Assembly (NCBI RefSeq): GCF_002355375.1
Contig: NZ_AP017312.1
Location: 2,931,001 to 2,995,000 of the forward strand
Direction: 5' to 3'
Source: Aneurinibacillus soli
Lineage (GTDB): Bacteria; Bacillota; Bacilli; Aneurinibacillales; Aneurinibacillaceae
DNA: 64,000 bases
This document shows, piece after piece, positions 1 to 64,000 of this stretch. The position numbers and the translations under genes were made by a program. A model generated the notes under the pieces. It ran no database searches and was not told where the DNA came from. It saw only the letters and a list, made by a program, of their open reading frames with translations. Numbering within the stretch: position 1 is the stretch's first letter; every line of letters starts with the position of its first letter.

Positions 1-201
1 CGTAAAAGCTGGAATGCAGATTAAATCAACACCGCTCGGCGCTACAAATCCTCGTGCGATTGCGACAGCTTTAATTGCCTGATTAAGTGCTCCGGCGCCA
101 ATAGCCTGCAATTCCGCAGCCCCACGTTCCCGAAGAACGCCTGCCAAAGCACCAGCAACGGAGTTCGGGTTCGATTTTGCTGAAACTTTTAAGACTTCCA
201 T
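1..201 (-). CDS. spoVS: Stage V sporulation protein S, 3' end cut by window edge
   Basis: The first 67 codons are present and begin MEVLKVSAKSNPNSVAGAL, followed by the family hallmark segments LRERG, QAIGAGALNQA and ARGFVAPSGVDL. SpoVS is a small, highly conserved (about 86 aa) Alba-like protein of spore formers that affects septation and coat assembly; the last ~20 residues lie outside the window. An AAGGAGGT ribosome site sits 5 bases before the ATG. It is the last gene of the minus-strand series and lies downstream of rny, as in Bacillus, although ymdB, which separates the two in B. subtilis, is missing. Identification is very secure. Confidence 0.96.
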   Translation of the reverse strand, partial: MEVLKVSAKSNPNSVAGALAGVLRERGAAELQAIGAGALNQAIKAVAIARGFVAPSGVDLICIPAFT

Positions 202-241
202 CTTGTGACCTCCTTGGATCGATTGATCATTACCATCACTA

Positions 242-271
242 CTTTATTCATAGCATGTAAAAATCATTCCA
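242..271 (-). promoter_or_regulatory. Possible sigma-H-type promoter of spoVS
   Basis: Read on the minus strand, GGAATGA is followed about 14 bases later by GAATAAA, which loosely fits the sigma-H pattern (AGGAWWW, then GAATWW). spoVS is sigma-H dependent in B. subtilis. The -35 match is imperfect and spacing is at the upper limit, so this is only a candidate. Confidence 0.35.
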
Positions 272-297
272 TTCTTCTTACCGATCACGGGTCTAGA

Positions 298-349
298 GGA
301 AAAAAATGAAGGGGACTTCCGCATACTAGTACGGAAATCCCCTTCGTTT
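298..349 (-). terminator. Bidirectional rho-independent terminator after rny
   Basis: The 14-nt arms GAAGGGGACTTCCG (308-321) and CGGAAATCCCCTTC (332-345) pair with one mismatch around a 10-nt loop. A run of A on the plus strand (298-306) becomes the U tract for minus-strand transcripts leaving rny; the plus side also has GTTTTTATTT. Confidence 0.85.
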
Positions 350-1891
350 TTATTTCGCATATTCAACTGCTCGTGTTTCCCGAATGACGGTTACTTTAAT
401 ATGTCCCGGGTAATCAAGCTCGTTTTCGATTTTTTTGGTGATGTCCCGTGCCAGTCTATGGGCTTCAAGATCATCAACATGTTCCGGTTTTACCATAATG
501 CGTACTTCACGGCCCGCCTGAATCGCGTACGATTTCTCCACTCCGTCGAATGACTCGGAAATTTCTTCGAGTTTTTCCAGACGGCGAATATACGTCTCTA
601 GTGTTTCACGGCGTGCACCCGGACGTGCAGCGGACAATGCATCTGCTGCCGCTACGAGCATCGCAATTACAGATGTCGGTTCACAGTCGCCATGATGAGA
701 GGCAATACTGTTAATTACAACCGGATGCTCTTTGTATTTCTTCGCTAATTCTACCCCAATCTCAACATGGGAACCTTCTACTTCATGATCGATCGCCTTG
801 CCGATGTCATGCAGGAGACCTGCACGCTTGGCAAGCATCTGGTCTTCTCCAAGCTCAGCTGCCATCAACCCGCACAGATGTGCGACTTCCATGGAATGCT
901 TAAGCACGTTCTGTCCATAGCTTGTGCGGAATTTAAGTCGACCCAGAATCTTAATCAGATCAGGGTGCAGACCATGAATTCCGGTCTCAAAGGTAGCTTG
1001 CTCACCGTATTCGCGGATGCGTTCATCCACTTCACGGCGCGCTTTTTCCACCATTTCCTCAATACGGGCCGGATGAATACGTCCATCCGCCACCAGCTTC
1101 TCCAGCGCGGTTCGTGCAATTTCGCGACGAACGGGATCAAAACCGGACAAAATAACCGCTTCCGGTGTATCATCAATGATTAAGTCGATACCAGTCAGAG
1201 TTTCAAGCGCCCGAATGTTGCGGCCTTCTCGACCAATAATCCGGCCTTTCATCTCATCATTTGGCAGGGAGACAACGGAAACAGTCGTTTCCGCCACATG
1301 ATCGGCAGCACAGCGCTGGATTGCCGTCGTAATAATCTCACGCGCTTTCTTGTCTGCCTCTTCTTTTGCTCGCTGTTCAATTTCTTTCGCAAGCATTGCG
1401 GCTTCATGCCGTACTTCGGCTTCCACCTGTTGAAGAATAATCTCACGCGCTTCTTCCTGTGTCAAATTCGAGATGCGCTCTAGTTCGGTAACCTGAGATG
1501 TGAGAAGCTCTTCGGCTTTCACATGCATCTGGTTGATGGATTGTTCACGGCGCTCGAGTTCTACTTCCTTACGCTCGTACTGCTCCATCTTCCGGTCGAG
1601 AGACTCTTCTTTCTGGAGAAGGCGTTTCTCCTGACGCTGACTCTCATTCCGGCGTTCACGCAGCTCTTTCTCAGCATCGGTTCGTAGCTTATGGACTTCG
1701 TCTTTCGCTTCGAGCACTTTCTCTTTACGAAGTGCTTCTGCTTCCTTCTCGGCATTCTCTACGATCTGACGAGCAGCCTGTTCAGCGCTCGAAATTTTTG
1801 CTTCGGCTAACGATTTACGAACAACGTAACCAATTCCCGCTCCGACCGCCAGAGATGCAAGTGCGATAAGAATTACAATTTCTATTGTCAT
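350..1891 (-). CDS. rny: Ribonuclease Y (endoribonuclease, membrane anchored)
   Basis: RNase Y starts bulk mRNA decay at the inner membrane face. The ATG at 1889-1891 gives 513 aa (family about 520) and is preceded by an AGGAGGTG site; the frame is open further upstream but that extension is not family-like. In order: one N-terminal membrane helix (residues 3-23), a long charged coiled coil (about 28-190), a KH domain with [15 protein letters not shown] (about 210-225), and an HD domain with HSMEVAH and the metal-binding LLHDIGKA near residue 358. The promoter is about 150 nt upstream, leaving a long leader. A strong terminator follows directly. Confidence 0.97.
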
Positions 1892-2052
1892 TTTTTCTGT
1901 CACCTCCTTGCATCTGAGGTCTTGTTTCAATTGTGTACTTTTTACATTACAAGGTTCAGTAAAAACGAAACCGTTCACACGGCTTCTGTGTGTTTCATAA
2001 AACCTTATTGCAATCAGATGCATATTCACCCTTAAAGCAAATATACATTTTT

Positions 2053-2081
2053 ATTTTGCCATCATGACGCAAGAATGTCAA
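2053..2081 (-). promoter_or_regulatory. Sigma-A promoter for rny
   Basis: On the minus strand a perfect TTGACA (-35, 2076-2081) is separated by 17 bp from CAAAAT (-10, 2053-2058). This predicts a transcript start near 2046 and a leader of roughly 155 nt before the rny ATG. The pattern is seen directly; activity is inferred. Confidence 0.65.
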
Positions 2082-2104
2082 GATTGGGCAGGGATCCCCA
2101 TACT

Positions 2105-2788
2105 TTATAAACCATCTTTTTCCTCGTAGAGACAGTGGAGCACCCGATTAATCGTATCCAGTGGAAATCCTTTGCGCTGCAAAAATGGACCGGTTTTGTT
2201 CCTCATCTCGGCATACGATGCAAACGTACGGCGGGCGTTTTTCTTCCTGGCACATGTGAGGCAGGCTTCGTATTCCTCATCACGGTCAAGCTCATTCAGC
2301 GCCTCTTCGATCAGACGCTTGTCCACTCCTTTATGCTGCAATTCCTGCTGAAGCAGGTGACGCCCACGCGGTTTCAGGCGCATACGCTCCTCAATCCATT
2401 GCCTGGCATACAACCCGTCATCGAGATACTTCCGCTCGACAAATCGCCCCACGATCTCAACTGCTACATCATCAGGAAATCCTTTGCCGAGTAAATACAG
2501 CCGCATCTCTTCCATCGTACGGGGTCTAAGCCCGACGTAGCACAGCGCATACTGTTCGGCACGGCTGCGTTCTTCTGCCTCAAGCAACTCTCGCATATCC
2601 TCTTCATCGAGCTCAGCTCCTTTTGTAAGCCGATATTTAATCAGTACATCTTCATGGAGCGCAAAGGCGTACTCTTCATTGATGTACACATTGATGCGCT
2701 GCTTATTTCGCTTCTGCCGCTCCAATCGCGTAATGCGGCCTGGATTATGCTGCACTTCTTCCTGCTCCAGATGCTCTGGCTCCTCCAT
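2105..2788 (-). CDS. recX: Regulatory protein RecX
   Basis: 227 aa. RecX binds RecA filaments and modulates recombinase activity. The body carries the tandem three-helix RecX repeats, seen as AEQYALCYVGLRPRTMEEM, then the KGFPDDVAVEIVGRFVERKYLDDGLYA-type segment (about residues 98-130), KPRGRHLLQQELQHKGV (about 138-155) and a C-terminal RKGFPLDTINRVL repeat. The N-terminal ~15 residues are acidic and unremarkable. It lies 76 nt downstream of recA on the same strand and is probably cotranscribed. RecX next to recA is a common arrangement, though not the B. subtilis one, where recX is elsewhere. Confidence 0.93.
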   Translation of the reverse strand: MEEPEHLEQEEVQHNPGRITRLERQKRNKQRINVYINEEYAFALHEDVLIKYRLTKGAELDEEDMRELLEAEERSRAEQYALCYVGLRPRTMEEMRLYLLGKGFPDDVAVEIVGRFVERKYLDDGLYARQWIEERMRLKPRGRHLLQQELQHKGVDKRLIEEALNELDRDEEYEACLTCARKKNARRTFASYAEMRNKTGPFLQRKGFPLDTINRVLHCLYEEKDGL

Positions 2789-2864
2789 TCTCTTCGGCCT
2801 CCTCCCGGTCTGATGTCAAACAAAAAGCCGCCCGATGAACAGGCAGCTTCTCTGATACAGCTTT

Positions 2865-3920
2865 TTATTCGAGATCAAGCGAAAACGCTTCATCTTCACG
2901 ATCCTGATCAGCCGGAGGCACAACGGCCTCCTGATCGAGCGCATAATGATCTCGAATCTTTATCTCGATCGAATGCGCAATGTCCGGGTTCTCTTTCAAG
3001 AACTGTTTCGAATTCTCACGTCCCTGTCCGAGACGCTCTTCATTATACGAATACCAGGCACCACTCTTATTCACAATATCAAGCTCTGTACCGATATCAA
3101 GCAGACTGCCTTCTCGGGAGATCCCTTCTCCGTACATAATGTCTACTTCGCCGATTTTAAACGGCGGCGCCACTTTATTTTTTACAACTTTAATTTTCGT
3201 GCGGTTACCGACCATGTCATTTCCCTGCTTTAACGTCTCTACACGGCGCACATCGAGGCGCACACTCGAATAGAATTTCAAGGCACGTCCACCCGGTGTT
3301 GTCTCCGGATTACCAAACATCACGCCAACTTTTTCACGAAGCTGGTTGATGAAGACCGCAATTGTTTTGGACTTGTTAATCGCACCAGCAAGTTTGCGAA
3401 GCGCCTGTGACATCAGACGCGCCTGTAAACCGACGTGAGAATCTCCCATATCGCCCTCGATTTCTGCTTTTGGAACGAGCGCAGCTACCGAGTCGACCAC
3501 AATAATATCGACTGCACCAGAGCGAACGAGTGCTTCCGCAATCTCAAGCGCCTGCTCCCCTGTGTCTGGCTGGGACAAAAGAAGTTCATCGATGTTAACA
3601 CCGAGCTTACTTGCATATATCGGATCCAACGCATGTTCTGCATCAATAAACGCAGCTGTGCCGCCCGTTTTCTGTACTTCTGCGATTGCATGCAACGCTA
3701 CTGTCGTCTTACCAGATGATTCCGGACCATAAATCTCAATAATACGGCCACGCGGATAACCGCCAATCCCTAATGCAATATCAAGAGCGATAGAGCCGCT
3801 CGATACAACAGATACCTGATGGCTTGCAGCGACCTCCCCTAATTTCATAACAGAACCTTTACCAAATTGTTTCTCGATCTGACGAAGTGCCTGATCAAGT
3901 GCCGCCTTGCGATCGGACAA
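2865..3920 (-). CDS. recA: Recombinase RecA
   Basis: 351 aa, the usual length. It forms ATP-dependent filaments on single-stranded DNA for strand exchange and triggers LexA self-cleavage. Visible motifs are the Walker [10 protein letters not shown] (about residues 65-73), the MAW-like [20 protein letters not shown], loop L2 ([22 protein letters not shown]) and an acidic C-terminal tail. A TTGGCA/TAAAAT promoter and a LexA-type box lie upstream, divergent from bioY. In many Bacillales recA directly follows cinA; here a biotin operon and a helicase gene separate them. Confidence 0.99.
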
Positions 3921-3978
3921 AGCAATCGCTCCTTCCTCTATATCAATATCATATTAATTAACCAACTGATGTACTCTC

Positions 3979-4007
3979 ATTTTACCTCTTTTCTACCCAG
4001 TTGCCAA
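3979..4007 (-). promoter_or_regulatory. recA promoter
   Basis: Minus-strand TTGGCA (4002-4007) and TAAAAT (3979-3984) are separated by exactly 17 bp, a good sigma-A match. It is placed about 60 bp before the recA start and just downstream of the LexA-type box. Confidence 0.7.
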
Positions 4008-4017
4008 GCTTTTTTCA

Positions 4018-4031
4018 CGAACATTTATTCG
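4018..4031 (-). promoter_or_regulatory. LexA (SOS) box upstream of recA
   Basis: On the minus strand the 14-mer is CGAATAAATGTTCG, which matches the Bacillus LexA consensus (CGAACRNRYGTTYC) at 12 of 14 positions. It sits 11 bp upstream of the recA -35. Self-regulation of recA by LexA is established in Bacillus; its function here is inferred from sequence and position. Confidence 0.7.
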
Positions 4032-4066
4032 CTTATTGCAGAAAATTTGAATTTTTTACCATTTAA

Positions 4067-4119
4067 ATGTTAACTAATTTTATTTTTAAGTTGACAAAAG
4101 GATCGGTGATTTTTATGCT
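4067..4119 (+). promoter_or_regulatory. BirA operator and bioY promoter
   Basis: Two half-sites, ATGTTAACT (4067-4075) and AGTTGACAA (4089-4097), form an inverted repeat with a 13-bp spacer, resembling the BirA operator of Firmicutes (TTGTTAACC and its complement). The right half-site overlaps a perfect -35 TTGACA (4091-4096), followed by a 17-bp spacer and TATGCT (4114-4119). Occupancy would block the promoter. A BirA with an N-terminal HTH is encoded in this window at 46.4 kb. Confidence 0.7.
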
Positions 4120-4153
4120 AAAAAAGAATTTACTTGAAAAGGAGGCAATTGAC

Positions 4154-4741
4154 TTGACTACCCGTTCGACTCTTCCGGCTACCGGAATGGTACTGGCCGC
4201 GATGTTTGCCGCACTCACAGCTGTAGGTGCTTTCATCAAAGTACCTGTACCAGTCGTCCCATTTACGCTACAAGTTCTATTCGTCTATTTTGCAGGCTCT
4301 TTACTCGGAAGCCGGCTTGGATTTATAAGCCAGCTTGTATACATAGCAATTGGCCTAGCAGGAGTTCCTGTATTCACAGAAGGCGGTGGCATTGGCTACA
4401 TACTCAAGCCTACGTTTGGCTATCTCATTGGATTTGCATGTGCCGCCTACATTATCGGGCGCATGATCGAGGCAAAACCTGCACCGCGTCTGCGTGATTT
4501 TATGCTGGCTCATTTTACCGGCCTTGCTCTCGTATATCTAGCCGGTACTTCCTATCTGTATGTAGCCATGAATTTTATCTCGAACACTCCTTTTACTCTC
4601 TGGCAAACATTCAAGTACGGTTTCGTGTTAGCCGTTCCGGGAGACATTATCCTTTGCCTGTTCGCTTCGGTTATCGCCGCCCGGGTGCATCGTCAGCTCG
4701 CCCCGTTTCGGGCACGAATGAAAGGAACGATGCAAGCATGA
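4154..4741 (+). CDS. bioY: Biotin transporter BioY (S component)
   Basis: BioY is the membrane substrate-binding unit of the biotin ECF transporter. A start at TTG 4154 gives 195 aa, the family length; it is preceded by AAAAGGAGG with 8-nt spacing and lies downstream of the predicted promoter, whereas the in-frame ATGs at 4067 and 4115 overlap operator and -10 sequences. Six hydrophobic segments are evident, with the family signatures VPVPVVPFTLQVLFVYFAGSL-type loop early on and AGVPVF followed by GIGYILKPTFGYLIGF mid-protein. It overlaps bioD by 4 nt (ATGA). No ecfA/ecfT genes are nearby, so it uses shared energizing units or works alone. Confidence 0.92.
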   Translation: MTTRSTLPATGMVLAAMFAALTAVGAFIKVPVPVVPFTLQVLFVYFAGSLLGSRLGFISQLVYIAIGLAGVPVFTEGGGIGYILKPTFGYLIGFACAAYIIGRMIEAKPAPRLRDFMLAHFTGLALVYLAGTSYLYVAMNFISNTPFTLWQTFKYGFVLAVPGDIILCLFASVIAARVHRQLAPFRARMKGTMQA

Positions 4742-5472
4742 GTACACACGGCTTATTCATTACCGGAACCGATACCGGAGTCGGCAAAACACTCGCCACT
4801 GCCTGTCTGACTGCCCTATTGACTGAATCAGGGATAAATGCGATCCCTTATAAACCAGTACAGAGCGGGGGCATTGCGACGGGGGCTGGCTTACTTGCAG
4901 AAGATGTTCTATTTTACCAAGATGTTTGTGACCTGCCGCACACCCAATCACAACTATGTAGCTATTGCCTCGAACCGGCCTTCTCCCCTCATCTGGCAGC
5001 GCGAGAAACCGGTGTGCACATCGATCCTGCTCGCATACGCGCACAATTCCATCAGCTTACCCGCTCACATGATGTTGTACTCGTCGAAGGAGCAGGGGGA
5101 CTCGCTGTACCGATTGCAGAGACCGACAGCGGATTGTACATGACGATTGATCTCGTTCGCGAGCTACGCCTTCCGCTTCTGCTCGTTACGCATGCAGGAC
5201 TTGGCACGATTAATCATACGGTACTAACCGTTGAATATGCCCGCTCTCATCAGCTTACGATCATTGGGCTTCTAATCAATCGGATGCCCGATGTGCCAAC
5301 GATCATGCAACAAGATAACATACGAATGATCGAAAAACTAACCGGCATTCCTGTACTCGGAATCATTCCTGAACTAACAGATGCGAGTCCATTTGGTGTT
5401 CGACAGGCATGGTCAGATCTTACACGACACATCAAGATTGAAACGATTCTTCAGAAAATAAAAGCGGAATAA
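4738..5472 (+). CDS. bioD: ATP-dependent dethiobiotin synthetase
   Basis: 244 aa. BioD closes the ureido ring of 7,8-diaminopelargonate with CO2 and ATP to form dethiobiotin. The start MSTHGLFITGTDTGVGKT carries the P-loop (residues 8-16), and VLVEGAGGLAVPI (about 117-129) is the second family signature; the closing ring-binding region includes GIIPELTD. The ATG overlaps the bioY stop in an ATGA junction, and bioA follows 10 nt after the stop, so translation is likely coupled. An in-frame upstream extension into bioY is not family-like and was excluded. Confidence 0.95.
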   Translation: MSTHGLFITGTDTGVGKTLATACLTALLTESGINAIPYKPVQSGGIATGAGLLAEDVLFYQDVCDLPHTQSQLCSYCLEPAFSPHLAARETGVHIDPARIRAQFHQLTRSHDVVLVEGAGGLAVPIAETDSGLYMTIDLVRELRLPLLLVTHAGLGTINHTVLTVEYARSHQLTIIGLLINRMPDVPTIMQQDNIRMIEKLTGIPVLGIIPELTDASPFGVRQAWSDLTRHIKIETILQKIKAE

Positions 5473-5482
5473 GGAGCGTACT

Positions 5483-6862
5483 ATGACATACACATTCGCT
5501 GAACTAGATAAATGGGATAAGGACTATGTCTGGCATCCGTTTACCCAGATGAAAACATACCGGCAGGAACGCCCGCTTATTATTGAACGTGGCAACGGCA
5601 GTTATCTGTATGATATAGAAGGAAACCGCTATTTAGATGGGTATTCATCACTCTGGGTGAATGTTCATGGCCACAATCATCCCGAGTTGAATCAAGCTCT
5701 CACAGATCAGGCCGCACACATCGCGCATTCTACTTTACTTGGAGCCGCGAATGTTCCTTCGATTCTACTTGCCAAGAAACTGGTGGAGCTAACACCGGCT
5801 GGACTAGACAAAGTATTTTATTCGGATTCTGGCTCTACTTCGGTAGAAATCGCACTAAAAATGGCTTACCAGTATTGGAAGCTAAAAGACGCGGAACGGT
5901 ATGCGGACAAAAATAAGTTTATTTCCTTACGCGAAGCGTACCATGGGGATACAATCGGTTCGGTTAGCGTAGGTGGAATGGACACCTTCCATACGATTTT
6001 TAAGCCGCTGTTGTTCGAACGCATCGAGATGCCTGCTCCCTACACCTATCGCATGACAGCAGACAATGACCCAGAAACATGCAAAGTTCATTGCTTAACC
6101 GAACTCGAAGCAATTCTGCGCGAGCATCATGAAGAAATCGCCGGGCTGATTATCGAGCCGCTTGTACAGGGGGCAGCCGGTATGTTGACGGCTCCAGATG
6201 GGTTTTTGCATGGTGTGCGTGAACTTTGCACCCGCTATCACGTTCTAATGATCGCAGATGAAGTGGCGGTTGGCTTCGGACGTACCGGTACATTGTTTGC
6301 TTGTGAGCAAGAAAATGTAAAACCAGATTTGATGTGTATAGCCAAAGGATTAACAGCAGGCTACCTGCCGCTTGCTGCCACACTCACGACGGATGACGTA
6401 TACAGCGCGTTTCTTGGCGAGCCACATGAGCTGAAAACATTTTTCCACGGCCACACGTATACAGGCAATCAACTCGCCTGTGCTGTAGCCTTAAAAAACA
6501 TCGAGCTTCTAGAACGTGACGGACTGATCGAGACGTTACCCGAAAAAATTGAATTTCTCACGCAGCGTCTTGCAGCCTTTCGTGACCTGACTCATGTAGG
6601 GGATGTTCGGCAGCGCGGCATGATGATTGGAATCGAGCTGGTGCGTGACCGGGCAGCAAAAGAAGTTTTCCCTCCGTCTCTCGGAGTCGAACACCGGGTC
6701 ATTCTTCATGCCCGCCAGAATGGCGCGATCATTCGGCCACTTGGTCCTGTCATTGTGCTGATGCCCATACTGGCCATGAGTATAGACGAACTGGACGAAC
6801 TGCTGACGATTACATATGAAGCGATTAAAACGGTAACGATTGAAGCAGGACAAACAATATAA
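5483..6862 (+). CDS. bioA: Adenosylmethionine-8-amino-7-oxononanoate aminotransferase
   Basis: 459 aa class-III PLP aminotransferase that makes 7,8-diaminopelargonate from KAPA with SAM as amino donor. It begins with the BioA-type WHPFTQMK motif (about residues 16-23), followed by DGYSSLWVNVHGHNHPELN, DSGSTSVEIALKMA, AYHGDTIGSVSVGG, and DEVAVGFGRTGTLFA; the PLP lysine is K288 in CIAKGLTAGYLPL. A GGAGCG site precedes the ATG. The operon has no bioB, bioF or bioW/bioC, so the early and last steps must be encoded elsewhere. It ends at a strong terminator shared with the convergent helicase gene. Confidence 0.95.
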   Translation: MTYTFAELDKWDKDYVWHPFTQMKTYRQERPLIIERGNGSYLYDIEGNRYLDGYSSLWVNVHGHNHPELNQALTDQAAHIAHSTLLGAANVPSILLAKKLVELTPAGLDKVFYSDSGSTSVEIALKMAYQYWKLKDAERYADKNKFISLREAYHGDTIGSVSVGGMDTFHTIFKPLLFERIEMPAPYTYRMTADNDPETCKVHCLTELEAILREHHEEIAGLIIEPLVQGAAGMLTAPDGFLHGVRELCTRYHVLMIADEVAVGFGRTGTLFACEQENVKPDLMCIAKGLTAGYLPLAATLTTDDVYSAFLGEPHELKTFFHGHTYTGNQLACAVALKNIELLERDGLIETLPEKIEFLTQRLAAFRDLTHVGDVRQRGMMIGIELVRDRAAKEVFPPSLGVEHRVILHARQNGAIIRPLGPVIVLMPILAMSIDELDELLTITYEAIKTVTIEAGQTI

Positions 6863-6870
6863 CGCCATAA

Positions 6871-6909
6871 TAAAAAAAAAGGAAGCTGCTCATTCAGCTT
6901 CCTTTTTTG
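6871..6909. terminator. Bidirectional terminator between bioA and the helicase gene
   Basis: GGAAGCTG (6881-6888) and CAGCTTCC (6895-6902) form a perfect 8-bp stem with a 6-nt loop, flanked by nine A on one side and TTTTTT on the other, so it can stop both converging transcripts. Confidence 0.9.
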
Positions 6910-6925
6910 TATGACCTATTTAGTC

Positions 6926-8512
6926 TCATTTATTCCGCTTTGTGCGCGGCTTTGCCGGTTCAATGTTTACACGCTTCCCTCTCAGACGGGAATGACGCAA
7001 CGCTTCATATACAAATGGCGCAATCTCCTGTGATACTTCAAGGAACGTGAAGTTCTCAAACACATCAATGCGACCAATCGCTTTGGTAGAAGCACCGACA
7101 AGCTCAGCGATCTCCTTATTCAACTCTCCTGGCTGAATATCCGCTGTTCGACCAAGATTAAGGAAGAAACGGACCATACCTTTCGAAGCTCCCGTATCCC
7201 CGAAATCATACGCTTCTTCTTCCGCAGACGATACCGATGAAGAAAATGCGAGTGAGAGCGCAGCAACCGCGATTTTCTCAGCCGGATACTCCGCCTGTAA
7301 TTGCTTGATAACGTCGGCGTACGGAGTTACATCCGCCTCCCCTTCCATAAGCGCGATCAGCTGCTCTTTCCAGATGGACTGCTGACGCTCCATTACTTCT
7401 TCAAATGATGGGACAGTACGCGACTGCAACGTTGTTTTCGATACCTTCTCAATCGTACGCAACTGTTTCATCTCACGCGGCGTAACGAGTGTCATCGCAA
7501 TCCCATGGCGGCCAGCCCGGCCTGTCCGGCCAATGCGGTGCACGTAACTTTCCGGATCCTGCGGGATGTCGTAGTTCACCACGTGGGAGACATTGCCTAC
7601 ATCGATGCCACGCGCCGCTACATCGGTTGCAATAAGCAGTTCAATGGTAGAATCGCGGAACGACTGCATCACTTTATCGCGCTGCGCCTGGCTTAAGTCA
7701 CCATGCAAACCACTTGCCATATAGCCGCGCTCCTGAAGCGCTTCGGTGAGCTCATCTACGCCACGCTTCGTACGACAGAATACAATACCAAGGCCAATCT
7801 CTTCACTGTCAAGAATACGGCACAGACTCTCGAGCTTGCTTCGTTCAAACACTTTGTAATAAACCTGCTCAATGTTTGGGGCCGTCACTTCCTTGCGCGT
7901 GATCGTAACAGTTTCTGGATTGCTCATATATTTGCGAGAGAGACGCAAAATTTCCTGCGGCATCGTAGCAGAGAACAGAAGTGTCTGGCGCTCCGCTGCT
8001 GTTTCTTTAATAATCGATTCAATATCTTCCTGGAAGCCCATATCAAGCATTTCATCTGCTTCATCAAGCACCAGCATGTTTACTTGATCGAGTTTTAACG
8101 TTTTGCGGCGCAGGTGATCAAGCACCCGGCCTGGCGTGCCAATCACAACATGCACACCCTGTTTTAACGCACGAATCTGATGTCCAATGGACTGACCACC
8201 GTAGATCGGAAGTGTGTGCACCCGCTTGTACTTCGCAATTTTACGCAACTCACCGGACACTTGAATCGCCAGTTCGCGTGTCGGTGTGAGGACGATAGCC
8301 TGCACGACATTGCGGTTTGTCATTTTTTCAATTAGCGGAAGGCCAAATGCAGCTGTCTTCCCGGTTCCAGTCTGAGCTTGTCCGATCAGATCGCCACCTT
8401 CAAGAATCTTTGGAATGCATTGTTCCTGAATCGGTGACGGTTCTTCGAAGCCCATATCATGAATGGCCTGCTGAATCGTTTTGTGCAGCGCAAAATCAGA
8501 GAAATGTGCCAT
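6926..8512 (-). CDS. DEAD-box RNA helicase with DbpA-type RNA-binding tail
   Basis: 528 aa. The core has all superfamily-2 motifs in order: Q motif (EPSPIQEQ, about 24-31), motif I AQTGTGKT (46-53), PTRELA, GTPGR, DEAD (about 151), SAT, and the second RecA domain with HRIGRTGRAGRHG. The C-terminal region (about 445-515, VRFFLNLGRTADIQPGEL ... KRVNIEPAK) looks like the DbpA/YxiN RNA-binding fold, followed by a basic tail PRTKRNK. Such proteins act on structured RNA, for example in 23S rRNA maturation or cold adaptation. The ATG abuts the cinA stop codon with no gap, and AAGGGTGG lies inside the cinA end, so the two are cotranscribed. Confidence 0.93.
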   Translation of the reverse strand: MAHFSDFALHKTIQQAIHDMGFEEPSPIQEQCIPKILEGGDLIGQAQTGTGKTAAFGLPLIEKMTNRNVVQAIVLTPTRELAIQVSGELRKIAKYKRVHTLPIYGGQSIGHQIRALKQGVHVVIGTPGRVLDHLRRKTLKLDQVNMLVLDEADEMLDMGFQEDIESIIKETAAERQTLLFSATMPQEILRLSRKYMSNPETVTITRKEVTAPNIEQVYYKVFERSKLESLCRILDSEEIGLGIVFCRTKRGVDELTEALQERGYMASGLHGDLSQAQRDKVMQSFRDSTIELLIATDVAARGIDVGNVSHVVNYDIPQDPESYVHRIGRTGRAGRHGIAMTLVTPREMKQLRTIEKVSKTTLQSRTVPSFEEVMERQQSIWKEQLIALMEGEADVTPYADVIKQLQAEYPAEKIAVAALSLAFSSSVSSAEEEAYDFGDTGASKGMVRFFLNLGRTADIQPGELNKEIAELVGASTKAIGRIDVFENFTFLEVSQEIAPFVYEALRHSRLRGKRVNIEPAKPRTKRNK

Positions 8513-9757
8513 TTAACAACCACCCTTTTTTATTCGCTCAAGCGTCGCAAACAAAGCATGTTTAGCTGCGCGTGTCTGAATGCCCGCCCTTGTGCCAGAC
8601 AGCTTTACTTCCATTACCCGTGTGCCATCCGCACCGCTTACGCCAATGTATACGAGCCCGACCGGTTTGTTTTCTCCTGCAACAGGTCCTGCTTCACCTG
8701 TAATAGAAACTCCATATGTACTACCCAAACGCAAACGCACCTCATCTGCCATAATGCGTGCCACTTCTGCACTGACTGCACCTTCTGAAGCAAGTACCTC
8801 ATTCGGTACACCAAGCAGATCATTCTTTACTTGATTGGTATAGCAGATAATACTTCCACGCAAAGCAACCGAGCTGCCCGGTACAGAGGTGACCATCTGA
8901 CTTATGAGTCCTCCGGTTACGCTTTCCGCGAACGCTACCGTTTCCCCACGTTCCGCGACAGCCTGCACAAGCACAGATGCAAGTGAATCGCTACCATAAC
9001 CATAAATATAGGCTCCGACCCGCTTCTCGATCTGTTCTTCCACTTTTTTAATCATACGAGCCGCTTCCGCCACATCTGCAGCCCGGGCCGTCAAGCGAAT
9101 GGTCACTTCCGCATCCGCTGCCAGCGGAGCAATCGTCGGGTTCGTCTGGCTGTCAATTAAGTCCATCAACTCTTCTTCGAGAGCGGATTCCCCAATTCCA
9201 AAGAAGCGAAGCACCTTCGAATGAACGACAACATTTTCATTCATGCAGGAAAGAATGTGCGGCAGCCCGTATTCAGTAAACATCGGATACAGCTCGCGCG
9301 GCGGTCCTGGCAGCATGATAATGAGCTTGTTGTTGTACTCAATTGCCATGCCTGGCGCCATGCCATGATCATTCGGCAACACGTGGCTTCCTTCCACAAC
9401 AAGCGCCTGCTTGCGATTGTTTTCTGTCATCGGAATGCCGCGCCGCTCAAAATACTTCTCGATTCGGGCCATAGCCCCTGTATCTTCTACCAATGGACGT
9501 GCGACAACACGCGCCACGGTTTCTTTCGTAAGATCATCTTTTGTTGGCCCGAGTCCCCCGGAAAACAATAGTAAATCAGATCGCTCAAGCGCCTGCTCAA
9601 TTACGCTGTACAGTCGTTCGGCATTATCGCCGACAACCGTATGATAGTACATGCCAACGCCAACTTCCGCCAGCTTCTGAGATAAAAACTGGGCATTCGT
9701 ATTGGCAATCTGTCCGAGCAAAAGCTCTGTCCCTACCGCGATAATTTCCGCTTTCAT
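8513..9757 (-). CDS. cinA: CinA family competence/damage-inducible protein (NMN deamidase)
   Basis: 414 aa two-domain protein. The N-terminal half (about 1-170) is a MoCF-like domain with GTELLLGQIANTNAQFLS and LLFSGGLGPTKDDLTKE; the C-terminal part (about 250-405) is the PncC-type nicotinamide-nucleotide amidase with AESVTGGLISQMVTSVPGSS and VSITGEAGP. The family links NAD salvage with competence and RecA function. It lies in the conserved order pgsA-cinA but is separated from recA by the helicase and the bio operon. GGAGGA lies before the ATG. Confidence 0.95.
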   Translation of the reverse strand: MKAEIIAVGTELLLGQIANTNAQFLSQKLAEVGVGMYYHTVVGDNAERLYSVIEQALERSDLLLFSGGLGPTKDDLTKETVARVVARPLVEDTGAMARIEKYFERRGIPMTENNRKQALVVEGSHVLPNDHGMAPGMAIEYNNKLIIMLPGPPRELYPMFTEYGLPHILSCMNENVVVHSKVLRFFGIGESALEEELMDLIDSQTNPTIAPLAADAEVTIRLTARAADVAEAARMIKKVEEQIEKRVGAYIYGYGSDSLASVLVQAVAERGETVAFAESVTGGLISQMVTSVPGSSVALRGSIICYTNQVKNDLLGVPNEVLASEGAVSAEVARIMADEVRLRLGSTYGVSITGEAGPVAGENKPVGLVYIGVSGADGTRVMEVKLSGTRAGIQTRAAKHALFATLERIKKGGC

Positions 9758-9797
9758 ATTGATGCAATCCTCCCAGAAGACATCTCCAACCTACATG

Positions 9798-10376
9798 CTA
9801 CGCGAGCGGGATGACCTGTTTATTTTTCACAAAATATTCAACGCCGGATACAATTGTCATGATAACAGCCAGCCAGACCATAATGGTCGAAAATGGAATG
9901 TGCAACGCCTCAAACGGAAAATTCTGCAAGATGAGTGAGGCTACCGCAATAATCTGGAATACCGTCTTCCACTTTCCAAGCTTACTGGCCGCGATGACGA
10001 GCCCTTCGGCCGCTGCCACAAGACGCAAACCCGTTACCGCAAACTCGCGGCTGATGATGACAACCGCCACCCATGCATCAAGCCGTTGCAACTCAACAAG
10101 TGAGATCAACACAGCGGAGATGAGCAACTTGTCTGCTAGTGGATCAAGAAACTTACCAAGATTCGTAACCATTTTGCGAGAGCGAGCAATGTAGCCGTCA
10201 AGCCCATCTGTAATAGCCGCTACAATGAAAATGAGTGCGGCGATACACTCGCTGTATGAAATATATACACTTCCGACTTTAATGCCACCGAGATACTCAA
10301 ACCGTACAAGCAAAAATAGCATAACGACCGGAACGAGAAAGATACGTACGAGCGTAATCCGGTTTGCGAGGTTCAC
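9798..10376 (-). CDS. pgsA: CDP-diacylglycerol--glycerol-3-phosphate 3-phosphatidyltransferase
   Basis: 192 aa integral membrane enzyme that makes phosphatidylglycerol phosphate, the committed step to phosphatidylglycerol. The CDP-alcohol phosphotransferase signature D-G-x2-A-R-x8-G-x3-D-x3-D is seen as DGLDGYIAR ... LGKFLDPLADK (about residues 58-84), and about five hydrophobic segments follow. The start is GTG, immediately after the rimO stop codon (TAA then GTG), with GGGGGAGG inside the rimO end; translation is probably coupled. Order rimO-pgsA-cinA places membrane lipid synthesis beside the recA cluster as in other Bacillales. Confidence 0.95.
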   Translation of the reverse strand: MNLANRITLVRIFLVPVVMLFLLVRFEYLGGIKVGSVYISYSECIAALIFIVAAITDGLDGYIARSRKMVTNLGKFLDPLADKLLISAVLISLVELQRLDAWVAVVIISREFAVTGLRLVAAAEGLVIAASKLGKWKTVFQIIAVASLILQNFPFEALHIPFSTIMVWLAVIMTIVSGVEYFVKNKQVIPLA

Positions 10377-11714
10377 TTACACAACCTCCCCCGCCAGATC
10401 AAAATCGTACGAGTGCGTAATGCGAACGGCAACGATCTGTCCGAGCTCACCTGTATAGCCCGTCACAAACACTTCTCCATCAATCTCGCTCGCATCAAAC
10501 TGGGAACGTCCCACATATACATCGTTCTTGCCATCGTAGCTTTCAATCAGCACCGGAACCGTTTTTCCGACAAAACGACCGTTGCGCTCTGCCGCGATCT
10601 CACGCTGCACTTCCATCAGTTCATTCGCCCGACGTTCGATTATATCCGCTGGAACTTGATCGGCTAGTCTCGCTGCCGCTGTTCCTTCTTCCTGGGAGTA
10701 CGTAAACACGCCCAGACGATCGAACTGAATGTCTTGCAAAAATGTTTTCAGATTCGTAAACTCTTCTTCTGTCTCACCTGGGAAGCCAACGATGATCGAT
10801 GTGCGAAGCGCCACATCTGGAACCGCCGTACGAATTTTGCCAACCAGTTCGCGGATATCACGCTGACGTCCTGGACGGAGCATACGTTTCAATACTGCAT
10901 CTTCACTATGCTGAAGCGGCATGTCAATGTATTTACAAACTTTCGGATTGGAGGCGAACTCTTCAATCAACTCGTCCGTAAAGTAGCCTGGATAAGCGTA
11001 GTGTAGACGAATCCATTCAATCCCTTCCACTTCTGATACTTCGCGCAGGAGCTTGTGCAGCACACGCTCGCCATACAGATCAAATCCGTAGTTCGTGGAA
11101 TCCTGGGCAATCAAATTCACTTCTTTAATGCCCTGTGCTGCCAGTTCTTTCGCTTCTGCTACAACGGATTCAATCGTGCGGCTGCGGAATGCGCCACGCA
11201 GCTGTGGAATGATACAGAATGTGCATTTGTTGTCGCACCCTTCGGCAATTTTAAGGTAAGCCGAATACGTACCAGCTTCAACTTTCCGACGGGCTGCATT
11301 TTCATAAGAAAAGGCCGGATTACCGACAAATACTGGTTTCTTGCCTTCGAGGGATTCTTCAATAATACGCGTAATTTTATCAAAATCGCCAGTACCGACA
11401 ATACCGTCAATTTCCGGCATTTCATTCATCAATACTTCTTTATAGCGCTGAGTCAAACAACCGGCTACAATGAGAGATTTAAGATTGCCGCTTTCTTTCA
11501 GATCTGCTACATCCAGAATCGTATTGACCGATTCCTCCTTGGCGGCATCAATGAAGCCGCATGTGTTGACAATTACAACATCAGCTTCCTGGGGGTCTTC
11601 GACGAGAACATAGCCGCGCTCATCAATCAACTGCGACATGATATCGGAGTCGACCAGGTTTTTTTCACACCCAAGGGTGATAATCGCGACTTTTTCTGCT
11701 GCTGTTTTTTCCAC
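10377..11714 (-). CDS. rimO: Ribosomal protein S12 methylthiotransferase RimO
   Basis: 445 aa from GTG 11712-11714, chosen because GGAGGAAA lies 8 nt upstream; the open frame extends 24 codons further but with a poorer start. RimO is a radical-SAM enzyme with two iron-sulfur clusters that methylthiolates an aspartate of S12. The N-terminal UPF0004 domain has LGCEKNLVDSD and NTCGFIDAAKEES cysteines; the radical-SAM CxxxCxxC is in EGCDNKCTFCIIPQLRG (about 158-174); a TRAM domain closes the protein (about 380-440). It is in the ymf/rodZ/pgsA cluster but separated from rodZ by two palindromic repeat elements and a terminator. Confidence 0.95.
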   Translation of the reverse strand: MEKTAAEKVAIITLGCEKNLVDSDIMSQLIDERGYVLVEDPQEADVVIVNTCGFIDAAKEESVNTILDVADLKESGNLKSLIVAGCLTQRYKEVLMNEMPEIDGIVGTGDFDKITRIIEESLEGKKPVFVGNPAFSYENAARRKVEAGTYSAYLKIAEGCDNKCTFCIIPQLRGAFRSRTIESVVAEAKELAAQGIKEVNLIAQDSTNYGFDLYGERVLHKLLREVSEVEGIEWIRLHYAYPGYFTDELIEEFASNPKVCKYIDMPLQHSEDAVLKRMLRPGRQRDIRELVGKIRTAVPDVALRTSIIVGFPGETEEEFTNLKTFLQDIQFDRLGVFTYSQEEGTAAARLADQVPADIIERRANELMEVQREIAAERNGRFVGKTVPVLIESYDGKNDVYVGRSQFDASEIDGEVFVTGYTGELGQIVAVRITHSYDFDLAGEVV

Positions 11715-11806
11715 TGTGTATTTCCTCCGTCCACGGACAAACCTGTCCATTTTTCCACCTACAAGTATAATATACCGATAAATCACATGTCAAAAGAAAG
11801 AGAAGC

Positions 11807-12042
11807 GCCAGCATTCGGTGGCAGAGACGGGAAGAGAAAAACTCGTCACTTCATTGCGTTCGACGAAGAAGCGATTCCTGTCCGCTTCAGAGGATGTGCA
11901 AACTTGCCCACAAACAGGAAACAAAGAAGCGCAACCCTAGAAGAATTGTGGGCAAAAGCCAGTTCGCCCATCCTCTTCCGCTGAGAACTCCCGCAAAGGC
12001 GTTCCTCTGTTTTTCTCTTCCCGTCTCCGAACGAATGCTGGC
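11807..12042 (+). repeat. Palindromic element A (facing element B)
   Basis: About 236 bp forming one long imperfect hairpin. Outer arms GCCAGCATTCG and GACGGGAAGAGAAAAAC recur complemented at the far end. The inner stem is TTGCCCACAA against TTGTGGGC, and the right arm has the family bulge AAAAGCC before the next stem. It is the most diverged member. It and element B face each other in the rimO-rodZ gap. No coding potential is convincing. Confidence 0.85.
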
Positions 12043-12085
12043 TACTTCACTTAACTAGTCTTTGAAGGCAGATTCTAGGATGAAT

Positions 12086-12125
12086 GCAGAAAGGGCTGTT
12101 CCATCGTGCCGATGGAACAGCCCCG
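12086..12125 (-). terminator. Perfect hairpin between elements A and B, likely terminator of rodZ transcripts
   Basis: A 14-bp perfect stem, GGGCTGTTCCATCG (12093-12106) and CGATGGAACAGCCC (12110-12123), closes a TGC loop. On the minus strand it is followed by TTTCTGC, a weak U tract, so it may be a terminator or attenuator splitting the ymf/rodZ unit from rimO. Confidence 0.6.
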
Positions 12126-12185
12126 CTCTAGCTTCTATAATCTACAACGCATTTGCTTTAAAAGTTTGTATAAAATGCGGGCAGC

Positions 12186-12417
12186 AAAGCGTGTCAGGAG
12201 CGGGGAAGAGAGAAAGTAAGGAGCATTTTTATGCACCTGCCCAGCGGAAGGAGGCTGGCAGACGTGCTTTTGTCCGCAATCTGCTCCTTGAGAGTTCCCT
12301 TCGGAAGCGCTTTGCGGGCGAGTCTGCCGGACTTCTGAAGCGGACAGCATCTACTTCTTTGAAAAGTGCATAAAACAGCGACGCACTTCTCTCTTTCCCG
12401 CTCCCCGCCCACACTTT
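12186..12417 (-). repeat. Palindromic element B (reversed orientation)
   Basis: About 232 bp. Outer arms around GGAGCGGGGAAGAGAGAAA pair with TTCTCTCTTTCCCGCTCC. The core, read on the minus strand, has GGCAGAC paired with GTCTGCC, then GCCCGCAA against TTGCGGAC (one mismatch) and the bulge AAAAGCAC. The compensated GGCAGAC/GTCTGCC pair differs from GGCGAAC/GTTCGCC of other copies. Confidence 0.85.
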
Positions 12418-12458
12418 ACGGCGACTACATCTTTTTAAACAAACGTTATAAAGCCGCC

Positions 12459-13316
12459 CTACTTCCGTACGATCTTAATCTTTTGCGAGCCGTTCTTACG
12501 TGCTCCAGATGTATCAACGGGCTGGCCGTTCACAAGCACGTCCACGTCACGAGCACGAACGATGCTAAGTCGTGCTTCGCTTCCGTCTTTCACTTCGAAT
12601 TCCCGACTTTCGCCTTCTTTGAGTGTAGCCTGATCAAGCATGCCGTTCTCATTTGCTATCGACATCCAGTGCGCCCCTGTTTTCACAGTGACTTTTACTT
12701 TAACCGTCTGTGCTCCTACCAGATCGTAGTTGAGCGTAGAACCGGTTTTCGGAGCTGGCGTCAGCTTGCCTTCTGTAGCAGGCTGTGGAGTTGGAGCCGG
12801 TGTCGCTGGTTTCTGTGTTACTGTTTTCTCCGGTGGCGGCACCGGCATCTTGCTTTTATCAGCAGTTGGCGTTGTCGGCTGCGTCTTCTGGGTCGGTGCC
12901 TGCGGTGCAGCGTTCTGTCCATTCAGCCACTTAATCGCGCCACCGATAACAATGAGCACAAGAACCGCAAATAAACATAGCAAAATGCGCGACATCCACT
13001 TGCCACTGCCATCGCTGCCTTCCTTGCGCGACTGACGCGACTGACGCAGCGGAGTTGGTGCCTCTTCTACCTTGGGTGGACTTGGCAGCTCAGAACCGTA
13101 CTCAGAGAGAAGCTGCTCCGAATCAAGCCCAACCGCTTCGGCATAATTTTTAATAAATGCTCGGGCGTAAAAATGCCCTGGGAGCACATCGAAATTACCA
13201 GCTTCAATTGCCTCAAGATAACGGCGCTGGATCTTCGTTATTTCTTGAATGTCCGTCAGCGACATTCCTTTATCCTGTCTGGCTTTCTGTAATACCTGTG
13301 TGAGCTCAGACACCAT
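12459..13316 (-). CDS. rodZ: Cell-shape protein RodZ (HTH, transmembrane)
   Basis: 285 aa from an ATG (13314-13316) with AGGAGGTGGAT upstream. RodZ couples MreB filaments to the elongation machinery. Residues about 4-70 form the Xre/HTH_25-like domain (LQKARQDKGMSLTDIQEITKI ... FIKNYAEAVGL); one transmembrane helix follows near 108-130 (ILLCLFAVLVLIVIGGAI); then a Pro/Thr-rich linker and a C-terminal DUF4115 beta domain (about 200-285). It corresponds to ymfM at the end of the ymf series. Two hairpin elements and a terminator separate it from rimO. Confidence 0.93.
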   Translation of the reverse strand: MVSELTQVLQKARQDKGMSLTDIQEITKIQRRYLEAIEAGNFDVLPGHFYARAFIKNYAEAVGLDSEQLLSEYGSELPSPPKVEEAPTPLRQSRQSRKEGSDGSGKWMSRILLCLFAVLVLIVIGGAIKWLNGQNAAPQAPTQKTQPTTPTADKSKMPVPPPEKTVTQKPATPAPTPQPATEGKLTPAPKTGSTLNYDLVGAQTVKVKVTVKTGAHWMSIANENGMLDQATLKEGESREFEVKDGSEARLSIVRARDVDVLVNGQPVDTSGARKNGSQKIKIVRK

Positions 13317-13344
13317 ATCCACCTCCTACTTTTCCCATCCCGTC

Positions 13345-14178
13345 TTACGGGATATCAAAACCAGAAAAGCCTGTCTCAATATTTTCATACGTAATTTCTT
13401 CATCTGGATGATTGCGCAGTTCAATAATATAGTCGAAATCCGTTAGATCATATTCCGTCTCACGCACGAAAATATCCGGATGCTCAACGACTTTCGTATA
13501 CGGCATACGGAGAATTTCACGCACCAGCGTCACATGCTTCTCTGTGCTCCGCATCGTCGACACAATCCCATCAATCATATATATATGTTGGCCGCTCATC
13601 TCATCGATCGTTAACTGATTGCGCACGGTCTGGCGAAGCAGCGTGGACGAGATGAATGTCCAGCGCTTGTTGGCCGATACACAGGCTGCAACAGTTGATT
13701 CCGTCTTCCCAACGCGCGGCATGCCCCGCACCCCAACAAGCTGATGCCCGTCCCGCTTGAAAATCTCGGCCATAAAATCGACAAGCATCCCGATCTCTTC
13801 TCGTACAAAGCGGAATGTTTTCTTATCTTCTGCATCGCGTTCAATGTAGCGGCCGTGACGAACGGCAAGGCGATCAATTATAGTTGGCTGCCGTAATTTG
13901 CGTAGCGTAATGTTCTCCACTTTTTCAAGTACGCTTCCAAGCAACTCAATTTTTTTGGCGTCATCTGTCTGAACAAGCATCCCACGACGGCGATTAATTT
14001 TGCCGTTCAGCGACTCCACTCCGTTAATCGTTACAATATTGATGGATAACATACCAAGGAGGGAAGCGACGTCCCCGAGCAAACCTGGTCTGTTCTTATG
14101 AATTTCGTATTCGAGATACCAATCCTGCTTTTCCGTCTCCATCCTGCGCCTAACGCCCTTTCTCACCTGTTCTTCCAT
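13345..14178 (-). CDS. ymfK: YmfK family protein (DUF3388)
   Basis: 277 aa as drawn; the start may instead be the internal ATG at 14140-14142 (METEKQDWYLEYEI), as the upstream candidate has no clear ribosome site. The N-terminal region looks like an ACT domain (NRPGLLGDVASLLGMLSINIVTINGV, about 30-57), and a P-loop-like GVRGMPRVGKTES is at about 149-161. The exact role is unknown; genes of this family are conserved in Bacillales between ymfJ and rodZ. Position and sequence agree with YmfK; nucleotide binding is an inference from the GKT motif. Confidence 0.85.
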   Translation of the reverse strand: MEEQVRKGVRRRMETEKQDWYLEYEIHKNRPGLLGDVASLLGMLSINIVTINGVESLNGKINRRRGMLVQTDDAKKIELLGSVLEKVENITLRKLRQPTIIDRLAVRHGRYIERDAEDKKTFRFVREEIGMLVDFMAEIFKRDGHQLVGVRGMPRVGKTESTVAACVSANKRWTFISSTLLRQTVRNQLTIDEMSGQHIYMIDGIVSTMRSTEKHVTLVREILRMPYTKVVEHPDIFVRETEYDLTDFDYIIELRNHPDEEITYENIETGFSGFDIP

Positions 14179-14291
14179 ACCGACATTATTCTACACTAAA
14201 AAATAAAATTCTTCCAACATAAATAAAGAAAGATACAAGGAAAACTTGCAAAAATAGAAAATCCCCTCTGAAAAAGAGGGGACGACCCGCA

Positions 14292-14546
14292 TTACTGCTT
14301 TTTGTTCTGCACGTAGTTAATCATAACACTTGCCATTGCGCGGCGTTCCTCATCGTTTCCTGCATCCCACAGTTCTTTCAGCAGACGCTCTTCATCGTTT
14401 TTCGGATCTACTTGATTGGACAAATAGCTACCGATCTGGTAGGCAGCGTTTTCCATTGTATCACGATTCATACCGCTGCTTGCTGCCTGTGTAACACGGC
14501 TGGCAAGAAAGTGTTTCCAGTCATCGAAGCTCTCAAGGATTGACAT
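14292..14546 (-). CDS. ymfJ: YmfJ family small protein (DUF3243)
   Basis: 84 aa from the ATG at 14544-14546, which follows AAGGAGGAAGTTAC. The protein starts MSILESFDDWKHFLASRV and contains IGSYLSNQVDPKNDEERLLKELWDAG, typical of the DUF3243/YmfJ helical family. Function is unknown. It lies between ymfI and ymfK as in B. subtilis, with 110-140 nt gaps on each side. A longer in-frame extension upstream lacks family similarity. Confidence 0.88.
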   Translation of the reverse strand: MSILESFDDWKHFLASRVTQAASSGMNRDTMENAAYQIGSYLSNQVDPKNDEERLLKELWDAGNDEERRAMASVMINYVQNKKQ

Positions 14547-14637
14547 GTAACTTCCTCCTTCATGTTGGCATTGCAGGGGGTATGCTTCCCCTCCATTTGT
14601 AAGATGCCACATGCCTTCCCTTTTTATACACGATGAA

Positions 14638-15378
14638 TTAGCAAATCCAGGCTCCGTTCGGACTAATCACCTGCCCGTTCACATACGCCGCTTCCTCCCG
14701 TGCAAGAAACGCTGCCACCGCTGCTACTTCTTCCGGTGTGCCCGCTCGCCCGGCAGGGATGTCGTCTGCAATCGATGCTAGCTCATCCGGACTGAATGCA
14801 TTCGTCATCATCTCGGTCGCGATCATTCCCGGGGCAATACAATTGACCGTAATGCCCGATGGCGCTACTTCCTGGGCAAGCGCTTTGGTAAACGAAATAA
14901 CGGCGCCCTTAGCCGTAGAATACAATACTTCAAAGCTTGCTCCGGTTAATCCCCACACTGACGAGACCGTAATGATGCGTCCAAATCCCTGGCGGACCAT
15001 ATCCGGTACGGCCTGGCGAGCGCAGAAAAATGGGGCCCGCACATGCACATTCATCATGGCATCCCACTCCGCTCCGGTCACGTCCTGAATCAGTCCATAG
15101 CGACTTATGCCTGCATTTAGCATGAGAACATCTGGTGTACGGGGCAAGCCCGCCTCCCAGTCCACAATCCCGTCTGTCCGCGAAAAATCGGCCTGTATAA
15201 GTGTGACATGAGCACCTGCTGTGCGACAAATCTCCGCCACACACTCCGCTTCTTCCTGCGCTCGATTATAATGAAGCACGAGATCATATCCATCTCGCGC
15301 GAAGCGGACAGCCATCGCTGCCCCAATTCCCCGGCTCGCACCTGTAATGCCCGCAAGCCTTCTATGACGTTCCTCCAC
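14638..15378 (-). CDS. ymfI: SDR-family reductase YmfI (EF-P 5-aminopentanone reductase type)
   Basis: 246 aa short-chain dehydrogenase. Cofactor motif TGASRGIG is at about residues 13-20, NAGISRYG at about 87-94, catalytic Ser in VSSVWGLTG, and the catalytic YSTAK near 154. In B. subtilis YmfI reduces the 5-aminopentanone modification on elongation factor P; the assignment here rests on its position inside ymfFHIJK. The start is GTG with GGGAGAG nearby. It is 20 nt downstream of ymfH. Confidence 0.88.
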   Translation of the reverse strand: MEERHRRLAGITGASRGIGAAMAVRFARDGYDLVLHYNRAQEEAECVAEICRTAGAHVTLIQADFSRTDGIVDWEAGLPRTPDVLMLNAGISRYGLIQDVTGAEWDAMMNVHVRAPFFCARQAVPDMVRQGFGRIITVSSVWGLTGASFEVLYSTAKGAVISFTKALAQEVAPSGITVNCIAPGMIATEMMTNAFSPDELASIADDIPAGRAGTPEEVAAVAAFLAREEAAYVNGQVISPNGAWIC

Positions 15379-15398
15379 TGATTCTCTCCCTCTCTATG

Positions 15399-16691
15399 TT
15401 ACTGCTTCGTCTCAGGAGACTTAACAATCGACACGGAAAGCTGATCGAAGTCGATATGTTCACGCAACCGCTCATTCACATCCGCAAGCGTAATGGCTTC
15501 TAGCACATCCGCGCGGCGGAATAGATCCGTGCCCCCGAATTTGTATTTCGTAAAGGAGTTTGCGATAAACTCCACAGAATTCAGTGACCGTAAAAATTCC
15601 CCTGTTTTCTTTTTACGCGACAGCTCAAATGACTCGGCATCAATTCCTTTCGCCACGATGTTTACAAGCTCGGCGCGAACTGTAGACACAAGCGCATCCG
15701 GATCTTTTGTATCACCGCCGATCAACGAAAAGCCATACGCCACTTCTCCCGAGTAATCCGCACCGAAACTATCCGTAATCAATCCTTCGTCATACAGCTG
15801 CTGATACAGAGCCGAACTCGGGCTAAACAGCACATCCATGACAATTTCAGTGGCAACCTCCCGTTTTAACAAGGCTTCTCCCGTCAGACCCGTCTCTTTG
15901 TCCTTAAAGCCGAACATACACTTTGGCACACCGACTGGTAAGTGAACGATAGAACGTTCTTGCGCTACTGAAGTCGGCTCTTCTGGGTAGAAGCGCGGGA
16001 TCTCTGCCTGCTTCTCGTACGGCTTTGCGGCCTGGTTGCGGCGTACAAGCTCGATCATCTCATCCGGATTCACAGCGCCTACGATGAACAGCAGCATGTT
16101 GGACGGATGATAGAACGTGTTGTAGCATTCATACAGCAGATCCTTTGTAATCGCACTGATCGATTCGACTGTTCCGGCAATGTCGATCTTAATCGGATGA
16201 TGATGATAAAAATTCGCAATGAGCCCAAAATACACCCGCCAGTCTGCATCATCATCATACATACGGATCTCCTGGCCGATGATCCCTTTTTCCTTCTCCA
16301 CATTCTCATCCGTAAAATGCGGATCTTGCACAAAATTCAGCAGGGTCTCCACATTATGCGGAACATCCTGAGTGCTTGAGAACAAATACGCTGTTCTATC
16401 GAAGCTTGTAAAGGCATTAGCGGATGCACCATGCGCCGAAAATTCAGCAAACACATCGCCTTCCTTCTGCTCAAACATCTTATGCTCCAAAAAATGCGCA
16501 ATGCCGTCTGGCACATGCAGACGCTCCTTGCCCGGCTGTGTGAATTCGTTATCGATGGAACCATATTTTGTTGTAAAAGTTGCATATGTCTTACTAAATC
16601 CCTGCTTCGGCAAAATGTATACCTGCAGGCCATTCGGAAGTTCTTCGTAATACAACGTTTCATTCAGCTGGTTATACTGTACCGTTCTCAT
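15399..16691 (-). CDS. ymfH: Zinc protease of the M16 family YmfH (catalytic subunit)
   Basis: 430 aa pitrilysin-type peptidase. The inverted zinc motif HxxEH appears as HFLEH (about residues 66-70), and the distal glutamate is likely in EKEGIIGQEIRMYDDD (about 134-149). The other half has the partner-type fold with the R/Y region near 350-375. It overlaps the ymfF stop by one base (TGATG), so the two are translationally coupled, and M16 proteins of this type act as catalytic/non-catalytic pairs. Substrate is unknown; some relatives process peptides exported by bacteriocin systems. Confidence 0.92.
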   Translation of the reverse strand: MRTVQYNQLNETLYYEELPNGLQVYILPKQGFSKTYATFTTKYGSIDNEFTQPGKERLHVPDGIAHFLEHKMFEQKEGDVFAEFSAHGASANAFTSFDRTAYLFSSTQDVPHNVETLLNFVQDPHFTDENVEKEKGIIGQEIRMYDDDADWRVYFGLIANFYHHHPIKIDIAGTVESISAITKDLLYECYNTFYHPSNMLLFIVGAVNPDEMIELVRRNQAAKPYEKQAEIPRFYPEEPTSVAQERSIVHLPVGVPKCMFGFKDKETGLTGEALLKREVATEIVMDVLFSPSSALYQQLYDEGLITDSFGADYSGEVAYGFSLIGGDTKDPDALVSTVRAELVNIVAKGIDAESFELSRKKKTGEFLRSLNSVEFIANSFTKYKFGGTDLFRRADVLEAITLADVNERLREHIDFDQLSVSIVKSPETKQ

Positions 16692-17971
16692 CAGGCTTCC
16701 TCCTTCCCGCTTAGGAAATAAATCGTATCCATCTGCACCTGCCGGGCGACGCGCGCAATGTCTTCTTTCGTAACGGCTTGAATGGCCTCTAGTGTTTCCT
16801 GAAGCGAACGACTTTTACCTGCAAGTCGTCCGTTATAATCCATGCTCACAATCGCTGCGGCGCTGTCCTGTGTTTCCCGCAGCTGGTTAATGAGCATCGC
16901 CTTTGTCTGATTCAGCTCGAGGTCGCTGATGTCGCCATTCTCCATCATCGTTAGCTGCTCTTTAATAATACGAAGTGCTTGCTCATAGTTGGCAGTTTCC
17001 ACGCCAGACATAATCATGCACAGCCCCTTCTGACTTTCTAGCTGTGAAACAGCATAGTAAGCAAGCGACGCTTTTTCCCGCACGTTCATAAACAGTTTGG
17101 AATGCGGAAAACTACCGAGCACGCCATTATACACCATAAGAGTGACATAGTCGCGGTCGGCGTATGTAATGCCGGTGCGCAAACCAATGTTCAGCTTGCC
17201 CTGGGCAACATTCATTTCTTCTTTTACTGCGCGGGCCGCTTCCGGTGCCGATTTTTGCGCTATCGGTGGCAGCGTTTGTCCGCCGTAAGCCGGAAGCGAC
17301 ACATAGCGGTCGATTAATGTCTGCACTTCATCCGGATTCACGTCCCCTATCACATACAGGTCAATCGGATACGATGTTAGCACATGCTGATAAAATTCAT
17401 ACAGCGACTGCGGGGTGATCCCGCTGATGTCTTCCTTGCGTCCGTACGAAAGCAGGCGATACGGTTCGTCTTTGCACATCTCTTCAACCAGGCGCTGGTT
17501 GGCATAGCGCATTTTATCATCAATCAATCCTTCAATTCGCTTCGCCAGGGCTTCCTTCTCAAGCGCTACGAACTTCTCGGAGAATGCCCCGCTCTCCACC
17601 AGTGGATGCAGCAATACGTCTCCGAAGAAAGCAACTGCCTTCTCAAGTAGTGGTTCTGCCTCATGCAGGAATTTTTCGTTCGCCACTTCGAGATACAACT
17701 GAATAATCTGGCGTTCGCCTCGCTTCATCACTCCCGTACTAAAAACAGCGCCGTATAACGCATCAAGATGACGCTGAAGACGCGCCGGGTCAGGATGATT
17801 GGCCGTCCCGCGCGCCAGCACATTCGGCAGAAGCGCACCCTTCGTTACAAGCTGTTCATCAAGCGGCAGCGCGATGTGCATAAGTATGGTCGTTGTCTTG
17901 AACTTGTCAGTCGGAAGCACATGCACACTGCGGCCCGGATTCGTATGGCTTACAAATGTTAATTCACTCAT
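16691..17971 (-). CDS. ymfF: M16-like peptidase partner YmfF (no zinc motif)
   Basis: 426 aa. It shares the M16 fold over its length but has no HxxEH: the matching region is LPNVLARGTANHPDP. The C-terminal half keeps the family Arg/Tyr-type segments (KASLAYYAVSQLESQKGLCMIM, about 300-320). It is therefore expected to be the non-catalytic subunit of YmfH, the immediately downstream overlapping gene. An AAAGGAGCGA site precedes the ATG. It is first in the ymf series. Confidence 0.9.
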   Translation of the reverse strand: MSELTFVSHTNPGRSVHVLPTDKFKTTTILMHIALPLDEQLVTKGALLPNVLARGTANHPDPARLQRHLDALYGAVFSTGVMKRGERQIIQLYLEVANEKFLHEAEPLLEKAVAFFGDVLLHPLVESGAFSEKFVALEKEALAKRIEGLIDDKMRYANQRLVEEMCKDEPYRLLSYGRKEDISGITPQSLYEFYQHVLTSYPIDLYVIGDVNPDEVQTLIDRYVSLPAYGGQTLPPIAQKSAPEAARAVKEEMNVAQGKLNIGLRTGITYADRDYVTLMVYNGVLGSFPHSKLFMNVREKASLAYYAVSQLESQKGLCMIMSGVETANYEQALRIIKEQLTMMENGDISDLELNQTKAMLINQLRETQDSAAAIVSMDYNGRLAGKSRSLQETLEAIQAVTKEDIARVARQVQMDTIYFLSGKEEA

Positions 17972-18033
17972 ATCGTCGCTCCTTTCTCTCTTCCCTTATT
18001 GTACCCCATCTGGAAGAGCACACCAACATTCTG

Positions 18034-18198
18034 CTACAAATCAGACGTAAAGTGATGTGTTTCCTCTTCCTGGCTTTCTTCTTCCGTCATCGCATGCATG
18101 CGACCACAATTAGGCTCTAAGCAAAGCATCCCCACCAGGTTGCTATCCTGATACGGCATCCCATATTGACTGCCGCAATACGGACATTTCCACGTCAT
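18034..18198 (-). CDS. Small zinc-ribbon-like protein, unknown function
   Basis: 54 aa, MTWKCPYCGSQYGMPYQDS at the N terminus, then CLEPNCGRMHAMTEEE. CPYC and the later Cys pair with His could bind one zinc. The start was chosen for AAAGGGG placed 9 nt before the ATG; a longer version with 22 more residues is possible. It lies 63 nt beyond the ymfF start on the same strand, so it could be the first gene of that unit. I do not recognise a family. Confidence 0.55.
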   Translation of the reverse strand: MTWKCPYCGSQYGMPYQDSNLVGMLCLEPNCGRMHAMTEEESQEEETHHFTSDL

Positions 18199-18414
18199 AA
18201 ATAAAAACCCCTTTCCAGTCATACTCTTTGTAGTCTGTACCGGGAAAGAAGTTTTAAACAGCACGTTACGCCTATCCTGTTATTTCATCTATTTTACTTT
18301 CTTTAATGTATATGCAAGTACAAGGGGGAGCTGTCTGTCGAAATGCTGCTGATTGCGTCTATTTTTGCGCTTCCCCGGGAAATGTTGCACACACGAGAAC
18401 GATTGCAAAGTGGA

Positions 18415-18459
18415 GGCTATCCCAAAGGACAGAACATGACGAGCAGGACAGCTGTTTTT
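18415..18459 (+). terminator. Terminator-like hairpin next to element C
   Basis: GGCTATCCC followed by AGAACATGACGAGC and AGGACAGC with TTTTTT after it. It is a degenerate copy of the hairpin at 27128-27166 and of 43650-43686 (complement), which share the inner AGAACATGGCGAAC. No plus-strand gene precedes it. Confidence 0.5.
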
Positions 18460-18470
18460 TGTGGGATCGA

Positions 18471-18728
18471 CAACGTATGGTGGTGAGGGAGTGGGAGAAG
18501 GGATAAGCCGTTCGTTTCGGTACGCTTACAGGGAAGCGGCGGCTGTCCGCTCCGAGAGCCCGGCTAACTCGCCCGCAAAGAAAAAACTACGATGTTGGTT
18601 CACCGAAGCGTTGCGGGCACCTTTTGTGGGCGAGTTCGCCGGGCACCTGGAGCGGACAGTTATAACTTCCCTGTAAGCGTACCAAAGTGACGAGGCCCCG
18701 CCCGATCCCACTCCTCCACCACACTTTG
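18471..18728. repeat. Palindromic element C (two left arms)
   Basis: About 258 bp. Unlike the other copies both halves are of the left-arm type: CTGTCCGCTCC ... ACTCGCCCGCAAAG on one side and its complement CTTTTGTGGGCGAGT ... GGAGCGGACAG on the other. Outer arms are mixed: GGGAGTGGGAGAAGG (type of element J) on the left and CCCCGCCCGATCCCACTCC (type of H and I) on the right. This suggests recombination between family members. Confidence 0.85.
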
Positions 18729-18745
18729 TAGAAAACCTACAACAA

Positions 18746-18793
18746 TAAAAAAGAGGCTGCCTCAATCGCCGTGTTACAGCTTTTGAGACAGCC
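18746..18793 (-). terminator. Terminator of the 62-aa protein gene
   Basis: Arms GGCTGCCTCAA (18755-18765) and TTGAGACAGCC (18783-18793) pair with one mismatch; the minus-strand transcript then continues into TCTTTTTTATT. The loop carries TCGCC and ends AGCTTTTGA, similar to the terminator at 36512-36556. Confidence 0.75.
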
Positions 18794-18808
18794 CCCGCTG
18801 ATTCTAGT

Positions 18809-18997
18809 TTATTGCTGCATATTCGTGCTAGGCGTAGCAACAATGAGCGAATCAAGCTGACGCAACCAGCCGTTCGATGCACAAAGATTAGCTTCCATCT
18901 CTACCAGATCTGTTGTCGTGTTTAGAAGCCGGGCTAACTCGCCTACCTCTACACGTCCCTTTTCCCATACAATCGATAGTAGTTCGTTTCTAAACAT
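18809..18997 (-). CDS. Small winged-helix-like protein, unknown function
   Basis: 62 aa. GAGAGGGGG lies 6 nt before the ATG and a good terminator follows 16 nt after the stop, so this is a complete single-gene unit. The sequence VEVGELARLLNTTTDLVEMEANLCASNGWL resembles the helix-turn-helix part of small FeoC/DtxR-like winged helices, and two Cys-poor ends argue against an iron-sulfur role. No named family is recognised. Confidence 0.6.
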   Translation of the reverse strand: MFRNELLSIVWEKGRVEVGELARLLNTTTDLVEMEANLCASNGWLRQLDSLIVATPSTNMQQ

Positions 18998-19205
18998 GAT
19001 GTGCCCCCTCTCTTATTGCATCGCTTGTATTACTATATATAGTATACTCTATTTTTTATGAATATTTTGTCTTTTTATGTCAAGGTCTACTCTCTTTTTT
19101 ACGCGCCTATTCGGCAAAGTCCTCCTCTCACACTGAAACCATCGCGCCGTATGAATGTGCTGACGAGCTTACATATGACATTGATAAGCATCTGTCTTCT
19201 TTATC

Positions 19206-19259
19206 TTGACAGGTGCTTTTTCGCGTTTTACAATCCATGCAAGCACATACTTGCATGGA
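19206..19259 (+). promoter_or_regulatory. tetR promoter and palindromic operator
   Basis: TTGACA (19206-19211), 17-bp spacer, TACAAT (19229-19234): 11 of 12 consensus. Directly at the -10 begins a perfect inverted repeat with 10-bp arms TCCATGCAAG (19234-19243) and CTTGCATGGA (19250-19259) and spacer CACATA. This is the expected layout for autorepression by the TetR protein encoded next. Confidence 0.85.
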
Positions 19260-19284
19260 AATGATAAAAAAAGGAGCGAGGTAA

Positions 19285-19872
19285 TTGGAAGGCACCCTCA
19301 ACGAGACACGCGAAAAAATTTTACAGGCTACCATTACACTCATGCGAGAAAAAGGAATTAAAGCAATGACTACCCGATCAATTGCAGAAGCCGCCGGGGT
19401 TAATGAAGTGACCCTGTTTCGCCATTTTGGAAACAAAGCCGGTCTGATTGGGGCAGCAGTCGCCGCATTCTCTTATGTACCTAGCATTACAAAGGCGTTC
19501 CAGGAAACGATTACGTGGAATCTCGAACACGATCTTTATTTGTTCAGCAAAGCGTATTTTGATGTGATGGAACAAAACCGCGATGTGATTGTAATCGGCT
19601 TCAAAGAGGCCGATCAGCTACCGGAACTCCAAGAAGAAATCGCCAAAATTCCCCGCCAGCTCAAAGTTCTGCTGATTGAGTATTTAACCGAAATGCAGCG
19701 GCGCGGACATGTGATCGAGACGAATATTGAAGCCCAGGCCATGCATTTTATCTGGACGAATTTTGGTTATTTTATTTCCCGGGCACGGTTTCAACAGCGG
19801 ATTACTACGCTTACGCATGATGAATTTATCCGCAGTTGCTTACACATATTCGCACGCGGACTGACTCCGTAA
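19285..19872 (+). CDS. TetR/AcrR family repressor of the adjacent efflux operon
   Basis: 195 aa. The HTH domain occupies about residues 6-52 (TREKILQATITLMREKGIKAMTTRSIAEAAGVNEVTLFRHFGNKAGL); the remainder is the variable ligand-binding helical domain. The start is TTG, with AAGGAGCGAGG 4 nt upstream; no better start exists. Palindromic sites before this gene and before the next one indicate autoregulation and control of the three transport genes. The inducer is unknown. Confidence 0.9.
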   Translation: MEGTLNETREKILQATITLMREKGIKAMTTRSIAEAAGVNEVTLFRHFGNKAGLIGAAVAAFSYVPSITKAFQETITWNLEHDLYLFSKAYFDVMEQNRDVIVIGFKEADQLPELQEEIAKIPRQLKVLLIEYLTEMQRRGHVIETNIEAQAMHFIWTNFGYFISRARFQQRITTLTHDEFIRSCLHIFARGLTP

Positions 19873-19885
19873 TTTTTTTGAACAT

Positions 19886-19905
19886 CATGCAAGTATGTGC
19901 TTGCT
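19886..19905 (+). promoter_or_regulatory. Second TetR operator before the adaptor gene
   Basis: CATGCAAG, then TATGTG, then CTTGC. This is the reverse complement of the operator at 19234-19259, with a decayed right arm. It lies in the 57-bp gap before the EmrA-like gene, so the repressor may control an internal promoter or tune readthrough. Confidence 0.7.
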
Positions 19906-19931
19906 TTACAGCATGCTGAGGAGGAGTTGTG

Positions 19932-20576
19932 ATGGATAAAAAGAAAGTGGCCCGCACACTAATCGGGGGCGTTGTTGTGGCAGCGCTCGGGGTGGCCGGG
20001 TATTACGGGTATGAAGATTACTACTATGTCAAAACAGAAGATGCGACTGTGACCGGAGATATTTACAAAGTGGCTTCCACGATTCCCGGCAAGATTGCCC
20101 GGGAGACATTTGAGGAGGGCAGTCAGGTAAAGGCGGACGACATTTTGTTTGAACAGGAACAGACGAACGTCAGCAGCGTAGACAATGCCTTCGTCCGTTC
20201 TCCGATCACAGGTGTTGTGCTGCAAAAAATCGCCAAGCCAGGAGAAGTCGTCGCAGCAGGCAGTACCCTTGCGACCGTTGTTAGCAAGAAAGATTTGTAC
20301 ATTAAAGCCAATATTGAAGAGACAAACGCGAGTCAAATTAAGATCGGCCAGCCTGTTGATATCGAGATTGACATGTATCCAGGCAGTGTATTCCACGGCA
20401 AAGTTAAAGAAATTATGGAGGCAACTCAGTCCGCATTCTCCTTGCTTCCACCGATGAATACTGGAGGCAACTTTACCAAAGTAACCCAGCGCGTGCCAGT
20501 CAAGATCGCTTTCACAGACGGCCCGTATGATTTCAAGCCAGGACTGAACGCTGTCGTGAAGATCCATGTGCGATAA
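19932..20576 (+). CDS. EmrA/HlyD-type membrane fusion protein
   Basis: 214 aa. One N-terminal membrane helix (about 8-25, LIGGVVVAALGVAGYYGY) anchors an extracytoplasmic adaptor with a split biotinyl-lipoyl-like domain (VASTIPGKIARETFEEGSQV ... FVRSPITGVVLQKIAKPGEVV) and a beta-barrel part (YIKANIEETNASQIKIGQPVDIEID). It is short because it lacks the long coiled-coil hairpin of Gram-negative EmrA, as expected without an outer membrane. ATG 19932 is preferred over the adjoining GTG 19929; GAGGAGG precedes both. The MFS partner follows 12 nt later. Confidence 0.88.
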   Translation: MDKKKVARTLIGGVVVAALGVAGYYGYEDYYYVKTEDATVTGDIYKVASTIPGKIARETFEEGSQVKADDILFEQEQTNVSSVDNAFVRSPITGVVLQKIAKPGEVVAAGSTLATVVSKKDLYIKANIEETNASQIKIGQPVDIEIDMYPGSVFHGKVKEIMEATQSAFSLLPPMNTGGNFTKVTQRVPVKIAFTDGPYDFKPGLNAVVKIHVR

Positions 20577-20588
20577 GGGGGCAATCTA

Positions 20589-22136
20589 ATGAAACCTTCT
20601 TTTTGGCCCGCCCTGTTCGCTATCGTAACCGGCACATTCATGGCGATCCTCGATACGAGTATTGTAAACGTCGCCCTGCCCAAAATGATGAATGTATTCG
20701 GCGTGTCCGCATCCGAAATTCAGTGGGTGCTCACCTCGTACACACTGGCGATGGCCGCAGTCATCCCTCTCACCGGCTATCTCGGCGATCGATTTGGCAT
20801 GAAACGGACGTATATCGGCGCCTTTATCTTGTTTACAATCGGTTCACTGTTGTGCGGCATTGCCTGGAGCAACACCAGTATGATTGTTGCTCGCATCATT
20901 CAGGCAATCGGAGGTGGCATGCTCATGCCAGTTGGGCAGGCATTAATCTACCATGAGGTCCCACAGGAGAAAATGGGACCAGCAATGGGGGTATTCGGTA
21001 TCTCGGCCATGGTTGCGCCCGCTGTGGGACCAACATTGTCTGGCTATATTGTCGAGCATTTAGACTGGCATTTTATTTTTACACTTAATGTACCGATCGG
21101 AATCATTGGCATCCTGCTCGCCTGGACATTCCTGCGGGAAACGCCGATTCGCAATGATCTTCGCTTCGATCTGCCCGGCTTTTTGTACTCAGCTCTTATG
21201 CTCACCACTCTGCTTCTAGCGGTAGCAAAAGGAGAAGAAAAAGGCTGGACATCGTTTTATATCATCATCCTGCTCATGGCATCCTTTATTTGTTTGCTGT
21301 TGTTTGTCTACCGGGCGCTAACGACCGAACAGCCCATTTTGAACATTCGTCTGCTGGCCATTCCTGATTTTACGCTCGGCATGGCGGTGAACTGCCTGAT
21401 GATGATCGGCATGTTTGGCGTCGTCTTCCTCATCCCGATTTATGCTGAGAATCTGCTTGGCTATTCTGCCATGGAAACAGGTGTGCTAATGCTGCCGCAA
21501 ACGCTGGCCCAGGGGTTCATTACATTCATTACATCAGCGATTTTGCTCAACCGGATGGGCGGTCGAAAGCTGATTCTGCTTGGACTTATTATTTCTTCTG
21601 TAAGCGGTCTTCTGCTCATCCACCTGAATGACAAAACATCGTACGGCTACATCCAGCTCGTCCTGCTTCTGCGCGGCTTCGGTCTTGGCTTCTGTATGAT
21701 GACATCGATGCAATTGCCGCTCCAAGCACTTGCACGGGAACAAACGGGTGGCGCAACAGCCCTGCTGAATGTGGCGCGACAGATCGCAATGTCTGTCGGG
21801 GTTGCCGTTCTTACGTCTGTCTATCAAACACAAGGAACGAAGCATGCTGTGCACTATGCCGAAACGGTAACAGCAGACAATCTGCCCACTTCCACCTACT
21901 TATCCACCATGCAGCAGCAATATATAGGGACAGGACTTGATAGTTCGCAAGCATACGGACAGGCGCTTGCATCAGCAGCAGGGCTCGTTCGCAAATATGC
22001 AGCCATTCAGGCACTCGACGATGCATTGCTTGTCGCGATGCTATTCCTTGTAGCGGCAATCCCGATCACACTGCTCATTAAAGAAACGAAAACAGCGGCC
22101 AGAAAACAAGACGCTCCGCTCGCAGCCGAAGCATAG
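20589..22136 (+). CDS. MFS drug efflux transporter, DHA2/EmrB-QacA family (14 TM)
   Basis: 515 aa with about 14 hydrophobic segments. DHA2 signatures are visible: LDTSIVNVALPKM in helix 1 (about residues 20-32), WVLTSYTLAMAAVIPLTGYLGDRFG (motif A region, about 48-72) and motif C-like GPTLSGYIVEHLDWHFIFTLNVPIG. It exports hydrophobic or cationic compounds by proton antiport, with the upstream EmrA-like adaptor as partner. A GGGGGC site lies ahead of the ATG. Substrates cannot be read from sequence. Confidence 0.93.
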   Translation: MKPSFWPALFAIVTGTFMAILDTSIVNVALPKMMNVFGVSASEIQWVLTSYTLAMAAVIPLTGYLGDRFGMKRTYIGAFILFTIGSLLCGIAWSNTSMIVARIIQAIGGGMLMPVGQALIYHEVPQEKMGPAMGVFGISAMVAPAVGPTLSGYIVEHLDWHFIFTLNVPIGIIGILLAWTFLRETPIRNDLRFDLPGFLYSALMLTTLLLAVAKGEEKGWTSFYIIILLMASFICLLLFVYRALTTEQPILNIRLLAIPDFTLGMAVNCLMMIGMFGVVFLIPIYAENLLGYSAMETGVLMLPQTLAQGFITFITSAILLNRMGGRKLILLGLIISSVSGLLLIHLNDKTSYGYIQLVLLLRGFGLGFCMMTSMQLPLQALAREQTGGATALLNVARQIAMSVGVAVLTSVYQTQGTKHAVHYAETVTADNLPTSTYLSTMQQQYIGTGLDSSQAYGQALASAAGLVRKYAAIQALDDALLVAMLFLVAAIPITLLIKETKTAARKQDAPLAAEA

Positions 22137-22163
22137 ACCGCTCGCATAACAAGGAGGAATTTT

Positions 22164-23309
22164 ATGAATAAGTCACGATTCATCGCGTCTGGACTTCTGC
22201 TTCTAGTAACACTCACCGGATGCGACACCGCCAAACCGGCCAGCCTGGCTATGACAGGCAACGCCAAAGCAGCCGATGCCCAATCGATACCGGGCAAAAC
22301 AAGCTACTCTGGTCGCCTGACGGCTGTTGTCGAGACAGCAATCGTATCCCGTGTATCCGGTCGGGTATCTGGTGTACATAAAGATGTGGGCGACACTGTC
22401 AACCCTGGCGATGTGCTCGTTACACTGGAGCAAACTGACTTAGCCGCACAGCTAAACAGTGCACGCGCCGATCTGGCTGCTGCCGAAGCCAAATACGCCG
22501 AGATCAAACGTGGCACTCGCGCCGAAGAGGTTCGCGCTGCCCAAGCCGCCTACGAGCAAGCATACGAGCGCTATCTAGAAGCCAAAAAAGGCAAGCGCCC
22601 AGAAGAAATCGCCAAACTGGAAACGGGTGTACTTGATGCCAAAACAGCACTGGACGCAGCCTCTGTCAAATGGAACCGTGCCAAACAGCTATACAATCAG
22701 GGCGCACTTGCCAAGCAACCGTATGAGGATGCCGAACTAGCCCTCAAGCAGGCCGATGCCCGCTATGCGAACGCCAAAAGCGATCTCGCACTTGCCAGAG
22801 CAGGCTCCACTCCCGAGAATCTACGTGCTCTAGCAGCTACTGCAGAACAGATGAAAGCCTTGCTTACGAAGGCAGAAAACGGAGCCATTCCGGAAGTAAA
22901 AGCACAGGCCGCTGCTGTGGTAGATAAATCGAGGGCACTTGTGGACGCGCAAACGTATAATCTTGCAAACAGCACGATCAAAAGTCCGAGTAAGGGCATA
23001 GTCGCGACCAAAACCGTTCAAACAGGCGAACTAGCGAGCCCTGCTCAGCCACTCATGACAATCATCAATCTGGATGAAATGTATGTGTCCACCAGCGTGC
23101 CAGAGCAGGAACTTCTCCATATTAAGACCGGTCAGCATGCCTCTGTACGGGTTGAATCACTGCAACAAACGTTCTCTGGTGCGATCAAATCAATTAGTCC
23201 CAAAGCAGAACCCGACACCAACAAATTTACCGTTAACGTTTTGCTTGCCAATCCAAATCATACGCTACGCTCTGGTATGACGGGGATTATTACCTTTACT
23301 ACACCATAA
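22164..23309 (+). CDS. Lipoprotein efflux adaptor (HlyD/RND-type membrane fusion protein)
   Basis: 381 aa. The signal peptide ends in the lipobox LTGC (Cys20), so it is a lipoprotein. Order: lipoyl half-domain (SRVSGRVSGVHKDVGDTVNPGDVLVTLEQ), a long coiled-coil hairpin (about 90-240, rich in Ala/Glu/Lys), the second lipoyl half (IKSPSKGIVATKTVQTGELASPAQPL), and beta-barrel (YVSTSVPEQELLHIKTGQHASVRVES). It is the second adaptor of the operon but unlike the first has a full hairpin. AAGGAGGAA precedes the ATG; a terminator follows at once. Confidence 0.9.
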   Translation: MNKSRFIASGLLLLVTLTGCDTAKPASLAMTGNAKAADAQSIPGKTSYSGRLTAVVETAIVSRVSGRVSGVHKDVGDTVNPGDVLVTLEQTDLAAQLNSARADLAAAEAKYAEIKRGTRAEEVRAAQAAYEQAYERYLEAKKGKRPEEIAKLETGVLDAKTALDAASVKWNRAKQLYNQGALAKQPYEDAELALKQADARYANAKSDLALARAGSTPENLRALAATAEQMKALLTKAENGAIPEVKAQAAAVVDKSRALVDAQTYNLANSTIKSPSKGIVATKTVQTGELASPAQPLMTIINLDEMYVSTSVPEQELLHIKTGQHASVRVESLQQTFSGAIKSISPKAEPDTNKFTVNVLLANPNHTLRSGMTGIITFTTP

Positions 23310-23311
23310 AA

Positions 23312-23353
23312 ATAAAACCGGACGGCGGTACTAGCTGTCCGGTTTTATTTTTA
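23312..23353. terminator. Terminator of the efflux operon (bidirectional)
   Basis: AAAACCGGAC (23314-23323) and GTCCGGTTTT (23336-23345) pair perfectly; the T-rich ATTTTTATT follows. It also lies at the 3' side of the convergent sulfurtransferase gene. Confidence 0.85.
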
Positions 23354-23382
23354 TTCAGTAACATCTTGTTCACATAATGTGT

Positions 23383-24219
23383 TTATGGTTGTGCACCTTG
23401 CTTTTTCTCATTATCCGCATACGAAATCCAATCACTCCAGCTCCCTGGATACAACTTCACATTGCGATAGCCGATCCGCTCTAGCGCAAATAAGTTCGCA
23501 CACGCTGTCACACCGGACCCACAATATACAATTACATCCCGATCATGCGGCACATCAGCAAAATGACGCTCCAATTCTTCATGCGTTTTCCATGTGCCGT
23601 CATGATTCACAACATGCTGCCAATCGTAATTAACGGCACCCGGAATATGGCCGCCCACTGGATCAACGGTTTCAGCTTCACCCGTATAGCGGTTATACGC
23701 ACGCGAGTCAATAAGCAGCGCATTGCCGCTAACACAATTTGCCCGAACGTCTTCCATTGATCGCAGCATCTCATCTGCGATACGCGGCTCATAATTTGTC
23801 CGCTGTACGTCCGGCACATCTTTCGTAAGCGGATACGCCGCTTTCCATGCCGCATACCCGCCATTAAGCAGCGCCGCCTGTTCATGTCCAATATAGCGCA
23901 GCAGCTGATATGCGCGTGCAGCCATTGCTCCATTCTGGTCATCATACAGCACAACTCGCATCTCATGAGTAATGCCCGCTTCTTCGACGGTACGTACGAA
24001 TGCGTCCACCGATGGCCACGGATGGCGGCCACCGTGCTCTGCTTTCGGTGCTGACAGGTCTCGTTCGAGATCCCAATAGATTGCGCCCGGAATATGACCC
24101 TCTTCATACGCTGCTCGCCCCGCTTCCGGGTTCCCTAGCACGAACCGGCAATCAATAATCCGTACATCCTGCTCTTTCTCCCGTTCCTTCAACCATGATA
24201 CCGTAACAAGTTTGTCCAT
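23383..24219 (-). CDS. Sulfurtransferase with tandem rhodanese domains
   Basis: 278 aa from ATG 24217-24219 (GAGGGAG 6 nt upstream; an in-frame GTG 7 codons earlier is less likely). Two rhodanese domains: N-terminal inactive (about 5-135, with HIPGAIYWDLERDLSA) and C-terminal active (about 160-275). The active-site loop is CGSGVTACAN, the 3-mercaptopyruvate-sulfurtransferase-like form (CGSGVTA) rather than the CRxGx[R/T] of thiosulfate enzymes. It transfers sulfane sulfur to thiols or cyanide in the cytosol. It is monocistronic and converges on the efflux operon. Confidence 0.9.
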   Translation of the reverse strand: MDKLVTVSWLKEREKEQDVRIIDCRFVLGNPEAGRAAYEEGHIPGAIYWDLERDLSAPKAEHGGRHPWPSVDAFVRTVEEAGITHEMRVVLYDDQNGAMAARAYQLLRYIGHEQAALLNGGYAAWKAAYPLTKDVPDVQRTNYEPRIADEMLRSMEDVRANCVSGNALLIDSRAYNRYTGEAETVDPVGGHIPGAVNYDWQHVVNHDGTWKTHEELERHFADVPHDRDVIVYCGSGVTACANLFALERIGYRNVKLYPGSWSDWISYADNEKKQGAQP

Positions 24220-24469
24220 TATACGCTCCCTCTTCTCCACTGCCCGACTAGCAGGAATTTTAAAACGTTTACAGAACTATCTATAAGTATACCGGAGGAA
24301 AAAGGAGGACGACAATTAAAAACATATGACCCTTACAAAATGTAACGGTTATGTCACACAACGATTAGTTGCCCCGCAATATAATAAATGTATCATTGTA
24401 CTAGTAGCATTTTGACAATCCCGCACTTGCTGGAAAATTGGAGGTGTCTGTCGCCTAGCGCGATATACC

Positions 24470-27115
24470 ATGAGTGAAAAATATGTATACCTGTTCCATG
24501 AAGGTAATGCGTCGATGAATGAACAGCTCGGACGTAAAGGTGCCAACCTTGCGGAGATGGCCGGTCTCACACTTCCGGTACCGCCTGGTTTTACCATTAC
24601 GACGAGCGCATGCCGACGCTTCTACGAAGAAGGAAAAAAGATTCATCCTCTGATTGAGCAGGAGATCTACAACGCACTCGGTTTACTGGAAGAAACAACA
24701 GGCAGACGTTTCGGTCATCCGGAAAACCCACTGCTTGTATCGGTTCGTTCCGGCTCATCCACTTCCATGCCCGGCATGATGGATACGGTTTTGAATCTTG
24801 GAATGAACGATTATACAGTGTCCGCCTTAGCGAAACAAAACAGGCTGACACACTTTGCATATGACTCGTACCGCCGCTTCATCCAAATGTTTAGCTCCAT
24901 CGTGCTTGGAGTGGACAGTGATCTTTTTGAAGATGAGCTCGAAAAAACGAAGGAGATAGCCGGAGTCACACAGGATTCACAATTGAACAACGAACAGTTG
25001 CTGGACCTGATCGTGACGTTTAAAGACATCGTATACCAGGAGACGGGCCAGAAGTTCCCGCAGGACCCCCGTCAGCAGCTTCTCATGTCCATTGGAGCTA
25101 TATTTGGTTCGTGGTACAACAACCGGGCGATGATTTATCGGCGCATTCACAAAATCCCGAATCATATCGGAACGGCTGTAACCATTCAGCAGATGGTATT
25201 TGGCAACCTGGGCCCGAATTCAGGAACCGGGATCGCATTCACCCGCCATCCGTCTACCGGGGATGATAACCTGTTCGGGGAATTCATGTTTAATGCCCAG
25301 GGCGAAGATATTGTGGCGGGCATCCGTACACCCCATTCGCTTGATATACTGCGTCAGAAGCTGCCAGCTGTATATGATGAATTTGAACAGGTGGCCATTC
25401 AGCTCGAACGTCATTATCACGATGTGCAGGACATTGAGTTTACCATTGAAGAGGGCAAGCTATACATTTTGCAGACACGATCTGCCAAGCGGACAGCAGA
25501 AGCAAACATTAAAATCGCAGTTGATATGGCGAATGAAGGCCTGATTACAAAAGAAGAAGCGATGTTGCGCGTAGATCCGGCTTCCCTCTCTCCACTCATG
25601 CAGCATACGATTGATCCGGAGGCAGACTTAGAAGTACTTGGCTACGGGCTTGAAGCAAGCACCGGAGCAGCCACCGGCATTATTGTATTCGACGCAGAAG
25701 AAGCGGAACGCCAGCACCGCACCGGACATTCGGTTATTCTTGTCCGCCAGGAGACAACACCGGAAGATATTCATGGTATCCTTGCTAGCGCAGGTGTGCT
25801 CACCACACGTGGCGGGGTCACAAGTCACGCAGCTGTTGTCGCACGCGATCTCGGCACACCATCTGTTGTCGGATGTGAATCATTCAAAGTAGACATGAAG
25901 CAACGCCAGCTGATTACAGATTCAACTGTGCTGCACGAAGGCGATATGATTACCATTTGCGGCTCCACCGGACGGGTCATTCTCGGTGAAGTACCGCTTG
26001 TACCGCCTAAGTTCTCACAGGAATTCCGTACACTTCTTAGCTGGGCGAATGAATATAAAACACTGGAAGTACATAGCAGCGTAAACACGCCGCAGGAAGC
26101 GGAACTGGCAGCACGCATGGGCGCGGAAGGCGTCGGCTTATGCCGCACTGAGCTCATGTTTATGGACCCAGAGCGTCTCCCGATTGTTACCCAGATGATT
26201 CTTGCCCCGACGAAGCGGGACCGGCGCAAAGCGCTGAATAAGCTTATTCCGATGCAAAAATCCGATTTCTGCGGTATCTTCCGCGCAATGGAAGGCAAAC
26301 CCGTCACCATCCGGCTACTCGATCCGCCGCTACATGAATTCCTGCCAAATCCGTCCCAGCTGGCGATTGAAATTGAACGGGCTCGTGTTGCCGGGGATAT
26401 CGAACTCCTGACGGAAAAAGAAGCATTGCAGAAGCGAATCAGTGTCCTGCATGAACTCAATCCGTCTTTTGGTCATCGGGGTTGCCGTATCGGGATTACA
26501 TACCCAGAAATTTATGAAATCCAGACACGTGCTATTGCGGAAGCGGCTCTACAGCTCAAATCACAAGGCATTCTTGTCTACCCGAATATTATCGTGCCCC
26601 TTGTCAGCGATTGGCGCGAGATGAAAGCTGTGAAAGAAAACGTGACCGAAGCATTAGAACAAGTATTCAGTGTGTACCGTGACCGCATTGACATTCCAGT
26701 CGGTGCCTTTATCGAGCTACCACGCGCCTGCATGACCGCCGATAAAATGGCACAGTACGCCGATTTCTTCACATTCGGAACGAATGATTTAACACAATCA
26801 ACGTACGGCTTTAGCCGTGATGATGCGGAAGGTAAATATCTCGCTTATTATCTCGATCATAAAATTCTGCCAGAAAACCCGTTCGTTGTGCTCGATGAGG
26901 AAGGAGTCGGTCAGCTGATTACGTACAGTATCCAGCAGGGACTCATGCAGAACCCAAATCTTCGCCTTGGTGTATGCGGCGACCATACGAGCGAGAAAAA
27001 CTCTGTTCTGTTCCTGCAGAATACCGGATTACATTTCATTTCGTGCCTGCCACCGCGCATTCCAGCGGCACGCCTGGCTGCTGCCCAAGCAGCGATTAAG
27101 GTAGGAGCTCTATAA
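24470..27115 (+). CDS. ppdK: Pyruvate, phosphate dikinase
   Basis: 881 aa (family about 875-885). It interconverts pyruvate, ATP and Pi with PEP, AMP and PPi. Domains: ATP-grasp (about 1-340, LGRKGANLAEMAGL, RSGSSTSMPGMMDTVLNLG), swivelling PEP/His domain with the phosphoryl-accepting H453 in GGVTSHAAVVARDLG, and PEP-binding barrel (about 510-875, GLCRTELMFM, FGTNDLTQSTYGFSRDDA). The catalytic Cys near residue 830 is kept (GVCGDH) but the next residues are TSEKNS instead of the usual GGEPSS or GGDPSS. Spacing from GGAGG to the ATG is long, so the start is less certain than the rest. No kinase/phosphatase regulator gene adjoins it. Confidence 0.95.
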   Translation: MSEKYVYLFHEGNASMNEQLGRKGANLAEMAGLTLPVPPGFTITTSACRRFYEEGKKIHPLIEQEIYNALGLLEETTGRRFGHPENPLLVSVRSGSSTSMPGMMDTVLNLGMNDYTVSALAKQNRLTHFAYDSYRRFIQMFSSIVLGVDSDLFEDELEKTKEIAGVTQDSQLNNEQLLDLIVTFKDIVYQETGQKFPQDPRQQLLMSIGAIFGSWYNNRAMIYRRIHKIPNHIGTAVTIQQMVFGNLGPNSGTGIAFTRHPSTGDDNLFGEFMFNAQGEDIVAGIRTPHSLDILRQKLPAVYDEFEQVAIQLERHYHDVQDIEFTIEEGKLYILQTRSAKRTAEANIKIAVDMANEGLITKEEAMLRVDPASLSPLMQHTIDPEADLEVLGYGLEASTGAATGIIVFDAEEAERQHRTGHSVILVRQETTPEDIHGILASAGVLTTRGGVTSHAAVVARDLGTPSVVGCESFKVDMKQRQLITDSTVLHEGDMITICGSTGRVILGEVPLVPPKFSQEFRTLLSWANEYKTLEVHSSVNTPQEAELAARMGAEGVGLCRTELMFMDPERLPIVTQMILAPTKRDRRKALNKLIPMQKSDFCGIFRAMEGKPVTIRLLDPPLHEFLPNPSQLAIEIERARVAGDIELLTEKEALQKRISVLHELNPSFGHRGCRIGITYPEIYEIQTRAIAEAALQLKSQGILVYPNIIVPLVSDWREMKAVKENVTEALEQVFSVYRDRIDIPVGAFIELPRACMTADKMAQYADFFTFGTNDLTQSTYGFSRDDAEGKYLAYYLDHKILPENPFVVLDEEGVGQLITYSIQQGLMQNPNLRLGVCGDHTSEKNSVLFLQNTGLHFISCLPPRIPAARLAAAQAAIKVGAL

Positions 27116-27126
27116 GAGAACGTATC

Positions 27127-27173
27127 AGGCTGTCCCAAAAGCCAGAACATGGCGAACGGGACGGCCTTTTTTT
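27127..27173 (+). terminator. Terminator of ppdK
   Basis: GGCTGTCCC (27128-27136) and GGGACGGCC (27158-27166) form the stem (one G-T pair), followed by seven T. The loop AAAAGCCAGAACATGGCGAAC recurs, mostly intact, at 18424-18446 and complemented at 43658-43678. Confidence 0.8.
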
Positions 27174-27180
27174 GTAGAAT

Positions 27181-27239
27181 CGACAACGTTTGGTGGTGAG
27201 GGAGTGGGAGAAGGAAGGAGCCGTTCGTTTCGGTACGCG
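27181..27239 (-). repeat. Fragment D of the palindromic element family
   Basis: Only one outer end is present: CGACAACGTTTGGTGG, GAGGGAGTGGGAGAAGG and GGAGCCGTTCGTTTC match the complemented right end of element J. The core and other arm are missing. Right after it (27247-27274) is a piece, GTCGCCGTATTACAGC, matching the loop of the terminator beside element C, suggesting a deletion between repeats. Confidence 0.75.
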
Positions 27240-27346
27240 ACTGCCTTAGTCGCCGTATTACAGCTTTTAAGACAGCATCTTTCTGCAACTTCGCATGCCT
27301 ACGTTTCGTACATAGTAAGGAAAAGAGAAAGAAGGAGAGGTTACTG

Positions 27347-28468
27347 TTGGACAATACAAAGAAAGAAAAACGCAGCTGGAAAACGCTTGGCGGCATTGGT
27401 GGGTTTCTGCTGCTATTCGGCGGGAAGCTAAAATTCCTGCTACCAATTCTTAAAATGGGGAAATTCGGCACGATGATCTGGACAATGCTCCTATCGATCG
27501 GCGCCTATATGTTACTTTATCCGTGGAGCATCGCGCTTGGCCTTGTGGCGATGCTACTTATTCATGAACTGGGCCATGTCTGGGCTGCAAAACGTCGGGG
27601 GCTTCCCGTCAGCTTGCCTGCCTTTATTCCGTTTTTTGGTGCGGCTGTCATGATGAAAAAACTGCCGCAGGACGCAGAGACAGAAGCGTATATTGCGATT
27701 TATGGACCGTTTATTGGCGGACTAGGTGCAGCGGCAGCGCTACTAGCAGGCTTTGCGACTGGTTCTGAACCACTGTATGTCATTGCCTTCCTCGGTTTCT
27801 CGCTGAATTTATTCAACCTGCTGCCGATGTATCCACTTGACGGAGGCAAAATTGCAGCGGCAATCTCCCGCTGGTTATGGGTGATCGGACTCGTGGGGGG
27901 ACTTGTGCTGATTGTATACTTCAAACTATTTATTCTGCTATTATTCTGGGGAATGTTCGCCTGGGAACTATACAGCAGCTACCGCCGCAAAAAGAAAGCT
28001 GCCGCAGTACCGGAACATATCGCTACCTCTCCATTTACTGCACAGTACATCGTCTGGTCGGTTCCGCAGCGTCTGTTTGATGAACAGGGTGCGTTCATTC
28101 CAGCAGTTGAACACTCGCGGCGCCTGCCATTCCACCATCTCGGAGATATCGCGGCGCAGAAAGATCTGCTTACCCTTTATTATCCAGGACTTGATCATGA
28201 AGAAACTTTCCCATTCGCTGACGGCCTGGTGCATGACGCACAGCTTGTTCAAACACGGGTAGAGGGTAATACTGTACACCTGGGCATCAAACTTGCTGTG
28301 GAACGGTATGAACCATTGCCACAGGAGGTTCATATGATCCGTGATGAACCGTACTATGAAGTACCGGCACGCACCCGCTGGATATACGGGGCGGCATACA
28401 TTGGACTTGCTGCTGTGCTTGCAGCGGGCATGATGTATACATCTATCTTTATGGATGCGGTTCGCTAA
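27347..28468 (+). CDS. Site-2 protease family membrane metallopeptidase (M50)
   Basis: 373 aa from a TTG start with AAGGAGAGG 6 nt upstream. About six hydrophobic segments in the N-terminal 220 residues hold the zinc motif HELGH (about residues 75-79) and the third-ligand motif NLLPMYPLDGG (about 158-168). The C-terminal ~150 residues are soluble and unlike PDZ domains. Intramembrane cleavage of a membrane substrate is expected; none is evident nearby. A terminator follows immediately. Confidence 0.88.
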   Translation: MDNTKKEKRSWKTLGGIGGFLLLFGGKLKFLLPILKMGKFGTMIWTMLLSIGAYMLLYPWSIALGLVAMLLIHELGHVWAAKRRGLPVSLPAFIPFFGAAVMMKKLPQDAETEAYIAIYGPFIGGLGAAAALLAGFATGSEPLYVIAFLGFSLNLFNLLPMYPLDGGKIAAAISRWLWVIGLVGGLVLIVYFKLFILLLFWGMFAWELYSSYRRKKKAAAVPEHIATSPFTAQYIVWSVPQRLFDEQGAFIPAVEHSRRLPFHHLGDIAAQKDLLTLYYPGLDHEETFPFADGLVHDAQLVQTRVEGNTVHLGIKLAVERYEPLPQEVHMIRDEPYYEVPARTRWIYGAAYIGLAAVLAAGMMYTSIFMDAVR

Positions 28469-28471
28469 CAC

Positions 28472-28500
28472 AAAAAGGAGCTCTCGATGAGCTCCTTTTT
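28472..28500. terminator. Terminator of the M50 protease gene
   Basis: AAAAAGGAGCTC and GAGCTCCTTTTT are perfectly complementary around the 5-nt loop TCGAT, with U tracts in both directions. Confidence 0.9.
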
Positions 28501-28527
28501 GCATGTGTCTCGCTTTTTCTGTTTGTG

Positions 28528-28770
28528 GAATCGTGCAAGTTTGGTGGGGAAGTCGAGAAGAGAGAAGCCGTTCGCCCGGGTACGCTTGGCGGGGAAGTCT
28601 AAACTGTCCGCTTCAGGAGCCCGGCGAACTCGCCCGCAAAAGGTACCCACGATGTTTTTCATGGACGGATTGCGGGCAAAGGCCCGTTCGCCAGTCTCCT
28701 TCCGCTAGGGGACAAGCGTACAGACGCTCTCTTGCTTCTCTCTTCTCTCCTCCCAACAACGTTTCGATTC
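28528..28770 (+). repeat. Palindromic element E1 (faces E2)
   Basis: 243 bp between GAATCG and CGATTC. Outer arm GAGAAGAGAGAAGC pairs with GCTTCTCTCTTCTC; GTACGCTTG pairs with CAAGCGTAC. Core: GGCGAAC, TC, GCCCGCAA on the left; TTGCGGGC, AAAGGCCC, GTTCGCC on the right. Nearly identical to element K 32 kb away. Confidence 0.93.
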
Positions 28771-28784
28771 AAAAAAGACAAAGT

Positions 28785-28835
28785 CCAGAATGTACGGCAA
28801 AGCCGTACTAAAAGTGTACTTGATTGATGGACTTG
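28785..28835. repeat. Linker hairpin between E1 and E2
   Basis: GTACGGC, AAA, GCCGTAC (28792-28808) is a perfect 7-bp hairpin; around it AAGTCCA pairs with TGGACTT just before E2. The same linker is found between K and L, and in degenerate form between F and G, so the pairs move or are conserved as one composite unit. Confidence 0.75.
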
Positions 28836-29067
28836 CCCAACTTTCGGTAGGAGCGGAGAAGGGAGGCATCACGGAACGCCTGTACGCGCGTTGCCCAGCG
28901 GAAGGGATCTGGTGCACGGGCTTTTGCCCATAACTCTTCTGTGAACCTTCATCCTGTCCTTTTATGGGCGAGTGCACTGGAGCCCTGGAGCGGCCAGATT
29001 TACTCCCCTGCCAAGCGTACCGAAGTGACAGATGCCTCCCTTCTCCGCTCCTCCACTACACGTTGGG
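28836..29067 (-). repeat. Palindromic element E2 (reversed)
   Basis: 232 bp. Outer arm AGGAGCGGAGAAGGGAGGCATC pairs with the complementary run near 29030-29053. On the minus strand the core reads GTGCAC, TC, GCCCATAA against TTATGGGC, AAAAGCCC, GTGCAC. Inner stem sequence differs from E1 but with compensating changes. Confidence 0.92.
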
Positions 29068-29094
29068 AAGCTCCATCCCCTCCCTCAAGCCACG

Positions 29095-29502
29095 CTACTC
29101 AAGCGGCTTCAGCTCAAACCCATCCTCAAACAACTGCTTATACCGAATGTCCGCAAATGGCACATCCGAATGTGTATAATAACGCGTGTCAAACACAATC
29201 CGTCCGTCTTCCGGGAATCCGAGATTATCAAAGTATGGTTTGGCAAGTACAAGTCGTCTCTGAATTTCCGTCCACGCTTCATACTGCCAGCAAATCTCAA
29301 GCTTATCGTTGAAGATGCTAAAATGCACGCCGGTCTCTGTAATATACGGCATAACTTTCGTGTGCATAATGTCACCATTCCACACCATCATATCTCCATT
29401 CGCAAGCAAAATCCCGCGTGCGTACTTCTCATCACGGTATATGCTTTTCGCGTCACGCCGTGTCGGATTCGTACACAAAAACAAATCATCCAGATTGCCC
29501 AA
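29095..29502 (-). CDS. Hypothetical protein, 135 aa
   Basis: The frame begins at a TTG with GGTGGAG 3 nt upstream. The protein is acidic-aromatic, with many Trp/Tyr/Phe residues (MMVWNGDIMHTKVMPYITE, ICWQYEAWTEIQRRLVLAKPYF, FDTRYYTHSDVPF), no signal peptide and no membrane segment. I recognise no family. It follows dnaD on the same strand after 74 nt and may be cotranscribed. Its 3' end is 28 nt from the E1/E2 repeat pair. Confidence 0.65.
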   Translation of the reverse strand: MGNLDDLFLCTNPTRRDAKSIYRDEKYARGILLANGDMMVWNGDIMHTKVMPYITETGVHFSIFNDKLEICWQYEAWTEIQRRLVLAKPYFDNLGFPEDGRIVFDTRYYTHSDVPFADIRYKQLFEDGFELKPLE

Positions 29503-29576
29503 TCACTCCACCCCGTTTTATTTATTTATCTTGTAACTTATATTATTTCGTACCCATGAATACATATTCCTGCCTA

Positions 29577-30308
29577 TTACACGTCAGTTTCCTCTTCCAG
29601 CCAGTTATAAAATGGGAACTCCTGCGATGTTGCAGCACCGGATTGCACCGCTTCCCGTTTCTCCATCGAACGTGGCTGCTGATGCTTTCGAAACTTCAGA
29701 CTATGTTCACGTGCTTGCTTGGGGGTACGGATATTCTGGCGATGCCATTCAAACAAAATCCGATCAATATACCGAAAAAACAGCTTACCTGAAATAACTG
29801 CTTCCCGCAGGGCTGACATGATAAGCGCTTCAGAATATCCGTCCTGATCAAGCCACATTGCCAGATTCTCGCACTCAATCGGCGACAGCGGACGACCAAA
29901 CTCTTCTTCAAAAATGGCGTACAAGTTTTTGGTCCGACTCTCTTCCGTTTTCTCCTGCCGAGCCCGCGCCTTCTCCTGCAGACAGGCGACGATTCTCCGA
30001 TACAACAACGTGAAGCAGTACCATTCCGAACGCACGCCCGTTGTGCTGTCTACTGCTTCCTCAATGGATAGGTACTGCTGCTGCACAAGGCGCTGCATCA
30101 TTTTCACAATCTCTGCTGCATCCTTCGACATCCGCTCTTCGAGTTCATACAGCGTCGGGAAGCGATTCCCTTCTGTTTTAAATACGAGGAGATGAATGAT
30201 AAGCATCATCTCCTCGTCTGCTAAACCAATCTGCCGATAATGCCGAAGCAAAAGACTTGGCAACGCCGTTGTTCCCGCTTCCAGCATTTCCAGTATGATA
30301 TCACTCAT
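29577..30308 (-). CDS. dnaD: Primosome protein DnaD
   Basis: 243 aa from the ATG with AGGGGTGG upstream; six earlier in-frame codons were discarded. DnaD works with DnaB and DnaI in loading the replicative helicase. The N-terminal winged-helix region (about 1-100, LLLRHYRQIGLADEEMMLIIHLL, FPTLYELEERM) and the C-terminal DnaD domain (about 125-195, LYAIFEEEFGRPLSPIECENLAMWLDQDGYSEALIMSALREAV) end in the YIDRILFEWHRQNIRTP motif used for DNA binding. In B. subtilis dnaD is near aspB and dinG; here a chemoreceptor gene intervenes. Confidence 0.93.
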   Translation of the reverse strand: MSDIILEMLEAGTTALPSLLLRHYRQIGLADEEMMLIIHLLVFKTEGNRFPTLYELEERMSKDAAEIVKMMQRLVQQQYLSIEEAVDSTTGVRSEWYCFTLLYRRIVACLQEKARARQEKTEESRTKNLYAIFEEEFGRPLSPIECENLAMWLDQDGYSEALIMSALREAVISGKLFFRYIDRILFEWHRQNIRTPKQAREHSLKFRKHQQPRSMEKREAVQSGAATSQEFPFYNWLEEETDV

Positions 30309-30632
30309 CGAAATTCCACCCCTCATGTATGACGATTATAGCAGGATATGATCGACAAGTTTAGTCTTGCAAATCAACTTTCTTTACGTAAGGATACAGA
30401 CGATGCAACAAGTACAGATATCACATAGATTTTTTACTGGAATTTCACGGGTTTTACGGATACAATTAACGATGGAATAAGAACCGGATCTTCGAACGAA
30501 ATTCCTCAGTAAAAGCGGATGAAGTTATGCTGTGCCTTCTCATTCGCGGGAAATCTCGCTACTACAACTTTCCAATTATTATGACAACTGCTTATACCAT
30601 CTTCAAAGCAAATTATAGAAGGGAGAAATGCA
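30309..30632. other. Gene-free gap upstream of dnaD and the chemoreceptor gene
   Basis: A 324-bp divergent control region. I see no convincing consensus promoter, riboswitch core or long palindrome. Several TACAAT/TATAAT-like words occur, but none with a good -35 at 16-18 bp. Confidence 0.5.
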
Positions 30633-32381
30633 ATGAACAGTTTGCAAACAAAACTTCTGTTATTTTTCGGGAGCTTAATTCTGTTTGCCGGACTGGTGCT
30701 TAGCTACATTCTGTACGCAAGCTCCACAGAACTTGTCCTGTCTTCTGTCGGTACGCAGGCCAAAATCACAGCAGACAAAGCACGGGCACTGGTCGATGTC
30801 GACACATTAGCCACCCTGACAACGGAGGCACTCAAAAAAACGGACGATGAAGAAAATGCTAAGCGGGTAACCACTCTGCCAGGCTATGCCGCTATGCGAG
30901 AAAAGCTGTATACATACAAAGAAATGAATGGACTGAAATACTTATATACCATGGTAGAAGTCAAACCGGGTACATATGCATACATCGTAGACGGAGCTGC
31001 TCCAGATAATAAAGACGTCTCCCTGCCTGGCTTCACGGAAAAAAATGTGTATCCCCAATTAGCTTCTGTTTTCGCAACAAAAACTGCACAAATCGGTGAG
31101 CTAAATTACGACGCAGAATATGGGGCGACCATTACGGCTTATGTGCCCGTAACAGATAAAGCAGGGCACATGATCGGCATCATTGGAGCAGACTTTGATG
31201 CGACGGCGATTTATACACTCATGAGCAGCCAGAAAAAAAATATGATCCTCACAACCTTCCTTATTCTCTTACTGGCTCTGATCATCACCTATATATTTAC
31301 CCGTCTTATTGTCCGTCCACTTCGCCGTCTGTCCCATACGGTACAAAAGATTCGTACCGGGGATTTGACCGCACACTTTGCCCACACAGGCAAAGATGAA
31401 ATCGGACAGCTTGCCCACGCGTTCGAGGAAATGGTGTACGACCTTAATGCAATGATCGGTGGAATTCGTAGCAGTTCACGCCAATTGACTGATTCATCAG
31501 GTGAGCTGAATCAGAGTAAAGAAGTCGCTGTCAGTGCCAGCGAACGCATGGTTGAACAGGTCGAGCAACTGAAGTGCGGTGCTGATAACCAGCTTAGCAT
31601 CATTCAAGATGTGAATCGTACCGTACAGGCAGTCTCTCAAGAGATCGAGAATATTGCAGCTCGGGCCGGGAGCGTATACCAGCGTTCTGAGGCCGCCGCC
31701 GCTCTCGCGCGTCAGGGACATACTGATATCGCAAACGCAGTCGAACAGGTGCGAGCCATTCAGACGTTGCAAACATCGCTTGAAGCAGACATCGCCCATC
31801 TCGGCCAACGCTCTCAGGAAATTGACGAAATCATCGTAGCTATTAGTGAAATAGCAGAACAAACCAATCTACTCGCCCTGAATGCAGCCATTGAAGCAGC
31901 CCGCGCCGGGGAAGCAGGCAAAGGATTCGCTGTCGTAGCAGATGAAGTACGTAAGCTGGCTGAACAATCCGGTAAAGCCGCTAGCCGTATCGCCTATCTG
32001 ATTCAAGAAATTCAGTCTCATACATCACATGTTATCGAGCAGATGAGCGCTTCCACAGGACAAATCGACAGTGGTGCTACTGTAATCGAACGCTCCGGTA
32101 ATGCCTTTACCGCCATTCTGGATGCCATTCACACGGTTACCAAACAAATCGAAGAGGTGACCGGATTCACACGTGAGCTAGCTGCAAATAGTCGGACCAT
32201 TACAGGCTCAATCAGTGAAGTAGAGGCCATCGCCTCCCGCACATCAGCGGCAACTGTCGACTTCGGCATGCTGACAAGTGAGCAGCAGGCGGTCATCGAA
32301 GAGTTTACTGCCTCGATTGATGAACTGACACGGATGTCGCACCAGTTGCATGCCCTAATCGGGAAATTCAAGGTGGAATAG
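30633..32381 (+). CDS. Methyl-accepting chemotaxis protein
   Basis: 582 aa. Membrane helix 1 (about 7-29), an extracytoplasmic sensor of about 170 residues with a Cache-like pattern (ending [23 protein letters not shown]), helix 2 (about 204-226), HAMP (about 226-278, [21 protein letters not shown]) and the cytoplasmic signalling hairpin whose tip [22 protein letters not shown] (about 410-431) binds CheA/CheW. AGAAGGGAG precedes the ATG. It is a single gene with its own terminator. Ligand unknown. Confidence 0.95.
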
Positions 32382-32402
32382 AAGTAATAAGAAAGTTAGA
32401 CG

Positions 32403-32443
32403 AAAAAAAGGCTGTCCCATTAACTCCCGGGACAGCCTTTTTG
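32403..32443. terminator. Bidirectional terminator between the chemoreceptor and aspartate aminotransferase genes
   Basis: GGCTGTCCC (32410-32418) and GGGACAGCC (32429-32437) are perfectly complementary, with A7 before and T5 after. Confidence 0.9.
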
Positions 32444-32460
32444 CCTACTACTTGCTATGT

Positions 32461-33639
32461 TTATTCGCCTTCTACAAACTTTTTGATACGCGCCAGACCT
32501 TTTTGGAGCTGTTCAAGCGAAGTTGCATATGAAATACGAATATGGTTCGGCGCACCGAAACCACTGCCCGGAATAAGAGCTACGTATTCTTTTGCCAGCA
32601 GTGCTTCTGCCCATGCATCTACATCGGAATAGCCGCCTTTTTTCATCGCTTCGCTTACGTTTGCAAACAGGTAGAATGCACCCTTCGGCGCCACACAGTG
32701 AATGCCGTCAATGTCGTTCATCAGGTCTACTACTGCTTTGCGGCGCTTGTCGAATTCAACACGCATCATCTCAAGCGCTTCCTGCGAGCCCTCGAGTGCT
32801 GCAAGTGCACCGTACTGTGCAAATGTTGTCGGGTTAGATGTACTGTGGCTTGACAGGTTCGTCATCGCTTTAATAAGCCCTTCGTTCCCTGCCGCATAGC
32901 CAATCCGCCAGCCTGTCATGGAATATGGTTTAGACATACCGTTAATGACAACCGTACGGTCATACACTTCCTGTCCAAGGCTTGCGATGCTTACATGTTC
33001 TGCTCCATCATATACAAGCTTCTCATAAATTTCATCCGATACGATCAGGATGTCTTTTTCCACACATACGTCTGCAATCGCCTGCAGCTCGTCACGGCTG
33101 TAGATGCTACCAGTCGGATTGCTCGGGGAGTTAATCACGACCGCACGTGTTTTGTCGGTAATCGCGTCACGCAGCTGCTGCGGCGTAATTTTGAATTCGT
33201 TCGCTTCCGCACCTTCTACGAATACCGGAATACCATCCGCAAGAGTTACCATTTCCGGGTAGCTTACCCAGTACGGAATCGGTACGATTACTTCATCGCC
33301 CGGATCAAGAATTGCCTGGAACAAGTTATATAATGCATGTTTCGCACCGTTGCATACAACGATCTGCGACGACTTATATGTCAGGTTATTATCGCGCTGA
33401 AGTTTATCGCAGATTGCCTGCTTTAATTCTACAATACCAGACGCTGCTGTGTATTTTGTCTGGCCTTCCTCCATCGCTTTAACAGCCGCATCAATAATAT
33501 GCTGCGGAGTGTTAAAGTCCGGTTCACCGGCACCAAGACCTACCACATCATAACCCTGGCTTTTCAGTTCTTTCGCTTTTGCCGTGATGGCAAGCGTCTT
33601 GGATGGAGTAATCTGCGCTACGCGCTGTGCTAACTTCAT
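32461..33639 (-). CDS. aspB: Aspartate aminotransferase (class I/II PLP)
   Basis: 392 aa from MKLAQRVAQI (GAGGAGG 7 nt upstream). It interconverts aspartate and oxaloacetate with glutamate. Motifs: GAGEPDFNTP (about 38-47), YTAASGIVELKQAI, NSPSNPTGSIY, DEIYEKLVYDG and the PLP lysine in GMSKPYSMTGWRIGYAAG (about 233-250), all of the AspB (1-gamma) subgroup. In B. subtilis aspB also lies close to dnaD and dinG. It is followed by a strong terminator shared with the chemoreceptor gene. Confidence 0.93.
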   Translation of the reverse strand: MKLAQRVAQITPSKTLAITAKAKELKSQGYDVVGLGAGEPDFNTPQHIIDAAVKAMEEGQTKYTAASGIVELKQAICDKLQRDNNLTYKSSQIVVCNGAKHALYNLFQAILDPGDEVIVPIPYWVSYPEMVTLADGIPVFVEGAEANEFKITPQQLRDAITDKTRAVVINSPSNPTGSIYSRDELQAIADVCVEKDILIVSDEIYEKLVYDGAEHVSIASLGQEVYDRTVVINGMSKPYSMTGWRIGYAAGNEGLIKAMTNLSSHSTSNPTTFAQYGALAALEGSQEALEMMRVEFDKRRKAVVDLMNDIDGIHCVAPKGAFYLFANVSEAMKKGGYSDVDAWAEALLAKEYVALIPGSGFGAPNHIRISYATSLEQLQKGLARIKKFVEGE

Positions 33640-33723
33640 TACAGGGACCTCCTCAATCAAATCAAAAGTATGTACTATTTTATGAATTCATATCTTCTGT
33701 TCATTGTACTCCTAATATGTAAA

Positions 33724-33762
33724 AAAAGAAAGAAAGAAGCAACCGAAATTGGCTGCTTCTTT
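33724..33762 (-). terminator. Terminator of the FtsH-like gene
   Basis: AGAAGCAACC (33735-33744) and GGCTGCTTCT (33751-33760) pair with one mismatch; on the minus strand the stem is followed by TTCTTTCTTTTTTT. Confidence 0.8.
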
Positions 33763-33780
33763 TGCAACATGCAATTTTTT

Positions 33781-35310
33781 TTATGCCCGCATCATATGCG
33801 AGTCGAGCTCTTCCACATTGTTTTTCTTCGGCAGGCGGCGAGCTTCTTCAAGCATAGCTCGGAATTCTTCGCCATTAAGCACTTCTTCACGCAGTAGATG
33901 ATCAAGAGCATGCGTAAATACCGGGAAATATTCGCGAAGCACAGCACGGGTGCGATCTAACAAATCATTGAGGATACGCTGACGTTCTTCATGCAGCGCT
34001 TCTTTACTTACCATATCAAGCTTCACAATACCAAGTTCAGACAGGCCAGTATCAATGATTGTGTTCGCCAGATGCAGTGCCTGCTCGAAGTCATTACGTG
34101 AGCCGGTACTACGTCCGCCATACAGCATCTCTTCTGCAATCGCACCACCAAGCGCGATCATAATCTGCTGCTCGAGGTTTTCAAGTGTATACAAATACCG
34201 ATCCTGCTGCGGGCTCTGACGCACATAACCGAGCGCCTGGCCGCGCGGGCGAAGCGATACTTGCGACACGGATTTTGGACGGACTACTTCCGATACGATC
34301 GCATGCCCCAGCTCATGGTTCGCCACGCGCTCGCGTTCTTCTGCCGTTGATTCACGATCCGTCTGCTCACCCATCATCACCTTGTCAATGGCTTGGGCGA
34401 AGTGGCGCTGTGTAATCTCCGTAGCCTTGTCACGAAAAGCATAAATCGCCGCTTCATTCGTTACACTCTCAAGTTGTGCACCTGAGAAGTTAAACGTATC
34501 GCGCGCAATCGCTTCAAGGTCAACATCGTCTGCTAGCGGCTTGTTCTGCGAATGAATCTCAAGAATTTGCTTGCGTGCTTTCATATCCGGCAGGTCCACT
34601 ACGATCTGGCGGTCAAAACGACCCGGACGCAGCAGAGCATCATCCAGCATATCCGCACGGTTCGTTGCGGCAATCATCAAGATACGCGGATTTTCAGACG
34701 TAGTAATCCCGTCCATTTCCGTCAGTAGCTGGTTAAGCGTCTGATCATATTCGCGGTGCTGACTGCCTTCCCGTTTACCACCGAGTACATCAATTTCATC
34801 AATAAAAATAATCGCGCTGTCCTGATTATTTTTCTCTGCTTTTTGTTTCGCTTCTTTAAAAAGATCACGAATACGCTGGGCACCAACCCCGACATACATC
34901 TCAACAAACTGCGAACCGGACGCTGCTACAAAGGCAGAGTTCGTATAATTGGCCGCCGCTTTCGCCATCAACGTTTTACCTGTTCCCGGCGGTCCTGTTA
35001 GAAGCATACCTTTGAGGGGACGGATGCCATACTGTTTCAATGAGTCTCTATGAATAAGAAAATCAAGCGCTTCCTTTAACTCTTGCTTAGCACGCTCCTG
35101 CCCACCAATTTCGCCAAACTGGGTCGTTGTTTTGGGCACTTCTATCGTTTGCTTTTTCTGTGCCAGACTCATCCCACCTTGTTTGGACAGAAGAAACGTC
35201 AGAACACCGAGCACGAGCACCGCAATTACGAACGGTGCAATATTCACACCGATAAACACGAGAAACGCCAGAAGAACCGGGATCACACCAATGATTATCT
35301 CTTTACCCAT
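33781..35310 (-). CDS. Compact FtsH-like AAA+ zinc protease
   Basis: 509 aa, against about 610-640 for housekeeping FtsH. Two closely spaced hydrophobic helices (about 4-22 and 26-42) form a hairpin with almost no extracytoplasmic domain. AAA+ module: Walker A GPPGTGKT (about 107-114), pore loop FVEMYVGVGA, Walker B IIFIDEID, SRH NRADMLDDALLRPGRFDR. The zinc motif is HELGH instead of the usual HEAGH, and the third-ligand Asp is present in TGSRNDFEQA. It overlaps the upstream membrane-protein gene by 8 nt. It is a paralogue-type protein; substrate unknown. Confidence 0.9.
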   Translation of the reverse strand: MGKEIIIGVIPVLLAFLVFIGVNIAPFVIAVLVLGVLTFLLSKQGGMSLAQKKQTIEVPKTTTQFGEIGGQERAKQELKEALDFLIHRDSLKQYGIRPLKGMLLTGPPGTGKTLMAKAAANYTNSAFVAASGSQFVEMYVGVGAQRIRDLFKEAKQKAEKNNQDSAIIFIDEIDVLGGKREGSQHREYDQTLNQLLTEMDGITTSENPRILMIAATNRADMLDDALLRPGRFDRQIVVDLPDMKARKQILEIHSQNKPLADDVDLEAIARDTFNFSGAQLESVTNEAAIYAFRDKATEITQRHFAQAIDKVMMGEQTDRESTAEERERVANHELGHAIVSEVVRPKSVSQVSLRPRGQALGYVRQSPQQDRYLYTLENLEQQIMIALGGAIAEEMLYGGRSTGSRNDFEQALHLANTIIDTGLSELGIVKLDMVSKEALHEERQRILNDLLDRTRAVLREYFPVFTHALDHLLREEVLNGEEFRAMLEEARRLPKKNNVEELDSHMMRA

Positions 35311-35827
35311 TATTGCGGATCACCTCTTTATAGCGCGGAAGCACCGTATAGTATGACTGTTTGCCATTGTTTAAATAAATGTACACGTTCTGATCGTCCA
35401 TATACGAGCTTGCGTTTTTCAGATTGTGCTGCTGCTTCATGGCAGTGAGTACAGATGGAATACGCGAGTACGTATGCAAGTCCATCGCCTCTGCAATCGA
35501 AAACTCATACTGCTGCCATACATTCTTCAGTGCACTATTCTCACCGTTCAGTTCAATGTCTGCTTTCTTACCGTTCGTTTGTTCTTTTACAATCTTCTGT
35601 ACCGCTTTATATTGCTCCGCAAACTTATCCGGGTCACTGAATACCATATCAAGCTTAACCGCATCACGACCTACTGTGATATGGCCCACTTTCACACCCT
35701 TCATGGCGGAGAGTTCTTCTATAATTGGTTTTTTCACAAACTGATTTTGAAAGACGTACCAGCCACCAAACAAGAGCACACTGCTCACAACAACTGACAA
35801 GAATATGGGCATTGCACGAAACTTCAT
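35303..35827 (-). CDS. Single-pass membrane protein partnered with the FtsH-like protease
   Basis: 174 aa from the ATG preceded by GGGGTGGAGGA. One N-terminal helix (about 7-24, MPIFLSVVVSSVLLFGGWYVF), then an extracytoplasmic domain of ~145 residues with repeated VGRDAVKLDMVFSDPDKFAEQYK and KNVWQQYEFSIAEAMDL segments and no cysteines. No known family is recognised; position superficially fits ypmB but the sequence does not look like it. Its stop overlaps the start of the FtsH-like gene by 8 nt, so the two are translationally coupled, and it could be a substrate, adaptor or regulator. Confidence 0.75.
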   Translation of the reverse strand: MKFRAMPIFLSVVVSSVLLFGGWYVFQNQFVKKPIIEELSAMKGVKVGHITVGRDAVKLDMVFSDPDKFAEQYKAVQKIVKEQTNGKKADIELNGENSALKNVWQQYEFSIAEAMDLHTYSRIPSVLTAMKQQHNLKNASSYMDDQNVYIYLNNGKQSYYTVLPRYKEVIRNNG

Positions 35828-35967
35828 TCCTCCACCCCTCTCTCCAGAAGTGATATATCGTTTGTATATCAAATAGTATAGCATATCTTGTATCATGCGG
35901 GGGGATTATTTTTTCTGCCAAAAAAGAGAGGAAGCGCCATCATGTGTGTATGTTTGTGTGTTTTGTG

Positions 35968-36212
35968 GAATGGCGTAAGTTTGGTGGGGGAGGAAGAGAA
36001 GAGAGAAGCCGTTCGCTCGGGTACGCTTGGCGGGGAAGTCTAAACTGGCCGCTCCAGGAGCCCGGCGAACTCGCCCGCAAAAGGTGCCCGCGATGTTTTT
36101 TCATGGACGGATTGCGGGCAAAGGCCCGTTCGCCAGTCTCCTTCCGCTAGGGGACAAGCGTACAGACGCTCTCTTGCTTCTCTCTTCTCTCCTCCCAACA
36201 ATGTTTCGATTC
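35968..36212 (+). repeat. Palindromic element F (faces G)
   Basis: About 245 bp, same outer-arm type as E1 and K (GAGAAGAGAGAAGC / GCTTCTCTCTTCTC). Core GGCGAAC, TC, GCCCGCAA and TTGCGGGC, AAAGGCCC, GTTCGCC. It starts 140 bp upstream of the membrane-protein gene start. Confidence 0.92.
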
Positions 36213-36270
36213 ACAAAAAGACAAAACCAGAATGTACGGCGAAGCCGCACTAAAACCTAATCTTGATGGA

Positions 36271-36485
36271 TAACGGCAGGAGCGGAGAAGGGAGGCATCA
36301 CAGAACGCCTGTCCGCGCGTTGCCCAGCGGAAGAGATCTGGTGCACGGGCTTTTGCCCATAACCCTTCTGTGAACCTTCATCCTGTCCTTTTGTGGGCGA
36401 GTGCACCGGAGCCCTGGGGCGGACAGTCCATGCATGTACCGAAGTGACAGATGCCTCCCTTCTCCGCTCCTCCACTACACGTTGG
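36271..36485 (-). repeat. Palindromic element G (reversed)
   Basis: About 215 bp, same type as E2 and L. Minus-strand core GGTGCAC, TC, GCCCACAA against TTATGGGC, AAAAGCCC, GTGCACC, with one mismatch in the inner stem. It is shortened near 36425-36440 relative to E2 and L. Confidence 0.9.
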
Positions 36486-36507
36486 ACAGATCCATCCCCT
36501 CAAATGC

Positions 36508-36560
36508 AAAAAGGAGCGGGTTCAGTCGCCACAACATGGCTTTTGAACCCGCTCCTATCT
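36508..36560. terminator. Strong hairpin beside element G
   Basis: AGGAGCGGGTTCA (36512-36524) and TGAACCCGCTCCT (36544-36556) are perfectly complementary (13 bp) with AAAAA before. The loop has GTCGCC and TGGCTTT, matching the loop family seen at 18755, 27128 and 43650. The U tract is weak on the plus side. Confidence 0.65.
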
Positions 36561-36595
36561 TATGTATGGCAGATTGATGGGGAGAAGATCAAAAA

Positions 36596-36850
36596 ATGCT
36601 AAACATACGCCCACGCCGCACGGAGATACTAAAGGCAAGCGCAGGAGGAGGTGAGCGTGTGCAACAACCGCACCTTGCGCAGTGGATGAATGAGTTGCCG
36701 GAAGACGTACGCAAGCTGGTAAGCCAAGAATGGACACCGTCCTGGATGATGCTGTCGTCGCCGTTTCGCGGCGGACGCGAAGACCGTTCATTCGCCGCCT
36801 TCCGCCAGCCCAACCTTCATGCCTGGGTTACGCTTGAAGAACCCGGTTAA
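36596..36850 (+). CDS. Hypothetical small protein, 84 aa
   Basis: A GGGGAGAAG site precedes the ATG and a terminator directed only to the plus strand lies 42 nt after the stop; together they support a real monocistronic gene. The sequence is basic at the N terminus (MLNIRPRRTEILKAS), then MNELPEDVRKLVSQEWTPSW and FRGGREDRSFAAF. No signal, membrane helix or known domain is seen. Confidence 0.5.
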   Translation: MLNIRPRRTEILKASAGGGERVQQPHLAQWMNELPEDVRKLVSQEWTPSWMMLSSPFRGGREDRSFAAFRQPNLHAWVTLEEPG

Positions 36851-36888
36851 GCATTTTATTCTGATTTGATTCCCCTACCTACCCGACC

Positions 36889-36924
36889 ATTCCCTGCCGC
36901 GCAATCGGCAGGGCTTTTTATTTC
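36889..36924 (+). terminator. Plus-strand terminator after the 84-aa gene
   Basis: CCCTGCCG (36892-36899) and CGGCAGGG (36906-36913) pair perfectly, followed by CTTTTTATTTC. The minus-strand side has no U tract, so it serves the plus-strand small gene and overlaps the very end of the convergent deaminase gene. Confidence 0.8.
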
Positions 36925-38216
36925 TTTTCAAGCGTCGCAAACATGCGGTTGGCACCCTCTATTACGGTTGTTTCATCCATTGTCAGGCACTGGCCGTCCT
37001 TAACCAGCTGCACGCCCTGCACGTATACGTCTTTTACATCGCGTCCGCTCGCCGCATAGACGACATGCGAGATCGGATCATGGGCAGGCTGGAAAAACAC
37101 CTGTTTGGAATCGATCACAATAAAGTCTGCTTGTTTGCCAACTTCAAGCGAACCGATGCGGTCTTCCATAAATATGGCTTCGGCACCGTAGATCGTCGCC
37201 ATGCGCAGCGCTTCTGTCGCCGGAACCGCTACCGGGTCCTTGCGTACACCTTTATGCAAGAGGGCTGCCATCTTCATTTCTTCGAACAGATCAAGATTGT
37301 TGTTACTTGCAGAGCTGTCAGTCCCAAGCGACACACAAATGCCTTTTGCAAGCATATCCGGTACGCGCGCTACGCCGCTGCCCAGCTTAAGATTGCTGAT
37401 CGGATTATGGGATACTTTCACATCATATTTTTGCATAATGTCAAGCTCTTCATCTGTCAAATGCACCGCGTGTGCAACGAGGGTCGGGCGATTGAATACG
37501 CCGAGCTTCTCCAGATGCTCAACAGGACGTGATCCATAATCGTCCACATTTTGCTGCACTTCCCATTCTGTTTCAGACATATGAATATGAAGCGGCAGAT
37601 CCAATTCATACGCACGAGCCACAATGCGTTCAATGTAATCCGGTGGGCATGTGTATGCCCCGTGCGGCGACATCATTGTCGTGATCCGGCCACCGGCTGC
37701 TCCGTTCCATTTTGCGGCGAACGCACTTGCTTCTTCGAGCTTTTGTGTTTGTACGTCCGGCGGGCACAGCCCAATGACACCACGGCACAGGCGGGCACGC
37801 ATGCCGGATTCAGCTACAAGCTCGGCCACCGTATCCATATGGTCATACATATCGACGAACGTTGTCGTGCCGGTTTTTAGCATTTCTATGATCGACAAGG
37901 ATGTTCCCCAGCGCACATGCTCTGCTGTAAACTGCGCTTCAAGCGGCCACATTTTGGTCTCAAGCCACTCCTGAAGCGGCAGATCATCCGCATACCCACG
38001 CAGAAGCGACATGGCGGTATGGCCATGTGTATTGACAAGGCCCGGCATAACAATGCGACCTTGTGCATTGATGATCTCTTCATAGTCAGACAGACTATCC
38101 GGTATTGGACCGACGTATGTCAGCACTCCGTTCTCAAATGCAATGGCTGCATCATGCAGCACCTCATTTTTTTCATTGACAGTCAATACTGTCGCATGGA
38201 TCACAATCGTCTTCAT
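36918..38216 (-). CDS. mtaD: 5-methylthioadenosine/S-adenosylhomocysteine deaminase family amidohydrolase
   Basis: 432 aa, subtype III amidohydrolase. Metal ligands are visible in NTHGHTAMSLLRGYADDLPLQ-type segment (about 62-80), HIHMSETEWEV (about 205-215), HAVHLTDEE (about 238-246) and SLGTDSSASNNNLDLF (about 287-302), all typical of MTA/SAH deaminases, which convert MTA or SAH to the inosyl forms for purine/methionine recycling. It follows rex by 22 nt on the same strand. Confidence 0.88.
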   Translation of the reverse strand: MKTIVIHATVLTVNEKNEVLHDAAIAFENGVLTYVGPIPDSLSDYEEIINAQGRIVMPGLVNTHGHTAMSLLRGYADDLPLQEWLETKMWPLEAQFTAEHVRWGTSLSIIEMLKTGTTTFVDMYDHMDTVAELVAESGMRARLCRGVIGLCPPDVQTQKLEEASAFAAKWNGAAGGRITTMMSPHGAYTCPPDYIERIVARAYELDLPLHIHMSETEWEVQQNVDDYGSRPVEHLEKLGVFNRPTLVAHAVHLTDEELDIMQKYDVKVSHNPISNLKLGSGVARVPDMLAKGICVSLGTDSSASNNNLDLFEEMKMAALLHKGVRKDPVAVPATEALRMATIYGAEAIFMEDRIGSLEVGKQADFIVIDSKQVFFQPAHDPISHVVYAASGRDVKDVYVQGVQLVKDGQCLTMDETTVIEGANRMFATLEKK

Positions 38217-38238
38217 AACGTCCTCCTGTTGTATGTGC

Positions 38239-38856
38239 CTACAAATAATAGGCGAGACTGTGCAGCTCCATCGTTACGTCTGCATCGTGTACACGAACCC
38301 CTTCGATCACTCTAATGTTTACCGGTGCGAAATTCAGAATGCCTGTTATACCGCACCGCATCAATTCATCGGCTACGGCCTGAGCGGCCTCTGCTGGCAC
38401 CGCGATAATAGCGATACGGATGTTCATCTCTTTCACCGTTTCCGAGAGCGTGGACAGTGCCTGAATGGTCAATCCTACGATTTTTTTGCCGACTTTTCCT
38501 GGATCGGCATCAAAAATTGCGGTAATGCGCATGTTATCTTTTAAATACGCGTTGTAGTTGCTAATCGCATGTCCGAGATGACCCGCGCCGATCAGTACAA
38601 CATTGATTTTTTGATCAAGCTTGAGGATGCTTTTAATTTTCTCAATCAGGTAATTTACTTCATAACCGATGCCTTTGCGACCGAATTCTCCGAAGCAAGC
38701 GAGATCTTTGCGAATCTGCGCCGGGTTCAGATCAAGCGCTTCCCCAAGCTGCTGGGAAGAAACGGTTCGTACATGCAGGGCCTGCAAACTGTTCAAATAG
38801 CGCAGGTATACAGGAAGCCGTCGTACGACGGCTTCTGAAATTCTTGGAACTTTCAC
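38239..38856 (-). CDS. rex: Redox-sensing transcriptional repressor Rex
   Basis: 205 aa from a GTG with AAGGAGAGG 7 nt upstream; an ATG 12 codons earlier is also in frame. Rex senses NADH/NAD+ and represses respiratory and fermentative genes. The N-terminal winged helix (about 5-75, ISEAVVRRLPVYLRYL ... LNPAQIRKDLACFGEFGRKGIGY) and Rossmann domain (GAGHLGHAI, about 90-98) are typical; the C-terminal domain-swap helix is at the end. It lies between dinG and mtaD on the same strand. Confidence 0.95.
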   Translation of the reverse strand: MKVPRISEAVVRRLPVYLRYLNSLQALHVRTVSSQQLGEALDLNPAQIRKDLACFGEFGRKGIGYEVNYLIEKIKSILKLDQKINVVLIGAGHLGHAISNYNAYLKDNMRITAIFDADPGKVGKKIVGLTIQALSTLSETVKEMNIRIAIIAVPAEAAQAVADELMRCGITGILNFAPVNIRVIEGVRVHDADVTMELHSLAYYL

Positions 38857-38907
38857 CTTACGTCCTCTCCTTCTCACCGCGTTCCCTTTCATTGTGTAGT
38901 GGCCAGA

Positions 38908-41766
38908 TTACGGTTTGTCCAGCCAATCTGCAATATCACTGAGCAGTTCTGTGGTGGGTTTCGTCAATACGGTTGTTTCCGGAAGTGACTGCAGGAACAG
39001 CCGCCCGTAGCGTGCTTCAATAATGCGGCGGTCATACACCAGTACCACTCCCCGGTCTGTGCTGGTACGAATGAGGCGCCCAAATCCTTGCTTGAAGCGA
39101 ATAACAGCCTGTGGAACCGAAAGCTGCATGAAGGCGTTTTTCTTCTCTGCCTCAAGTCTCTGGTTACGCGCTTCCACAAGCGGGTGATTGGGCGGCACGA
39201 ACGGCAGGCGGACGATCGCTACACAGGACAGATCCTCTCCAGGGATATCGACCCCTTCCCAGAAACTGCTCGTACCAAGCAGTACGCACGCGTCAAGCGT
39301 TCGGAACTGCTTCGTCAGCTTCGTTCGGCTTCCGCCGTCTACTCCATGGCCAAGCACACTAATATCTGCTTCTTTGAGCCGTTCCTTAAGTGGTTCGTAC
39401 ACCGCCTTTAGCATCGAATACGATGTAAACAGCACAAGCATCCGCCCGCGTGTTGCAATCGCAACCTGCGAAAGCGAGTCAATCAGTGCCTGGATAAACT
39501 GCGCTTCTGACGAGCCCTTGATGCTTGGAATGTCGCTTGGGATGCAGACAAGCGTTTGCTCTTTATACTGAAACGGAGATACAAGCATAGCTGTGTCCAT
39601 GCCGCCGTCTGCCAGCAGGTCTGCAAGTCCGAGACGGTCCGACGCATAGCGGAATGATGACTGAACGCTCAGTGTGGCTGATGTTAACACGACACTTTCT
39701 TTTTTATCAAAGAACAGGTCCCGCAGCGTACCGGATACATCAATTGGCACGCGGTGCAAGTATATGCCGCGTCGGGTACTGCGCACATCGAGCTCAATCC
39801 AGTACACGTGCGCATCGTCGTTCTGCAATACCATACTGTGCAGAAGCTCTGCATATGACTGGCAGTCTCTGCATACCCCACTCAGATCTGTCAACAGCCC
39901 CCGCATTTCAGAAGGCACATCATCGCGGTGAATTGCTGCCTGAATCATCTCCAGCTTGCGGCCGACATCAAGCAACATATCCACGCCGTTGCGCACCGCC
40001 GATACAGCAGCACGTCCAAAGCGGCTGTCCAGATCATCCGGCTTGTAGCGCATGACCGTATGGCCGACTTCCTCGGCTTCCCTGGCACGCTGATACGACC
40101 ACTGGTACAGCATCTGGTACATCTCGCGCACCGTATCTTTCGCCTCGCGCACAAGCTGATATGTCGTCTCAATCGTATGTTTGCTTTCTTCATAGCTTCC
40201 CTTATTCCATGCTTTTACAGCTGCCTCGACTTCTTCGAGAAGACCTATTCCTTTATCAGGCTGCAGGCGGGTAAGCATACCTTCCACCTGATACGAAGAC
40301 ACCATATCCCCGAGATGATGGCTGGCCACTTCTTCAAAATGATGGGCTTCATCAATAACAGCATAGCCATATGCTGGCAAAATGCGGTGCTCGGCGTGCA
40401 TATCCGTAAACAGCAACGAATGATTCGTAACGACGACTTCTGCCTGCTGGGAACAGCGCCGCGCCTGATGATAGTAACAACGGGAAAACCACGGGCACTG
40501 GCGGTTCAAACATGAATTCGCATCACTCTGCACTTGCTTCCAGTACAGCTGTCCGCCAGATGGCAGGCTAATCTCTTCTGCATCGCCCGTCTCTGTCTCC
40601 GTAAGCCAGACAAGCATCTGTGATTTACTCAGCTGCACATCATAATTATCCTGTGTCTCTTCCAGGCTATGCGAGAACTTGCGCAGGCACACATAGTTAT
40701 TGCGTCCTTTGAGCACCGTGATGCGCGGTGCATCGTCACCGAAAATCGCCGTAAGAATCGGTAAGTCCCGGTTATACATCTGTTCCTGTAGCTGGATCGT
40801 ATGCGTCGAGATGACAACCTTTTCTTGTTGCTGCTTCGCCCAATATACAGCCGGAATCAAATACGCGAGCGATTTTCCTGTACCGGTTCCCGCTTCGACA
40901 AGCAGATGACGTCCTGATTCAAACGATTCATATACTTGCTTCATCATTGTCACCTGTGCCGGACGCAGTTCAAATCCCGGCATGTACGCAGCAAGCGCTC
41001 CATCTTCCCCGAATAGTCCGTCCACAAATGACAGAAAGTCGCCTTCTGACGAAAGCGGACTGTCTGCAAGACGATCTGTACCCATCTTCCGCTTCAAACA
41101 GATCTGATGAACCGCTTCAAGTTCTTCCCCCGGTTCGTATTCTCCCGCTCTCACTTTGGCCTGCTCCGCATCGGCGAGCAAACTCTCGATATCCGAATGG
41201 AATGGTCGACTCATCTGCCGAAGCCGCTGAATGGTTAAAAGCGGCAAACTTGTGAGCTTTTCAAGCAGATGGAGCAAAATATACGCGGTTGCTTCCGCAT
41301 CAGAATCCGCCTGGTGAGGTCGATCATGCATAATATCAAGGCCAACTGCCAGATCGGACAACCGGTATCCTTCCTGCATTGGAAGCAAAAGCCTTGAAAG
41401 CTCGACGGTATCAAGCAAGGGACCTGTGAACGGTCGATATCCGGCATCAGCAAGCGCATTCTGCAGGAAGGACAGATCAAAAAAAACATTATGGGCGACA
41501 AATACAGCCCCATCAAGCATTTTTAACAGCTGCGGAAGAACGTCTTCGATGAGCGGTGCATCCGCCACCATCTCATCTGTAATTCCTGTCAGCTTTTCAA
41601 TAAAAGGAGAAATGGCCATTTCCGGATTGACAAGTGAAGCAAACCGGTCGACAATCTCGCCGTCCTGGACAAGGACCGCCCCGATCTGGATAATCCGATC
41701 TCCTTCTTTCGGGCGATTGCCTGTCGTTTCAAAATCGACCACCGCAAAAGTATTCAAACGTTTCAC
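38908..41766 (-). CDS. dinG: DinG-family helicase fused to DnaQ-like 3'-5' exonuclease
   Basis: 952 aa. N-terminal DEDDh exonuclease domain (about 1-170: VVDFETTGNRP, HNVFFDLSFLQ, HQADSDAEA) followed by an XPD/DinG helicase: Walker A EAGTGTGKS (about 292-300), DEAH in VIDEAHHFEEV, and C-terminal GTSSFWEGVDIPG with QGFGRLIR. Four cysteines (NYVC, then QCPWFSRC and RRC about 70 residues later) are spaced like the iron-sulfur cysteines of XPD-type helicases; cluster binding is an inference. It is 76 nt downstream of a TPR gene. Confidence 0.94.
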   Translation of the reverse strand: MKRLNTFAVVDFETTGNRPKEGDRIIQIGAVLVQDGEIVDRFASLVNPEMAISPFIEKLTGITDEMVADAPLIEDVLPQLLKMLDGAVFVAHNVFFDLSFLQNALADAGYRPFTGPLLDTVELSRLLLPMQEGYRLSDLAVGLDIMHDRPHQADSDAEATAYILLHLLEKLTSLPLLTIQRLRQMSRPFHSDIESLLADAEQAKVRAGEYEPGEELEAVHQICLKRKMGTDRLADSPLSSEGDFLSFVDGLFGEDGALAAYMPGFELRPAQVTMMKQVYESFESGRHLLVEAGTGTGKSLAYLIPAVYWAKQQQEKVVISTHTIQLQEQMYNRDLPILTAIFGDDAPRITVLKGRNNYVCLRKFSHSLEETQDNYDVQLSKSQMLVWLTETETGDAEEISLPSGGQLYWKQVQSDANSCLNRQCPWFSRCYYHQARRCSQQAEVVVTNHSLLFTDMHAEHRILPAYGYAVIDEAHHFEEVASHHLGDMVSSYQVEGMLTRLQPDKGIGLLEEVEAAVKAWNKGSYEESKHTIETTYQLVREAKDTVREMYQMLYQWSYQRAREAEEVGHTVMRYKPDDLDSRFGRAAVSAVRNGVDMLLDVGRKLEMIQAAIHRDDVPSEMRGLLTDLSGVCRDCQSYAELLHSMVLQNDDAHVYWIELDVRSTRRGIYLHRVPIDVSGTLRDLFFDKKESVVLTSATLSVQSSFRYASDRLGLADLLADGGMDTAMLVSPFQYKEQTLVCIPSDIPSIKGSSEAQFIQALIDSLSQVAIATRGRMLVLFTSYSMLKAVYEPLKERLKEADISVLGHGVDGGSRTKLTKQFRTLDACVLLGTSSFWEGVDIPGEDLSCVAIVRLPFVPPNHPLVEARNQRLEAEKKNAFMQLSVPQAVIRFKQGFGRLIRTSTDRGVVLVYDRRIIEARYGRLFLQSLPETTVLTKPTTELLSDIADWLDKP

Positions 41767-41842
41767 CTCTACCTCTTGTTCCCTTATTATTTTCTATCAC
41801 TTGGAGAAGAAGTGCAATAAAAAGAAGCAGGAAAGTTGTCTC

Positions 41843-43252
41843 TTATGACCAGAATCGCCACGCTTCCTGCTGTTTTCCGTTTGTATAATGAACAAATCCG
41901 GCGTACAGCCCGCTCTCTGGAATTATACCTTCCTCCTTACTGGCGGTAAAATGATGTAATGCATCATCATGCCGCCCTTCCGCAAGCGCAATGCGTCCGA
42001 GATGATAATGAGCAAGTGAACGTGCCTCTTCGTCTTCATGTCCGAGCAGCTCTTCGCTGATCATGATCGCCTCCTTCATACGCTGCGCCCGCAGCAAAAG
42101 CTCAATGCGTCCCGCCCGTGCCAACGGATACACATATTCCTTCTCGATCTGTTGGAAGATTCGATCTGCCCGTTCACTATCTCCCATCTCAAGCAAAACC
42201 CACGCATACGAACACGCATAATCTGGTCGCTTAGGGGCAAGTGTGAGCGCATACTGCAAATACAGCGCTGCCTGTCCCTCACGCTTCTCTTGCCAGAGAG
42301 ACCAGCCAAGCCCGTGCCATACGTCCGCATCATCTCGCCGTCCTGCAAGAAGTCCCCGGTAGCAGCGCACCGCATCGGCATATCGATGAATCTGTTCATA
42401 CATATGGGCAATATCGTCCTGCTGGTCTGCCGTAAGCACAAGCGCATCAGCCTGTCCAAGCAACTCTGCTGCACAATCCGTCTGCCGCTCTTCCACATAA
42501 CAAGCAGCCAGCAGCAGCAATACATCTGCATCAGGTTCCTCGGTTTCATTGAGCAGCGGTTCCACTGCACGTGCCGCATCCCTGAAGCGACCTGCATGGG
42601 CCAGCGCGAGCGCATAATTATAACGAGCATCTGTAAAAGCTGGATAGGCCGCAAGCGCTTGTTCGAACAGCACAAGACTTTGTTCCGTTTGCCCATCCAG
42701 GGCGGCAATGCAGCCAAGCGCACTTGCGGAAGCAGCTTGAATAAAAGCATGACTGCTTGTCTGTAGTAACAGGTGGAACTGTGCAGACGCAACATCCTGA
42801 CGCCGGGACAACCAGAAACCAAAGGCAAGATACAAACGGGCGATCTCCATATCAGGCGCTTCCTCTACTACGCCAGCAAACGACTGCACTGCCTGTTCAT
42901 ACATCGACAGCGTGAAGTACCCCTGTCCCTGACGAAAGCGCATGGCAAGCGGACGGGACAAATAAATTTCGCTATTTGAACTGGAAGCAGAAGAATCCCC
43001 CTTATCGATTGCTCCTGCTTCATTCGATACGAGGCAATCTTCCTCACTTTCCTCCGTTTCGAATGCCCGCTGCACACTGACGAGCTTCTCTTCGAACCGG
43101 AGCCATTCCTCCACAATACGGTCACTTGCCGTGCGCAAATGTAATACTTCCAGATAAAGCGCCTGCCTGCGCTCCGGATTCGCTTGTTTCATCGCCGCTT
43201 CAATTTTGGTGAGCTGTTCGATTAGCGTAGAAAAATAATGAGTAAGAAGCAT
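41843..43252 (-). CDS. Tetratricopeptide repeat protein
   Basis: 469 aa from MLLTHYFSTLIEQLTKIEAAM (GAAAGGTGG upstream). The first 100 residues are charged and helical; from about 110 onward there are eight or more TPR-like 34-residue units, for instance QGYFTLSMYEQAVQSFAGVV, DARYNYALALAHAGRFRDAA, DVWHGLGWSLWQEKREGQAALY and LAHYHLGRIALAEGRHDDAL. No enzymatic domain. It leads the TPR-dinG-rex-mtaD series. Partner unknown. Confidence 0.85.
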   Translation of the reverse strand: MLLTHYFSTLIEQLTKIEAAMKQANPERRQALYLEVLHLRTASDRIVEEWLRFEEKLVSVQRAFETEESEEDCLVSNEAGAIDKGDSSASSSNSEIYLSRPLAMRFRQGQGYFTLSMYEQAVQSFAGVVEEAPDMEIARLYLAFGFWLSRRQDVASAQFHLLLQTSSHAFIQAASASALGCIAALDGQTEQSLVLFEQALAAYPAFTDARYNYALALAHAGRFRDAARAVEPLLNETEEPDADVLLLLAACYVEERQTDCAAELLGQADALVLTADQQDDIAHMYEQIHRYADAVRCYRGLLAGRRDDADVWHGLGWSLWQEKREGQAALYLQYALTLAPKRPDYACSYAWVLLEMGDSERADRIFQQIEKEYVYPLARAGRIELLLRAQRMKEAIMISEELLGHEDEEARSLAHYHLGRIALAEGRHDDALHHFTASKEEGIIPESGLYAGFVHYTNGKQQEAWRFWS

Positions 43253-43328
43253 ACGGATACCACCTTTCGCATTCACTTGTGAATACTTTCAGTGTGTCTC
43301 CTTGGAGAGAAGGTATGCGCGGTTTTCT

Positions 43329-43560
43329 CCAACGTGTGGTGGAGGAGCGGGATCGGACGGGGCCTCGTCACTTGGGTACACTCGCTACGGAGTAGAGACT
43401 GTCCGCTCCAAGTACCAGACGAACTCGCCCACAAAAGATATCTACGATGTATGTGCATCGAAGCATTGTGGGCAAAGGCCCGTTCGTCTGGTCCTTTCCA
43501 CTGGGGATCGCGTACAGGCGTTCCGTTGCCCCGCCCGATCCCGCTCCTGACACAGTTTGG
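43329..43560 (+). repeat. Palindromic element H (solitary)
   Basis: 232 bp. Outer arm GGAGCGGGATCGGACGGGGC pairs with GCCCCGCCCGATCCCGCTCC. Core CCAGACGAAC, TC, GCCCACAA and TTGTGGGC, AAAGGCCC, GTTCGTCTGG: three substitutions relative to E1 are all compensated. The apex carries CGATG/CATCG. Its downstream flank is shared with the flank of element I. Confidence 0.92.
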
Positions 43561-43646
43561 ATGAAAATCATGAAGTAATATCAAGAGGCTGAGCTTTGCT
43601 ATGCAGGTAAAAAACGAAAAAGCCGAAACGTTGTCGATATCACAAA

Positions 43647-43690
43647 AAAGCTATCCCGTTCGCCATGTTCTGGCTTCTGGGATAGCCTCA
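43647..43690. terminator. Hairpin downstream of element H
   Basis: GCTATCCC (43650-43657) and GGGATAGC (43679-43686) pair perfectly, with AAAAAA ahead, giving a U tract on the minus strand. The loop TTCGCCATGTTCTGGCTT is the complement of the ppdK terminator loop. Confidence 0.65.
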
Positions 43691-43983
43691 TCCGTAGATC
43701 GCCTTTATTTTCTCTTAAAGGCTGTTTTCCAAAAGATTGTTGCTTTTTTTACAAAAAATCGAAACGTTACGTTTGATTGTTCCTATAACAATTGTTATTT
43801 CATTCCCAAAAAATATTATATTCGGATTATTTTTAGCACTTATATTTGGATTGATAGACGAAATGTTTGTTAAGCCCTATTTAAAATCCTGATTAAGATG
43901 GGAAAAGGTGAACACCTTTTCCGTCCCTAGATCGTTCCTTTGTTCTCTCCCCCTCATCTTTCCTCTTCCTTCATCTATTTTCA
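43691..43983. other. AT-rich gap between element H and panD
   Basis: About 290 bp, clearly more AT-rich than neighbouring genes, with short runs of T and A. No ORF with a ribosome site, no palindrome of note and no repeat was found. Confidence 0.6.
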
Positions 43984-44016
43984 CAAAAGGAGGCTGTCCC
44001 CCATTAGGACAGCCCC
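43984..44016 (-). terminator. Terminator of panBCD
   Basis: GGCTGTCC (43992-43999) and GGACAGCC (44007-44014) pair perfectly; on the minus strand TCCTTTTGTG follows, a moderate U tract. It lies 23 bp after the panD stop. Confidence 0.65.
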
Positions 44017-44038
44017 CTTACTCGGTAGAACGTATATA

Positions 44039-44422
44039 TTACAGCACGGTCGCGTGGATTTCTTCGCCGATCATCTGGGAGATGCGATTGTTCTCATCCA
44101 TGATTGCCACTTTGGGCTTGTACGTGTGGGCATCCGCATCCGTCATCATGGCGTATGCAATAATAATCACAACATCACCTGGCTGCACAAGGCGGGCTGC
44201 TGCACCATTCAGACAGATCACACCACTGCCGCGTTCGCCTTCGATTACATACGTTTCCAGACGTGCGCCGTTGTTGTTATTAACGATCTGCACTTTCTCA
44301 TTCGGCAAAACGTCAACCGCATCCATAATATCACGGTCAATCGTAATACTGCCCACGTAGTTTAAGTTTGCCTCCGTAACGGTAGCACGGTGAATTTTGG
44401 ACTTCATCATCGTACGGAACAT
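44039..44422 (-). CDS. panD: Aspartate 1-decarboxylase (proenzyme)
   Basis: 127 aa, usual size. It makes beta-alanine from aspartate for pantothenate. The self-cleavage site is visible as YVGS near residues 22-25, giving a pyruvoyl group from Ser25; other hallmarks are [20 protein letters not shown] and [20 protein letters not shown]. It overlaps the panC end by 16 nt and is last in panB-panC-panD. Confidence 0.97.
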
Positions 44423-45276
44423 GCTGCTTCCTCCTTCGCAACCTCAATCAGTATATTATCAATCAGACGGGTAGTGCCGAACCGGACCGCCAGTGCAATC
44501 AAGCAGGTGCCTGCGAGCTCGTCTGTCAGCTGCAAGTCCGGATAGCTCCGCAGTTCGATGTAATCAATCTCTGCAAGCGGACTTGTGCCAATCACGGTCT
44601 CCATTGCCTGACGCAATGCCGCCACATTGCGCTCACCTTTGCCAAGCAACTGCTGCGCTTCTGCAAGGGCGCGAGACAGCACAAGCGCCTGCGTACGCGC
44701 TTCTTCTGAAAGGTATACATTGCGCGAGCTTAAGGCTAATCCGTCTGCTTCCCGAACAATCGGACATGGGATCACTTCCACTTGCATATTGAGGTCACGC
44801 ACCATTTGCATAATAACAGCGACCTGCTGTGCATCTTTCATACCAAAAAATGCATAATCCGGACTCACAATGTTGAACAGCTTCAGCACAACTGTCGCTA
44901 CTCCGTCAAAATGCCCAGGGCGAGATGCTCCGCACAGCGCATCCGTAATCTCATGCACCGATACAATCGTGCGGCTGCCTGTCGGGTACATCTCTTCAAC
45001 CGACGGGAAGAACAACAAATCCACACCTGCTTCGACTGCCAGTTGGCTGTCGCGCTCTAAGTCGCGCGGATAGCTGTCAAGATCTTCATTCGGCCCGAAT
45101 TGAAGTGGGTTCACAAAAATACTCATCACAACAAAGTCTGCTGTCTCCCGCGCCTTTTTAACAAGGCTGATATGTCCTTCGTGCAAGTAGCCCATTGTCG
45201 GAACGAAGCCAATTTTTTGTGGACGAATATTTTTCAGCGCTGTGCGCAGTTCCTGAATGGTTGAGACCGTTCTCAT
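44407..45276 (-). CDS. panC: Pantothenate synthetase
   Basis: 289 aa. It joins pantoate and beta-alanine with ATP. HIGH-like motif [17 protein letters not shown] (about 26-42), [18 protein letters not shown] (about 54-71), and [13 protein letters not shown] (about 183-195, KMSKS-equivalent). The ATG overlaps the panB stop by 4 nt and its own end overlaps panD by 16 nt, so all three genes are translationally coupled. Confidence 0.97.
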
Positions 45277-46130
45277 TGTTTGACACCTTCTCCGTATAAT
45301 TGTCCAATCACTTCTTCTTTGATCGTGAATGTATGCTCGGCTGCCGGGAACGCCCCGTTACGCACTTCATGCGCATACTGTGCAATCGCCTGATGTATGA
45401 TCGCTCCTGCTTCACCGTACCGCTTCACAAACTTCGGCACATGACCTCCACCATACCCGAGAATATCGTGATAAACAAGCACCTGGCCATCACAACCCGC
45501 ACCTGCTCCAATCCCAATAGTCGGAATCGAGAGTTGCTTCGAGATGAGGGTAGCAAGTTGCTCCGGTACGCATTCCATCACAAGTGCGAACACCCCTGCT
45601 TCTTCCAGCGCTTTCGCATCGTCCAGTAGTTTTTGGGCAGCTTCTGGTGTTTTGCCCTGTACTTTGTAGCCGCCAAGCTGATGAACCGATTGCGGCGTTA
45701 ATCCAATATGACCAACAACCGGGATACCCGCCTGTGTACAGCGGCGAATGAGTGGTGCAAGCTCTGCGCCACCCTCAATTTTAACGGCTTTCGCCAACCC
45801 TTCCTGCATGATGCGACCCGCATTGCGCAGTGTCTCTTCTATCGTGCCGTGGTACGTCAGAAACGGGAGATCCGTGACAACAAATGCACGCGAAGCTCCA
45901 CGCGTAACCGCTTTCGTATGGTGAATCATATCATCAAGTGTAACGGGAATCGTCGAGTCATAACCGAGGACGACCATTCCAAGCGAGTCACCTACCAGAA
46001 TCATATCCACGCCAGCTTCCTCCGCCAGATTCGCGGATGGATAGTCGTACGCTGTCAGCATAACAATCTTCTCACCGTTCTTTTTTTGTTCTTTTAGTGA
46101 TGCGGTTGTTACAGGCTTTGTGCTTACCAT
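45273..46130 (-). CDS. panB: 3-methyl-2-oxobutanoate hydroxymethyltransferase
   Basis: 285 aa. It adds the hydroxymethyl group from methylene-THF to ketoisovalerate, giving ketopantoate. Typical segments: [33 protein letters not shown] (about 24-56), the metal ligands in GDS and later D/E sites, GHIGLTPQS, and [34 protein letters not shown] precedes the in-frame ATG at 46128-46130. It starts the panBCD unit just downstream of the birA terminator. Confidence 0.97.
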
Positions 46131-46183
46131 TCATTTATTCCTCCTTGTACAATGTGAGCGATGAAGGGAGGTCAACATGCACC

Positions 46184-46216
46184 CATATAAAAAGCGCCTT
46201 CCGCACAGGAAGACGC
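46184..46216 (-). terminator. Terminator of the ypjD-to-birA operon
   Basis: GCGCCTTCC (46194-46202) and GGAAGACGC (46208-46216) pair with one mismatch across a 5-nt loop; the minus-strand transcript continues TTTTTATAT. It separates birA from panB, so panB needs its own promoter. Confidence 0.8.
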
Positions 46217-46413
46217 ATCATATCCACATTCGTCATGGGCATGCTTGTCCTCTGTCTCGGTCCTTATCGGCTCAGAGCAGATTTGCATTACGTATTTATA
46301 AATCATTCCAAAAAAATAAAAAAAGGCATGTCTGGTGCCGCTCGTATGATACAGCCCTGACATCCCCATTATAAAACAACTTCAAAACAAACCGCAATGC
46401 TTTTACGTCCAAA

Positions 46414-47391
46414 TCAAGCGTGTACTTCTACATCCGCTGCGTACACGTTAGTTAGTTCACCATCATCTTTCCGCACCAGCAATACGCCTGAATCGTCAAT
46501 GCCTTCCGCAACGCCTGTAAACGAACCGTGCAGCGTACGAATGGTGACCCGCTTACCGATTGTAATGGCACATGCTTCCCAGCGCTTGCGGACCTGCGCA
46601 AATCCTTCGGCTACATACAGATCGTACAACTCTTCTAAGCGGCGCAACACCTCCTGAATGAGCGGCACACGGCGCAGTGGTTCCCCTTTCACGATACGAA
46701 GCGATGTTGCTACCCCCAACACATCCTCTGGAAACTGTTCAGGTAGTGTATTCACATTAATGCCCATCCCGATGATCAGCCAGTTGATGCGGTCTGCTTC
46801 GGCATTAAGTTCTGTCAAAATGCCACAAATTTTCTTCCCATCTATAAGCACATCATTCGGCCACTTAATCTCGGCTGGAATCTCATAAATCGCGCGAATC
46901 GCTTCGACAATCGCCACCGCCGCCAGAAGTGTCAGCTGTGGGCAGCGTTGCAGTTCGAGTTGTGGGCGCAGAAGCAGACTCATCGAGATGCTCGTGCCCG
47001 GCGGCGAGTGCCACACCCGGCCAAGGCGCCCCTTGCCACCTGTCTGCGTGTCTGCCACAACAAGAGTTCCCTCAGGCGCTCCTTCTTTGGCCAGCTCCTG
47101 GCACCGATTCTGCGTAGAATCAATCTCGGTATAGTAATGAACATGCTGGCCAAAAGCTTGGGTGGCAAGCCCCACTTTAACTTCTTCTACAATCATCACA
47201 TCCGGTGTCGACAACAGACGGTAGCCTGCACGGCGCACCGCTTCGAATACATAGCCTTCCTGGCGCAGTTCCTCGATATGCTTCCATACAGCCGTGCGCG
47301 AAACACCCAGCTGCTTACTGATTTCTTCCCCGGAAATGAATGTATCTCCGCTCTGCTTCAATAGCGCAAGCATTGTTTCACGTATTGTCAT
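46414..47391 (-). CDS. birA: Bifunctional biotin ligase/biotin operon repressor
   Basis: 325 aa. Winged-helix DNA-binding domain (about 1-65, GEEISKQLGVSRTAVWKHIEELRQEGYVF) followed by the biotin protein ligase catalytic domain (GGKGRLGRVWHSPPGTSISMSLLLRP, about 113-138; KWPNDVLIDGKKICGIL, about 178-194) and a C-terminal SH3-like part. It biotinylates acyl carriers and represses bio genes with biotinyl-AMP. The probable target operator is at 4067-4097 in this window. It overlaps cca by 4 nt. Confidence 0.96.
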   Translation of the reverse strand: MTIRETMLALLKQSGDTFISGEEISKQLGVSRTAVWKHIEELRQEGYVFEAVRRAGYRLLSTPDVMIVEEVKVGLATQAFGQHVHYYTEIDSTQNRCQELAKEGAPEGTLVVADTQTGGKGRLGRVWHSPPGTSISMSLLLRPQLELQRCPQLTLLAAVAIVEAIRAIYEIPAEIKWPNDVLIDGKKICGILTELNAEADRINWLIIGMGINVNTLPEQFPEDVLGVATSLRIVKGEPLRRVPLIQEVLRRLEELYDLYVAEGFAQVRKRWEACAITIGKRVTIRTLHGSFTGVAEGIDDSGVLLVRKDDGELTNVYAADVEVHA

Positions 47392-48596
47392 CTATCTGCA
47401 ATCTCCTTTGCCCGGATCAGAAGCACAGCTCTCTCATTTGGCCTCTGCCCCGCATTCACTTCTTCCGCAAGCGCCATAAGCGTCTCTCGAATCCACGGCC
47501 CGCCCCTGCGTGCAAGTTCCTGCTGCAAATCTGCACCGCTTACCGCAAGCTCGGTCAGCGCCTGTACAGGCAGCTGCTCATGTCGTCTACGCAACGCCTC
47601 TGCCGTTCCAGATTGCCCGGCCAGCACGTCTTGGACCATTGCCGCACGCTCTACGGCGGCAAGCCCGTTCTCTACCAGCAGCCTATTGATCTCCCGCGTA
47701 TCAGGACGCACCCGCAGTGCCTGCACAATGCGTACGGTAGACCCGCATGCCTGAATAAGCTTTTTCTCACAGCGCAGTGCCCGCAGCACGGAAGACACCC
47801 GGTCTGTTTTTTCACCTAGCAAAAATAAATATGCCCAGCGCTCAGCTAGTCCAGACAGACGAGTAATGGCCTGTAGATTCCATTCGTCCGGTTGATCGGC
47901 CAAAAGCCCGGCCACACCCGGCATATGCGCAAAAAGTCCGGTCGTACGTACAGCCTGCACAGCATCCACAGCACCCGGGGCGGCAAGCGCCTTGTTCCAT
48001 TCCGCACTAATGCGCTCTACCGCTACATGGCCAAGCGTATCCGCCTGTGCACGCACCGCATTGAATGTTTGTTCATCAATATCAAACCTTAATTGGCTCG
48101 CAAACCGGATACAGCGCAGCATCCGTAGCGCATCCTCGGCAAACCGCTCCTGTGGACGCCCGACTGCCCGAATCAGGCCACGCTTCAAATCCTCCTGCCC
48201 ACCGAACGGATCAATCACTTCACCGCGCAGACCAAGCGCCATCGCATTCACCGTAAAATCCCGCCGTGCCAAATCTTCTTCAATCCGATCCACAAATGCA
48301 ACACGATCTGGCCGCCTGTGATCCGCATAGCTACTTTCCGTTCGGTATGTGGTCACCTCAATCGGCACACCGTGTATCAGCACTGTAACTGTACCATGCT
48401 GCATACCTGTTGGCACCGTACGGGCAAACAGCCGGATCACATCTTCCGGGTGCGCCGATGTGGCGACATCAAGATCATGAACCGTGCGGCCCAAAATCGT
48501 GTCGCGCACATAGCCACCGACAAAATACGCAGTATATCCCGCTCCCTCAAGCGTTGTCAGCACCTGCTTCCCGGCTGTAAGCACCTGTTCGTCCAT
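47388..48596 (-). CDS. cca: CCA tRNA nucleotidyltransferase
   Basis: 402 aa class-II enzyme that adds or repairs 3' CCA on tRNA. Head motif FVGGYVRDTILGRTVHDLDVATSAHPEDV (about 21-49) holds the DxD metal site; RRDFTVNAMALGLRGEVIDPFGGQEDL and RAVGRPQERFAEDALRMLRCIRFASQL follow (about 110-170); the C-terminal half is helical. It overlaps birA (4 nt) and bshA (1 nt), indicating a tight operon. Confidence 0.96.
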   Translation of the reverse strand: MDEQVLTAGKQVLTTLEGAGYTAYFVGGYVRDTILGRTVHDLDVATSAHPEDVIRLFARTVPTGMQHGTVTVLIHGVPIEVTTYRTESSYADHRRPDRVAFVDRIEEDLARRDFTVNAMALGLRGEVIDPFGGQEDLKRGLIRAVGRPQERFAEDALRMLRCIRFASQLRFDIDEQTFNAVRAQADTLGHVAVERISAEWNKALAAPGAVDAVQAVRTTGLFAHMPGVAGLLADQPDEWNLQAITRLSGLAERWAYLFLLGEKTDRVSSVLRALRCEKKLIQACGSTVRIVQALRVRPDTREINRLLVENGLAAVERAAMVQDVLAGQSGTAEALRRRHEQLPVQALTELAVSGADLQQELARRGGPWIRETLMALAEEVNAGQRPNERAVLLIRAKEIADR

Positions 48597-49738
48597 CAGT
48601 TCAGGCCCCCCGCTGTGCCGTCCTCTTCAAGCACTCGTCGGTAAATTGCTTCGTACTGCTCCGTAATCGTGGTATGGCAGAACGTATGATACGCCCGCTC
48701 GATTGACTGGCGGGCAAACTTCTCATACAGGCCCGGATCGGATACGAGCTGAACCGCCCGTGCCGCCATGCCATCCACATCTCCAATTGGCAGCACAAAA
48801 CCCGTTTCTCCGTCCAGCACGACTTCAGGAAGCCCGCCCGCATCGCTTGAGATGACCGGCTTGCCACATGCCATCGCTTCAAGCGCAACAAGCCCGAAGC
48901 TTTCCTGCGCGGACGGTAGAAGCAGTACATCCGCCATCGACAGTACACAGGCGATATCTTCTTGTTTCCCCAAATAAATGACGTCTTCACCCAGGCCGAA
49001 TGTATCGGTCAGATCACGAACGATCGGCAGCTCCGGTCCTTCCCCAATCATCAGAAGCTTGGCCGGAATGCGCTGCCGAATACGACGGAAGGTATGAATC
49101 ACATCTTCGGGACGCTTTACCGTTCGGAAGTTGGAAATGTGAATAAACACTTTCTCTCCGTTCGGTGCATACTCCTCGCGCACATCACACATATTACGCG
49201 GATAATACTCTCGGTTATCAATAAAGTTGTATACAAGATCAATCGGCTTGTCCACCTGTAGAGCATCCCGTGTCTGCTGGATGAGACTGTTCGAAACAGC
49301 CGTCACCGCATCACTCTGCTCAATGCCAAAACGAATAATATCTTTTAATGTATGGTCATACCCAAGCACCGTAATATCCGTTCCGTGCAACGTGGTCACA
49401 ACTTTCAGCTGATCCCCAACCATCTGCTTTGCCAAATACGCTGAGATCGCATGCGGCACCGCATAGTGCACATGTAGAAGATCAAGCTTTTCGGTCTTAG
49501 CCACCTCCGCCATCCGGCTTGCCAGCGTCAAATCATATGGCGGATATTGAAACACAGAATAGCTGCTTACATCGACTTCATGAAAATAAATATTTCGGTA
49601 ATACTTACCAAGTCGGAACGGCATCCCGGATGTAATAAAATGCACAGTATGTCCGCGTTCGGCCAGCAGCTTTCCAAGCTCCGTTGCCAGAATACCGGAG
49701 CCGCCCACAGACGGGTAGCATGTAATTCCAATTCTCAT
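48596..49738 (-). CDS. bshA: N-acetyl-alpha-D-glucosaminyl L-malate synthase
   Basis: 380 aa GT4 glycosyltransferase for the first step of bacillithiol synthesis (UDP-GlcNAc plus L-malate). BshA hallmarks: ITCYPSVGGSGILATELGKLLAERGH (about 4-29), HVHYAVPHAISAYLAK (about 93-108), TTLHGTDITVLGYD and the C-terminal donor site SAQESFGLVALEAMACGKPV with E-x7-E. It is adjacent to bshB1, as in other bacillithiol producers; bshC is not in the window. Confidence 0.96.
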   Translation of the reverse strand: MRIGITCYPSVGGSGILATELGKLLAERGHTVHFITSGMPFRLGKYYRNIYFHEVDVSSYSVFQYPPYDLTLASRMAEVAKTEKLDLLHVHYAVPHAISAYLAKQMVGDQLKVVTTLHGTDITVLGYDHTLKDIIRFGIEQSDAVTAVSNSLIQQTRDALQVDKPIDLVYNFIDNREYYPRNMCDVREEYAPNGEKVFIHISNFRTVKRPEDVIHTFRRIRQRIPAKLLMIGEGPELPIVRDLTDTFGLGEDVIYLGKQEDIACVLSMADVLLLPSAQESFGLVALEAMACGKPVISSDAGGLPEVVLDGETGFVLPIGDVDGMAARAVQLVSDPGLYEKFARQSIERAYHTFCHTTITEQYEAIYRRVLEEDGTAGGLN

Positions 49739-49761
49739 AATCGACTGTCGTCCTTCCTCGT

Positions 49762-50478
49762 TTACAAAAAGCCCGGAAGCAACAGAGGGGTGCGGCTTAC
49801 GTATCCTTCTGCGTATGCCACACCTACACTCTGTCCGAATCCATACTCACGCGCCCGTACCCGCTCCAGATAGCCTTCTGTCAGCGGGGTCGCCACTGAA
49901 TCTTCTGCCATCTCGAACTGCGAACGGTACGCGCCAAGCGCGGACATCTTCGCTTCCATCTCTTCACTAATATCAAGCAAAAACTGTGGTTCTGTCTGGC
50001 CGTTAATAAAGTAGGCCAGATCGTGCTCCACTTTATGAGTCGGCAAAGATACCGATGCATCTGTTGCGTATTTGCGGATGCGTGCGTTAAAAATCGCTTC
50101 CCGCACCAGCATGCTGCACATACCGTGGTCTGGATGACGATCCTCCCAATACGGAGAGAGCACAACACGCGGCCGGTACAGCCGGATCACATGCGCTATC
50201 GCCCGGATTTGCTCTGGTACGAGAGCAAGCCCCCGATCCGGCAGTCCAAGCGTTAAGCGAACATGCAGCCCGAGCGTGCGGGCTGCTTCTGCTGCTTCTT
50301 GCTGCCTGCGCTCTGGTGTTCCGTTCGATGACAATTCGGCATACGTCAGATCGCAAATGCCAACTTTTTTGCCTTCTTTCGCCCACTTATGTAGAAGTCC
50401 TCCTGCGCCGATCTCCACATCATCGGGATGCGCGCCAAACGCGAGGGCATGAAGCGGTTCCTGGTGCTGATTGTTCAT
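49762..50478 (-). CDS. bshB1: Bacillithiol biosynthesis deacetylase BshB1
   Basis: 238 aa zinc LmbE/PIG-L-type deacetylase that removes the acetyl group from GlcNAc-malate. Zinc motifs: [15 protein letters not shown] (about 13-27) and [19 protein letters not shown] (about 110-128). [21 protein letters not shown] is typical of the BshB1 subgroup. The ATG overlaps the mgsA stop region by 4 nt. It precedes bshA by 23 nt. Confidence 0.95.
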
Positions 50479-50897
50479 GCTGGTGCATCTCCTTTATACT
50501 TGTGCACAATATCACGCCACGCAAAATTACCTCGTTCGAGCGCATGAATAAGCATCTCGCCCGTCGCGATATTTGTCGCAAGCGGAATGCTGTGCACATC
50601 GCACAGACGCAGCAGTGCCGTAACATCCGGCTCATGCGGCTGTGCAGTCAGCGGATCGCGCAGAAAAATGACCAGATCCATCTCATTCTGTGCAATCAGC
50701 GCCCCGATCTGCTGGTCTCCTCCGAGCGGGCCGGATAAAACACGATGGATGGTAAGTCCGGTTGCGGCCGCGATGCGTGAGCCAGTCGTTCCCGTTGCGT
50801 ATACGGTATGTTCTGCTAGTACATTCTGATAAGCAATCGCAAAATTCACCATCTCATTTTTCTTGTTATCATGAGCAATGAGCGCAATATTCATCAC
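50475..50897 (-). CDS. mgsA: Methylglyoxal synthase
   Basis: 140 aa. It converts dihydroxyacetone phosphate to methylglyoxal and phosphate. Family sites: [17 protein letters not shown] (about 4-20), [11 protein letters not shown] (about 38-48), [12 protein letters not shown] with the catalytic Asp (about 60-71), and [21 protein letters not shown] (about 84-104). The start is either the GTG at 50895-50897 or the next codon, an ATG; AGGAGA is 7 or 10 nt upstream. Proximity to bsh genes fits bacillithiol-dependent methylglyoxal detoxification. Confidence 0.95.
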
Positions 50898-50908
50898 GTA
50901 TGGTTCTC

Positions 50909-51712
50909 CTAAAACATAATGTTTTCAAGCCCATAGACGAGCCCGGTATATTCCATAACTTTCTTAACAGACAGGTTAATGCCTGGCATAAACGATTCGC
51001 GGTTGATCGAATCGTGGCGAATCGTCAGCGTCTGGCCGACCGCACCGAAGATCACTTCTTGATGTGCCACCAAACCCGGCAGACGTACGCTATGGATGCG
51101 GAAGCCTCCATAGTAGCCGCCACGCGCACCGTCAATCGTTTCCTTCTCATCCGGATGACCCTGACGCAGCTCCTCACGCACAGCCTGGATCATTTCCGCT
51201 GTTTTGACCGCTGTTCCGGACGGCGCATCCAGCTTCTGGTCATGATGCTGTTCAATGATTTCGACATGCGGCATGTATTTTGCTGCTTCCTGGGCGAACC
51301 GCATCATCAGCACCGCACCAATCGCAAAGTTCGGGGCGATAATGGCGCCCACATTATTCGCATGGCACAGTTTGTCCAGTTCTTCAATATCCTCCGGTGT
51401 AAATCCGGTTGTACCCACTACCGGACGAACGCCCATTTCAATCGCTACCCGCATGTTCTGTTTTACAACATGCGGAGTTGTCAGGTCGACCAGCACGTCT
51501 GGTTTATGTATCGCAAGCGCTTCGCGAAGATCAGAGACGAAGGGAGCCCCAATTTCTCCGATTCCGATGGTAACCCCAACATCTCCCCCTGCGTATTTCG
51601 GGTCAATTCCGCATACGAACTCCAGATGCTCGGTATCTTTTATGATCATTTTTACCGCTTCTGACCCCATGCGGCCACGCGGTCCTGCTACTGCGACTTT
51701 AATTTTTGCCAT
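50909..51712 (-). CDS. dapB: 4-hydroxy-tetrahydrodipicolinate reductase
   Basis: 267 aa. NAD(P)H-dependent step of lysine/DAP (and dipicolinate) synthesis. N-terminal Rossmann motif [11 protein letters not shown] (about 7-17), GTTGFTPED (about 98-106), and catalytic [22 protein letters not shown] (about 152-173). GAGGG precedes the ATG. Eleven nt separate its stop from mgsA. It lies in the conserved ypjD-dapB-mgsA-bshB1 order. Confidence 0.97.
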
Positions 51713-51862
51713 GTTCCAAATCCCTCTTTCTCTTTTTCTCTCACGTTATTTCTTTTCGACAGCAGTATCGTAAATCCCTTGCTTCGCGCAGTTGTGAAGC
51801 GAGCCTGCGTGTATAGCAGGCTTCCTGGGAGGGCATCATTACTATCGGTCAATATATGTATG

Positions 51863-52213
51863 CTAGTTTTCAACGGTGTCGATTTTTGTCCACCGGTCTT
51901 TATCTCGTGTATTGAACTTATGCATCATCGCATGAAAGGCTTCTTCCAGATCAATGCCCAGCGAGTTGGCAAAACAGATCAAGATAAACAGGCAATCCGC
52001 AAGCTCCATATCAATCGTATTCTCCGCCTCATCCTTGCGCTTCGGCTTCTCTCCGTAGTAATGATTCACTTCGCGCGCCAGCTCACCTGCTTCTTCTGTC
52101 AAACGTGCCATCAGAGCAAGGGGGGAGAAATATCCCTCTTTAAATTGCCCGATATAGCGATCAACCGCCGCCTGCATCTCCTGCATTGTCATCGACTGTT
52201 TCTCCTGCGCCAT
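51863..52213 (-). CDS. ypjD: MazG-like nucleotide pyrophosphohydrolase YpjD
   Basis: 116 aa all-alpha NTP pyrophosphohydrolase. Metal-binding EExxE/ExxD pattern: LTEEAGELAREVNHYYGE (about 38-55) and NTIDMELADCLFILICFAN (about 65-83). Substrate is probably a non-canonical nucleotide; not determined here. AAGGAGG sits ahead of the ATG. It is first in the operon leading to birA and divergent from ypjC. Confidence 0.93.
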   Translation of the reverse strand: MAQEKQSMTMQEMQAAVDRYIGQFKEGYFSPLALMARLTEEAGELAREVNHYYGEKPKRKDEAENTIDMELADCLFILICFANSLGIDLEEAFHAMMHKFNTRDKDRWTKIDTVEN

Positions 52214-52327
52214 ACTTGTACCTCCTTCCGTATTTGTTCTTAGTTTCTATGTTACCGCACAGGTGGAAGATTGACAAATTTATGGCTATAATAAAAGCCG
52301 TATGGAACACATTCTGGGAGGACATGC

Positions 52328-53185
52328 ATGAACTACCATATTCGCAATATTGCAGCGATCCTGATCGGCTCTGCTATCATGGGTTTTGGCATTAATTACT
52401 TTAATATCGCAAACCGGCTGTCCGAAGGCGGCATAACCGGGATTTGTCTACTTCTCAAATACGTGCTGAACTGGGACCCCGGGGTGATGAACTTGATTCT
52501 GAACATCCCACTTCTGTTCATCGGCTGGAAACTTCTCGGGCGTCAGACAGCGATTTACACCATTATTGGAACCGTCGCCGTCTCTGTATTTTTGACCGCC
52601 TTCGCCCCCTTCCGCCATCCGATTGAAGGTGATAAACTTCTGGCCGCCCTGTATGCAGGCGTAACAGTTGGTATCGGCTTAGGCATCGTGTTTCGATTCG
52701 GTGGCACGACAGGTGGCGTCGACATTGTCGCACGACTGTTTCATAAATATCTTGGCTGGAGTATCGGGCGGACGATGTTTATTTTTGACATTGGCGTCAT
52801 TTCGTTATCGCTGTATTACCTGAATCTGGATCTGGCGATGTATACACTTGTCGCACTTTTCCTATCAGCACGCGTCGTAGATTTTGTTCAGGAAGGTGCG
52901 TATGCGGCCAAAGCGATTATGATTATTTCAGATCATACTGTGGATATCTCGCAAAAAATCATGCAGGAAATGGGACGCGGCGCTACCATTCTCAAAGGGC
53001 GCGGTGGTTATACGGGGCTTGATAAGGAAGTGCTATACTGCGTAGTCAGCCGCAATGAGCTCGTTCGGTTTAAGAATCTCGTGCATGAAACCGATCCTCA
53101 TGCTTTTATTACTGTTAACGATGTGCATGAAGTGTTCGGAGAAGGCTTTACGCTTGATGAGAAGAAGCAGCCGCTTGCACGTTGA
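52328..53185 (+). CDS. ypjC: YitT family membrane protein YpjC
   Basis: 285 aa. Five or six hydrophobic helices in the first 200 residues (YitT_membrane), including GFGINYFNIANRLSEGGITGICLLL, and a C-terminal soluble DUF2179 domain (about 220-275, GRGATILKGRGGYTGLDKEVLYCVVSRNEL). Function is unknown. GGGAGG is 6 nt before the ATG. Divergent from ypjD as in B. subtilis. Its 3' end is followed within 17 nt by a palindromic element. Confidence 0.92.
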   Translation: MNYHIRNIAAILIGSAIMGFGINYFNIANRLSEGGITGICLLLKYVLNWDPGVMNLILNIPLLFIGWKLLGRQTAIYTIIGTVAVSVFLTAFAPFRHPIEGDKLLAALYAGVTVGIGLGIVFRFGGTTGGVDIVARLFHKYLGWSIGRTMFIFDIGVISLSLYYLNLDLAMYTLVALFLSARVVDFVQEGAYAAKAIMIISDHTVDISQKIMQEMGRGATILKGRGGYTGLDKEVLYCVVSRNELVRFKNLVHETDPHAFITVNDVHEVFGEGFTLDEKKQPLAR

Positions 53186-53201
53186 TGGATGGTCGTTTCT
53201 T

Positions 53202-53432
53202 CAAAGTGTAGTGGAGGAGCGGGATCGGGCGGGGCCTCGTCACTTTGGTACGCTTACGAAGAAGCTGGGACTGTCCGCTCCAGGTGCCAGGTGAACTCGC
53301 CCACAAAAGAGGGCCCACGATGTATTCGCATCGAAGCATTGTGGGCAAAAGCCCGTTCACCCGGCCCCTTCCGCTAGGGATCGCGTACAGGCGTTCCGTT
53401 GCCCCGCCCGATCCCGCTCCTAGCACGCTTTG
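53202..53432 (+). repeat. Palindromic element I (faces J)
   Basis: 231 bp, outer type shared with H (GGAGCGGGATCGGGCGGGGC / GCCCCGCCCGATCCCGCTCC). Core GGTGAAC, TC, GCCCACAA and TTGTGGGC, AAAAGCCC, GTTCACC: fully compensated. Apex CGATG/CATCG. Confidence 0.93.
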
Positions 53433-53530
53433 GTTAAACACCATCAAGCAATATCAAGATGCTAAGCTTTGCTATGCAGGTAAAAAATTAAGAAAGCAAG
53501 GCCGTTTTGGGGTGGCGTGTTTTTTTGTAA

Positions 53531-53776
53531 ATCGAAACGTTGTGCGGGGAGTGGGAGAAGGGAAGAGCAAGAGAGTGCCTGTACGCGCCTACTCAGCGGA
53601 GGGAGAACGGCGAACGGGCCTTTGCCCGCAACCCTTCCATGAAGATACATCGTGGGTCCTCTTTTGCGGGCGAGTTCGCCGGGCTCCCGGAGCGGACAGT
53701 CATCACTTCCCTGCAAGCGTACTGAAACGAACGGCTCCTCCCTTCTCCCACTCCCTCACCACTACACGTTGTCGAT
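53531..53776 (-). repeat. Palindromic element J (reversed)
   Basis: 246 bp. Outer arm GGGGAGTGGGAGAAGGGA pairs with TCCCTTCTCCCACTCCCT; ends ATCG/CGAT. Minus-strand core GGCGAAC, TC, GCCCGCAA and TTGCGGGC, AAAGGCCC, GTTCGCC. It ends 25 nt before the 3' end of the ECF41 gene. Confidence 0.92.
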
Positions 53777-53800
53777 ATCACCAAAAAGCTATCGGCAACT

Positions 53801-54664
53801 CTACATACGCTGCAATTTATCCGGGTTCCGTACAAAATAAAGGCTCACAATTGCATCATTCTCTACATGGATAAGCACTACGGTCTGGATCACACCCGCT
53901 GCTCGAATGACTAACCCGGTCTGGCCATTCAGCTGTGTCCGCTCGATTTGAACGCCTTCTTCGTAATAAGAGACCTTTTGAATCAGACCAAAGAGGAAGT
54001 GAGCCACACGCTCAGACGTTTCGATCGGATGAACTGCAGCCGATGCTTTCCCACCGCCGTCCGATACAAGTACGACGTCCTCAGCAAGCAAAGACAGTAC
54101 GGAATTAATGTTATTTTGCGTAAGTGCCGCAATGAACCGCTGTACCCATTCTTCTCCCGCCGCCTCGGCTCTAATCGGCTCTTCTTCGGAAATCCCCATT
54201 TTCCCCCGAGCACGGCTCATCAGCTTGCGGCAGTTCACCTCACTTTTGTCAACAAATTCAGCAATGATTGGGTAATCAAAGCAAAGCGCTTCTCGCAAGA
54301 CAAATATCGTTCGCTCGGCCGGAGACAACCGCTCAAGCAGCACAAGCATGGCATACGACAACAAATCGCTGCGGACGACAGATTCGAATCCATCTCCATC
54401 CGGGGTTGCTATCGGCTCAGGGAGCCATGGACCCACATACTGTTCCCTCCATCTTCGTGCCGATTTAAGTAGATCGAAACAGCGATTCGTGACCATTTTG
54501 CACAAATACGCTTTCGGTTCCTCCAGATGGTCGAGATGCAACTTGTAAACTTTCATAAATACATCTTGAACCACGTCCTCCGCGTCCGTAACCGAACCAG
54601 TCAATTGATAGGCAAGCGTAAACAGCAGCGCCTTATATTTCTGGTAAAGTTCTGTCATCCCCAT
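53801..54664 (-). CDS. ECF41-type RNA polymerase sigma factor with SnoaL-like C-terminal domain
   Basis: 287 aa, about 100 more than a normal ECF sigma. Region 2 (about 5-75, YQLTGSVTDAEDVVQDVFMKVY), region 4 (about 110-160, LSPAERTIFVLREALCFDYPIIAEFVDKSEVNCRKLMSRARGK), then a SnoaL-like domain (about 170-285) carrying the ECF41 marks DGGGK and, at the C terminus, NPDKL. In ECF41 proteins this tail controls activity in place of an anti-sigma factor. GGAGGGGGG precedes the ATG. It lies 26 nt downstream of an NADH-dehydrogenase-like gene, its presumed target; a matching promoter is at 56330-56356. Confidence 0.92.
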   Translation of the reverse strand: MGMTELYQKYKALLFTLAYQLTGSVTDAEDVVQDVFMKVYKLHLDHLEEPKAYLCKMVTNRCFDLLKSARRWREQYVGPWLPEPIATPDGDGFESVVRSDLLSYAMLVLLERLSPAERTIFVLREALCFDYPIIAEFVDKSEVNCRKLMSRARGKMGISEEEPIRAEAAGEEWVQRFIAALTQNNINSVLSLLAEDVVLVSDGGGKASAAVHPIETSERVAHFLFGLIQKVSYYEEGVQIERTQLNGQTGLVIRAAGVIQTVVLIHVENDAIVSLYFVRNPDKLQRM

Positions 54665-54690
54665 TTCCCCCCTCCTAACAACTCTCCCTT

Positions 54691-55881
54691 CTACTGTACT
54701 AAACTTGCAGAATCCCAGGTGAACTTTCTAATTTTTAAGCCAAGTTTTCCCGTGAGTACAAAGTCTAGTCCCCATTGACGAGCCCATACCAGCCCCTGTT
54801 CCGGGCCCAAACCGATGCAGAAGAGATCCATATACGCCTGATGAGAAGGAGCCGGGCGATTGCTCAAATCTGCCGCGATCACTTTTGCTAGTCGATTTGC
54901 TTGCGGAATTGCTTCCTTACACGTCATCCTGTCCGTCCGACCACTTACCGGATCTGTAATGTGGGCACAGTCCCCAATACTGTAAACGCCTTGTACCTCT
55001 TTGACACGATAACTGGCATCTACAGCAATCTGACCATCGGGTGTGAGTGGCAATCCGAAGCTGCGAAGTGCAGGATTAGGCAGCAGACCGAGCGTCCAGA
55101 TACATAAGCCGACAGGAATTGGCTTGCCATCAGCCAGCAACAGCCGACCGTCCTTCTCTTGCACGGCTTTGCACCGATGAAGAACTGTGACTCCATTACG
55201 CGTAAGAGCACGTTCTAGTTTTCGTCCTACCTTAGCGGGGCCTTCTGGAAAAAGCCTATCCTGCGCATTAACAAGGAAAATTCGAATGTCTGCCGGATCA
55301 AGTTGTAGAGCTACGGCTTCCTGGCGCATAGCGTAACCCAATTCAGCGGACGTCTCAATGCCGCTAATACCTGCGCCCGCAACCGCAACAGTCAGCAATC
55401 GTTGACGTTCAATCGTATCTGTTTCATTAGTTGCCGCAAGCAAATTCTCCTGCCAGCGCTGTCGGATGCTAGCCGCAGCATTCAAGTCTGTGAGAGCCAT
55501 TCCACCCTGCTCAGGGGACGGCTGCCGGATCACGCTGCCAACTGCAACAACCAGAATATCATAGTTTATATGGTGTGAAATCCCTTCAACGTCTTCATAT
55601 TGCAGTCGTTTTTCCTGGCTTCTAATCGTCGTTACCGTACCTTGAAGGAAGGAAACCCCCTCTGAAAATATCCCTGACCAAGGAATTGTAATCGTTGCGT
55701 CTTCGGTAGCCGGTTTAAATAACAGCACTTTTCTCAGATGATAAGGCTGTTTATCAATCAGAATAATCCGCAGTGGGATCCCGTGTGTAGTTTTTCTAAT
55801 GGCGTTAATTGCATTAATCCCAGCGTATCCGCCACCAATAATGATGCATGTTCGTTCTTTCATGTTTTGCGGACAGGACAC
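54691..55881 (-). CDS. FAD-dependent NAD(P)H oxidoreductase (NDH-2-like)
   Basis: 396 aa from GTG. Two Rossmann motifs: IIIGGGYAGINAINAI for FAD (about 12-27) and VAVAGAGISGIETSAEL for NAD(P)H (about 163-179); the closing FAD motif is GVYSIGDCAH (about 293-302). No C-terminal membrane anchor as in true NDH-2 is obvious. Neither the GTG (55879-55881) nor the internal ATG (55861-55863) has an adjacent ribosome site: a 416-bp insert begins at the next base. Removing it would restore AAAAGGAG 11 nt ahead of this GTG. Confidence 0.88.
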   Translation of the reverse strand: MSCPQNMKERTCIIIGGGYAGINAINAIRKTTHGIPLRIILIDKQPYHLRKVLLFKPATEDATITIPWSGIFSEGVSFLQGTVTTIRSQEKRLQYEDVEGISHHINYDILVVAVGSVIRQPSPEQGGMALTDLNAAASIRQRWQENLLAATNETDTIERQRLLTVAVAGAGISGIETSAELGYAMRQEAVALQLDPADIRIFLVNAQDRLFPEGPAKVGRKLERALTRNGVTVLHRCKAVQEKDGRLLLADGKPIPVGLCIWTLGLLPNPALRSFGLPLTPDGQIAVDASYRVKEVQGVYSIGDCAHITDPVSGRTDRMTCKEAIPQANRLAKVIAADLSNRPAPSHQAYMDLFCIGLGPEQGLVWARQWGLDFVLTGKLGLKIRKFTWDSASLVQ

Positions 55882-56297
55882 TCGCGACTTCAGTCATGAG
55901 AGGAATGGACGCTACAAAAACGGTGGGGGCGATCGACCTCATCAAGTTTTTGTACATCCCTACCATACCCTGTCCTTCCTCCTTTGTTCGTAGTATAATG
56001 AGAACAAGAGAAAACCGTTGGGTAGCTTTGCTACTAAAGGCACTCTTTGTTCTTGGACAACTCAATGTATGAGGTTGGTAGCAGGAAGTCGTTACTACCG
56101 TAAAACATTGAACGAATAACAGAAATCCGTCCATCGTGGAAAGTGAAGTACTGATGACGGTGACTATATAGGCAGGACCTGTATAGTCGGGCAGTGTCAA
56201 CTCGCCTATCGTACCGCCACGCTAAGGAAGGAGTCTCACGGCGTTTGCACTTCCGGGCAGTTACAAGCTTGCGACTTCAGTCGTGAGTAATTGACAC
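55882..56297 (+). mobile_element. 416-bp insertion with an IS200/IS605-like end
   Basis: The right end reads TTGCGACTTCAGTCGTGAG then TAATTGAC, resembling the subterminal hairpin (CGACT/AGTCG) and TTGAC terminus of IS200/IS605-family elements; the preceding ~110 bp could be an omega-RNA-like scaffold. A similar CGCGACTTCAGTCATGAG sits at the left end. GACAC occurs at both junctions (55877-55881, 56293-56297). No transposase or TnpB frame is present, so it would be non-autonomous. Family assignment is from memory of such ends and is moderate. Confidence 0.6.
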
Positions 56298-56301
56298 AAA
56301 T

Positions 56302-56356
56302 CCACTCCTTTTAGCTGATTTGCACATATAACGACATGCCTAGTCAGTTTGTGACA
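56302..56356 (-). promoter_or_regulatory. ECF41-type promoter and stranded ribosome site of the oxidoreductase gene
   Basis: Minus strand: TGTCACA (56350-56356), 16-bp spacer, CGTT (56330-56333), against the published ECF41 consensus TGTCACA-N16-CGTC. Twenty nt further is AAAAGGAGTGG (56302-56312). Both now lie more than 400 bp before the oxidoreductase start because of the insertion at 55882-56297. Confidence 0.7.
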
Positions 56357-56386
56357 TGAACGCAAGAAATTAGCTTACCTTTTTAG

Positions 56387-56427
56387 ACAAAAATAAAGGC
56401 CACCTACCGCATTTGGCAGGTGGCCAT
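56387..56427 (-). terminator. Terminator of the DJ-1/PfpI gene
   Basis: GGCCACCT (56398-56405) and AGGTGGCC (56418-56425) pair perfectly; TTTATTTTTG follows on the minus strand. It lies about 125 bp after the DJ-1/PfpI stop. Confidence 0.8.
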
Positions 56428-56551
56428 ACTATTCCTATTTAACTGTATCGCTTTGGTTTGCTATGCTTCACACTACGCTATACAGCGTATGAGACACTAT
56501 TGAAGAATAATAAAATCTCCGATATAAGCGTTATTATTGAACGGTATTAAA

Positions 56552-57133
56552 TTATGGTGTAACTACACCAACGCTATAATAAGGATAATCCATTTGCTTT
56601 TGGATTCTCATTACGGCTTCTTTTCCGGCAAAAAGTTCGCAGATATACAGCCCAAGATCAACCGATGTGGCTACGCCTCCCCCGGTAATGATGTTTCCAT
56701 CCCTTACAATTCGCTCGTTTTTTATCTGCTCGGTATATAAACTAAGAAGAGCCGAAGCACTTGGATGAGTCGTTGCCTTTTTTCCTTCTAAGAATCCAGC
56801 AGCTCCTAAAAGGAGAGAACCGGTACATACAGAAACTTTATATGGTACTTCTTTCGCCGTCTTTATCCAATCAATAAACTCAGGTACATGAATTAGTGTT
56901 CTGGTCCCCATCCCACCAGGGATAAATATCAAATCATATGCTGATAAATCTGGACGTACGTTATGTACATTGTATGTAATCCCACGATCATCATTTACTT
57001 GCTCACTAAAAGCACACAAATCCCAACTCAAATCTTCGATAAACCCCATTGTTTTTAATCGGGTAATGCCATCATAAAAGCCTACAAAGTCTAGAGATGT
57101 AACTTGTTCAAAAAGAATAAAAGCAATTTTCAC
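56552..57133 (-). CDS. DJ-1/PfpI superfamily protein
   Basis: 193 aa, complete. Class-I glutamine-amidotransferase-like fold with the nucleophile elbow VCTGSLLLGAAG (Cys about 103) followed by KATTHPSA; N-terminal IAFILFEQVTSLDFVGFYDGI with the conserved Asp. This layout is closest to isonitrile-hydratase-like or ThiJ/PfpI proteins; activity is not certain. The gene is more AT-rich than its neighbours, and B. subtilis has nothing here between ypjC and ypjB, so recent acquisition is plausible. Confidence 0.85.
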   Translation of the reverse strand: MKIAFILFEQVTSLDFVGFYDGITRLKTMGFIEDLSWDLCAFSEQVNDDRGITYNVHNVRPDLSAYDLIFIPGGMGTRTLIHVPEFIDWIKTAKEVPYKVSVCTGSLLLGAAGFLEGKKATTHPSASALLSLYTEQIKNERIVRDGNIITGGGVATSVDLGLYICELFAGKEAVMRIQKQMDYPYYSVGVVTP

Positions 57134-57312
57134 TAATAATCCTCCTAAAGAATCGAGATACTGATTTTCACTTTTCTTCCCCTACATTTTCCTGATATTA
57201 TATACCTTATTCTGCTAACACAAAAGGTTTAATGGAATGCTCGGAGAAAGAAATGGGGCAAGCGTTATGCGCAGCTTTATCTAAAAGGGAGCGGCAAGTA
57301 AATTAAATAATC

Positions 57313-57358
57313 CCAATAAAAAAGCAGTTTCATTGTCGTATTGACTATGAAACCGCCC
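57313..57358 (-). terminator. Terminator of the ypjA-ypjB unit
   Basis: Minus strand GCGGTTTCA pairs with TGAAACTGC (57324-57332 against 57348-57356, one mismatch), followed by TTTTTTATT. Confidence 0.75.
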
Positions 57359-57369
57359 TTGTTCATTTT

Positions 57370-58209
57370 TTAGCCATCCCGCTCCCGCTTTCGCCCCTCA
57401 TTCTCCGCCCGGTACTTCTTCCAGGCGAAATACCCTAACCCGCTGACAATGCACGAGGCAAAGAGGGCAATAATCAAAATCGGTGACTGCGGTGGAATCC
57501 CAAGCCCAAATGTAGATTGCTCCTTGCCAAGGAAAATGATCTGCGTCTGCCGGTTCAGCTCTTCCAGCGCATTCGTAATCCCATCCCAATTGTAATCCTG
57601 CTTCCGCGTCTCCTGTATAAGAAAGCTGTAAACGGAATACAGTGCCTCCATATTTTGCGCCGATGTATGAATGCTCATCGCTGGCTTCAATGTCTGGTAC
57701 AATTGCAAATTTTGCGTAAAGGCGCGGGCGAACTCATTTTGCTTGCGGCTCGCCACAAGCAGCATCATTTTATTGATATGCTCCTGATACGAATTATAAT
57801 AATTTTTCCAGAGCGGCTCTGATTCGTGCGTCAGACTGTCAATCGTCAAGCGTACCTGCAGCGCGTGCCAGATCAAGCGATTCGGCTCTGCCTCAACGGA
57901 TGCGAATGCACGCTTCGCCTTTATGACCGTATCAGTTAACGCATTGACCGCTTCAAGTGACAATCCTTTAGGAGGCTTCGCTTGCGCCACAAGCATACCA
58001 AGCTCAGCAAGTTGTTTCTTAGCTTCACTATACTTGCCTTCTTTTGCAAGCCGATACACGTCCTCTGACAATCCATCCATCTTCTGATAGACTGATTGTG
58101 TTTGTCCGATAACCGGAGGCGGAGATTCCGCTACCCGCCTGCCAATCCCCATATACAACGCCGCTCCCAGGCAGGCGATTACGACAAAGAGTACAATTAC
58201 TTTTTTCAC
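57370..58209 (-). CDS. ypjB: Sporulation-type membrane protein YpjB
   Basis: 279 aa from GTG 58207-58209, with GGGGGAGGACGAGAC upstream. N-terminal helix (about 2-22, KKVIVLFVVIACLGAALYMGI) acts as a signal anchor, a helical extracytoplasmic domain follows (about 35-235, KMDGLSEDVYRLAKEGKYSEAKKQLAEL), and a C-terminal membrane helix (about 240-262, SPILIIALFASCIVSGLGYFAW) ends in a basic tail. It matches YpjB in position next to ypjA. Exact role unknown. Confidence 0.87.
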   Translation of the reverse strand: MKKVIVLFVVIACLGAALYMGIGRRVAESPPPVIGQTQSVYQKMDGLSEDVYRLAKEGKYSEAKKQLAELGMLVAQAKPPKGLSLEAVNALTDTVIKAKRAFASVEAEPNRLIWHALQVRLTIDSLTHESEPLWKNYYNSYQEHINKMMLLVASRKQNEFARAFTQNLQLYQTLKPAMSIHTSAQNMEALYSVYSFLIQETRKQDYNWDGITNALEELNRQTQIIFLGKEQSTFGLGIPPQSPILIIALFASCIVSGLGYFAWKKYRAENEGRKRERDG

Positions 58210-58270
58210 GTCTCGTCCTCCCCCTCTTATCCTCATATGTATGAGAATAGGGACAAGGATATGCGCGTAA

Positions 58271-58867
58271 TTATGTACGAGCTCGGTAAAAGCGAACCAG
58301 GCTATAAATAAGTGCGAGACTCACGAAACTCAATCCGACAGTCGCAAAGCCAACTATATGATCGTACGGTTCCAGCTGCTCGGCCAGCCATGGATGAATA
58401 TCAAGCGTATAATCAAGCAGATCATTAAGCAGCGTCCAGATGGCAACATACCCGATATGTCGCAGACGAATGGTATAGAAGCGAGCGTACAACAAGGACT
58501 CCACAGCCATCCCACCGTGTGAAATCATCAGCATGTAGTGCTGCCAGCTCAACGTATCGCCGCAAGCGGCCCCTGCGATGATGACCCCCACTGCCCACAC
58601 ACCGTATTTAAAACTCGTAACGGAAGCAAACGCCTCCAGCGCCGGGATACTGCGCCCAAGCGTATATGTAAGAAGTACGAGCGTAAAGAGCGTGCTCGCT
58701 GTCGGGCTGTCCGGCACAAATATGCGCAGCCATGCCGGATGCGTGTCTGCCAGCTGATCCCCGTACCAGATGAACCCGTATACGGAACCAAGCCCGTTAA
58801 TGACAATCATCGTCCACAAAAACCACGGCGCGCGCAGTTGGTGGACAAACCAATTCCAAAGAAACAT
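58271..58867 (-). CDS. ypjA: YpjA membrane protein (DUF1405)
   Basis: 198 aa using the ATG with AAAGGATGAAG upstream; several in-frame codons further out are possible but pass through a terminator hairpin. About six hydrophobic segments; FLWTMIVINGLGSVYGFIWYGDQL and MLMISHGGMAVESLLYARFY are typical of DUF1405. Function unknown. First gene of ypjA-ypjB, 61 nt before ypjB. In B. subtilis the preceding genes are qcrABC, which are absent here. Confidence 0.87.
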   Translation of the reverse strand: MFLWNWFVHQLRAPWFLWTMIVINGLGSVYGFIWYGDQLADTHPAWLRIFVPDSPTASTLFTLVLLTYTLGRSIPALEAFASVTSFKYGVWAVGVIIAGAACGDTLSWQHYMLMISHGGMAVESLLYARFYTIRLRHIGYVAIWTLLNDLLDYTLDIHPWLAEQLEPYDHIVGFATVGLSFVSLALIYSLVRFYRART

Positions 58868-58901
58868 CCTCTTCATCCTTTGCGAAATGTAGTGAAATCC
58901 A

Positions 58902-58957
58902 CGAAAAAAGGAGCTTGCTCGATTGTCATGATCGACTTTGAGATAGCTCCTCTTTAT
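58902..58957 (-). terminator. Terminator after the IDEAL-domain gene
   Basis: GGAGCT (58910-58915) pairs with AGCTCC (58945-58950), with an inner TCGAT/ATCGA stem; the minus strand continues TTTTTTCGTGG. Confidence 0.7.
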
Positions 58958-59025
58958 CATACTTGACTGCTTTCGAATACTCAATCACGGAATTCGGCAG
59001 CTACTACTAACTTCCCAGACAGCCC

Positions 59026-59229
59026 TTAAAGGTCTGGTCGTGATGCCTGAATTTGTTTTAATTCAGTGGTCAGCCGATTAAAGTTCGCTTCATCTTTGTT
59101 TTCAAGAGCTTCGTCAATCCGTTTATATAAACTCTCTGTGCGGTACTTGTAAATCGCCTCATCAAGAACCATTTCAGCTAGTAAGCTCAGCATTGAAGGA
59201 TTAAGGATGCTCGGTTTTTGCTTTTCCAT
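59026..59229 (-). CDS. IDEAL-domain protein
   Basis: 67 aa. The name-giving motif is exact: YKRIDEALENKDEANFNRLTTEL (about residues 35-57). The domain occurs C-terminally in Bacillales proteins such as YpiB and in small stand-alone proteins like this one; it probably mediates protein contacts. GAGGGAACGTA precedes the ATG. A terminator follows about 75 nt after the stop. Confidence 0.88.
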   Translation of the reverse strand: MEKQKPSILNPSMLSLLAEMVLDEAIYKYRTESLYKRIDEALENKDEANFNRLTTELKQIQASRPDL

Positions 59230-59422
59230 TACGTTCCCTCCATTTCAAGATTGCACGCTGCTGTTTACTCTGCTTCATCTGAAAATCTGGTGCCATCATC
59301 TTGCATTCTTAAATAGTTTAAATTTTCTGAATTATTCACTTCAGGCGATTCGCTCTTCGCAAAGAAACGAATCACTGTCTTTCTTTATCATATTCTCGTC
59401 CGGCTATTGTGTCCGCAGTGTT

Positions 59423-60511
59423 TTACAATTTTGTGTTTTTATTTAGTATGATCCTGCCCCACTCGGTTATAGAATAAACGCGGCTTCCCGATTGCAGGGT
59501 TCCTGTACGAAGCAGCCCCAGATAAGCCATCATCGAAAGCATTCTGCGCCGAATTACCACCTCTTGTGTATCGTAATAAAACCCATGTGTCCAGTTCGAA
59601 AGAGCCTGCACCAGTTTCTCCTCCTCTAACCAGCTTCCCACACAAACACGGGCAATCAGCATCCAGAGACTTTCCATTGCAGGAATCGCTTTTTTGTAAG
59701 ACAAGATCCAGAAATGTACAAGACGTTCCGCTATCTCGCCTCTCTCCCATTCCTGCTGTGCGACACGCTGTATCCCTTCTTCTGTCAAATACAGCCCAAT
59801 GTCCCTCTCCTGTACCCATCGCTCATAATGCACATAGTCGTACAAAAGTGCCAACCGGTCCGGATATGCACGAAACATCCGGCCATATCCGAAGCGCCAT
59901 TCCTTCCCTACAAGAAGCGGTTCAGATACCACAAACAGCTCCATCAGCTTCAACTGATGCTTGCGGTACATCGCCCCCTCCTTCGAAAGTGGAATGCTCT
60001 CACTTTGTATATAAGTAAGAAGTGTACGCACATCTGATGCAAGCGCGAATGTATCATCGCGATACTCATCAGGTGTCGTATAATAACCATATGCAGCATT
60101 CTGTACTTCTTTAACAAAAATCTCACGCCAGCACACACGAAGATCATCCGGCATCGCATACGTAACGATCCCGTTCACATTCCGCATCCGAAACAACCAG
60201 CCAGCGGCAAGCGCCCGGTCAATCAGTCTGTCATACCCACCGTCCTCGCCGCATGCACGCCTGGCTTTGCTCATGAGTCCTTCTTGCGTATACTGTGTCT
60301 TTTTTTCATACACCAGCATGAGAAGAAATCGTTTTTCCGCCCAAGTGAGAGCCATATACAATTCATTCAGAAACAACCGAGATGTAAAGCGGCTGTACAA
60401 GCTTTGAATGAGTTCATGTTTGGAATTCCGGTTGCACTCGAGTTCATAGACACGCGCCAGTTGATGCAACTGCGCAATGTCTGCATATCCAAGCGTTTCG
60501 GACAGATTCAT
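59423..60511 (-). CDS. Uncharacterised 362-aa protein
   Basis: Starts MNLSETLGYADIAQLHQLARVY, after AGAGGTGACATACGC. All-helical soluble protein rich in aromatic residues, with stretches such as LMSKARRACGEDGGYDRLIDRALAAGWLF (about 83-111) and a C-terminal winged-helix-like part ending GTLQSGSRVYSITEWGRIIL. The pattern faintly recalls helicase-associated XPB/Ssl2-like domains, but no catalytic motif is present and I cannot name it. It stands alone between the IDEAL gene and a palindromic repeat pair. Confidence 0.75.
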   Translation of the reverse strand: MNLSETLGYADIAQLHQLARVYELECNRNSKHELIQSLYSRFTSRLFLNELYMALTWAEKRFLLMLVYEKKTQYTQEGLMSKARRACGEDGGYDRLIDRALAAGWLFRMRNVNGIVTYAMPDDLRVCWREIFVKEVQNAAYGYYTTPDEYRDDTFALASDVRTLLTYIQSESIPLSKEGAMYRKHQLKLMELFVVSEPLLVGKEWRFGYGRMFRAYPDRLALLYDYVHYERWVQERDIGLYLTEEGIQRVAQQEWERGEIAERLVHFWILSYKKAIPAMESLWMLIARVCVGSWLEEEKLVQALSNWTHGFYYDTQEVVIRRRMLSMMAYLGLLRTGTLQSGSRVYSITEWGRIILNKNTKL

Positions 60512-60599
60512 GCGTATGTCACCTCTTTTCCCCAGTATTAACCGAAAAAAGGATGGGATATACGGGGGCTGTGCTAAAAATGTACTTGTGTTTTTGGTG

Positions 60600-60842
60600 G
60601 AATCGCGCAACTTTAGTGGGGGAGTCGAGAAGAGAGAAGCCGTTCGCTCGGGTACGCTTGGCGGGGAAGTCTAAACTGTCCGCTCCAGAAGCCCGGCGAA
60701 CTCGCCCGCAAAAGGTACCCACGATGTTTTTCATGGACGGATTGCGGGCAAAGGCCCGTTCGCCAGTCTCCTTCCGCTAGGGGACAAGCGTACAGACGCT
60801 CTCTTGCTTCTCTCTTCTCTCCTCCCAACAACGTTTCGATTC
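60600..60842 (+). repeat. Palindromic element K (faces L)
   Basis: 243 bp, nearly identical to E1 (a few substitutions near the left end). Core GGCGAAC, TC, GCCCGCAA and TTGCGGGC, AAAGGCCC, GTTCGCC. The linker to L (60843-60907) with hairpin GTACGGC, AAA, GCCGTAC is also identical to the E1-E2 linker. Confidence 0.93.
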
Positions 60843-60907
60843 AAAAAAGACAAAGTCCAGAATGTACGGCAAAGCCGTACTAAAAGTGTACTTGATTGAT
60901 GGACTTG

Positions 60908-61147
60908 CCCAACTTTCGGCAGGAGCGGAGAAGGGAGGCATCACGGAACGCCTGTACGCGCGTTGCCCAGCGGAAGGGATCTGGTGCACGGGCTTTTGCC
61001 CATAACCCTTCTGCGAAATATCTTCATCGTCCTTTTATGGGCGAGTGCACCGGAGCACCGGAGTCCTGGAGCGACCAGATTCACTCCCCTTGCCAAGCGT
61101 ACCGAAGTGACAGATGCCTCCCTTCTCCGCTCCTCCACTGCACATTG
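60908..61147 (-). repeat. Palindromic element L (reversed)
   Basis: 240 bp, same type as E2. Minus-strand core GGTGCAC, TC, GCCCATAA and TTATGGGC, AAAAGCCC, GTGCACC. Compared with E2 it restores the G-C pair at the outer end of the core and has an 11-bp partial duplication near 61048-61060. Confidence 0.92.
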
Positions 61148-61180
61148 GACAGATCCATCCCCTCCAAGCCTCCTCAAATG

Positions 61181-61227
61181 CAAAAAGGAGCGCTCTCAGC
61201 TGACACGCTAAGATCGCTCCTTTTTTA
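61181..61227. terminator. Terminator of the TPR gene (61230-62318)
   Basis: AAAAAGGAGCG (61182-61192) and CGCTCCTTTTTT (61215-61226) pair perfectly around a 22-nt loop, with U tracts on both sides. Confidence 0.85.
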
Positions 61228-61229
61228 TT

Positions 61230-62318
61230 TTATACCCGACCGGCAGACAACTGCTCATATCGTGCGCGCACATCATATACACTTTCGCCTTCTGCCATTG
61301 CTTCCTCGTAGCAAGCAAGCGCTTCTTCGATATCACTGACGCCTTCTGCGGCACGGCCTTTCCAGTACCAGTAAGCCGGATTGTCTTCATCGATCTCGCG
61401 CAGTCGGCTCGCCAGCGTATCAATCTTGCGCCACTGTTCTACTTCCGCAAGCAGCGGCAAGTAGCCGTCTAATAGTTTTTCTTCTTCAATATGTAATCCA
61501 AGTGCCTGTTCATACACAGCCAGCGCCTGCTCCTGCATGCCAAGCTGCCAGAGAGCATCTGCAAGCAGCGGATACGCGGCCATATACTCCGCATCCAGGT
61601 CAATTAGCCGGGCAAGGTGTCGGACAGCTGACTGCCACTGTCCAAGCTGACTGCGCATGACACCTGCTCCATACAGCGCTTCGGCCTTTTCGTTCTGTTC
61701 TGCCGCTTGCTCAAACAACGAAGCCGCTTTCTCGAATTCTCCACTCTGTGCAGCCAGGCGTGCGATTTCAAGTCCGATCTGCTCATCCTCTTCAAAATTT
61801 TCGAGCTGCTGCCACTTCGCAAGTGCCCGGTCTCCTGCGCCCTGTTCCGCGTACAGGCGCCCGAGTAAATAACTAATCTCCTCATTATCCGGGTCAAGTT
61901 CTTCGGCGCGCTCCAGATAACGAATCGCCACCTCTTCAAGCCCTTCCATCAAATACAACTCGCCAAGTAGGGCAAACACACGCGCATCATCCGGACGCTC
62001 TTCCTTCATATCAATCAAAATAGACGCCGCTTCTTCTAATCGGTCGATGTCCATATACAGCGACACGCGATACAGCTCCATACTGACTCGTGTTTCCAAA
62101 TCAATGCCTTCGTTTTTCCGATCAAACTCTTCTACGATGGACAGTGCTTCTTCTCCGTGCCCGAGTTCATGATACACACCGATTAACTCAACCATCAGCT
62201 CTGCATCCTCTTTATATTCACGGCGCACGCATGCAAGATCGGCTAACCCATTCTCAATATCGCCTGCTTCTAACAGCATCATGGCTCGCTCTACTTTTGT
62301 ATATCCGTCCGTATTCAT
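61230..62318 (-). CDS. Tetratricopeptide repeat protein (YpiA-like)
   Basis: 362 aa from MNTDGYTKVERAMMLLEAGDI, with AGGAGGCGTGAAT upstream. At least eight TPR units cover the protein, e.g. ELIGVYHELGHGEEALSIVEE, RVFALLGELYLMEGLEEVAIRYLERA, YLLGRLYAEQGAGDRALAKW, YPLLADALWQLGMQEQALAVYEQAL and YWKGRAAEGVSDIEEALACYEEAM. Very acidic. B. subtilis has the TPR gene ypiA in the same neighbourhood; a one-to-one match is likely but unproven. Confidence 0.88.
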   Translation of the reverse strand: MNTDGYTKVERAMMLLEAGDIENGLADLACVRREYKEDAELMVELIGVYHELGHGEEALSIVEEFDRKNEGIDLETRVSMELYRVSLYMDIDRLEEAASILIDMKEERPDDARVFALLGELYLMEGLEEVAIRYLERAEELDPDNEEISYLLGRLYAEQGAGDRALAKWQQLENFEEDEQIGLEIARLAAQSGEFEKAASLFEQAAEQNEKAEALYGAGVMRSQLGQWQSAVRHLARLIDLDAEYMAAYPLLADALWQLGMQEQALAVYEQALGLHIEEEKLLDGYLPLLAEVEQWRKIDTLASRLREIDEDNPAYWYWKGRAAEGVSDIEEALACYEEAMAEGESVYDVRARYEQLSAGRV

Positions 62319-62348
62319 ATTCACGCCTCCTGCTTCCTCTATTCTGTT

Positions 62349-62382
62349 TAAAAGAAAAAACCGTTCCATTCCGAACGGTTGG
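62349..62382 (-). terminator. Terminator of the sigma/anti-sigma operon
   Basis: AACCGTTC (62359-62366) and GAACGGTT (62373-62380) pair perfectly with a 6-nt loop; the minus strand continues TTTTCTTTT. Confidence 0.85.
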
Positions 62383-63027
62383 TCACTTTCGTTTGTCTTT
62401 CAATCGGGAAAGCCAGCCCATGCCTACCACAATAACCAGTATACCAAAAATAGCACTGAGCAAACCATAGTTTACTAACGTACCACTTTCTTTAGATACA
62501 TCTTGATACAGGATCGGGTTCCCGGCACTGGCAATAATACCATATGTCATGCTGGACCCCTCTGACTTTTGCGGCTGCCTGGAACCTTCAGGAAGCACAA
62601 ACTGATCAATAGACGCAATGCGGTCTGTGGCTGCCATTTCCGGTGATGAAGACGGAGCGGGTGCAGACGCACGCTCACTGATCAGTACCGGAATCGTAAA
62701 CAAAACGAGCAGAACAGCCGCTAGCCCCAGAACGATACGACGCCGCAGGGTAGATAAGCCGACATCCTGCTTCGGAGTGGGAGCGGCCCATTTATTTTCT
62801 TCGAGTATGCGTGCCATTACCTGATCTGAAACCGAGATTCCTTGATACTCGGCAGGAAGTGCCGGAGAATGAAGGAACGATGATGTTTCCTCTATGTAAA
62901 ATTCAAGTTCAAAGCGGCATGCCGGACACTGTTCCAGATGCCTGGCAATCCGAGCCTCCATCTCTTCCGGTAGGACCCCTTCTGCATAATCGGGGAGAAG
63001 GGGTATAATCATGTCACACTCTCTCAA
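62383..63027 (-). CDS. Zinc-finger anti-sigma factor, membrane bound
   Basis: 214 aa. N-terminal ZAS domain: Cys4, then PLLPDYAEGVLPEEMEARIARHLEQCPACR (about 9-38) with the H-x3-C-x2-C zinc site. A membrane helix at about 98-116 (IVLGLAAVLLVLFTIPVLI) and a second near the C terminus (YGLLSAIFGILVIVVGMGWL). The TTG start, 3 nt after the sigma stop codon, is chosen because it keeps Cys4, a usual zinc ligand that an ATG start at codon 6 would lose. It should sequester the sigma factor encoded immediately upstream. Confidence 0.88.
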   Translation of the reverse strand: MRECDMIIPLLPDYAEGVLPEEMEARIARHLEQCPACRFELEFYIEETSSFLHSPALPAEYQGISVSDQVMARILEENKWAAPTPKQDVGLSTLRRRIVLGLAAVLLVLFTIPVLISERASAPAPSSSPEMAATDRIASIDQFVLPEGSRQPQKSEGSSMTYGIIASAGNPILYQDVSKESGTLVNYGLLSAIFGILVIVVGMGWLSRLKDKRK

Positions 63028-63029
63028 GA

Positions 63030-63623
63030 TTATTGCATCCCTTCCGCCTCTTCCAGCTGCGAGTCGAATATGTATGGCTCAAGCTGCTGCTTGATGCTAG
63101 TACGCGCCCGGAATAAGAGAGATTTAACAGAGCTAACCGTTGAATCGAGAATATCCGCAATTTCTTTATAATCAAGCTGTTCATATTCACGCAGAATAAG
63201 CGCCGTCCGCTGCTTCTCCGGCAGACGGTTGATCGCTTCCCGCACAAGATGAACTCTCTCTGTCCGCAATAACTCTGCTTCAGGTAGACGCATATCTGCC
63301 ACTCGGTCCGGCTGTTCATTACTATCTTCGAGATACACTTCCGAGTTGCGACTCTTCCGCAATTCGCTTACTACGGTGTTGCGCGCAATGGTGTACAACC
63401 AAGTAGAAAATGTAGCTTCCGCATCCCGAAATGAATGCAGGCTGCGAAACGCCTTATAAAACGTTTCTTGTGTTAAATCTTCTGCTAGATTTTCCATATG
63501 ATAGCTTTTTAGCATATGTAGTATAAATGCAAGAATACGACGTTCATAACGCTGGATTAATTCCGCATAGTAATCAACCCGGCCATCTTTAATTTCACGA
63601 ATTAATTGAGAGTCAGTACGCAA
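63030..63623 (-). CDS. ECF sigma factor
   Basis: 197 aa, SigW/SigX-like. Region 2 (about 20-90, LIQRYERRILAFILHMLKSYHMENLAEDLTQETFYKAFRSL ... FSTWLYTIARNTVVSELRK) and region 4 (about 125-180, LPEKQRTALILREYEQLDYKEIADILDSTVSSVKSLLFRAR). Start is TTG with AAGGGGGAAAC about 8 nt before it; no in-frame ATG fits. A probable ECF promoter upstream indicates autoregulation. It forms a two-gene operon with the membrane anti-sigma factor. Confidence 0.93.
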   Translation of the reverse strand: MRTDSQLIREIKDGRVDYYAELIQRYERRILAFILHMLKSYHMENLAEDLTQETFYKAFRSLHSFRDAEATFSTWLYTIARNTVVSELRKSRNSEVYLEDSNEQPDRVADMRLPEAELLRTERVHLVREAINRLPEKQRTALILREYEQLDYKEIADILDSTVSSVKSLLFRARTSIKQQLEPYIFDSQLEEAEGMQ

Positions 63624-63705
63624 CGTTTAGTTTCCCCCTTGCTAGTTCCTGACCTTTTCCGACAAGATCCACTGTAAAAAACAAGCGTTCATCTTTCCTT
63701 ATACG

Positions 63706-63735
63706 TAGACGAATGAAGGATACAAAAAGGTTGCA
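63706..63735 (-). promoter_or_regulatory. ECF-type promoter of the sigma/anti-sigma operon
   Basis: Minus strand TGCAACC (63729-63735), 17-bp spacer with a T run after the -35, then CGTCTA (63706-63711). This resembles the SigX/SigW-type pattern TGAAAC-N16/17-CGTC/A. Predicted leader about 75 nt. Confidence 0.65.
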
Positions 63736-63755
63736 AGAATTTACGACATTTTTTG

Positions 63756-63787
63756 CGAAAAAAATGCAGGCGCACGATTCGCCTGCT
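63756..63787 (-). terminator. Terminator of the partial membrane-protein gene
   Basis: GCAGGCG (63766-63772) and CGCCTGC (63780-63786) pair perfectly; on the minus strand ATTTTTTTTCG follows. Confidence 0.85.
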
Positions 63788-63835
63788 TTATATTTATGGT
63801 AAGCGTAAATACTAGAAAAGTAAAACGCCATTTTT

Positions 63836-64000
63836 TTACTTACGATTCTCCCAAAAAAAGAAAAAATCATCCAGTTCTGTACGCAGTCCGCGCCCAATCC
63901 ACACAAGTAACAGACTAAGCGTAACCGCAATCACATCCGTCCATGGATACACAAAAAACAGAAGGCGGATCGGCTCAGCAATAAGCGAACACCATCCTTC
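63836..64000 (-). CDS. C-terminal 54 residues of a membrane protein, 5' end outside window
   Basis: The open frame enters at the window edge and ends at a TAA (63836-63838), reading EGWCSLIAEPIRLLFFVYPW, then a hydrophobic helix DVIAVTLSLLLVWIG, then GLRTELDDFFFFWENRK. A strong terminator 50 nt later supports a genuine gene end. The family cannot be judged from the fragment. Confidence 0.65.
   Translation of the reverse strand, partial: EGWCSLIAEPIRLLFFVYPWTDVIAVTLSLLLVWIGRGLRTELDDFFFFWENRK

Follow-up and report, generated by a model that had tools for sequence, protein, structure and literature searches.

MITE-like derivatives of the IS200/IS605 family are known from haloarchaea as PATEs; these are gene-less and carry both ends of a larger relative. 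Members of the family itself insert beside a fixed target, without duplicating it, and bear subterminal hairpins, as described in excerpts of PMC8612924 and PMC7290912. The targets given in the excerpts of PMC8612924 are TTGAT for ISDra2 and TTAC for IS608, and the guide of the ISDra2 reRNA is given there as about 16 nt of flanking DNA. For ECF41 sigma factors, PMC3426412 describes a WLPEP linker motif, operons of the order COE>ECF with the promoter ahead of the COE gene, a spacer of 16 ± 1, and a −10 element that reads TGTT or CGTC in the two mapped promoters.

The window, which is the whole stretch of 64,000 nucleotides that was analyzed, lies in the closed 4.12-Mb genome (G000) of Aneurinibacillus soli and brings these two systems together. 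Very probably, a gene-less element related to IS200/IS605 (IS1341 type) inserted there on the 3' side of TTTCAT and displaced the promoter and ribosome site of an oxidoreductase gene, with the effects on expression that are predicted below. The features of the locus are as follows.

53801–54664, minus strand: sigma factor of ECF41/SigJ type, encoded second in the operon and preceded by its own ribosome site (Pfam, TIGR and SigJ models; WLPEP)
54691–55863, minus strand: pyridine-nucleotide-disulphide oxidoreductase with native start ATG (Pfam Pyr_redox_2; start set by genome G006)
55858–55863, plus strand: target TTTCAT, the reverse complement of ATGAAA, the first two codons of the gene
55864–56295, plus strand: non-autonomous IS200/IS605-type element, 432 bp (empty site in G006; second copy)
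55881–55900, plus strand: left-end subterminal hairpin (from the sequence)
56268–56287, plus strand: right-end subterminal hairpin (from the sequence)
56302–56312, minus strand: ribosome site AAAAGGAGTGG of the native leader, its distance to the start codon increased by 432 bp
56330–56356, minus strand: ECF41-type promoter TGTCACA-N16-CGTT (boxes and spacing kept in G006)

The major evidence for the insertion was an empty site in a relative. The oxidoreductase was present in 2 of 7 genus genomes including its own (E ≤ 1e-60) and in the same 2 among 11 family genomes (E ≤ 1e-80), while a scan of genome contigs with the oxidoreductase as query found no relative. G006, with a protein identity of 91%, was the only relative among those genomes to have the gene, and the ancestral state is for this reason deduced from one genome. 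At the orthologous locus of G006, AAAAGGAGTGGATTTGT is followed directly by ATGAAAGAACG, and the joined flanks of the window align to the G006 leader, AAAAGGAGTGGATTTGTATGAAAGAACG, with no gap across the joint. Since this empty site fixes both edges, the element was assigned to 55864–56295 (432 bp), with the left end at 55864 and the right end (TTGAC) at 56295; it adjoins TTTCAT on the 3' side of the target on the plus strand, and no target duplication was found. A search of G006 for the element gave no match.

The initial annotation had placed an insert between the ribosome site and the gene, and this was borne out by the same promoter, leader and gene standing without it in G006, the sole relative with the gene, where the stretch is not a native leader. 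The edges proposed there, 55882–56297 (416 bp), had been drawn on a common GACAC, which is indeed present at both 55877–55881 and 56293–56297; they differ from ours because they represent one register of this short chance repeat. The GTG start that had been assigned to the gene (55881–55879) proved to be element sequence, found also in the second copy, and the native start was reassigned to the ATG at 55863–55861, which in the empty site follows GGAG at a distance of 9 nt.

The element contains no gene, neither tnpA nor tnpB, and instead of terminal inverted repeats it has subterminal hairpins at both ends in the same orientation. Together with the fixed target and the lack of a duplication, these hairpins uphold the IS200/IS605-like identity that was first suggested, and the element is a gene-less, MITE-like relative of IS200/IS605, a kind already known. 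It resembles ISDra2, IS608 and the tnpB-only elements of the IS1341 type in inserting on the 3' side of a short fixed target that is not duplicated, in its subterminal hairpins, and in sharing its genome with a tnpB element whose ends are related to its own; it differs from them in being without tnpA and tnpB and in its target, TTTCAT. With PATE-type MITEs it shares the absence of genes and the possession of both ends of a larger relative, but it has retained about 150 nt of omega-RNA-like sequence at the right end, and both of its full copies in the window genome lie directly before start codons. Since the element carries no transposase, it would have been moved in trans by a Y1 transposase. 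No Y1 (HUH) gene is present in the element; two are found elsewhere in the genome, with ends that were not matched to the element, and one of these is near a left-end-like sequence that follows TTTTTAT.

Three matches to the element were found in its own genome, namely the element itself, a 433-bp copy of 90.8% identity, and, at a tnpB gene, a match to the right end (75%). The second copy, also after a ribosome site, stands directly before the ATGAAA start of a 114-residue protein for which there was no Pfam match, and this gene has an exact empty site in G006, GGGAGGAACAAATCATATGAAAAAA. The tnpB element is 1423 bp long, follows TTTCAT, and encodes a TnpB with OrfB_IS605 and TNB domains; its site is empty and intact in G006. 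This gave three exact empty sites in G006 (two full copies and the tnpB element), all 3' of TTTCAT and without duplication. The tnpB-only element (L003 1502–2924; G000:C1:3620780–3622202) interrupts a gene in the window genome, which we take to resemble that of a sulfate-binding protein.

When 11 family genomes were searched with a pattern for the left end that allowed up to 3 mismatches, 7 places were found in 3 genomes, compared with none for the reversed control in the same 11, and all seven left ends follow TTTCAT. Two more distant left ends, L009 and L013, which did not match the pattern and are outside the seven, follow TTTAT, and the TTTCAT target was therefore deduced to be specific to this subgroup.

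Smaller and partial forms were also observed. Genome G001 has three 45-bp mini-elements (L010 at approximately 1503–1547, L012 at approximately 1501–1545, and L019 from 1499), each standing after TTTCAT and consisting of a left end, a single hairpin and a right end fused together. If the mini-elements moved in this form, they would be mobile units of very small size; alternatively, they may be deletion scars. The one at L019 stands at the position where the homologous gene of the window genome has about 300 nt replaced. Pieces of the element middle (approximately 56006–56113) were seen in differently ended sequences at L008 1501–1545 (G005) and L009 1501–1557 (G002), and apparent compensating changes in one stem suggest that they are possibly another structured RNA module.

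The right end of the element was compared to the right ends of tnpB elements, with which its last 156 nt align, and three further features were assigned.

56140–56295, plus strand: right-end scaffold resembling an omega-RNA, homologous to the corresponding end of the tnpB element
56162–56188, plus strand: covarying hairpin of the scaffold (four sequences)
56296–56315, plus strand: flanking DNA where an omega-RNA would have its guide; antisense to the displaced ribosome site (putative role, from its position and the analogy with ISDra2)

The scaffold is 75% identical to the right end of the 1423-bp tnpB element, which has the same target TTTCAT. In the covarying hairpin, 95.5% of cells were paired and 4 of 11 pairs had changes on both sides, and one compensating pair change falls between the two MITE copies. 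Scored jointly, the two hairpins gave a covariation of 0.368 versus 0.263 in shuffles, of which 1 in 500 was as high, and slid partners gave at most 0.123; these values come from four sequences, and the structure tested was the fold of one of them. L007 was omitted from this four-row scaffold alignment because its end hairpin differs. The folding energy of the scaffold was ordinary (z −1.06). The element thus shares with the TnpB reRNA or omega-RNA a scaffold at its right end whose homologue is the 3' end of a tnpB element, and a flank in guide position; it differs in having no tnpB in cis, and both transcription of the scaffold and its use in trans are putative here. From these comparisons, the right end may be an omega-RNA for a TnpB encoded elsewhere in the genome. 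A search of Rfam with 55850–56400 gave no match at E values up to 1. Over the whole window, Rfam gave a single match at gathering threshold, the 'pan' motif at 46248–46358 on the minus strand, with 45.6 bits, above the gathering score.

For the displaced promoter, the sequences reported in the initial annotation, TGTCACA-N16-CGTT at 56356–56330 and AAAAGGAGTGG at 56312–56302 on the minus strand, were both located. The promoter boxes, the ribosome site and the gene order are all conserved in G006, where the boxes and their spacing are identical and a hand count gave differences at 3 of the 16 spacer positions. Across the whole genome, TGTCACA-N15-17-CGTY gave 9 matches versus 8 for the reversed control, which is the level of chance, and the promoter call is therefore based on where the site lies, on gene order and on its conservation in G006 rather than on the rarity of the pattern. 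The oxidoreductase and sigma genes are separated by 26 nt in a minus-strand operon, and in G006, too, the sigma gene comes after the oxidoreductase. The sigma factor contains WLPEP and extends approximately 130 residues beyond region 4, an extension for which there was no Pfam match; it scored 323.7 with TIGR02957 (cut-off 323.25) and was also above the cut-off of the SigJ model NF007214. The earlier proposal that the oxidoreductase is an ECF41 target is supported by the COE>ECF order and by the promoter before the first gene, both as in PMC3426412, and on these sequence features the oxidoreductase is a probable target. The operon resembles that of Bacillus licheniformis ydfG (PMC3426412) in the TGTCACA-type promoter before the COE gene, in the COE>ECF order and in the WLPEP sigma factor; it differs in that the leader is interrupted in the window genome.

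The proposed course is that the element landed directly 3' of TTTCAT on the plus strand, opposite the ATGAAA of the oxidoreductase. Compared to G006, the start codon was kept and the ECF41-type promoter and the ribosome site were moved 432 bp away. The transcript would now have a leader of approximately 460 nt. Upstream of the ATG there is now the left-end hairpin followed by 17 nt in which no ribosome site could be read by eye, and poor translation of the oxidoreductase is therefore likely. The sigma gene has a ribosome site of its own, from which translation could continue, and an omega-RNA role of the right end would help to hold the element in place. The reading frame of the oxidoreductase is intact despite the element upstream, and comparison of its 391 codons with those of G006 gave 60 silent and 36 residue-changing differences. 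These data show no sign of decay, and the insertion may be recent or the oxidoreductase may still be useful.

The strongest alternative is that the element itself carries a promoter or ribosome site directed outward through its left end, such that the gene stays on or escapes ECF41 control. This was deemed improbable, although the intact oxidoreductase frame would agree with it and both copies have a strong ribosome-site-like AAAGGAGGAAGG on the minus strand, with a short frame behind it that runs through the left end without a stop. That frame overlaps the gene but is out of frame with it, the spacing on its start side differs by one base between the copies, and most of its residue-level differences change the residue (own reading). 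In addition, a simple consensus scan of the minus strand from 55600 to 56600 gave no sigma-70-type promoter. The initial annotation had also allowed for translation from within the insert, and no good candidate was found among the frames. The nearest upstream stop in the oxidoreductase frame lies within the left-end hairpin, and the only in-frame ATG, GTG or TTG between that stop and the ATG is the GTG at 55881–55879, which by eye has no ribosome site.

As a candidate in its own right, the short minus-strand frame was also considered as a conserved protein and was rejected on comparison of the copies, of which there are two only.

A second alternative, in which the stretch belongs natively to the operon as a regulatory leader (riboswitch-like or an attenuator) and was lost by G006, would account for the structured nature of the stretch and for a gene also following the second copy. 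It was considered very unlikely because the second copy precedes an unrelated gene, G006 shows an exact empty site for each copy, its ends match those of a tnpB element sitting inside a coding gene, and Rfam gave no match; it is largely refuted already by the three exact empty sites with one target. Least likely of all is an IStron-like element that is spliced from the transcript to restore the leader. IStrons do join a group I intron to IS605-type ends, but 55850–56400 gave no match to such an intron at E values up to 1, and the gene reads the strand opposite the omega-RNA-like strand.

Under the preferred interpretation, insertion of a gene-less element, the nature of the target deserves comment. 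As TTTCAT is the reverse complement of ATGAAA, an insertion at such a start spares the protein and strips away the ribosome site. The two full copies are both wedged between a ribosome site and an ATGAAA start, and a link between target and start codon, which comes from these two cases, is suggestive only. ATGAAA was counted as start-like when it had a ribosome site and opened a frame of at least 80 aa; this applied to 28 of 433 occurrences in a 400-kb genome sample (15 of 433 under a stricter rule) and to 1 of 52 in the window. Among the elements, 2 of 7 were at starts, and at 28/433 the chance of that number or more is approximately 7 in 100 by our own arithmetic. Selection against insertions inside genes would raise this figure, and a bias beyond target choice plus selection is thus not established. 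The coincidence of TTTCAT and ATGAAA is simple arithmetic, and in the open-licence literature no paper was found that states it. That literature likewise yielded no paper with both IS200 and TTTCAT and none combining MITE, IS605 and omega RNA, and the excerpts of PMC7290912 make no mention of a start codon or MITE.

We hypothesized further that TTTCAT elements are start-codon-addressed and that omega-RNA MITEs reuse TnpB to re-impose themselves, which would make a recurrent gene-uncoupling switch; this extension is tentative and in our judgment rather doubtful. If true, a TnpB borrowed in trans would re-impose the MITEs on alleles lacking them, using a guide against the ribosome site of the gene itself, and the gene would be uncoupled from its promoter and ribosome site with the protein untouched. 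More generally, a short transposon target can bias the landing place within a gene. For the ECF41 circuit, a type studied for its built-in regulation, the insertion means that expression of the target enzyme is probably impaired and that the sigma gene is kept.
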